IMG/VR virus record: IMGVR_UViG_3300030419_006614
Span: 1-29,193 of that record
Direction: 5' to 3' (one strand)
DNA: 29,193 nt
Source of the DNA: a virus
This document shows, piece after piece, positions 1 through 29,193 of the stretch. The notes beneath the pieces are model-generated. The model saw only the letters and a list, made by a program, of their open reading frames with translations, was not told the origin of the DNA and did no database searches. Every line of letters starts with the position of its first letter. The first letter of the stretch is position 1. The translations under genes were made by a program, and so were the position numbers.

Positions 1-296
1 GTAATAATACTAATAACTTTACCTACATTATCCCAAGACACCCTGTCTATTTTTAGACAGGGATTTTTATTCACATTACCTAGTCTTAATCCGTATACCT
101 TTTCTTGTCTTGTTACAATGTCATTAATAAAATCATCTAGATGTATTGTTTTTATCCAATGGAAATAAATGTCTTTATATTCATTTTCCGATACTTCTAA
201 TACAAAATCAGTTTCGAACGACAAACAAACGGCTCTTAAAGCCAGACTTTCTGAAGGTGGCTCCACTATGCCTTCATAAAATATTAAAGGCAGCAT
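1..296 (-). CDS. Unknown protein, N-terminal part (cut by window edge)
   Basis: An open frame reads leftward from an ATG at 296-294 to the window edge without a stop, giving 98 codons. The protein begins MLPLIFYEGIVEPPSESLA and contains an aromatic stretch around YKDIYFHWIKT. I recognise no family. It is divergent from uvsW, with 48 bases between the two ATGs. An nATAAATA box lies 5 bases before its start codon, unlike the TTGAnn/TATAAT promoters of the forward genes, which may mean late expression. The forward-strand hairpin at 41-62 lies inside this frame. The reading frame is uninterrupted, but the C-terminus is not visible. Confidence 0.6.
   Translation of the reverse strand, partial: MLPLIFYEGIVEPPSESLALRAVCLSFETDFVLEVSENEYKDIYFHWIKTIHLDDFINDIVTRQEKVYGLRLGNVNKNPCLKIDRVSWDNVGKVISII
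41..62 (+). terminator. Terminator-like hairpin inside the leftmost minus-strand gene
   Basis: A perfect 9-bp stem (CCCTGTCTA pairing with TAGACAGGG) closes a TTTT loop and is followed on the + strand by ATTTTTATT. It has the form of an intrinsic terminator for rightward transcription. It lies within the open frame of the minus-strand gene at 1-296, so it would stop antisense rather than sense transcripts. The U tract is interrupted by one A. Confidence 0.45.
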
Positions 297-301
297 TTAA
301 A

Positions 302-309
302 TATTTATC
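302..309 (-). promoter_or_regulatory. Late-promoter-like box GATAAATA before the leftmost gene
   Basis: On the minus strand GATAAATA matches 7 of 8 bases of the T4 late consensus TATAAATA and ends 5 bases before the ATG at 296. No TTGAnn hexamer sits at the 16-base spacing seen for the forward promoters. gp55-type sigma factors need only the -10 box, so a late promoter is possible; in AT-rich DNA a chance match is also possible. Confidence 0.35.
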
Positions 310-337
310 TTGAAAAGGGCGGTAAATTCTTTATAAT
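310..337 (+). promoter_or_regulatory. Promoter of uvsW (TTGAAA-N16-TATAAT)
   Basis: TTGAAA at 310-315, 16-base spacer, TATAAT at 332-337. The -10 box ends 7 bases before the ATG at 345, so the transcript should start at or next to the start codon. No Shine-Dalgarno sequence fits in between. Confidence 0.75.
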
Positions 338-344
338 CAGAGTG

Positions 345-1787
345 ATGGTTACGTTCGAGTACGACACTAGAAAGCGTCAAGCTGTAATAAAAACAGAACA
401 TCTTAATTCAATTAGAGAACATTTTTCATTTGAAAATGAAGGCGCAAGATTCGCAAGACGTTACGGGAGATATATGCCTGCTCGTACTTATGTAATCACA
501 CCCGCAGGAAAATATGAAGTAGGCTTAACAGCAAATATTATTCAATACATTAAAAAAGAGTATCCTGAAGAAAAAATAGTCTTGGATAGTTCAATAAAAA
601 AGGCTATTAAACCAAAATTTAAAAATTCATCTGATATTAAATTAAAATTAGAGTTAAGAGATTATCAAGATGAAATAGTAGAAGAATGTGTTGAAAAAGG
701 TCGCGGTGTTATCATGTTAGCAACAGCAGGTGGCAAGACTTTAACCATGGCAAACTTACTAGAAAGAGGTTACGCTGAATCTAAACAAGATACTTGGAAA
801 GTTTTAGTTATAGTTCCTGATTTAGGTCTTGTGAATCAAACATTTTCTGATTTTGAAAATTATGGTGTAACTTTTTCATTCTCAAAGTGGACAGGTAATA
901 ACGATTTAGATATTACCAGTAATGTGGTTATAGCTAACTTAGGTATATTACAGAGTGAAAAAACAGACTTAGAATGGATACAATTTTTAGACGTTTTGGT
1001 TATAGATGAATGTCATAAAGTCAGACGTTCAAACAAAGTAAACAAAATAATTAAATCTATACAGACTCACAACAAGTTCGGATTTACAGGAACGTTACCA
1101 GATAATAATTCCGATCAGTGGAACATTATAGGCAAAATCGGGCCTGTAATATACCAAAAAAGAAGTTATGAACTTCGTGTAGAAAAGTATGTAACTAATG
1201 CAGTTGCTCATATAATTAAGTTACATTACCACACTAAACCTAACTATAGTGTTGAGTTAAATGACCCAGGTGAAAGGTATAGACAAGAATTTGAATTTTT
1301 ATTCGAAAATACTTTTCGTAATAATGTAATTGATAAACTAACAACGGGTGTTAAAAATAATTCGTTAATACTTGTCGATTATATTAAGCACGGAGAAGCT
1401 TTATATGAAAAACTTAAAAATAACAATGAAGGTAAACAAGTATACTTTATAAGAGGTGAAGTCGATGTTGAAGAGCGTGATAAAGTTAAAAAACTTATTG
1501 AGCGGGATAATAATATTATTTGTATTGCAATTAGCCGGATTTTTTCTACTGGGATCAGTATTAATAATTTACATTATATTGTATTTGCCTCTGGCGGTAA
1601 AGCAAAAATTAAAATTCTTCAGTCAATCGGAAGAGGATTACGACTGCATGAAAATAAAAACAAATTAGTTATTATAGATATAGCAGATCAGTTACGTTAT
1701 GGTGGTACGCATTCTGATAAACGATTAGAATTATACCAACAAGAAAATATAAATCTTAAAATAACCAATATTAAGGAAAAGAGTTGA
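345..1787 (+). CDS. uvsW: UvsW-like superfamily 2 DNA helicase
   Basis: ATP-dependent helicase of the T4 UvsW type, which unwinds recombination intermediates, R-loops and stalled forks and helps the switch from origin- to recombination-dependent replication. The length (480 aa) is close to T4 UvsW (about 500). Counting from the alternative in-frame GTG at 342, the N-terminal 100 residues form the substrate-binding part. They are followed by a Q-motif-like LRDYQ near 105, the Walker A sequence ATAGGKT at 127-133, DECH at 222-225, motif III TGT at 249-251 and motif VI QSIGRGLR near 440. I chose ATG 345 over GTG 342 because it sits 7 bases after the TATAAT box, as in the neighbouring genes. It is followed by 55 under its own promoter. 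The TGA stop lies inside the next -35 box. Confidence 0.93.
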   Translation: MVTFEYDTRKRQAVIKTEHLNSIREHFSFENEGARFARRYGRYMPARTYVITPAGKYEVGLTANIIQYIKKEYPEEKIVLDSSIKKAIKPKFKNSSDIKLKLELRDYQDEIVEECVEKGRGVIMLATAGGKTLTMANLLERGYAESKQDTWKVLVIVPDLGLVNQTFSDFENYGVTFSFSKWTGNNDLDITSNVVIANLGILQSEKTDLEWIQFLDVLVIDECHKVRRSNKVNKIIKSIQTHNKFGFTGTLPDNNSDQWNIIGKIGPVIYQKRSYELRVEKYVTNAVAHIIKLHYHTKPNYSVELNDPGERYRQEFEFLFENTFRNNVIDKLTTGVKNNSLILVDYIKHGEALYEKLKNNNEGKQVYFIRGEVDVEERDKVKKLIERDNNIICIAISRIFSTGISINNLHYIVFASGGKAKIKILQSIGRGLRLHENKNKLVIIDIADQLRYGGTHSDKRLELYQQENINLKITNIKEKS

Positions 1788-1811
1788 TATTATACTTTCA
1801 TATACTATAAT
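1784..1811 (+). promoter_or_regulatory. Promoter of gene 55 (TTGATA-N16-TATAAT)
   Basis: TTGATA at 1784-1789 contains the uvsW stop codon; a 16-base spacer follows, then TATAAT at 1806-1811. The distance to the ATG at 1823 is 11 bases, slightly longer than the usual 5-8 in this window, leaving a leader of only a few bases. Confidence 0.75.
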
Positions 1812-1822
1812 ATGATTTAGAT

Positions 1823-2308
1823 ATGCAATCAAAAAAGCCAAAAAACGGAGTTAAGATCAAGCCTAAGAGCAAAGAACACTACGTTAACTCTAAAGAATTT
1901 AAAGAAGCTATTGCAGAATATTATAAAACAGAAGTGTGTAGTGAAGAACTTGGTGAAATGATAACCAAAATTGCAAAAGGGTTAAGTTATGCACCAAATT
2001 TTATAAACTACTCATATAAAGATGAAATGATTGGTGATGCTGTCGTTAAAATGTTTACAGCGTTGTTTAATAAAAAATTTAATCTAGAAGCAACTGATAG
2101 TGAAGGCAAAAAGTACAACCCATTTTCATACTTTACAACGATTGCATTTCACGCTTTCATTAATCGTATTAAGAAAGAAAAACGTCATCACGAAGCTGTA
2201 AATGAATATAAAGAAAGAGTATATGAACAAACCTTAAATGACTCTGATAATGCTACACAGAAAGTTTATGTTAAACCGGTAAGTGAAGATGATCTTTATT
2301 ACGGTTAA
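1823..2308 (+). CDS. 55: gp55-like late-transcription sigma factor
   Basis: Probable sigma factor for late genes. In T4, gp55 replaces sigma70 on host RNA polymerase, recognises the -10-like late promoter TATAAATA and is activated by gp33 and the gp45 clamp. The 161 aa (T4: 185) share the T4 arrangement: an N-terminal VNSKEFKEAI segment, then EMIGDAV, a YNPFSYFTTIAFHAFINRI block and a basic KKEKRHH. This matches the T4 stretch with EMIAD, KNPHAYITQACFNAF and RIKKERK, which is the region-2-like core. The C-terminus is acidic and ends DLYYG. It is convergent with the glycosyltransferase at 2314-3321, only 5 bases apart, with a hairpin at the junction. The family is clear from the core motif; function is inferred from T4. 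Confidence 0.9.
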   Translation: MQSKKPKNGVKIKPKSKEHYVNSKEFKEAIAEYYKTEVCSEELGEMITKIAKGLSYAPNFINYSYKDEMIGDAVVKMFTALFNKKFNLEATDSEGKKYNPFSYFTTIAFHAFINRIKKEKRHHEAVNEYKERVYEQTLNDSDNATQKVYVKPVSEDDLYYG

Positions 2309-2328
2309 AGTTCTTAAGCATAAGAACT
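2309..2328. terminator. Hairpin at convergent gene junction (possible bidirectional terminator)
   Basis: A perfect 8-bp inverted repeat (AGTTCTTA / TAAGAACT, loop AGCA) sits between gene 55 and the minus-strand glycosyltransferase and overlaps the last codons and stop of the latter. Neither side has a strong T run, so it may be a processing or weak termination element rather than a classical terminator. Confidence 0.4.
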
Positions 2329-3321
2329 AATCATATCCCAAGTTTTATAAAATCTTATTTTCTTATCCACATCAGGATCTTCACCCATATCAACAAACGA
2401 CGGGTCATTTTTACTATCGTGATTCCATTCAGTAAAATCTAAAGTAAAATGGTTTCTAATTTTCCAATAAGCTGATAAAATAATTTCTTCAGTAAAGAAA
2501 TCAGTTTTAGGTGGTCTTGTAGCAGCAAGTTTAATTAATGCTTTTTCGTAAAATTCGAACAAAGCTTTGAACTCGGTAGGTTTAATACCAATAACACCAC
2601 CAACTAACTGCATTTCAATATGATCAAGTTTATCTACACCATATTCTTCTTGTAACAATTCTTCTAATACCTTTACATGGTGTTTATTATACCATAAATT
2701 GTTATGTTTAGATGTAAACATACCGTGCTTTTCGATTAGATTGTTTATACCTTTACCTATTTGTGGTGTATACATATTGTTTTTGTTATAGGGGTAATAA
2801 TGCTTTTTGTTAAAGAAGTTATTAATTTCGACCCCACCTTTACTAAACGGGTTTAAACCCCAGTGAGTAATACCACTATCAACCCATACAACATTATCAG
2901 TATCATATGGGTTTTCATCTGCAATATCTTTTAAGAAGTATAATTTTCTGTGACATAACACTTCGTTACGAGCATGAAAAAACCCAGGTTCATCAGGATT
3001 AGTTTTTCTTCTTTCTTCTACTTCTTTTGTAGCATAGTCCCAATATATCTTTTTATGTTCACAAATCTTATCTGCAAATTTAAAATCACCAATAGGCGAG
3101 TTTTTAATAACCCACTTGTTTTCCACTCCTACAGAATCTAAGTAATCTAAAAATCTTCTTATTTTCCATTCACCCCTATCATCTGTATACACTACAGTTG
3201 GTAATCCAAAATTATAAATGTTTTGAAATGAAGAAAAATAATATTGTTCTTGCCAACAACGACCCCCATATTTGCCTTCTCTATCGCCGTAATATATTGC
3301 AGTTACTAAGGTTGTACTCAT
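2314..3321 (-). CDS. HtrL/YibB-type glycosyltransferase-like protein
   Basis: Predicted GT-A-fold sugar transferase of the HtrL/YibB group. Such proteins open with a strand like TTLVTAIYYG and carry an acidic VWVDSG motif near the middle that probably binds metal and nucleotide sugar; both are present. The protein is 335 aa from the ATG at 3321. An in-frame ATG at 3366 would overlap the divergent gene 47; I prefer 3321 because the family's first strand begins there and a TATATA box ends 5 bases upstream. No signal peptide or membrane segment is visible. It lies alone on the minus strand between 55 and 47. Acceptor unknown: it could act on phage DNA, a tail or capsid glycan, or a host surface sugar. 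Confidence 0.7.
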   Translation of the reverse strand: MSTTLVTAIYYGDREGKYGGRCWQEQYYFSSFQNIYNFGLPTVVYTDDRGEWKIRRFLDYLDSVGVENKWVIKNSPIGDFKFADKICEHKKIYWDYATKEVEERRKTNPDEPGFFHARNEVLCHRKLYFLKDIADENPYDTDNVVWVDSGITHWGLNPFSKGGVEINNFFNKKHYYPYNKNNMYTPQIGKGINNLIEKHGMFTSKHNNLWYNKHHVKVLEELLQEEYGVDKLDHIEMQLVGGVIGIKPTEFKALFEFYEKALIKLAATRPPKTDFFTEEIILSAYWKIRNHFTLDFTEWNHDSKNDPSFVDMGEDPDVDKKIRFYKTWDMISSYA

Positions 3322-3339
3322 AGGTTTATATACTATCAT
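3312..3339 (+). promoter_or_regulatory. Promoter of gene 47 (TTGTAC-N16-TATCAT)
   Basis: TTGTAC at 3312-3317, 16-base spacer, TATCAT at 3334-3339, then 7 bases to the GTG at 3347. It supports GTG as the true start of 47. The -35 hexamer lies within the opening codons of the divergent glycosyltransferase gene. Confidence 0.65.
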
Positions 3340-3354
3340 ATTTACTGTGGGCAA
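3327..3354 (-). promoter_or_regulatory. Divergent promoter for the HtrL-like gene (weak -35)
   Basis: On the minus strand TTGCCC, a 16-base spacer and TATATA are followed by 5 bases and the ATG at 3321. An alternative reading uses the TATATAAAC string as a late-type -10 box. The region overlaps the gene 47 promoter, and the -35 lies inside the first codons of 47. Confidence 0.45.
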
Positions 3355-4408
3355 TATAAATTTCAAACAATCAAAAATATGTTGTATCTCAGATATTCAT
3401 CTTGGAGTTCACCAAAATAACAATAACTGGCATAAAATTTTGATTGAATGGGCAACCTGGCTCGATAAAGAACTTAAAAAGAAGAAAATTTTCGATATAA
3501 TGATTTGTGGTGATTTATTTCACTACAGGGATGAAATTGCAGTAAATAGTTTACAAGTTGCAAAACAGTTTTTTGATATTTTAGAAGATTATAATATTGT
3601 AATGATTACAGGTAATCATGACTGTTACTATAAAGATACCAGTACTGTTAATTCATTATCGTTATTTGGTGGTTGGAAAAATATTACTGTAATTGATACC
3701 CTTACTGTAGATGATATTTTCGATAAAAGAGTTTCTTTTGTACCTTGGGGAGTTAATGTAAAGGATATTCCTAAATGTGATCTTGTTTTTGGTCATTTTG
3801 AACTCACCGACTTTAAAATGAACAATTTTAAAATTTGTGATCATGGTGATAGTCCTGAATCTCTTTTAAATAAATCAAAAATGATCATAACTGGTCATTT
3901 TCATTTACGGTCTGAACGAAAGTATGACGAAGGTAAAATTTTATATCTTGGTAACCCCTTTCAAATGGATTTTGGTGATGCGGAAAGTAGAAAAGGGTAT
4001 TACATCTTAGACTTTGACGACATACAAAACCCTAAATTCACTGAAAATAAAGTATCACCAAAACATATTAAGTTACTTTTAAGTGACCTTATTAAACATG
4101 ACGGGATAACACCTGAACTTAAACAGCTAATAAAGGGTAATATAATAAAATTGGTTATTGATAAAAATATTCAAGGTGATGATTTAGATATTATTATGAT
4201 ATGTTTGAATAACTTAAAGCCTTTTTCGATAACTGTTGACTACGAAATAAATTTTAATAAATTTTCGGTAGAAGGCGAATTAGACTTTGAATATTCGGGT
4301 GTTGATTATGAATCAACCATAACAGAGTTTGTTACAATGTTGGATATTAACAATAAAAAAGACGTCATTCAATATACAATAGATTTATATAAGTCATGCA
4401 AGGAGTAG
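3347..4408 (+). CDS. 47: gp47-like Mre11/SbcD-family nuclease subunit
   Basis: Metallophosphoesterase subunit of the gp46/gp47 complex, which resects double-strand ends for recombination-dependent replication and degrades host DNA in T4. At 353 aa it is near T4 gp47 (339). Calcineurin-like motifs are in order: SDIHLG with D16 and H18, CGDLFHYRD with D56, TGNHD at 89-92, then GHFEL and GHFHL supplying the late metal-binding histidines. The start is GTG, supported by the promoter spacing; no in-frame ATG lies before the first motif. The 3' end overlaps the following glycosyltransferase gene by 13 bases, so the pair is probably translationally coupled. The partner 46 follows after that gene. Confidence 0.93.
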   Translation: MGNINFKQSKICCISDIHLGVHQNNNNWHKILIEWATWLDKELKKKKIFDIMICGDLFHYRDEIAVNSLQVAKQFFDILEDYNIVMITGNHDCYYKDTSTVNSLSLFGGWKNITVIDTLTVDDIFDKRVSFVPWGVNVKDIPKCDLVFGHFELTDFKMNNFKICDHGDSPESLLNKSKMIITGHFHLRSERKYDEGKILYLGNPFQMDFGDAESRKGYYILDFDDIQNPKFTENKVSPKHIKLLLSDLIKHDGITPELKQLIKGNIIKLVIDKNIQGDDLDIIMICLNNLKPFSITVDYEINFNKFSVEGELDFEYSGVDYESTITEFVTMLDINNKKDVIQYTIDLYKSCKE

Positions 4409-5163
4409 GTATAGTAGTTTTTTCTTTAGGAGGTAAACCTTTAACTAGATGTATCAGAGGACTTGGAGATTTAACTGAGAACACAGTTTTAATCATAGAT
4501 GGTAACAATCAAGCACCTGTAGATAAATCAAAGTTTAAGAATGTTATTACATTTGCTAAAGAAAAGTATCCCAGTGCATGTTATAATGTTGGAATTAGGG
4601 AACTACTTAAAGACGAATCTATTGAACATATATTTTTGTTAAATGACAGTATAGAAATAATTGACGAAACGGTTTTTGAAGATTACATTAATACTTCAAA
4701 GAAAATGAATCTTAAATGTCTTTATTATTGTGTAAAAGAAGACGACCCTTTTGGTGAAGATGTAAATGTCAGAATGAAACTCGACGTAAAAGACGATACC
4801 GTATCATTAAATTACGGTACAAGTGGTGGGTTTGTTTATACCCACACAGACGTTTACGAAAAAGTAGGTTTCTTGGATGAAAGATATAGAGCTGCTATGG
4901 AATGGTCTGATTTTGCTTACAGGGTTTCACAGAAAAATCTTAGTACACCATTTTTATGGTTTCCGAGTTTAGAAAGTGCAAAAAATAAAATTGTCACCAA
5001 CGTTAATAACGATAAAAGATATGAAGAAGACTTTGAGGACAGGCTTGTCAGAGGTATGAAAATATTTTACCTAAAATTTAAATGTGAAATTAAAGATTTG
5101 GTGGATACCTTTTCTAAACAAGACGTGATTGATAAGTTGAAGAAAAAGGTACGTACAGTATAA
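4396..5163 (+). CDS. GT2-like glycosyltransferase between 47 and 46
   Basis: Predicted GT-A-fold glycosyltransferase of family-2 type, 255 aa. The N-terminal strand GVGIVVFSLGG-like opening and a nucleotide-binding segment (VLIIDGNN) are followed by FLLNDSIEII near residue 76, where GT2 enzymes have the metal-binding acidic motif. A GTSGGFVYTHTDVYEKVGFLDERY block and EWSDFAYRV match the acceptor-side and catalytic-base region (usual form: GG...R..F...G.FDE.. and ED.D). There is no membrane segment. The gene overlaps 47 by 13 bases and precedes 46 by 9 bases, so it is made with the recombination nuclease. The acceptor is unknown. Confidence 0.7.
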   Translation: MQGVGIVVFSLGGKPLTRCIRGLGDLTENTVLIIDGNNQAPVDKSKFKNVITFAKEKYPSACYNVGIRELLKDESIEHIFLLNDSIEIIDETVFEDYINTSKKMNLKCLYYCVKEDDPFGEDVNVRMKLDVKDDTVSLNYGTSGGFVYTHTDVYEKVGFLDERYRAAMEWSDFAYRVSQKNLSTPFLWFPSLESAKNKIVTNVNNDKRYEEDFEDRLVRGMKIFYLKFKCEIKDLVDTFSKQDVIDKLKKKVRTV

Positions 5164-5164
5164 T
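5137..5164 (+). promoter_or_regulatory. Promoter of gene 46 (TTGAAG-N16-TATAAT)
   Basis: TTGAAG at 5137-5142 inside the end of the upstream gene, 16-base spacer, TATAAT at 5159-5164 spanning that gene's stop codon, then 8 bases to the ATG at 5173. Confidence 0.72.
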
Positions 5165-5172
5165 TGTACTAG

Positions 5173-6987
5173 ATGAAGCAAATCTTCTTCGAAGAAGTAA
5201 TAATCACAAATTTTCTGTCCGTAGGTAACGATGAAGTAAGAGTAAAATTTACTAAAGGCTTCAATATTATTACTGGTAGGAATAAGGATAAAGAAGATCG
5301 TAGAAACGGGGTAGGTAAAAGTACGATCGCTGATTCTATTAATTTTGCACTTTTCGGGTCTACACTTAGGGAACTAAAAAAAGAACTTATTCCAAATAAT
5401 CTTAATAATGATACTTGTTCCGTATCTTTATCATTTACTGTAGCAACACCTCAAAAAACAGACAAGTATACTATTAACAGGACTTTATCTCCTTCAAAAT
5501 GTTATATATTCAAAAACGAAGAAGATATAACCAGAGATTCAATAATTAACACTAACGAATATATAAAAGATTTAATTAGTTGTACTGAGGATGTATTTCA
5601 AAACTGTATTATAATGACAGTAAACAATACAATACCCTTTATGGCTAAAAAGAAGGTTGAAAAAAGAAAGTTTATTGAAGGTATTTTTAATTTACAAATT
5701 TTTAGTAACATGATTTCAATGCTTCGTAACGATTACAACGATACAAGAAAGCATTTTGATATCGAGTCTACTAGTTATGATGAAACCGGTGCAACTTTAA
5801 CTAATTTAAATTTACAAAAAGAACAAGTAATTACAGAACGTAAAGGTAAATTAGAAAAATACAAAACTAGACAAGAAAATAATAAACGTGATTTATTAGA
5901 AATAAAAAGTCAGTTAAAAACTATCGAAAAAGACGCAATAGAACAAAACGAACAACTAATTGTAAAGATAGAAAATAAAATTAAGGAACTTGATTCTGAT
6001 AAAGCTGAAAAACAGACCCATATTGGTAAAATTGTTGGTTTGCAAACTCAGTATGAAGAAATGCTTTCGAAAATAGGTACTGATGAAGAAGTATGCCCTA
6101 CATGTCTTCGCAAAATAGAAGTACACGATTCAGATCACATTAATAAAGAAAAAAAGATAATAGAAAATCAAATTTCAGACTACAATGATAGGATAGAGTC
6201 TATTACTAAAGAAATTAACAATATAAAAAATATCCAAAATAAACTTTACACGGGTGTAAATCAAACAAGACAAAAAATTAAAACCATTTCTGATGAAATA
6301 AATGAACAGAAGCTTCTTAAGCAAAAAGCTAAACAAATGTTAGAATGGCAAAGTCAATTAAAGTTAGATATTAAAGAATTAAAGACAAATGACACTAATT
6401 TTGATAGTATGATTAAAGACTATACCGGTAAAGTTGAAGATATTAAGAAGAAACTCGATAAAGTAAAGAATAAACTTAATATGCTTGACGTGGTAAAGTA
6501 TGTTGTATCTGAAGAAGGTGTCAAGTCTTATATTGTAAAGAAGATATTGCAAGTCTTTAATCAAAAGCTTGCTTACTATCTTAAAAAAATGGATAGTAAT
6601 TGTGTTTGTATTTTTAACGAATATTTTGAAGAACAAATAATTAATGAAAAAAATAAAATCTGTTCATATTTTAACTTTTCTGGAGCAGAGCGGAAAAATA
6701 TCGATTTGGCTTGCTTATTTGCTTTCATGGATATAAGAAGATTACAAGGAGATGTTTCATTTAACTTTAGTATGTATGATGAACTATTCGATAGTAGTCT
6801 TGATGAACGTGGTGTAGATTTAGTAACCAATATTTTACGCGAAAGAGTAGAAAAATACAATGAATGCGTATACGTTATAAGTCATAGAAAAGAAAGTGTA
6901 AAAGCAGCTACTGGTGAAGTTATATATTTGGAAAAATCAAACGGCATAACACGAAAAGTTGATTATACAGAAATTGATAATGACTGA
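5173..6987 (+). CDS. 46: gp46-like Rad50/SbcC-family ATPase subunit
   Basis: SMC-like ATPase partner of gp47. The 604 aa (T4 gp46: 560) show an N-terminal ATPase lobe with Walker A GVGKST at 46-51, a long coiled coil on both sides of a zinc hook CPTC (C308, C311), and a C-terminal lobe with signature FSGAERKNIDLA, Walker B-like FSMYDELFDSSLDERG and the switch histidine in VISHRKE. The P-loop carries a charged insert: after ITGRN comes KDKEDRRNG before VGKST, where T4 has a compact GKNGGGKST. It has its own promoter besides likely read-through from 47. It is transcribed toward the GT4-like gene. Confidence 0.94.
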   Translation: MKQIFFEEVIITNFLSVGNDEVRVKFTKGFNIITGRNKDKEDRRNGVGKSTIADSINFALFGSTLRELKKELIPNNLNNDTCSVSLSFTVATPQKTDKYTINRTLSPSKCYIFKNEEDITRDSIINTNEYIKDLISCTEDVFQNCIIMTVNNTIPFMAKKKVEKRKFIEGIFNLQIFSNMISMLRNDYNDTRKHFDIESTSYDETGATLTNLNLQKEQVITERKGKLEKYKTRQENNKRDLLEIKSQLKTIEKDAIEQNEQLIVKIENKIKELDSDKAEKQTHIGKIVGLQTQYEEMLSKIGTDEEVCPTCLRKIEVHDSDHINKEKKIIENQISDYNDRIESITKEINNIKNIQNKLYTGVNQTRQKIKTISDEINEQKLLKQKAKQMLEWQSQLKLDIKELKTNDTNFDSMIKDYTGKVEDIKKKLDKVKNKLNMLDVVKYVVSEEGVKSYIVKKILQVFNQKLAYYLKKMDSNCVCIFNEYFEEQIINEKNKICSYFNFSGAERKNIDLACLFAFMDIRRLQGDVSFNFSMYDELFDSSLDERGVDLVTNILRERVEKYNECVYVISHRKESVKAATGEVIYLEKSNGITRKVDYTEIDND

Positions 6988-7001
6988 TTAACAAGTAAAT
7001 A
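6974..7001 (+). promoter_or_regulatory. Promoter of the GT4-like gene (TTGATA-N16-TAAATA)
   Basis: TTGATA at 6974-6979 in the last codons of 46, 16-base spacer, TAAATA at 6996-7001 and 7 bases to the ATG at 7009. A TAAAAT box offset by four bases is an alternative -10. Confidence 0.6.
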
Positions 7002-7008
7002 AAATTTA

Positions 7009-8232
7009 ATGTTTCAATCACCTTTACAGCAAAACAATCCATTCGGAGGGCATAACCCTTTTGCAGGTAATTTCATTAATAAACAAAAAATTCAGATAGG
7101 TCAACCTGCCCCTGGTCCTGAAGGTACGCCACGTTTTATGAACTATGTAGCTGATTATGGTGGTTGTGGTTTTTGGCGTATTATATGGCCTGAATATTTG
7201 CTTAATGCAAGTATGAAGTGTATGGTTCATACATCCACCGTAATGACTATGGACCCTAATCACTATCAACGCGCAGTAGCCATAAAATTACAAAGACAAG
7301 CTTCACCAGATCAATTAAAGTTTGTAAGATACCTTAAGCAGATTTCAAGTCAAGTGGGGTTTAGGTTAATTTACGAAATTGATGATTTAGCTTTTAGGGA
7401 AGATATTCCAGATTACAACAAATACAAATTTGCATTTACGAGTGATGAAATAAGAAACGGTATCCAAGAAATAATGGAACTGTGTGACGAAATGACCGTT
7501 ACGTGTCAGTTCATGAAAGATTATTACGAATCAAAAACTAATACTCTACCTGTAACAGTTATACCCAACTATGTACCTAAATTTTGGATGGGTAATTTTT
7601 ATAACCGTGAAAAGATAGAATTTGATTACGATAAGCATAAACGTAAACCCCGTGTAGTTTGGTCTGGTTCAGGTGCTCATATTGATGTAGATAATAGGAT
7701 AAAAGGTAAAGATGATTTCTTTCACGTTAATGATGTTATAAGATCAACAGTTGACGATTTTCAGTGGGTATTTTTAGGTGCCATTTCTCGCGACTTAACT
7801 GATTTAGTACAAAAAGGCAAAATTGAATTTCACCCATGGTGTGATTTATATAATTACCCGGAAAAAATATACACATTAAATGCTAATATGATGATAGCTC
7901 CTTTGAGAGATAATAATTTTAATAAATCTAAGAGTGATCTTAAACATCTTGAAGCAAGTTGTTTCGGTTTACCAGTTGCATGTCAAGATATTTGTACATA
8001 CGAAAATGCACCTATTAAATTTAAAACCGGTGAAGAAATGATTGATCAGATTAAAACTGTTCTTAAAGATGAAAGAAGATTTATCAAAGAATCAGTAGCT
8101 GGTAGGAATTTCGCAGAATCAAGATTTTTAGAAAAGGAAGAAAATATTGGTAAATTTTTTGAAAATTATAATTACCCGGTGAACGATCCAAGGAGAAAAT
8201 TTCTCAATAGTTTGCCAGAAAATAAAGCTTGA
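7009..8232 (+). CDS. GT4-like (GT-B fold) glycosyltransferase
   Basis: Predicted GT-B sugar transferase, 407 aa. After a Gln/Asn/Pro-rich start of about 40 residues comes a Gly-rich donor-side loop DYGGCGFWRI. Then follow IYEIDD (a motif of phage and bacterial GT4-like enzymes), TVIPNYVP, the second Rossmann strand RKPRVVWSGSGAHID, and a C-terminal IAPLRDNNFNKSKSDLKHLEASCFGLPV. The last block matches the GT4 donor-binding region, in which a conserved acidic residue (E of HLEAS) contacts the nucleotide sugar. It sits between 46 and 43 with its own promoter. The substrate is unknown. DNA glycosylation and virion glycan synthesis are both possible. Confidence 0.8.
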   Translation: MFQSPLQQNNPFGGHNPFAGNFINKQKIQIGQPAPGPEGTPRFMNYVADYGGCGFWRIIWPEYLLNASMKCMVHTSTVMTMDPNHYQRAVAIKLQRQASPDQLKFVRYLKQISSQVGFRLIYEIDDLAFREDIPDYNKYKFAFTSDEIRNGIQEIMELCDEMTVTCQFMKDYYESKTNTLPVTVIPNYVPKFWMGNFYNREKIEFDYDKHKRKPRVVWSGSGAHIDVDNRIKGKDDFFHVNDVIRSTVDDFQWVFLGAISRDLTDLVQKGKIEFHPWCDLYNYPEKIYTLNANMMIAPLRDNNFNKSKSDLKHLEASCFGLPVACQDICTYENAPIKFKTGEEMIDQIKTVLKDERRFIKESVAGRNFAESRFLEKEENIGKFFENYNYPVNDPRRKFLNSLPENKA

Positions 8233-8256
8233 TAAATCCTAAGAACCCTTTATAAT
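8229..8256 (+). promoter_or_regulatory. Promoter of gene 43 (TTGATA-N16-TATAAT)
   Basis: TTGATA at 8229-8234 contains the TGA stop of the preceding gene; 16-base spacer; TATAAT at 8251-8256; 8 bases to the ATG at 8265. Confidence 0.78.
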
Positions 8257-8264
8257 TAACGGGT

Positions 8265-10853
8265 ATGTATAGGAATGTTGTTTATGAGCCCTCACAAGAA
8301 CAAATGCGACTGTTCACTTGGGATGAGGATGGAAATAGAATACAAGTAACGCAAAGTTACAACCCGTATCTTTATATTGAACCTAAAGATAGTAGGCATC
8401 AAACTGCAACTTCTATTTACAAGACACCTTTGCGTAAGGTGGTATTCAAACGTGAATCTGAAAGAAGACAGTTTATTAAAAACAACAAAATAAAAAGGTT
8501 GTTTGAGCATTTACCAGTAAAGCAACAATTTTTATTAGATAATTTTTGGCAAGTAAATGAAACTGACGACTTTACGAAAAACCCAATCAAGATGCTTTTG
8601 TTAGATATTGAGACCTATTCACCTGATGGGTTTCCAAATATCGAAAATGCTAATCATGCGATTAATGTTATTACAGTTTACGATAATCTTGAAAAAAAGT
8701 TTTATACTTGGGGTACAAAAGAGTATAAAGGTAAAGGTAGAGACGATTTAGAATACGTTTATTGTGAAACTGAAAGGGTACTATTTGCAAAGTTCCTTGA
8801 TTACCTTGAGAAAGATTACCCAGATATCTTAAGTGGATGGAACTCTGAGTTCTTCGATATTCCATATATTATAAAACGTTGTGAACGTATTATGGGTAGT
8901 GAAGAAATGAAGAGATTATCACCTGTAAACAATGTATATTATCGAAGCATTCAAGGTGCTTTTGGTAGGCAACAAATACGTTGGTATATTGAAGGTATAG
9001 CTTTGTTAGACTATTTAGATATATACAAAAAGTTCGCACCTTTAAGGGAATCATATAAACTTGATGCAATTGGTGAACTTGAGTTAGGTGAACGAAAGGT
9101 GGAGTTTCAAGGTATGGATTTGGCAACCTTATCTGACGTTGATTGGGATAAGTTTATTGACTACAACATTCAGGACGTAAACCTACTCGTAAGATTAGAA
9201 GAAAAGCTACAATATTTGGGTTTGATACGGATGTTAGCTTATGTAGGGTGTGTTACCTTTGACGCAGCTATGGGTGCGTTATCGGTGATTAATGGGGCTT
9301 TTTGTATTCGTGCAAGACACAAACAACAAGTCATACCTACTTTTATACGAGGGGAAGACACGGGTAAGAATCCAGGTGCATATGTAGGTGAACCCCAACA
9401 AGGGTTCCAAAACTACATTCTATCTTTTGATGCTAACAGTCTATATCCTAATGTGATGATATCGCTCAACTTATCACCTGAAACTAAGATTGGTAAAATA
9501 CTAGAAAAAACTGATGACCGGGTTGTTATGGAGATGGTAAGTGGTAAAGTCAAAGAGTTTACTATTCCAACTTTTGTTAAGATGATAAAGGATTACAAAC
9601 TTACAGTATCAAAAGCTAATATTGTATTCCATCAACAAGAAAAGGGTATCATTCCTGAAATTGTAGATTATTATTATCAAAAACGCAAAGTGTTCAAAGA
9701 TGAGTATGTTGACTTGAAAAAGAAACATGCAAGTATGAAGAAAAGCGATCCAGATTATGAAAAGACCGGGGTAGATTCACAACGAGCCGGGACCAAACAG
9801 TTAACGGTGAAAATTTTGATTAACTCAATATATGGATATTTCGGTAACAAAAATGCACCTATTGGGGATGACGATATTGCATCATCAGTTACATTAAGTG
9901 GTCAAGCAGTAATTAAACAAAGTAACGTAATTATTAGAGACTTTATCAAACTTAAAACTGGTTTGAGTGATGAAGACTTAAAGAAGAAGGATCCTATCAT
10001 TTATAATGACACAGATTCCTCTTATGCATCAATTGAGTTACTGATTAACCATTTAGGGTTAAACTTCAAAAATGAAAAGGGTGAAGTTCATGATGATATA
10101 TACAAGCTTGAAGACGAATTGGTAGCTTATTTGAATAAGCAAATAATGATTTGGGGTAAGAAGGTATTCAATAGTAAAGATTGTAGATTTGTATTCAAGC
10201 GTGAGTGTATTGGCGAAGTTGGTGTATTCTTACAGAAGAAACGTTATGTCATGAACATACTTGATGACGAAGGTGCTAAGATAAACAAAACGAAGTATAC
10301 TGGGGTAGAGGTAGTTAGAACTACGTTACCGAACTCATTAAAACCTCATATGAAAAATGTAATTGAGATAATGCTCAGTACTCAAGACTACCAGCAAACC
10401 AATGAAGCAATGAAAGTGGTTTATGATAAATTCAAAGATTTGCCTATAACTGATATTGCAAGTGTAATGGGGTTAAAAGGGTATGAAAAATATGCAGGTC
10501 AATGTGACGGTATGAAGACAGTAAAGGGTATGCCAATACATGCAAAAGCAAGCTATTTTTACAATCAATTGGTAAAATTGCATAAACTTGATAAAAAATA
10601 TGAACTGATTGGTTCGGGGGATAAGGTTAGATTTTTCTATGTTAAGAAACCAAACAAATATAATGTTGATTCTATTGCATATAAGTACGAATGGCCTGAA
10701 GAATTTGATGCATTTTTCAAACCAGATTACGATAAAATTTATGAAAAGTTAATTTTTGCTCCTATCGAACGATTTTATAAAGCAGTTAACTGGAAATGTT
10801 ATTTACCAAACCAGGCAGTGCAGTGTGATTTATTTAGCTTATTATCTGAATAG
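8265..10853 (+). CDS. 43: gp43-like family B DNA polymerase
   Basis: Replicative polymerase with 3'-5' proofreading exonuclease, 862 aa (T4 gp43: 898). Exo I is LDIET with D114 and E116, Exo II WNSEFFDIPY with D198, and Exo III YNIQD with Y300 and D304. Polymerase motif A is FDANSLYPN with D389, motif B contains KILINSIYGYFGN, and motif C is YNDTDS with D582 and D584, so all catalytic acids are present. The last ten residues, QCDLFSLLSE (Q853 to E862), look like a sliding-clamp binding peptide, as expected for partnership with gp45. The gene is unbroken, with no intein or split as found in some phage polymerases. It is followed by the Sm-like protein gene under a separate promoter. Confidence 0.97.
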   Translation: MYRNVVYEPSQEQMRLFTWDEDGNRIQVTQSYNPYLYIEPKDSRHQTATSIYKTPLRKVVFKRESERRQFIKNNKIKRLFEHLPVKQQFLLDNFWQVNETDDFTKNPIKMLLLDIETYSPDGFPNIENANHAINVITVYDNLEKKFYTWGTKEYKGKGRDDLEYVYCETERVLFAKFLDYLEKDYPDILSGWNSEFFDIPYIIKRCERIMGSEEMKRLSPVNNVYYRSIQGAFGRQQIRWYIEGIALLDYLDIYKKFAPLRESYKLDAIGELELGERKVEFQGMDLATLSDVDWDKFIDYNIQDVNLLVRLEEKLQYLGLIRMLAYVGCVTFDAAMGALSVINGAFCIRARHKQQVIPTFIRGEDTGKNPGAYVGEPQQGFQNYILSFDANSLYPNVMISLNLSPETKIGKILEKTDDRVVMEMVSGKVKEFTIPTFVKMIKDYKLTVSKANIVFHQQEKGIIPEIVDYYYQKRKVFKDEYVDLKKKHASMKKSDPDYEKTGVDSQRAGTKQLTVKILINSIYGYFGNKNAPIGDDDIASSVTLSGQAVIKQSNVIIRDFIKLKTGLSDEDLKKKDPIIYNDTDSSYASIELLINHLGLNFKNEKGEVHDDIYKLEDELVAYLNKQIMIWGKKVFNSKDCRFVFKRECIGEVGVFLQKKRYVMNILDDEGAKINKTKYTGVEVVRTTLPNSLKPHMKNVIEIMLSTQDYQQTNEAMKVVYDKFKDLPITDIASVMGLKGYEKYAGQCDGMKTVKGMPIHAKASYFYNQLVKLHKLDKKYELIGSGDKVRFFYVKKPNKYNVDSIAYKYEWPEEFDAFFKPDYDKIYEKLIFAPIERFYKAVNWKCYLPNQAVQCDLFSLLSE

Positions 10854-10856
10854 TAG

Positions 10857-10884
10857 TTGATTCAAAGGGATGAATATATAAAAT
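10857..10884 (+). promoter_or_regulatory. Promoter of the Sm-like gene (TTGATT-N16-TAAAAT)
   Basis: TTGATT at 10857-10862, 16-base spacer, TAAAAT at 10879-10884, 6 bases to the ATG at 10891, which places the expected +1 on the A of the start codon. Confidence 0.7.
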
Positions 10885-10890
10885 ATTGTT

Positions 10891-11259
10891 ATGTCAGATG
10901 TAACACTAAAGATATTTGTTGACCAGGTAGGTCGAACCGTAATCGGTGATTTGGTATCAGAAGATGATTCCACCATTTCACTTAAGAACCCATGTACAAT
11001 TTTTGTTCAACCTAATGAACAAGGCCAACTTCAGGTGCAAACAGTTCCTATGTTTTTTAGAGAATTTTTGACCCTTGAAGGACGTGAGAAAGGCACTACT
11101 TGGACATTTAGGAAAAACACTATTATCGATAGTGATTGTGCTGAACATCTGGACGACAAACTAAAAAGCCAATATAGCCAAATTGTTACGACATTCTCTG
11201 CTCCGGACGCACCAAGCGAAGAGGCGGAACCAGAAGTAGTGAAATTGTTTGATGATTAA
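10891..11259 (+). CDS. Small Sm-like (predicted beta-barrel) conserved protein
   Basis: 122 aa. The N-terminal 60 residues alternate short strands: VTLKIFVDQVGRTVIGDLV, then DDSTISLKNPCTIFVQ, then QLQVQTVPMFFREFL. This resembles the LSm/Hfq fold, in which a 'LkdG..v.G.lv..D...i.L.n...' pattern forms a five-stranded barrel. Similar small proteins occur near the polymerase in marine T4-like phages, as I recall. The tail is acidic (PSEEAEPEVVKLFDD) and its VKLFDD end could dock on another protein. It has a separate promoter after 43 and is closed by a strong terminator. Function is unknown; RNA binding is a structural guess. Confidence 0.7.
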   Translation: MSDVTLKIFVDQVGRTVIGDLVSEDDSTISLKNPCTIFVQPNEQGQLQVQTVPMFFREFLTLEGREKGTTWTFRKNTIIDSDCAEHLDDKLKSQYSQIVTTFSAPDAPSEEAEPEVVKLFDD

Positions 11260-11272
11260 GTTATATTTCTTT

Positions 11273-11299
11273 AGCGCCTCTTAGGAGGCGCTTTTTTTT
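11273..11299 (+). terminator. Strong intrinsic terminator after the Sm-like gene
   Basis: A perfect 8-bp GC-rich stem (AGCGCCTC / GAGGCGCT) with loop TTAG is followed by eight consecutive T. It is the only textbook rho-independent terminator in the window. It separates the polymerase unit from uvsX, whose promoter begins 3 bases downstream. Confidence 0.93.
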
Positions 11300-11302
11300 G
11301 TC

Positions 11303-11330
11303 TTGATTACCCGTTTTTATAATCTATAAT
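11303..11330 (+). promoter_or_regulatory. Promoter of uvsX (TTGATT-N16-TATAAT)
   Basis: TTGATT at 11303-11308, 16-base spacer, TATAAT at 11325-11330, 6 bases to the ATG at 11337. A second TATAAT lies within the spacer at 11318-11323. Because a terminator stands directly upstream, uvsX must depend on this promoter. Confidence 0.82.
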
Positions 11331-11336
11331 AACTAC

Positions 11337-12422
11337 ATGGCTAAAGATAAGATCGCAGATGTTTTTTCAAGTTTAGATAAACTTAACCCTGAAGCTACAT
11401 ACTTAAGTGAAAACGCACTATCTAATGTCGATACCTGGTATGATACAGGTTGTTATGCATTGAATGCTATTATAGGTGGTAGGTGTGTTGGTGGTGGTGT
11501 ACCGAAAGGTAGATTAATTGGTTTTGCTGGACCATCTCAATCAGGTAAGACTTATATTATTAATAAAATTTTAGGTAACGCACAGAAACAAGGTATCCAC
11601 CCAGTTATTTTTGACACCGAGTTTGCTGTTGATAAAGAAAGTACAGAAGGCGTTGGTCTTGATGCCACTAAAACCAAATATGTACCCGTATATACAGTAG
11701 AACAATGTCGTAACCAAGTAGTAGCTTTGCTTGATAGTATTGTTGAAAAGGGGTTACAAGGTAGGTTTATTATTTCTATCGACTCTTTAGGTAACTTAGC
11801 ATCACAAAAAGAGGTAGATGATGCTGCTAAAGATAAGAGTGCAATGGATATGGGTCTTAGAGCTAAACAGTTAAAGTCTATGATGAGAATTTTAACTTAT
11901 AAGGCTGGGTTGTCAGGAACCACTATTTTGTTTAGTAATCATACCTATGACGATCCTTCTGCGTTAATGCCTACGTTAGTTAAGACCGCTGCTGGTGGTA
12001 GTGGACCCCAGTATATGGCAAGTGTGTTGGTACAACTTGCTAATAAAAAGGAACGTCAAGATGCATCAAACGATAATGATGAAATGTTACCTGAATCACG
12101 AAACTATTCGGGTAGCACACTTCGGTTTTTGACAACCAAAAATCGTTTTGTACCTCCTTATTTGCAAGCAGAGATTTACCTTAACTTTAAAACCGGTTTA
12201 GACAAGTATAGTGGCTTGAAAGACATGGCTGTTAATCATGGGATATTAACGCAGACCGGTAGTACATTTCAAATTGGTATCGAGAGTGAGGACGGAAAAC
12301 GTAAGGTGGGAGATAAAATAGGTTATTATAAAAATTGGAGAAAAGATGTAGATCTTTGGGAAAATTTTATTATTCCTGAATTAGATAAAAAGTTGAAATT
12401 AGCATATAGCTACGGTAAATAA
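11337..12422 (+). CDS. uvsX: UvsX-like RecA-family recombinase
   Basis: Strand-exchange ATPase that forms filaments on ssDNA, 361 aa (T4 UvsX: 391). Walker A is GPSQSGKT at 65-72; the following FDTEFAVD carries the catalytic glutamate region and FIISIDSLGN near 143-152 is Walker B. TILFSNHTYDDP and the AAGGSGPQYMAS segment correspond to the L1/L2 DNA-binding region of RecA-fold proteins. The N-terminus (SSLDKLNPEA) resembles the short UvsX protomer-contact helix. It acts with UvsW, gp32 and gp46/47 encoded nearby. It begins directly after a terminator with its own promoter; the carbamoyltransferase gene follows after 4 bases. Confidence 0.95.
   Translation: MAKDKIADVFSSLDKLNPEATYLSENALSNVDTWYDTGCYALNAIIGGRCVGGGVPKGRLIGFAGPSQSGKTYIINKILGNAQKQGIHPVIFDTEFAVDKESTEGVGLDATKTKYVPVYTVEQCRNQVVALLDSIVEKGLQGRFIISIDSLGNLASQKEVDDAAKDKSAMDMGLRAKQLKSMMRILTYKAGLSGTTILFSNHTYDDPSALMPTLVKTAAGGSGPQYMASVLVQLANKKERQDASNDNDEMLPESRNYSGSTLRFLTTKNRFVPPYLQAEIYLNFKTGLDKYSGLKDMAVNHGILTQTGSTFQIGIESEDGKRKVGDKIGYYKNWRKDVDLWENFIIPELDKKLKLAYSYGK
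12393..12421 (+). promoter_or_regulatory. Possible promoter of the carbamoyltransferase unit (TTGAAA-N17-TAAATA)
   Basis: TTGAAA at 12393-12398 inside uvsX, 17-base spacer, TAAATA at 12416-12421 across the uvsX stop, 5 bases to the ATG at 12427. It is weaker than most; read-through from uvsX could also drive this gene. Confidence 0.45.
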
Positions 12423-12426
12423 CATC

Positions 12427-14031
12427 ATGGCAAATATTGCTTTTTACGGTTCGCACAATGGTGCTATCGCCCTTGAAGATAACGGGGAATATTATGTAAT
12501 TGAACTTGAACGTTTTTTTAATATTAAAAATATTGGGTTAGCTCAATATAAGCCGTTGCGTTTTAGAGAAGAAGCCGTATACGCAGTATTAGAGTATATT
12601 GAAAAAGAACTTGGTTATGTGCCACCCTTCGAAAATCTAATTCATATCAATACGGAATGTGTACATGACGATATAACATATAGTTATAAAGATTTCATTC
12701 CTGCAAAAACTGTTTTAGAAGGGTGGCATCACCATGCACATGCAAGTGGTTCATTTTATCAATCTAATTTTAATGAAGCTATTATTTTTAGTTTTGACGG
12801 TGGTGGTAATGACGGCTTTTTTAATATTTTTACAGCTAATAGAAAAGACGGGGTAAAATATTTGGATAAAACAAACCCTGCAGAAAGACATGATTATGAT
12901 TATGACTTTGGTTTTCCTTATATGTGTTTTGCACATTATTGCCCCGATATTAAACAAGAATGGATTTCAGATGGTAATCTTGTTTATAGTGGGAAAATTA
13001 TGGGGTTGTGTGGGTTCGGTAAAGTTAGACACGAATGGTTAAACGCATTTAAAGAGTTCTATTATTCAAAACCTGATGGTGAAGATTATGTTGAAAAACT
13101 TAATAACATTATAGGTAGAAAATGTAATTTGGTATTCGATGAAAATAACAGATTAGAAAAAGAAGTTAGCTGGGATGTAGCAGCTACATCTCAACAGGCT
13201 TTTGAAGATGTATTTTTTGAAGTTGCAATGCCGTATATTGACAAATATAAAGATCTGCCAATTATTATTACCGGTGGTTGCGGTCTTAATATTCTACTTG
13301 CAACTAAAATTAAAGAGAAATTTCCTAATCGACCTAGCTTTGTAGCACCCAATACAAATGACTGTGGTATTGCGTTAGGTTTGCTAGCAGGTTTTAATAA
13401 ACCCAAAGAACCTATTGATATTACATATGGTGGTACGGAACTAATGGATAAAAATTGTTACCCGGCATGGATCGAAAGTAACGTTGCTAAACCTGTTAAC
13501 TTTGAAGACATAGTAAACTATCTATGTGAAGGAAAAATATTTGGAGTTGCAAGAGGTAGATGTGAACATGGTCCTAGAGCTTTAGGAAACAGGTCTATTA
13601 TTTGTAACCCGGCTTTTCCTGAGATGAAAGATATATTGAATCATAAAGTTAAACACCGGGAGTGGTATAGGCCATTTGCCCCGGTAGTTAGACTTGAAGA
13701 TGTTTCGAAATATTTTGAATGGGAAGGCGAAACAAGACATATGCTTTATTGCCCAAGGGTACGTAAAGAATGGCAAAAGGAACTAAGCTCTATTACTCAT
13801 GTAGACGGGACTGCAAGAGTACAAACCATTACAAGAGAACAGAATGAATGGCTTTATGATCTTCTTACCGTATTTGAAGCTAAAGCAGGTCATGGGGTAT
13901 TGTTAAATACATCGTTTAATATTGCAGGTAAACCTATTCTTAATACTATAGCTGATGCAATGAAAGTGCTTGAAACTTCGCAGATGGATTTTATAATCAT
14001 CGAAGATTTTTACTATGGAAAATACTGGTAA
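12427..14031 (+). CDS. NodU/CmcH/TobZ-type carbamoyltransferase
   Basis: Probably transfers a carbamoyl group from carbamoyl phosphate to a hydroxyl of a sugar or other small substrate, through carbamoyl-adenylate as in TobZ. The 534 aa match the family (about 550-600). The N-terminal Kae1/ASKHA-like domain has the metal-binding HHHAHASGSFY motif near 102-111 and the FSFDGGGNDG phosphate loop. ITGGCGLN and CGIALG follow. The C-terminal domain contains GRCEHGPRALGNRS, KHREWYRPFAPVV and LNTSFNIAGKPI, all characteristic. The 3' end overlaps queC by 17 bases, which ties it to that pathway. The substrate cannot be read from sequence: a nucleotide-sugar product of the phage's own epimerase or dehydratase, or a modified base, are candidates. 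Confidence 0.9.
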   Translation: MANIAFYGSHNGAIALEDNGEYYVIELERFFNIKNIGLAQYKPLRFREEAVYAVLEYIEKELGYVPPFENLIHINTECVHDDITYSYKDFIPAKTVLEGWHHHAHASGSFYQSNFNEAIIFSFDGGGNDGFFNIFTANRKDGVKYLDKTNPAERHDYDYDFGFPYMCFAHYCPDIKQEWISDGNLVYSGKIMGLCGFGKVRHEWLNAFKEFYYSKPDGEDYVEKLNNIIGRKCNLVFDENNRLEKEVSWDVAATSQQAFEDVFFEVAMPYIDKYKDLPIIITGGCGLNILLATKIKEKFPNRPSFVAPNTNDCGIALGLLAGFNKPKEPIDITYGGTELMDKNCYPAWIESNVAKPVNFEDIVNYLCEGKIFGVARGRCEHGPRALGNRSIICNPAFPEMKDILNHKVKHREWYRPFAPVVRLEDVSKYFEWEGETRHMLYCPRVRKEWQKELSSITHVDGTARVQTITREQNEWLYDLLTVFEAKAGHGVLLNTSFNIAGKPILNTIADAMKVLETSQMDFIIIEDFYYGKYW

Positions 14032-14845
14032 TATAGAAGAAGCACCTCCACCACAACGTAAGAGTGGGGTAATGATATTTAGCGGTGGTATGGATAGTGC
14101 CGCTATGCTTAGATTAGCACAATTTAGCGTTAATGATCTTTATTGTTTGACTTTTGATTATGGTCAAAGACATAAAAGGGAAATAGAATGTGCGAAGACA
14201 CAGATTCAACATGCTAAACTTTTATCTTTTAATCATTCATTTGAGGATTCATATATCGAACATGTTGTTATAGATATAACTAATCTTATCGAAATATTTG
14301 GTCGTAATAATTCTATAACTAATTTAGATATTCGAAACCCAGATGTTACAAAAATGGTTGGAGAAGCTCAACCAGCAAGTTACGTACCTTTTAGGAACCA
14401 AATATTTTTATCGTTAGCATGTGCTTATGCTGAAACGGTAAACGCTAATTATATATATCACGGTGCTACAAAAGTGGATAGTTTAGCAGGTTACTGGGAC
14501 GCAAGTCAAGAATTTAAAGACGCATTTCAACATTTAATTCAATTGAATAGAAAATATGAAATGGAGATACAATGTCCATTATTAGAAATGGATAAAAAAG
14601 CTATTGTCGAATACGGCTATAGTAATTCAATTTCCTTCAAAGATACATACACATGTTATAGTGGTGAAGATTTATGTGATGCAACCACACCAAGTAGTTC
14701 TTTAAGACTTAAAGGGTTCGCTGATGCAGGTTATATTGACCCGTTACCATATAAACAAGACTTAACTGAGTTTTGGGAAAAACATAATTGCAAACCATAC
14801 CATGATGAAGTATTCTTAAATACAGAAGGAACTAGAGGACCATAA
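14015..14845 (+). CDS. queC: QueC-like 7-cyano-7-deazaguanine synthase with altered zinc site
   Basis: QueC converts 7-carboxy-7-deazaguanine to preQ0 with ATP and ammonia. The 276 aa carry a PP-loop SGGMDS at 23-28, FDYGQRHKREIECA as in QueC, YVPFRNQIFLSLACAYAE and a C-terminal LRLKGFADAGYIDP. The usual C-terminal zinc site has four cysteines (C...CxxCxxC). Here only C214 (TYTCYSG) and C221 (EDLC) remain, and the last two positions are replaced in DATTPSSS while the flanking sequence is kept. It also has a 16-residue polar extension before the first strand. It overlaps the carbamoyltransferase by 17 bases and the methyltransferase by 1 base. In phages, QueC usually serves 7-deazaguanine DNA modification. 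No FolE, QueD, QueE or DNA transglycosylase is in this window. Confidence 0.88.
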   Translation: MENTGNIEEAPPPQRKSGVMIFSGGMDSAAMLRLAQFSVNDLYCLTFDYGQRHKREIECAKTQIQHAKLLSFNHSFEDSYIEHVVIDITNLIEIFGRNNSITNLDIRNPDVTKMVGEAQPASYVPFRNQIFLSLACAYAETVNANYIYHGATKVDSLAGYWDASQEFKDAFQHLIQLNRKYEMEIQCPLLEMDKKAIVEYGYSNSISFKDTYTCYSGEDLCDATTPSSSLRLKGFADAGYIDPLPYKQDLTEFWEKHNCKPYHDEVFLNTEGTRGP

Positions 14846-15558
14846 TGAGAACATTTACAGAAGAAGAATTATCAAAATTAGGTTTTCAGGGAAATATATA
14901 CCCTGATCCTAATGCTTTTAGATCGCATAGACCATTTTTAAAACACTGTGTAGATTTATTATACGAGAAAAAAGGTAAACTTAATATTTTAGAAGTAGGT
15001 ATCGGTGACGGTAGTTCTGAATATTTTTCCGAAATTACTAAAGAAGATAAAGCTAATGTGTGGGGTATTGAATTTTATCCTGCATTTTGGGAAGAGTATG
15101 AAGAAAAAAGAAAGGAACTAGTAAACGATAATTATCAAATGTCTCTTGAATATGATTCGCAAGGTCCTTGGGTTTGGGGTACACCTATATTTGATAAAGT
15201 TGATAGATTCTATGATATTATTTTTATAGATTCCGGTAGTTACGAAAATAGATGGAACTGGGTTAAGTATGCTTCTAAAGGTCATTCAGATATTTTTATG
15301 TTGCATGACAGTGAACACTGGCATAGACAGAAGAAATGGGCTTTCGACTATATTAAAGAAAACTGGAAATATGTTTATGATAGTTGGCCTAAAGTAAACC
15401 CCGGTACTATATTTGGTGCTAATTTTGATCTTGAGTGTAACTTAGCTTTTGAAAAGATACATGATGATTTAGCTGTTGATCCTTCAAACCCGCACCCTCA
15501 AGTTGGGGAATTGGATCCAGCAACTATGAATATGCCTATACAGGAATGGGCTGAATAA
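14845..15558 (+). CDS. Class I SAM-dependent methyltransferase
   Basis: 237 aa with a Rossmann SAM-binding loop ILEVGIGDGSSEYF (residues 48-61), an acidic second-strand end (VWGIEFYP), and DIIFIDSGSYE followed by SDIFMLHDSEHWHRQ at the positions of motifs IV and V. The overall shape is like sugar or small-molecule methyltransferases of the Methyltransf_24 type. No DNA methylase motif (DPPY, NPPF, PCQ) is present. The ATG overlaps the queC stop by 1 base, and AGAGG six bases upstream is one of the few Shine-Dalgarno-like sequences in the window. The last gene of this unit, it faces a minus-strand gene 3 bases away. The target is unknown: a sugar on the decorated molecule or a modified base. 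Confidence 0.8.
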   Translation: MRTFTEEELSKLGFQGNIYPDPNAFRSHRPFLKHCVDLLYEKKGKLNILEVGIGDGSSEYFSEITKEDKANVWGIEFYPAFWEEYEEKRKELVNDNYQMSLEYDSQGPWVWGTPIFDKVDRFYDIIFIDSGSYENRWNWVKYASKGHSDIFMLHDSEHWHRQKKWAFDYIKENWKYVYDSWPKVNPGTIFGANFDLECNLAFEKIHDDLAVDPSNPHPQVGELDPATMNMPIQEWAE

Positions 15559-15559
15559 A

Positions 15560-15578
15560 AATTAGTAATCTTCTAATT
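15560..15578 (-). terminator. AT-rich hairpin at second convergent junction
   Basis: AATTAG / CTAATT (6 bp, loop of 7) overlaps the stop codon of the minus-strand gene. Read on the minus strand it is followed by a TTTTTATT run, so it could act as a weak terminator for that gene. The stem has only one GC pair. Confidence 0.35.
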
Positions 15579-16119
15579 CATCAGCAACTTCAACTTCAGG
15601 GTCATCTTTGTCGTATTCAATATGACCCTCAAGTTCACCCAATTTATCAGGGTCGACATCAGGCTCAGGTTGCTCACCTTCAAATACTTCATCTAATATA
15701 CCATTTAGAATCATTTGTTCTACAACTTTCTTTGCGAAAGCTTTATCAACATATTCTGAAGCAAAATTAATAATATCATTTGCATCTTCAGGGCTGTTTT
15801 CTACGTATCTAATGATATCTTTTTCGACGCCTTTAAGTAAAGTGTCGTATGCTTTTTCTGCTGGTTTAAATTTCCTACCTTTTAATTTAACTTTACCTTG
15901 AGAAGCTTTTTTATATCTTGTTGCTCTGCTTCTTGCTCCAGCACCACCACGGATACCTTTTATTCTCATCATCATTTCATAATATGACTCTTTTCGTTCT
16001 TCTCCTGTATCAGGATCTATTACAGTCTTACGTTCTCTTTCCGCATATTTCTTTTTACGGCCTTCTTCTACGGTTTCTCTGTAAGATTCGAATAAAAATT
16101 GGTTATCCTTATCTTTCAT
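15562..16119 (-). CDS. Unknown charged protein, possibly late/structural
   Basis: 185 aa with no family I recognise. It starts MKDKDNQFLFESYRETVEEG, has a strongly basic middle (about residues 20-85, with a Gly/Arg/Lys-rich GIRGGAGARSRATRYKK segment), a helical part (about 85-145) and a very acidic tail (EPDVDPDKLGELEGHIEYD onward). Such a basic-to-acidic layout is seen in phage scaffold or core proteins, but that is only a resemblance. It is the only minus-strand gene in this half of the window and has an AATAAATA box 7 bases before the ATG without a good -35. This would fit late expression by gp55, while all neighbours read forward. Confidence 0.75.
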   Translation of the reverse strand: MKDKDNQFLFESYRETVEEGRKKKYAERERKTVIDPDTGEERKESYYEMMMRIKGIRGGAGARSRATRYKKASQGKVKLKGRKFKPAEKAYDTLLKGVEKDIIRYVENSPEDANDIINFASEYVDKAFAKKVVEQMILNGILDEVFEGEQPEPDVDPDKLGELEGHIEYDKDDPEVEVADELEDY

Positions 16120-16120
16120 A

Positions 16121-16148
16121 TTGAATTATTTATTAGATTTGCTATAAT
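16121..16148 (+). promoter_or_regulatory. Promoter of the amidotransferase gene (TTGAAT-N16-TATAAT)
   Basis: TTGAAT at 16121-16126, 16-base spacer, TATAAT at 16143-16148, 8 bases to the ATG at 16157. It is interleaved with the minus-strand box at 16127-16134, so the two directions probably compete. Confidence 0.75.
16127..16134 (-). promoter_or_regulatory. Late-promoter-like box AATAAATA
   Basis: On the minus strand AATAAATA (6 of 8 to TATAAATA) ends 7 bases before the ATG at 16119. A TTGTTT hexamer lies 18 bases upstream of the TAAATA core, so a weak sigma70 promoter cannot be excluded. It overlaps the divergent promoter at 16121-16148. Confidence 0.35.
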
Positions 16149-16156
16149 ATAAACAA

Positions 16157-16801
16157 ATGTGTGCAATATTCGGTTCAACTGAAAGAAGTAAGTTTATTAG
16201 CTTATATGAACTTAACAAAGACCGCGGTGGATACGCAACTACGTTTTCAGGTATTAAAAATGATACGATTACTACATTCAAACGCAAGATGTTTGATATT
16301 GATAATCTTTATCTAGAAGATTGGGATTATTATTTGGGTCATCACCAAGCTCCTACTAGTTCAGTAAGAAAGTATTCTGAGAAAACGTCGCACCCGTTTA
16401 ATTATGGCAGATGGCATGTAGCTCATAACGGGGTACTTATGAATCATAAAGAAGTAACAGAGGCTAGTGATACTAGAGAAATAGATACGTCGTATATTCC
16501 TGCATTTATGGAGGAACTAGATTTAAGTCCTTTGAGTTTGAGTGATAAAGAACTATTGGAAGAGACATTTAGTGCATTTAAAGGAACGCATACTTGTTGG
16601 GTATGGGATGATAAGAATAGTAAACTATACTTAACTAAAAATGGTAGTACGTTGTTTATAGATGGTGAAAATTTTTCATCAGTAGAGTTTGAAGGTAGTA
16701 AAAGCTTACTAGATGGTTATGTATATAGTCACCATAAAGGAAAGGGGTTTATAGAGTTAGTTCAATTTACAAATAGCAACCCTTTTGCTGTATTCAGTTG
16801 A
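16157..16801 (+). CDS. Class II glutamine amidotransferase (Ntn hydrolase)
   Basis: 214 aa consisting only of a GATase II domain. The start MCAIFGS places Cys2 as the N-terminal nucleophile after Met removal. LGHHQAPTSS matches the family's Arg/His oxyanion region and WHVAHNGVLMNH matches FAHNGxIxN. It hydrolyses glutamine to supply ammonia, but has no synthetase domain of its own, so it needs a partner. Campylobacter phages that carry 7-amido-7-deazaguanine in DNA encode a Gat-QueC fusion, as I recall. Here a separate GATase and QueC lie 1.3 kb apart, which makes QueC a candidate partner. An alternative is transamidation of another substrate or a glucosamine-type sugar. It has its own promoter; the stop lies in the next -35 box. 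Confidence 0.85.
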   Translation: MCAIFGSTERSKFISLYELNKDRGGYATTFSGIKNDTITTFKRKMFDIDNLYLEDWDYYLGHHQAPTSSVRKYSEKTSHPFNYGRWHVAHNGVLMNHKEVTEASDTREIDTSYIPAFMEELDLSPLSLSDKELLEETFSAFKGTHTCWVWDDKNSKLYLTKNGSTLFIDGENFSSVEFEGSKSLLDGYVYSHHKGKGFIELVQFTNSNPFAVFS

Positions 16802-16825
16802 TATCCTTTAATTGGACATTATTAT
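16798..16825 (+). promoter_or_regulatory. Promoter of the GDP-mannose epimerase-like gene (TTGATA-N16-TATTAT)
   Basis: TTGATA at 16798-16803 contains the TGA stop of the preceding gene; 16-base spacer; TATTAT at 16820-16825; 6 bases to the ATG at 16832. Confidence 0.7.
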
Positions 16826-16831
16826 ATTTAC

Positions 16832-17908
16832 ATGAAGACAGCGTTAGTATGTGGTGCAGGTGGGTTTATTGGTAACCACCTTGTTACAAGATTAAAAAAA
16901 GAAGGTTATTGGGTAAGAGGTGTAGATCTTAAGTATCCTGAATTTTCACAAACACAAGCAGACGAGTTTGTTACAGGTGATCTTACGGGGCAAAAATTTG
17001 TAGACAGAATAGTTCGTACTGGTGATTATCATTCCAGTGTACCTGTTCAATATCAAGAACAGTTTGATGAAATTTACCAATTAGCTGCTGATATGGGTGG
17101 TGCTGGCTATATCTTCACGGGTGATCATGATGCTAATGTCATGAGAAACTCAGCAACTATTAATCTTAATATTCTAAACTCGGTTAACCAGCTCAATCAA
17201 TACGTTAAGTTACCGTGGTATAGTGATTCGAGAGTTTACCCTTATGAACAGAAAGAAACTCGTATTTTTTACAGTAGTTCTGCTTGTATGTATCCTGAAC
17301 ACAACCAACTAGACCCAGATAACCCGAATTGTGAAGAATCCTCTGCATACCCTGCTAACCCTGACAGTGAGTACGGTTGGGAGAAGTTATTCTCCGAAAG
17401 GCTTTACATGGCATATCAAAGAAATTACGGCATTCCTTGTAGAATAGCAAGATTTCACAATATCTACGGACCTCAAGGAACGTGGCAAGGCGGTAGAGAA
17501 AAAGCTCCTGCAGCTATGTGTAGGAAAGTCGCTGAAACCGAAGATGGTGGTAGTATAGATGTTTGGGGTGATGGGTCACAAACACGTTCATTCTTATATA
17601 TTGATGAATGTGTGGAGGGAATTAGACGTTTGATGGATTCTGATGTTTCAGAACCGTTAAATCTTGGATCTGATGAAATGGTGACCATTAACCAGTTAAT
17701 TGAAACCGCTGAAACGGTTGCAGGTAAGAAATTAGTCAGAAATTATATTGACGGGCCACTAGGAGTAAGGGGTAGGAATAGTGATAACACACTAATCAAA
17801 GAAAAATTAGGTTGGGCCCCACATTACCCGTTACTTAAGGGTATTACTCATACATATGACTGGATATATGATCAAATCAATATCAGCACGTTAAAAACCG
17901 AAGCTTGA
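16832..17908 (+). CDS. GDP-mannose 3,5-epimerase-like extended SDR enzyme
   Basis: NAD-dependent nucleotide-sugar epimerase/dehydratase, 358 aa. It has the Rossmann loop GAGGFIG at 8-14 and QLAADMGGAGYI with the following DANVMRNSATINLNIL, a signature close to plant GDP-mannose 3,5-epimerase. SSSACMYPE has C152 where that enzyme uses a catalytic cysteine, EYGWEKLFSERL contains the Y181-x3-K185 pair, and the C-terminal sugar-binding part has GPLGVRGRNSDN. The expected product is GDP-L-galactose or GDP-L-gulose from GDP-mannose, although epimerase subfamilies are easily confused. It follows the amidotransferase and precedes helicase 41. It likely supplies a sugar donor to the phage's glycosyltransferases. 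Confidence 0.85.
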   Translation: MKTALVCGAGGFIGNHLVTRLKKEGYWVRGVDLKYPEFSQTQADEFVTGDLTGQKFVDRIVRTGDYHSSVPVQYQEQFDEIYQLAADMGGAGYIFTGDHDANVMRNSATINLNILNSVNQLNQYVKLPWYSDSRVYPYEQKETRIFYSSSACMYPEHNQLDPDNPNCEESSAYPANPDSEYGWEKLFSERLYMAYQRNYGIPCRIARFHNIYGPQGTWQGGREKAPAAMCRKVAETEDGGSIDVWGDGSQTRSFLYIDECVEGIRRLMDSDVSEPLNLGSDEMVTINQLIETAETVAGKKLVRNYIDGPLGVRGRNSDNTLIKEKLGWAPHYPLLKGITHTYDWIYDQINISTLKTEA

Positions 17909-17932
17909 TCATTTTAGTTAATGGTCTATCAT
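17905..17932 (+). promoter_or_regulatory. Promoter of gene 41 (TTGATC-N16-TATCAT)
   Basis: TTGATC at 17905-17910 contains the TGA stop of the epimerase gene; 16-base spacer; TATCAT at 17927-17932; 7 bases to the ATG at 17940. Confidence 0.65.
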
Positions 17933-17939
17933 AGTTTAT

Positions 17940-19271
17940 ATGTCTGATAAATCTCTGGACTTAGAATACTACGAAAATGTAGTGATGTACAAAAGTCTTA
18001 CTGATCCTCGTTACTTGGGATCAATAATAGACTTTTTACAACCAAAATTCTTTGATAATAAAAATTATCAAGACATAATTAAGATTGCAAAAGCATTTTT
18101 CTTTAAGAGACAGTCTATACCTTCAGCTACTGAAATTGCTACATACTGTTCAACGCCTGAATTAAAGACTTCTCTTAAAGAAACGCTTCTTAAAATTGAT
18201 CAACTTGATAAAACGTTTAATCAAGACGAGTTATATCATAGTACAGAACGTTTTCTTAAAGAAAAAGCAGTATATCATACAATGCTTGAAGTTGCTGAAG
18301 ACGTAAGTAAAGGTTTGGTAGATCCAACCGTTATATTTGAAAGGTTTAACGAGTGTTGTTCTATAAACCTATCAGTCGATATTGGTTTTGACTTATTAGT
18401 TGATCACCAGAAGTTAATTGACAACCTTCAAATTGAAGAACCAACTGTACCTTCAGGTTGGACTTGGGTTGACGAAATGTTAGACGGTGGGTTTTTAGAA
18501 AACGGTAGATCTATCTATGTGTTTGCTGGTGAAACTAATGTAGGTAAGTCAATCTTTCTAGGTAACATAGCAGTTAATATGGCTAAACAAGGTAAAACTG
18601 TATTAGTTGTATCTTTAGAAATGAGTGAGTTAATGTATGCTAAAAGATTAGCTGGAAATTTAACTGGTATCGAGATTAACAACTTGAGAACTGAAATACC
18701 GACATTAAAAAGTAAGTTAGAAGATCATATTAACTCTAATCCAACTGGTAAGATTTTAATTAAAGAGTTTCCACCAAGTACTATTACAGCAAATCAGTTG
18801 GGTGCATTTATGAAGAAGATAGAACAGAAGGGTATTAAGATTGATGCCTTGGTTCTTGACTATATTAACTTGATGCATTCACCTATAGGTAATAATAGTT
18901 ATGAAAGAGTTAAATATGCAACAGAACAAGTAAGAGCTTTGTCGTATACTCATAATTGTCCTATTATTACAGCCACACAGTTGAATAGAACTGGATATGA
19001 TACTCAAGACCCTGGATTAGACACTATTGGTGAAAGTATGGGTTTAGCTATGACAGCAGATGCTATATTTTCTATATTTCAAAACGAAGAAGATAGGGGG
19101 TTAGATCAAATAAGGTTAGGGGTTATGAAGAACCGTTTTGGTCCTAACTTCGGTCAGACGGAAATGAGTATACATTACCCAACTTTAACAATTACTGACG
19201 GTGAAGTACAAGACTTGGGTAATGCGGCAGCTAATGTTATGGGTAATATCGAGTTATTAGCTAATACTTGA
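17940..19271 (+). CDS. 41: gp41-like DnaB-family replicative helicase
   Basis: Hexameric 5'-3' helicase that unwinds the fork and works with primase gp61. 443 aa (T4 gp41: 475). The N-terminal helical domain (about 1-160) precedes the linker and a RecA-like ATPase domain with Walker A GETNVGKS at 197-204, VSLEMSELMYAKRL (motif H1a region), DALVLDYINLMHS as Walker B, and ITATQLNRTGYD (motif H3 with the sensor Gln). A C-terminal NRFGPNFGQTEMSI carries the arginine-finger region. The loader (20528) and primase (28575) are in the same window. The TGA stop lies in the -35-like box of the DHH gene. Confidence 0.94.
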   Translation: MSDKSLDLEYYENVVMYKSLTDPRYLGSIIDFLQPKFFDNKNYQDIIKIAKAFFFKRQSIPSATEIATYCSTPELKTSLKETLLKIDQLDKTFNQDELYHSTERFLKEKAVYHTMLEVAEDVSKGLVDPTVIFERFNECCSINLSVDIGFDLLVDHQKLIDNLQIEEPTVPSGWTWVDEMLDGGFLENGRSIYVFAGETNVGKSIFLGNIAVNMAKQGKTVLVVSLEMSELMYAKRLAGNLTGIEINNLRTEIPTLKSKLEDHINSNPTGKILIKEFPPSTITANQLGAFMKKIEQKGIKIDALVLDYINLMHSPIGNNSYERVKYATEQVRALSYTHNCPIITATQLNRTGYDTQDPGLDTIGESMGLAMTADAIFSIFQNEEDRGLDQIRLGVMKNRFGPNFGQTEMSIHYPTLTITDGEVQDLGNAAANVMGNIELLANT

Positions 19272-19293
19272 TAACTATGTTTGTTTTTATAAT
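19268..19293 (+). promoter_or_regulatory. Possible promoter of the DHH gene (TTGATA-N14-TATAAT)
   Basis: TTGATA at 19268-19273 overlaps the gene 41 stop and TATAAT at 19288-19293 ends 8 bases before the GTG at 19302. The spacer is only 14 bases, shorter than the others, so this promoter may be weak. Confidence 0.5.
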
Positions 19294-19301
19294 TAATTGC
19301 A

Positions 19302-20210
19302 GTGAACGGTAAGAATTACATCTTTAGTGATTCGGATTTAGACGGGGTTGGCAGTGTAATGGTACTTAACTGGTTATTAGACTGTGGATTTCAATACAAA
19401 ACTACCACGTTTAGAAACTTTAGAGAAGATTTCCTGTCTTTTCTTACTAATAATAAGATAACTGATTTCGATCGTGTCTTTATTTGTGATTTGAACGTTA
19501 GCGAACATAGTGATTTACTTAATTATAAAAATATTACTGTTATTGATCATCATAATGGTAAAGACAATTATGATGGCTTTAACAAAACTGAATTAATACT
19601 TGATAGCAACTATTCATCAACAACTAAATTAACATTAAAATATATTATTAACAATTATCCTAAGAGCGTAACTAAATTAACTAAGAAAAAAGCAAAATTA
19701 ATAGAACTAATAGACGATTATGACTGCTATAGACTTGCTCATAAAGAAAGTATTGGGTTAAACCAGGTGCTTTGGAGTTATACTGGTAATAGAGTAGAAA
19801 AGTTTATAGAAGACTTTAAAGAAGGTTTTGAAGGGTTTAATTTGTATCAAAAAAACATGATTACTTTGGCAAATAAAAAGATAATCAACGCTTTAAAAAC
19901 TGACGACGGCTTTATTTACGAAACAAACATTGATGGAAAACCAAAACGACTAGTATCATTAGTATGTAATCATAATATTAATGAAATAGCTTGTGGTTTA
20001 CTCAAAAAGTATAAATGCGACATTGCGTTTATAGTTAATCCTAAATCTAAGAGTGTAAGTGTTAGGAAAAGGAAGGGTGATAGTACTAATCTTTGTAAGT
20101 TGGCTTCGAAGTTGTGTGAAGGTGGGGGTCATACTGACTCTGCAGGCGGAAAGTTAAATGAAACATTTCTTAAATTTTCAAAACTTTTTAAACCTGTAGC
20201 GTTAGCATAA
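19302..20210 (+). CDS. DHH/DHHA1-family phosphoesterase
   Basis: Mn-dependent phosphoesterase related to RecJ and NrnA/GdpP-type enzymes, 302 aa. DHH domain: SDSDLDG with D10, D12 and D14, ICDLN with D63, and the DHH triad at 82-84, then IDDYD. A C-terminal DHHA1-type domain ends in GGGHTDSAGG. The size is that of NrnA-like oligoribonucleases and pAp phosphatases rather than full RecJ (over 550 aa). It may degrade short oligonucleotides left by host DNA breakdown or hydrolyse a signalling nucleotide; the sequence does not decide. T4 has no counterpart here, between 41 and the 59/32 genes. The start is GTG, 8 bases after a TATAAT box. Confidence 0.88.
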   Translation: MNGKNYIFSDSDLDGVGSVMVLNWLLDCGFQYKTTTFRNFREDFLSFLTNNKITDFDRVFICDLNVSEHSDLLNYKNITVIDHHNGKDNYDGFNKTELILDSNYSSTTKLTLKYIINNYPKSVTKLTKKKAKLIELIDDYDCYRLAHKESIGLNQVLWSYTGNRVEKFIEDFKEGFEGFNLYQKNMITLANKKIINALKTDDGFIYETNIDGKPKRLVSLVCNHNINEIACGLLKKYKCDIAFIVNPKSKSVSVRKRKGDSTNLCKLASKLCEGGGHTDSAGGKLNETFLKFSKLFKPVALA

Positions 20211-20212
20211 AA

Positions 20213-20506
20213 ATGAAAAATGACTCTTACAATCCGGTAGAATACGCCCGTGCTAAAGAAGTGGGGCACGCTTTCATGGGCTTTTGTTCTTTTGTTTCAA
20301 TTATTAACAACAAAAAGATTAATTTACCTAATATCTTCATCATGTTGTTAAAAGATTCCAAATTACGTACCCTTTTTAAAGAATTACTTGAAATAGATAC
20401 CGACTTTGAAATGGTAAAAATGTTTTTGTTTTATGAACCCTCGTTGCATAAGAGTAAGTACATAATGAAGTACTTGAATAGTAAGAAAAAGAAATTGATA
20501 AGTTAA
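20213..20506 (+). CDS. Small protein at the gp33 position
   Basis: 97 aa, helical in appearance, with an aromatic and Ile-rich core and a Lys-rich end (YLNSKKKKLIS). I do not recognise the family by sequence. In T4 the order is 33-59-32, and this gene immediately precedes the 59-like and 32 genes, so it is a positional candidate for gp33, the late transcription coactivator (T4: 112 aa). The acidic-hydrophobic clamp-binding tail of T4 gp33 is not evident. It starts 2 bases after the DHH gene stop, so it is likely coupled to that gene. Confidence 0.7.
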   Translation: MKNDSYNPVEYARAKEVGHAFMGFCSFVSIINNKKINLPNIFIMLLKDSKLRTLFKELLEIDTDFEMVKMFLFYEPSLHKSKYIMKYLNSKKKKLIS

Positions 20507-20521
20507 GAGGTCACTTATAAT
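20495..20521 (+). promoter_or_regulatory. Promoter of the 59-like gene (TTGATA-N15-TATAAT)
   Basis: TTGATA at 20495-20500 in the last codons of the upstream gene, 15-base spacer, TATAAT at 20516-20521, 6 bases to the GTG at 20528, so the predicted +1 is the start codon. Confidence 0.65.
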
Positions 20522-20527
20522 AAAGTA

Positions 20528-21190
20528 GTGACTGAGTTCGAACAACTAATATACAACCTTCACCTAAAAGTTTCACGTACGGTTCAAAATAAACCTTATC
20601 GTTTTCGTAATAATTTCGAAAAATTGGGGGAAGATAAACAAATGTATTGCAAAAAACTAGCTCAGTTTTTTACTAAACATAAACACATAAACATTGAAAC
20701 TTTTTTTAAGTCCCCGTACCATATTTACGAAGATAAACCTAATTTAGACTTAAAATTTTATACTTCTTTAAAGGCATGTAAGCTTTATTTTGATTTTATT
20801 AAAAGTAAAAACAAACACGATATTAATTCAAAAGAAACCAAATCTTTTTACAAAAACTCTGCTTTATTTGTAACAAAGTACTGTATTGAGAACAAAATAA
20901 CGTGGGATGAATATATTATATACAAGGTAAACGAATTTGACAGGGTGAATGCCTTTTTCAGTCACCTAAAAAACGGAGATGTATCAATTTACTTTCTTAT
21001 GTCGTTTAATAATTTTGAACCGGAGTTTAAAAAACATGATAAAGAGGTTATTATGCATATGCTTAATGATACAATTAACTCTATTAGTCAACACCGTTTA
21101 AAGTTTTACAATAAAAAGGAGGAAACAAAATTGTTTTTCGATAAGGTGTTTAATTTATGTAAAAACAAAGTTGACTCCTCGTTAGATTAA
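20528..21190 (+). CDS. 59: gp59-like helicase loader
   Basis: 220 aa, nearly the length of T4 gp59 (217), all-helical in appearance. The N-terminal part PYRFRNNFEKLGEDKQMYCKK-like region, FFKSPYHIY and the LKFYTSLKACKLYFDFI block resemble the gp59-type proteins of marine T4-like phages, and the gene sits directly before 32 as in T4. gp59 loads gp41 onto gp32-coated forked DNA. Identity to T4 gp59 itself looks low, so the call rests on length, helical pattern and synteny. The start is GTG, 6 bases after TATAAT. The end of this gene holds the -35 box of the gene 32 promoter. Confidence 0.6.
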   Translation: MTEFEQLIYNLHLKVSRTVQNKPYRFRNNFEKLGEDKQMYCKKLAQFFTKHKHINIETFFKSPYHIYEDKPNLDLKFYTSLKACKLYFDFIKSKNKHDINSKETKSFYKNSALFVTKYCIENKITWDEYIIYKVNEFDRVNAFFSHLKNGDVSIYFLMSFNNFEPEFKKHDKEVIMHMLNDTINSISQHRLKFYNKKEETKLFFDKVFNLCKNKVDSSLD

Positions 21191-21198
21191 TATATAAT
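21171..21198 (+). promoter_or_regulatory. Promoter of gene 32 (TTGACT-N16-TATAAT)
   Basis: TTGACT at 21171-21176, 16-base spacer, TATAAT at 21193-21198: one of the two best matches to sigma70 consensus in the window. The predicted transcript start is near 21205, 60 bases before the ATG, unlike the leaderless neighbours. Confidence 0.85.
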
Positions 21199-21204
21199 AG
21201 AGAA

Positions 21205-21264
21205 GTTATCGGTAACTAGCGGTTACCTTAACGAGAAAAACTAAATTAACTAAGAAACTTAAAA
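21205..21264 (+). promoter_or_regulatory. Gene 32 leader: 5' hairpin plus A-rich single-stranded tail (candidate autoregulatory operator)
   Basis: The predicted mRNA 5' end begins a two-part stem: GTTA (21205-21208) with TAAC (21229-21232), and GGTAAC (21211-21216) with GTTACC (21222-21227) around loop TAGCG. From 21233 to the ATG the leader is almost all A, C and T with repeated ACTAA/TTAA elements and no Shine-Dalgarno sequence. T4 gp32 represses its own translation by binding a leader pseudoknot and spreading over an unstructured AU-rich tract; the layout here is parallel. A pseudoknot pairing is not obvious by eye. Confidence 0.6.
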
Positions 21265-22128
21265 ATGACAGATATTAAATCATTATTCGAAAGTATTAAG
21301 ACCGAAATGACTAAGGACGATAAGGGTTCGAATCGTTCACAGTTTTTGAGGACGGAAGTAGGTAACACATACACAGTTCGTTTGTTGCCAAACGTGAAAG
21401 ATGCAACTAAAACATTCTTTCACTATTACTCACACGGTTGGACATCGTTCGCAACCGGTCAGTATCTCAATCACATCAGCCCACAGACATGGGGTGAACG
21501 TGATCCTATCGGTGAAGCGCGTTATCGCATTACTAAAACAGGTACCGAAGAAGAAAAGGAAAAGGCTAAAGCAATTTTGCGTCGTGAAAATTGGTTGGCT
21601 AACGTCTATGTGGTTAACGACCCTGTTAATCCAGACAATAACGGTACGGTTAAGTTGTTGCGCTTTGGTAGACAGTTGCATAAAATCATTATGGAGGCTA
21701 TGCAAGGTGATGAAGCCGATGAGTTGGGTTATCGAATCTTTGATCTCAGTAAGAATGGATGCGATTTTCGTATCAAAGTTGAGAAGCAAGGCGATTTTCC
21801 GACTTATGTCTCATCGAAGTTTGGTATGCCTAAAGCAATTGAAGGGGTGGACTCGGATAAAGCTCAAGAAATCTATGATAACCAGTCAGATCTTGAAACT
21901 GTATTTACAGTTAAGAGCTACGACGAACTAAATGAGATCTTGAACGAGCATTTTTATTGTGTAAGTACTGATAGCAATGCTAAAGTCCAAACATCAACAG
22001 TCGAAACTAAGAAAGAGCCTGTTGTTGAAACACCTAAGCCAGTGGAAAGCACGACAAGTAGCACTTCTACTGACGATGACGATGAGGACATTGCAAGCTT
22101 GCTGAATAGTTTAGATGAAATGAACTAA
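21265..22128 (+). CDS. 32: gp32-like single-stranded DNA-binding protein
   Basis: Coats ssDNA and coordinates replication and recombination; 287 aa (T4: 301). The basic N-terminal part (NRSQFLR) supplies the cooperativity region. The core contains YYSHGWTSFATGQYL, ISPQTWGERDP, NWLANVYVVNDPVNPDNNG and VKLLRFGRQLHKIIMEAM, all gp32-type. A Ser/Thr/Pro linker leads to the acidic tail DDDDEDIASLLNSLDEMN that binds partner proteins. The Cys-rich zinc site of T4 gp32 is absent: only two Cys occur, both outside that region. Arg codons are mainly CGN (10 of 12) and Leu often TTG, unlike the AGA/TTA-rich neighbours, which fits very high expression. It has its own strong promoter and a structured leader. 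The stop overlaps the next ATG by one base. Confidence 0.95.
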   Translation: MTDIKSLFESIKTEMTKDDKGSNRSQFLRTEVGNTYTVRLLPNVKDATKTFFHYYSHGWTSFATGQYLNHISPQTWGERDPIGEARYRITKTGTEEEKEKAKAILRRENWLANVYVVNDPVNPDNNGTVKLLRFGRQLHKIIMEAMQGDEADELGYRIFDLSKNGCDFRIKVEKQGDFPTYVSSKFGMPKAIEGVDSDKAQEIYDNQSDLETVFTVKSYDELNEILNEHFYCVSTDSNAKVQTSTVETKKEPVVETPKPVESTTSSTSTDDDDEDIASLLNSLDEMN

Positions 22129-22619
22129 TGCAAGATGATAAACAACAGACTAGTAATGTAGACTATAACGCAGGTCTGGATCCTGGTGCGGTTAATGCTC
22201 AGGGTCCAGACCCTTCTTTTAATCCTATGGAGGATGCAATGGCCATTAGGTCAATGTTTGGTGCAATCCATAATGAACTCAATCAAGTAAACGAAAATTT
22301 AGTTGACCCTTCTGTAAATTTAAAAGCTAAACAAGTTAATAAGACGGTAATGGATAGGGACATTCTAAATATCGTAGGTGCTACCCCTCAACAGCAACCA
22401 GTACCGCAAAATATACCTCAACCCTTCCAACCTCAGCCTGTACCACCGCCTCAACAAACAGGACAATTAGAAATACCTCAAGTAGACCCTAATCAACTTG
22501 AATTAAATTTCGATAATTCAGCAACAGCTAACAAAATATTTGAAAAGCTAGATGATATCGAGAGGAAGCTTATTAAAATCGAAAGTAAATTAAACTCTTT
22601 AGTAGATAAAAAAAAGTAG
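22128..22619 (+). CDS. Pro/Gln-rich protein of unknown function between 32 and 45
   Basis: 163 aa, no known family. The acidic-polar N-terminus (about 1-60, with MEDAMAIRSMFGAIHNEL helix) is followed by a Pro/Gln-rich linker (about 87-123). QLELNF at 123-128 comes next, and then a C-terminal coiled-coil-like helix (about 132-160, FEKLDDIERKLIKIESKL). QLELNF resembles the bacterial clamp-binding pattern QL.LF, and the next gene encodes the clamp. The ATG overlaps the gene 32 stop (TAATG), so it is coupled to 32. It could be an adaptor linking gp32-coated DNA with gp45, but this is inference from position and motif. Confidence 0.8.
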   Translation: MQDDKQQTSNVDYNAGLDPGAVNAQGPDPSFNPMEDAMAIRSMFGAIHNELNQVNENLVDPSVNLKAKQVNKTVMDRDILNIVGATPQQQPVPQNIPQPFQPQPVPPPQQTGQLEIPQVDPNQLELNFDNSATANKIFEKLDDIERKLIKIESKLNSLVDKKK

Positions 22620-22620
22620 C

Positions 22621-22648
22621 TTGTAATCCCAAGCAGAGTGTCTATAAT
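22621..22648 (+). promoter_or_regulatory. Promoter of gene 45 (TTGTAA-N16-TATAAT), with inverted repeat
   Basis: TTGTAA at 22621-22626, 16-base spacer, TATAAT at 22643-22648, 5 bases to the ATG at 22654. A 5-bp inverted repeat GCTTG/CAAGC (22619-22634) covers the -35 box and might be an operator or chance. Confidence 0.68.
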
Positions 22649-22653
22649 AAGTT

Positions 22654-23373
22654 ATGGTCATTTCTATCAAAGATAAGAGTCAATTTGTAAATGGGTATTT
22701 ACGACCTATAAGTGCATTGACTGAAGCAATTATTATTAAAAATAACGATAATAAACTTGAATGTATTGCTAATAACGAGCAAGGATTAATAATTTATGCC
22801 AGTTACGATATTGAATTAAAAGATGATATCGTACTAAACATACCAAACGTAAGAAAACTTGAAAAAGTTTTGTCTTTTATTGAAGGGAATGAAGTCGACC
22901 TTGAATATAAATCGAATTCGCTTTCTTATAAAGACAAAAAGCTCCGTTTTAAATATCATTTCTTAGATGATAATATTATTCAAGCACCAAAATTAAGCGT
23001 AAGTAAAATAATGTCATTACCTCATAATATTACCTTTAAAATTGACTCAGGAAAGATTACCGAACTAGCAAAAGGGGCTGCATTTGTAGCTGAATCAGAA
23101 AAATTGTACTTTAATATTGCTGATAATGAAATATTTGCTGAAATTACCGACAAATCTAACTCATCTGTTGATAGCTACTCAATAAAAGTTGCAGATATTG
23201 AAGACGACACTAATGTAAGCTTTCCAATTCATTTTGATATTGTTAGATTGCTTGGAAGCGCAAACGGAGATGAAATTACAGTTAAGATTAATACCGATCA
23301 AGGCTTAAGCATGTTTGAAATTGAAAACGCAACCACAAAACTTAAGTATATTGTACCAGGTTTACAAGTATGA
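22654..23373 (+). CDS. 45: gp45-like sliding clamp
   Basis: Trimeric PCNA-fold processivity clamp for gp43, also the mobile activator of late transcription with gp55 and gp33 in T4. 239 aa (T4: 228). Two repeated beta-rich domains are suggested: the first around FVNGYLRPISALTEAIIIK, LECIANNEQGLIIYASYDI and VDLEYKSNSLSYKD, the second from FKIDSGKITELAKGAAFVAE with the Asp-rich KINTDQGLSMFEIENAT. The C-terminus TKLKYIVPGLQV is the typical clamp ending. The clamp-loader genes 44 and 62 are not in this window. The stop overlaps the next start (ATGA). Confidence 0.92.
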   Translation: MVISIKDKSQFVNGYLRPISALTEAIIIKNNDNKLECIANNEQGLIIYASYDIELKDDIVLNIPNVRKLEKVLSFIEGNEVDLEYKSNSLSYKDKKLRFKYHFLDDNIIQAPKLSVSKIMSLPHNITFKIDSGKITELAKGAAFVAESEKLYFNIADNEIFAEITDKSNSSVDSYSIKVADIEDDTNVSFPIHFDIVRLLGSANGDEITVKINTDQGLSMFEIENATTKLKYIVPGLQV

Positions 23374-23702
23374 AGAATAAAGTAAAGACATTAGGCTATT
23401 TTAAAAAGAGATTACGTGATAATGGCTTTATTGTACTAGATGTCTTTAGGGATTTTAGTGAAAACGATAAAAGAAAATGGACCGTTCTTATAAATCCAAA
23501 GTCTGAAAGTATTTTTTGTACTTGTTATGAAAGATATGATAGGGATTTTGATGTCGTTTTTGAATTTAATGATGGTGGAAATAAAATCCCCAAAAATTTT
23601 GTTATGACCACCCCATCCATGGAGTCAATTATTGAACAAATGATTCTAAAATGGAAAATTAATAATGATAATTCTAAGTCGCCTTACTTCAAACGTAAAT
23701 GA
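23370..23702 (+). CDS. Small unknown protein downstream of 45
   Basis: 110 aa, no family recognised. It begins KVKTLGYFKKRLRDNGFIV, has a central FCTCYER segment and ends with a basic KSPYFKRK. Both its start and stop overlap neighbours by the 4-base ATGA, so it belongs to one translationally coupled run: 45, this gene, glycosyltransferase. The position suggests a replication accessory role, for which there is no direct evidence. Confidence 0.75.
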   Translation: MKNKVKTLGYFKKRLRDNGFIVLDVFRDFSENDKRKWTVLINPKSESIFCTCYERYDRDFDVVFEFNDGGNKIPKNFVMTTPSMESIIEQMILKWKINNDNSKSPYFKRK

Positions 23703-24553
23703 AGAAGGTACTTATTAATTTTAGAGCAAAAGGAAGCGGTACCAGTTATGCAAGTGGTACATATGTCAAATCACAAGCTGAAAATTCTAATACAGGAAAA
23801 GAAATCGGTGGGTTTGATGATGTATTTGAATACACATTAGACGATATTGATAATAAATTTAAAGAAAAAAATAAATTTCTTTTTAAAATAGGTAAAGGTG
23901 CGGGGTTTTGGTGTTGGAAACCTTATATAGTTCTTGATGCTTTAAGTAAAGTGAACGAAGGCGACTTAGTTTTTTATTCAGACTCAGGGGCTTCTTTTGT
24001 TAAACCTGTTCAACCTTTAGTAGATCTTTGCGCTCAAACAGAAGGCGTGATGGTATTTAGAGGTGGTAACCATTTTGATTCGAGAGAAAAACATCAAACT
24101 AAAAGAGACACTTTTTTCTATATGGGCTGTAAAGGAAAAAAATATGAAGAAACTTTTTCACGTGCAAGTTCTTTTATACTTTGGATAAAAAACGATTTTT
24201 CTGTACAGGTTGCAAAGGAATGGTTATATTATAATCAAGACCCTCGTTGTGTGTCTGATTTTCCAAGTATTTGTGGTGAGAAAGAAGTAAAAGGCTTTAG
24301 AGAACACAGACACGACCAATCTATATTAAGCGTTTTAACAAAAAAATTTAATATTAAATCGTTTTTATCTCCGTGTCAGTTTACTGGTCAGGGTTGGACT
24401 ACCCATAATAACCCTTTAAACAAGTATGCACCTAATTTTATGAATAATCTTAGTTTAGAAAAGGACGAAGAAGTTCGACAATATAACATTGAACAGTCTG
24501 TCTTTGAAAAAGACTATGGTATGATAATTCACCATCATAGAAGAAGAGATTAG
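23699..24553 (+). CDS. Glycosyltransferase-like protein (GT-A, SDSG motif)
   Basis: 284 aa. It resembles the capsular-polysaccharide/galactosyl transferase-like group with pattern GxGxWxWKPYI followed by LxYxDxG. Here GAGFWCWKPYIVLDAL (near residues 67-82) precedes LVFYSDSGA, the probable metal and nucleotide-sugar site. HRHDQSILSVL near 200 matches the later DQ motif of this group. No membrane segment is visible. It overlaps the upstream gene by ATGA and so is expressed with clamp 45. The acceptor is unknown; it is the fourth glycosyltransferase in the window. Confidence 0.72.
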   Translation: MKKVLINFRAKGSGTSYASGTYVKSQAENSNTGKEIGGFDDVFEYTLDDIDNKFKEKNKFLFKIGKGAGFWCWKPYIVLDALSKVNEGDLVFYSDSGASFVKPVQPLVDLCAQTEGVMVFRGGNHFDSREKHQTKRDTFFYMGCKGKKYEETFSRASSFILWIKNDFSVQVAKEWLYYNQDPRCVSDFPSICGEKEVKGFREHRHDQSILSVLTKKFNIKSFLSPCQFTGQGWTTHNNPLNKYAPNFMNNLSLEKDEEVRQYNIEQSVFEKDYGMIIHHHRRRD

Positions 24554-24580
24554 TTGAGGAGTTTAATTATTCATTAAATA
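24554..24580 (+). promoter_or_regulatory. Possible promoter (TTGAGG-N15-TAAATA)
   Basis: TTGAGG at 24554-24559, 15-base spacer, TAAATA at 24575-24580, 5 bases to the ATG at 24586. Weaker than most in the series. Confidence 0.5.
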
Positions 24581-24585
24581 TTATT

Positions 24586-24924
24586 ATGGGTCGTAAAAAA
24601 GACAAACCTCAACCGACACCTACACGACAAAACGATGAAGGAATTCTCGATTTAAATGAAGCACAGGTAAAGAAAGCTTTTGAACATTTAGTTAAAAGAA
24701 AACTTACCGTCGAACAGGGAGAAAAACTTAAAAATTTTAACAATCTAGATAGAGTTATATCTGAATACATGGATTGTTGCATTATTATGGGTTACGACAC
24801 TAAAGGTGAAGGGGTAGTTAGGTTTAATTGTAATAATAATCTTCAACACGATGCGCTAGTAAACCTTTTGCAAAAGGTATATGCTTCGCAAATAGGGCCA
24901 GGTGGTCATAATAACCCTTTTTAA
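24586..24924 (+). CDS. Small unknown protein
   Basis: 112 aa, not recognised. Basic Pro-rich start (GRKKDKPQPTPTR), a predicted helical middle (LNEAQVKKAFEHLVKRKLTVEQGEKL and NLDRVISEYMDCCIIMGYD) and a Gly/Asn tail (QIGPGGHNNPF). It could bind DNA or another phage protein through the basic end, but nothing decides this. It stands alone with promoters on both sides. Confidence 0.75.
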   Translation: MGRKKDKPQPTPTRQNDEGILDLNEAQVKKAFEHLVKRKLTVEQGEKLKNFNNLDRVISEYMDCCIIMGYDTKGEGVVRFNCNNNLQHDALVNLLQKVYASQIGPGGHNNPF

Positions 24925-24952
24925 TTGATATTTTAAGGATTGTTCATAAAAT
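24925..24952 (+). promoter_or_regulatory. Promoter of the sugar-nucleotide gene pair (TTGATA-N16-TAAAAT)
   Basis: TTGATA at 24925-24930 just after the previous stop, 16-base spacer, TAAAAT at 24947-24952, 8 bases to the ATG at 24961. Confidence 0.7.
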
Positions 24953-24960
24953 AACTTTAT

Positions 24961-26010
24961 ATGAATGATGGTTCAGAAATTAAACCCGTTTCCCGTGTAT
25001 TAATTATTGGAAAAGGCTTTATTGGTACACAATTATCAAATTTTCTTTCTCAGGATGAAGATATTGAAGTTCATTCTATTGCAAACGAACAAGTAAATTA
25101 CTTAGATTCAGTAGAGTTAAATTCGTTTTTAGATACATACCTTGGTGAAAGTATACATTTTGATACTGTAATTAATTGTTCTGGGGTAACTGGTGAGCGA
25201 AATGTTGATGATGTGGAAAACGATAAAGAACTTGCTTATCTGTATAATGCAGTTTTACCATCTGTTATTGCAGGTGCTTGCGTTAATTTTGATATTAATA
25301 ATTTTATAAACATTTCATCAGGTTGCATTTTTACAGGGCCAAAAGAGGATGGAACCGGGTATACTGAAACTGATATACCTAATTTCGGTATGTTTAATGA
25401 TGAATCGTCTTGGTACAGCAAAACTAAACATGCAGGTGAGTTAAACTTAACAAGCGTTTTTAATACATACAATCTACGCATAAGAATGCCTATTGGTGAA
25501 ATTTATCACCCAAGAAATACCATATTAAAAATGGCAAGATATAAAAATATCTTGAATTCTGATAATAGTGTAACCTATCTTTACGATTTGTTTAATTTCG
25601 TTTATAATTTGATTCTTACAAACCAGCCTTTTACTGAAAATCAAATGCCATACGGTATATACAACATAGTAAGTAATGGCACTTTTAATCCTAAAATGCT
25701 TTTTGAAGCTTTTAACAATAATAAGGAAGAGCTTCTTGAAGCAGACATCTTACCTAAAGGTTGGGATATAAAAAATATTAAATTTCTTGATGAATCGCAA
25801 TTTAAGAAAAATAAAGTAACTAAAGTCGGTCGTAGTGTCTGTATTATGGACAATACTCTTGCTAGTAACTTAGACATTCATAAGTTTGCTGATATCAATC
25901 AGGAATTTATTGACAAATTAGTTAAAAATATTGTTTTGGATAAGAAAAATCAAGAATCAACAGTAGTTCAAACCGAATTTTCTGATCCCGAGCCAACGGA
26001 AGACATATGA
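24961..26010 (+). CDS. RmlD-like NAD(P)-dependent sugar reductase (extended SDR)
   Basis: 349 aa with a Rossmann loop GKGFIGTQ (G17, G19, G22), VINCSGVTGERNVDDVE at the position where RmlD has the N-A-A-Y-T-x-V-D-x-A-E motif, ISSGCIFTG supplying the catalytic Ser/Thr, and YSKTK with Y152 and K156. RmlD reduces dTDP-4-keto-L-rhamnose to dTDP-L-rhamnose; with the RmlB-like gene that follows, a dTDP-6-deoxysugar route is plausible. However, the protein is longer than RmlD (about 290-300), so another 4-keto-sugar reductase is equally possible. The stop overlaps the start of the dehydratase gene (ATGA). RmlA and RmlC are not seen here. Confidence 0.75.
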   Translation: MNDGSEIKPVSRVLIIGKGFIGTQLSNFLSQDEDIEVHSIANEQVNYLDSVELNSFLDTYLGESIHFDTVINCSGVTGERNVDDVENDKELAYLYNAVLPSVIAGACVNFDINNFINISSGCIFTGPKEDGTGYTETDIPNFGMFNDESSWYSKTKHAGELNLTSVFNTYNLRIRMPIGEIYHPRNTILKMARYKNILNSDNSVTYLYDLFNFVYNLILTNQPFTENQMPYGIYNIVSNGTFNPKMLFEAFNNNKEELLEADILPKGWDIKNIKFLDESQFKKNKVTKVGRSVCIMDNTLASNLDIHKFADINQEFIDKLVKNIVLDKKNQESTVVQTEFSDPEPTEDI

Positions 26011-26966
26011 CTATTTTAGTTACAGGTGGCTATGGTTTTATTGGTAGTCATTTAGTTAAAGAACTGAATGATAAAGGATATAAAGTCCTTATTTACGATT
26101 TACAAACTTATGCAACCGATTACGTGGACTTTGAATACGGTAAACCTCAGTGGAGAGTGTGGGGAGACATTCTAGATGTTAAAAAACTTAATTCAGTTTT
26201 AAAGACCCATAAGATAGATAAAATTATTCATCTTGCTGCTGAGTCGCATGTAGATAATAGTATAAAAAATCCTAATAAGTTTGTTGAAACAAATGTACTA
26301 GGTACTGCAAACATATTAAACATTGCAAAAGATAAAAACATACCAATGGTTCATGTTTCAACCGATGAAGTTTATGGTACTTTAAGGTCAGACGATAAAA
26401 ATTGGAACGAAAAACAACCTATTCAACCAAGGTCACCTTATTCAGCATCAAAAGCTGCATCAGATATGTTAGCGCTTTCTTATTATCATACATACGGTAC
26501 AAATGTAAAGATAACAAGGTGCTGTAATAACTTTGGAATTAATCAACACATTGAAAAGTTAATACCCAAATCAATTTGTTCGAGTTTTAATAATAAAGAA
26601 ATTTTAATTTATGGGGATGGCACAAATAAACGTGAGTGGATACATGCTCAAGATCATGCTAAAGGGGTGATCTTGGTAATGGAAAAGGGAGATCCCGGAG
26701 AAGTATATAACATAGGTACGGGTGAAGAGTATTCTAACAATCAAATATCGAGGATGATAGCTAAATACACAAAGACAAACGCTGTTACCCGTTATATTGA
26801 TGATAGACTTGGACATGACTATAGGTACGCACTAAATTACGGAAAGATAAAGAGACTAGGTTTTAAACCTACGAGATCTATTAAAGATAGAAAAGAGTGG
26901 AATGAAATTATTAAATTTTACAAGAAATATACAGAAGCCGAAAGAAAGGTACCTGTACGCGGTTAA
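26007..26966 (+). CDS. rfbB: dTDP-glucose 4,6-dehydratase-like enzyme (RmlB)
   Basis: Converts a dTDP-hexose to the 4-keto-6-deoxy sugar; 319 aa, family about 330-360. GGYGFIG (7-13) binds NAD. HLAAESHVDNSI, STDEVYG with T119, D120, E121 (catalytic acid-base pair) and PYSASKAASD with Y145 and K149 are the full RmlB active-site set. NFGINQHIEKLIP, REWIHAQDHAKG and LGHDYRYALNYGKI are the substrate-binding signatures. The substrate base (dTDP, CDP or UDP) is less certain than the chemistry. It overlaps the reductase upstream by ATGA, forming a two-gene sugar unit. Confidence 0.9.
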   Translation: MTILVTGGYGFIGSHLVKELNDKGYKVLIYDLQTYATDYVDFEYGKPQWRVWGDILDVKKLNSVLKTHKIDKIIHLAAESHVDNSIKNPNKFVETNVLGTANILNIAKDKNIPMVHVSTDEVYGTLRSDDKNWNEKQPIQPRSPYSASKAASDMLALSYYHTYGTNVKITRCCNNFGINQHIEKLIPKSICSSFNNKEILIYGDGTNKREWIHAQDHAKGVILVMEKGDPGEVYNIGTGEEYSNNQISRMIAKYTKTNAVTRYIDDRLGHDYRYALNYGKIKRLGFKPTRSIKDRKEWNEIIKFYKKYTEAERKVPVRG

Positions 26967-27174
26967 AAATGGAGATTACGCAGGTCATTTTATTGCTTTC
27001 ATCAATCGCATTGACAGCAAGTATATTTTTCTTACTTTGCCAAACAACCAAAAACTTGAAGTACCCATCAAAGACTTCGAAGAAGGAATTGAAAAAGAAC
27101 TCTTAGAATTTGTAGAAGTAATGCCCAAGTATGTCTTTAAAGTAATTAAAGCTCAATACGAAAGTACTAACTAA
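26902..27174 (+). CDS. Small unknown protein after rfbB
   Basis: Open frame of 90 aa from ATG 26902, not recognised. The coding signal is clearest from about 26950 on (YLYAVKNGDYAGHFIAFINR, then KYIFLTLPNNQKLEVPIKDFEEGIEKELLEF). The first 16 residues overlap rfbB by 65 bases, an unusually long overlap here, so the true start may be a non-ATG codon near 26953. No in-frame ATG exists near the rfbB stop. The predicted beta-rich body could be a small barrel domain. Moderately sure it is a gene, unsure of the start. Confidence 0.6.
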   Translation: MKLLNFTRNIQKPKERYLYAVKNGDYAGHFIAFINRIDSKYIFLTLPNNQKLEVPIKDFEEGIEKELLEFVEVMPKYVFKVIKAQYESTN

Positions 27175-27178
27175 TTAG

Positions 27179-27206
27179 TTGACTATCTAGCGGATAACGC
27201 TATAAT
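27179..27206 (+). promoter_or_regulatory. Promoter of the rnh unit (TTGACT-N16-TATAAT) with palindrome
   Basis: TTGACT at 27179-27184, 16-base spacer, TATAAT at 27201-27206, 6 bases to the ATG at 27213. A perfect inverted repeat TAGCG-GATAA-CGCTA (27188-27202) fills the spacer and reaches the -10 box, well placed for a repressor or activator. Confidence 0.82.
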
Positions 27207-27212
27207 AATTAT

Positions 27213-27434
27213 ATGCTATCTATTAGAGATAAAATATTAAAGGCAAAGTCTCAAAAAGAAATAGAAACTTTATTAGAAGTATTTTCTAAATGGGAATTCG
27301 TTTCAACCAATACGAAGACTAAAGTCGTTCGAGCTGTTAAGCAAAGGGAATTAGAACTTTCCGGTGCAGTTGTTAAAAAGACAAACAAAAAGAGAAAGGC
27401 GAAGAATGACAAATCTAATACTCGACGCAAATAA
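27213..27434 (+). CDS. Small basic unknown protein upstream of RNase H
   Basis: 73 aa, no family recognised. A helical N-terminal two thirds (IRDKILKAKSQKEIETLLEVF) is followed by a strongly basic tail (VVKKTNKKRKAKNDKSNTRRK), suggesting nucleic-acid contact. It is first in the unit with RNase H and overlaps it by 29 bases. Its promoter is one of the two closest to consensus in the window. Confidence 0.75.
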   Translation: MLSIRDKILKAKSQKEIETLLEVFSKWEFVSTNTKTKVVRAVKQRELELSGAVVKKTNKKRKAKNDKSNTRRK

Positions 27435-28359
27435 TCTTCTTTATAGGATTTTTTGGGTAAACAAAAATAAGAGAAGTGGAGATCCTTCTTTATCTACTCT
27501 TATGTTTTTGAGATCGATAAAATCATATGCAGATAAATTTAAACCAGATGTAATTTATGCTGTTTGGGATAAAAAATTAAAATACCCATCTACTAATTTT
27601 CGAAAAAATCTTTCTACCGGTGATTATAAAAGTAATCGCGACGGTAATATTGCAAAAGAAGCTCATCAAAATGACGGTGAGTTAAAATTACTTTTGGATA
27701 GTCTGGGTATCAAAAGTTTATACCCTAATCGAATGGAAGCTGATGATGTTATTAGTTGGTTGGTAACTGAATATCAAACTGCAGTCACTAAAAACGTAAT
27801 TGTATCTGTAGATAAGGATTTATATCAACTTATTAATAATAAAACAATGGTGTTTAACCCTATTCAAAAAGTAGCTATAACCGAAGCTAACTTTTCTAAT
27901 TATACAAAAGGTGTGATGAAAGAAAACTTTTTAGATTACAAATCTCTTATTGGTGATAATAGCGATAACTTAAAGGGTTTACATAAAGTAGGTCATAAAC
28001 GCGCTTTAAATCTGATTGAGAAGTATAATAAAGCAGGTAGTTGGGAGAAAATTTTAACCGACGATAATCTCAACATTTACAAAAATAATAAACAGATGAT
28101 GGACCTTTCTGTGGGTTGGAGATACTACGAAGATGAGGAAATTGAGTATAAAAAACAAACCAAACAAGGTCTTCCTGATAAAAATTCATCAACATTTTTT
28201 GATTTATGTAAAAAATATGAACTTGGTACTATCTTAAAGAATAAAGACAAGTGGATTAGTTCTTTTTTTGCTAATGACGTAATGCAAAAAGTTGTCGATA
28301 AAGTTAACCTACTAAATAATAAATATATAAACAACAGATATGAACAACAATATCAATAA
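27406..28359 (+). CDS. rnh: T4 RNase H-like 5'-3' exonuclease (FEN family)
   Basis: Removes RNA primers from Okazaki fragments and acts as a flap nuclease. From ATG 27406 it has 317 aa (T4: 305). An upstream in-frame ATG at 27364 would add a basic 14-residue run and deeper overlap, and I reject it because the family starts at LILDANNLLYR. Metal-binding acids are visible: D7, D55 in AVWDKK, the EADD cluster from E111, VSVDKDLYQL, and LIGDNSDNLKG, after which a helix-hairpin-helix-like GLHKVGHKRALNLIEKY follows. It sits two genes before primase 61, and gp32, its T4 partner, is in the same window. Confidence 0.93.
   Translation: MTNLILDANNLLYRIFWVNKNKRSGDPSLSTLMFLRSIKSYADKFKPDVIYAVWDKKLKYPSTNFRKNLSTGDYKSNRDGNIAKEAHQNDGELKLLLDSLGIKSLYPNRMEADDVISWLVTEYQTAVTKNVIVSVDKDLYQLINNKTMVFNPIQKVAITEANFSNYTKGVMKENFLDYKSLIGDNSDNLKGLHKVGHKRALNLIEKYNKAGSWEKILTDDNLNIYKNNKQMMDLSVGWRYYEDEEIEYKKQTKQGLPDKNSSTFFDLCKKYELGTILKNKDKWISSFFANDVMQKVVDKVNLLNNKYINNRYEQQYQ
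28304..28331 (+). promoter_or_regulatory. Possible internal promoter (TTAACC-N16-TATAAA)
   Basis: TTAACC at 28304-28309, 16-base spacer, TATAAA at 28326-28331 and 8 bases to the ATG at 28340, all inside the end of rnh. The TATATAAAC string also occurs before the minus-strand HtrL-like gene and could instead be a late-type box. Confidence 0.4.
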
Positions 28360-28543
28360 CATGAACATGGTTAGGGCGATTCCTATTGCAAGCCCGATCT
28401 CCGGTGAAACCGTTTTTCCTAAAATGCATAGAATAGAGCGTGGAGGTAAAGTTTATACCGAAGCTCACTGGATTGATCCTGCTAGCGGTACTTTTATTCG
28501 AAAAGGTATCGTTTCAATTGAAGATGCACCTAGTCAATCTTGA
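28340..28543 (+). CDS. Small unknown protein overlapping the end of rnh
   Basis: 67 aa, not recognised. After an Asn/Met-rich start (MNNNINNMNMV) comes a compact beta-like body: PIASPISGETVFPKMHRIERGG, then YTEAHWIDPASGTFIRKGI. A later ATG (28361 or 28370, in frame) could be the true start. It overlaps rnh by 20 bases; its TGA stop lies inside the -35 box of the primase promoter. Confidence 0.65.
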   Translation: MNNNINNMNMVRAIPIASPISGETVFPKMHRIERGGKVYTEAHWIDPASGTFIRKGIVSIEDAPSQS

Positions 28544-28567
28544 TTAAAATTGATACTAGCATATTAT
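28540..28567 (+). promoter_or_regulatory. Promoter of gene 61 (TTGATT-N16-TATTAT)
   Basis: TTGATT at 28540-28545 contains the TGA stop of the small upstream gene; 16-base spacer; TATTAT at 28562-28567; 7 bases to the ATG at 28575. Confidence 0.7.
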
Positions 28568-28574
28568 CAGGTAT

Positions 28575-29193
28575 ATGATTTTACCTGAAGCTTATATCAT
28601 TCAAAAATTTTATCAGTACGCAGGTAAACCAAAGTATAACCGTCTTGCTAAAACTTATCAGGGCGGTTGTCCTATCTGTAGGGAAGGTAAATCATGGGGT
28701 AAAAAACGAAGATTATTTTATGTCGTAAAAGATAGTTTTTTTCATTGCCATAATTGCGGTTGGCATTCAAATCCTATTAACTGGATAATGGAAGTAGCTA
28801 ACTGTACCTTTGAAGATATTGTTAAAGAAAGTAATGAGTATGATCTTTTACCCGAAGATGTAAGCGAACAGACCGATATAAACGCATTTGTAAGTAAAAT
28901 TGTTTCACAAAAACTACCAGAAGATAGTATTAATTTATATGACAACAATCAAACAACATATTTTAATGGTAACCCTATAGTACAAACTGCATTAAAATAT
29001 ATAAAAGATAGAAAATTAAACGAAGCAGTTAACAAGCCTAAAAGTTTATATGTTTCATTAAAAGATAAAACTCATAAAAATCGTTTAGTGTTACCTTTTT
29101 ATGATCTAGATAATAAAATAATTCATTACCAAACCAGAACGTTATTAAAAGCTGATGATAAATTAAAGCCAAAATATCTTTCAAAAATAAACA
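28575..29193 (+). CDS. 61: gp61-like DNA primase, N-terminal part (cut by window edge)
   Basis: The open frame runs 206 codons to the right edge without a stop. The N-terminus carries a zinc-binding domain with GGCPICREG (C32, C35) and FHCHNCGWH (C58, C61), the same spacing class as T4 gp61. Further on, YIKDRKLNE, then KNRLVLPFYDLDNKIIHYQTRTL with KPKYLS, match the start of the catalytic core of phage primases. gp61 works with helicase gp41 to make pentaribonucleotide primers. The start ATG is fixed by the promoter spacing. The TOPRIM catalytic part lies beyond the window. Confidence 0.9.
   Translation, partial: MILPEAYIIQKFYQYAGKPKYNRLAKTYQGGCPICREGKSWGKKRRLFYVVKDSFFHCHNCGWHSNPINWIMEVANCTFEDIVKESNEYDLLPEDVSEQTDINAFVSKIVSQKLPEDSINLYDNNQTTYFNGNPIVQTALKYIKDRKLNEAVNKPKSLYVSLKDKTHKNRLVLPFYDLDNKIIHYQTRTLLKADDKLKPKYLSKIN

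Follow-up and report, generated by a model that had tools for sequence, protein, structure and literature searches.

The leader of gene 32 in the viral DNA fragment analysed here (29,193 bases, hereafter the window) begins with a 28 nt hairpin that is kept, with compensatory base changes, throughout one clade of relatives, and continues as a nearly G-free, mostly unpaired tract reaching the start codon. The comparative evidence indicates that the hairpin is conserved as an RNA element with which the predicted transcript begins. Our tentative best explanation is that the leader is a translational operator through which the gene 32 product (gp32) would regulate its own synthesis, by analogy with the T4 operator in its action, but differently built.

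Gene 32 and its promoter

The window carries T4-type replication genes. Gene 32 (21265–22128; this gene, its upstream neighbour and all leader features described below lie on the plus strand) encodes a 287-residue single-stranded DNA-binding protein that matched Pfam PF08804 (E = 9e-20), phrog_224 (1e-48) and, by profile, the gp32 chains of the PDB (5e-17). Upstream lies a 220-residue ORF (20528–21190), for which no family match was found and which, by synteny only, would occupy the gene 59 slot of the T4-like order. An Rfam search of the whole window returned zero matches. Six regions among the replication genes (4396–5163, 7009–8232, 12427–14031, 14015–14845, 16832–17908 and 24961–26966) hold putative enzyme genes that, judged by sequence, have a sugar-nucleotide/glycosyltransferase, carbamoyltransferase, QueC-like or epimerase/dehydratase look, and are possibly involved in DNA or glycan modification.

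Gene 32 has a sigma70-like promoter (21171–21198, 11 of 12 matches), in which the −35 hexamer TTGACT (21171–21176) and the −10 hexamer TATAAT (21193–21198) are separated by a 16 nt spacer; the −10 and the spacing are also present in relatives. The −35 sits inside the final codons of the upstream ORF (stop codon 21188–21190), and TATAAT is 66 nt from the ATG at 21265, so that the promoter described in an earlier note on this DNA (TTGACT/TATAAT, 66 bases upstream) matches the sequence exactly. It ranks first among 20 promoter-like sites in 4.5 kb, a number at the shuffle level (shuffle mean 19.1).

From promoter spacing, the transcript is predicted to start at G21205, 6 nt past the −10. In 16 of 19 leaders of relatives, a G occupies the position exactly 7 nt past the −10 hexamer, most often as the stem base, although the intervening 7 nt have entirely different sequences. 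A G at this fixed distance, usually at the stem base, points to a transcript whose predicted 5′ end coincides with the hairpin base, as the earlier note had also predicted.

Most other promoter-bearing genes of the window have their −10 only 4–11 nt ahead of the start codon, which makes gene 32 the exception within the window and bears out the leaderless background that the earlier note had described. Much of the T4-like replication module is predicted to be expressed from leaderless mRNAs, and the same would apply to gp32 in many relatives. At the genes starting at 8265, 11337, 16157, 19302, 20528, 22654 and 27213, a TTGA(T/C)..TATAAT promoter ends 5–8 nt before the start codon. Directly ahead of the leaderless uvsX promoter there is also a strong GC-rich terminator (window 11260–11337), the position of which is kept in the relatives L453, L456 and L457.

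A covarying hairpin at the predicted 5′ end

The hairpin (21205–21232) is both the minimum free energy and the centroid structure, and comprises an outer stem GTTA/TAAC (21205–21208 and 21229–21232), a core stem GGTAAC/GTTACC (21211–21216 and 21222–21227) and a loop (21217–21221). Both stems had been read from the sequence in the earlier note, and are exactly as given there. Taken as a single sequence, the window hairpin is unremarkable and proves little: the folding-energy z-score is −1.39 for the leader and −2.68 for the hairpin alone, and 1.2% of the window's 34-nt stretches contain a comparable stem (7 bp or more, 3 or more GC pairs, loop of 3–8 nt). With single-sequence scores this modest, its significance rests on the comparative evidence, which is strong. 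A terminator or attenuator was considered and rejected, since the sequence downstream is A-rich and has no U run.

Relatives of gp32 were collected from IMG/VR searches at about 28–82% identity; known isolates reach at most about 36% and provide no close leader for comparison. The promoter, hairpin and G-free tract are present in all relatives at 76–82% and 64–68% gp32 identity, and in three deeper lineages (L254/L257/L261, L218 and L225/L230) at 57–59%. The stem occurs as GGUAAC/GUUACC, GGCAAU/AUUGCC, GGUAAU/AUUACC and CAAUACG/CGUAUUG, and in distant members as AAUACGACA/UGUUGUAUU, with both sides changed. The earlier note had taken loss of the stem in relatives as grounds for giving up its proposal; the stem is instead kept, with compensatory changes. 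In an alignment of 18 distinct leaders, pairing is possible in 85.8% of cells and double-sided changes are seen at 5 of 10 pairs, with a covariation score of 0.210 compared with 0.130 for shuffled alignments (none of 500 as high) and at most 0.11 when the alignment register was slid. RNAalifold, unprompted, recovered the same six-pair core. The loop varies from 3 to 7 nt, and the stem base stays ~7 nt past the −10. Together, the compensatory changes, the variable loop and the fixed position of the stem base argue for an RNA element at the transcript 5′ end.

The G-poor tract and a proposed operator

Downstream of the hairpin, the remainder of the leader (21233–21264) is A-rich and, by fold prediction, mostly unpaired, with ACUAAA, UUAACUAA and CUUAAAA motifs; it contains 3 G in 32 nt, in keeping with the tract almost free of G that the earlier note had remarked on. 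No Shine-Dalgarno sequence was seen in this tract or in 22 pooled leaders of relatives. In these 22 leaders the tract is 71–99% predicted unpaired, and its G content is 2.0% (leaving out the 8 nt adjoining the stem) compared with 18.3% in the window. YUAAA occurs 41 times in the tracts of the 22 relatives against 15.4 expected from shuffles, and CUAA 35 times against 7.7, counts that come from related leaders and so are not independent; YUAAA showed no enrichment in L006, L254 and L261. Tract length across the clade is 32–52 nt. The site size of gp32 is ~7 nt per monomer, so a tract of this length would have room for 5–7 monomers.

In T4 and RB69, gp32 nucleates on a folded element and from there extends along a UUAAA/UAAA tract as far as the ribosome-binding site; the operator has a folded 5′ part of ~28 nt and more than 40 nt with UUAAA/UAAA repeats (PMC535899, PMC3014915). 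The T4 tract reads UUAAUUAAAUUAAAUUAAAAAGGAAAU. The leader described here (21205–21264) stands before the same gene as the T4/T2/RB69 operator and likewise has a folded RNA of ~28 nt on its 5′ side (starting at −60, compared with −67 in T4). From there to the start codon runs an unstructured, A+U-rich tract with repeats of the UAAA type, which is found clade-wide, with repeats that are weak in some members. In T4 the folded element ends up at the mRNA 5′ end through RNase E cutting at −71, immediately 5′ of the pseudoknot (PMC3014915); here it is predicted to do so because the promoter would set the 5′ end. Unlike the T4 element, the folded part is a simple hairpin rather than an H-type pseudoknot, has no sequence similarity to it, and is not accompanied by a Shine-Dalgarno sequence. 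A T4-like pseudoknot was sought and rejected, the loops (3–7 nt) being too short and the loop-to-flank pairing at the shuffle level.

In the mechanism that we propose, gene 32 would be transcribed from its own promoter as an mRNA that starts with the hairpin (about −60 to −33) and continues as a single-stranded A/U/C tract (−32 to −1) up to the AUG, without a Shine-Dalgarno sequence. This tract is the proposed region of both gp32 coating and ribosome loading. When gp32 is in excess of the available single-stranded DNA, it would cooperatively coat the UAAA-rich tract through the start codon, and ribosome loading would be blocked. The hairpin would form the 5′ boundary of coating, and possibly its nucleation site, and would also shield the 5′ end of the message. 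We favour an operator because of the conserved, covarying stem, the YUAAA-rich unpaired tract and the T4/RB69-like layout. Counting against it, sister lineages with gp32 54–59% identical have leaderless gp32 genes and evidently manage without an operator; a similar hairpin leader precedes the major capsid gene (gp23) in one clade member, where gp32 would not be in control; YUAAA enrichment is missing from the three leaders named above; and there is no T4-like pseudoknot.

Similar leaders on gp23 and a possible role in message stability

The gp23 leader in question belongs to L460 (IMG/VR 3300021093_000041), which is on the same contig as the gp32 locus L219, and gp23 hairpin leaders were also found at L463 and L466–L475 (grouped with L460 by gp23 closeness). 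Gene 32 alone had been credited with a structured leader in the earlier note, which is correct within the window but does not extend to this clade member. Like the gp32 leader, the gp23 leaders combine a compensatory hairpin with a short G-poor tract and an ATG without a Shine-Dalgarno sequence. They differ in their stems, which are unrelated to those of gp32 and covary among themselves (AGCGCUC/GAGUGCU, AGUAC/GUACU and ATATGTACTAT/ATAGTATAT), in a tract of 20–28 nt with a conserved AAACCC(G/A)-type motif, and in the promoter motif directly upstream, the late-promoter-like ATAAAGAATTT. In the gp23 leaders of more distant relatives (L459, L461, L476 and L478–L500), a conserved hairpin (TTGAGGC..GCCTGA) is accompanied by the motif GGTCGA and by AAGGAGA, which is SD-like and indicates that those phages or their hosts use SD-like sites for some genes.

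The presence of hairpins before gp23 makes it more likely that the hairpin protects or boosts the message. A 5′ stabilising hairpin with an unstructured ribosome-loading tract, raising the output of a protein needed in stoichiometric amounts while other messages stay mostly leaderless and involving no autoregulation, is a real possibility. Stem-loops of the ompA type stabilise bacterial mRNAs, and 5′-end protection requires the stem to be at the transcript 5′ end. The promoter spacing predicts this arrangement here: in most members the predicted +1 coincides with the stem base. As in the ompA type, the hairpin would lie at the 5′ end or no more than ~2 nt from it, with a single-stranded leader after it. 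It is also in line with this role that the structure is conserved while stem and loop sequences are not, and that gp23 shares the layout behind a different promoter-like motif. In T4, the gene 32 mRNA, cut by RNase E just 5′ of the pseudoknot, is the most stable T4 message (PMC3014915).

Against stabilisation as the sole function, the gp32 tract is longer than that of gp23 (32–52 compared with 20–28 nt) and richer in YUAAA, neither of which a stabiliser needs, and its UAAA repeats are foreign to the ompA class. In addition, a scan for hairpin leaders across ~290 genes in five clade records, with terminators (including those before uvsX) and in-gene false starts set aside, found gp32 only. A second promoter-hairpin candidate, in L448, was discarded as it lies inside an ORF. 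We therefore favour an autogenous operator over a leader that purely stabilises or boosts expression, and both functions may coexist.

Distribution and origin of the leader

A covariance model of the leader ranked the gp32 leader first in each of the clade A/A2 records to which it was applied (up to 80 kb) and recovered those of L218/L219 and L230, absent from its training set (E = 0.002–0.06); the remaining matches were weak (E above 0.03) and AT-rich. A pattern scan of prokaryote genomes for the leader found nothing, and an initial DNA-pattern scan of viral contigs was abandoned as too loose, with mostly unrelated loci. A tree was built from 144 gp32 proteins, with inspection used to assign the hairpin set and a lenient pattern to label rows outside the clade. 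The 23 rows with hairpin leaders group together as a single clade (SH-aLRT 96), every row of which has the leader, and one change on the tree suffices. Neighbouring clades mostly have a promoter at the ATG, or gp32 overlapping the upstream ORF.

In one set of loci (group C, which includes L021, L027, L033 and L037), the upstream ORF and gp32 share 4 nt (AAATGA). A TATAAT is conserved 95–98 nt upstream; the palindrome TCGAGA..TCTCGA, which lies in frame ahead of gp32, overlaps coding sequence and is broken in some members. The TATAAT and palindrome may represent a coding-embedded form of the leader.

As the hairpin clade is nested among leaderless lineages, its distribution argues for a gain; retention of the T4 operator would require many losses. 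The simplest account is that the leader was probably gained once within this clade and is convergent with that of T4. Vertical retention of the T4 operator, as the earlier note had suggested, is disfavoured by these data and very unlikely. The gene and the layout are the same, and some cyanophages (S-CAM8 and Syn33) also have hairpins ahead of gp32, but both the stem sequence and the topology differ from T4, no sequence is shared, and the clade requires a single change among relatives with leaderless gp32. Of the parallel operator with a different sequence that the earlier note envisaged, the conserved T4-like layout thus stands, and descent from a retained operator is not supported.

A binding site in DNA is most unlikely. 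The window has a perfect dyad, GGTAAC-N5-GTTACC, just past +1, a position compatible with a repressor, and a palindrome beyond the promoter could serve a dimeric repressor or activator. However, the spacing of the half-sites varies (loops of 3, 4, 5 and up to 7 nt), the stem sequence is fully replaced in L218/L225/L230, and there is a single strong site per record. At the six core pairs, one-sided changes give G-U on the gene strand and never A-C, which with the variable loop speaks for structure in the RNA and against a dyad in the DNA, although few independent stem-change events stand behind this argument. Despite the modest single-sequence z-scores, a functionless chance hairpin in an AT-rich leader is refuted by the clade-wide conservation and covariation, and is next to impossible.

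Implications for control of abundant phage proteins

Returning to the proposed gp32 operator, a broader and more doubtful idea is that a lineage with mostly leaderless messages invented the 5′ hairpin and G-free tract as a dedicated leader for its stoichiometric products (gp32, and gp23 in at least one member), which on gp32 would double as an operator of independent origin from that in T4. A clade with a covarying hairpin whose topology differs from T4, beside leaderless sisters, offers a natural experiment on what a single-strand-binding protein requires to recognise its own message, and the same contrast bears on the way in which abundant proteins are tuned in phages whose messages are for the most part leaderless.
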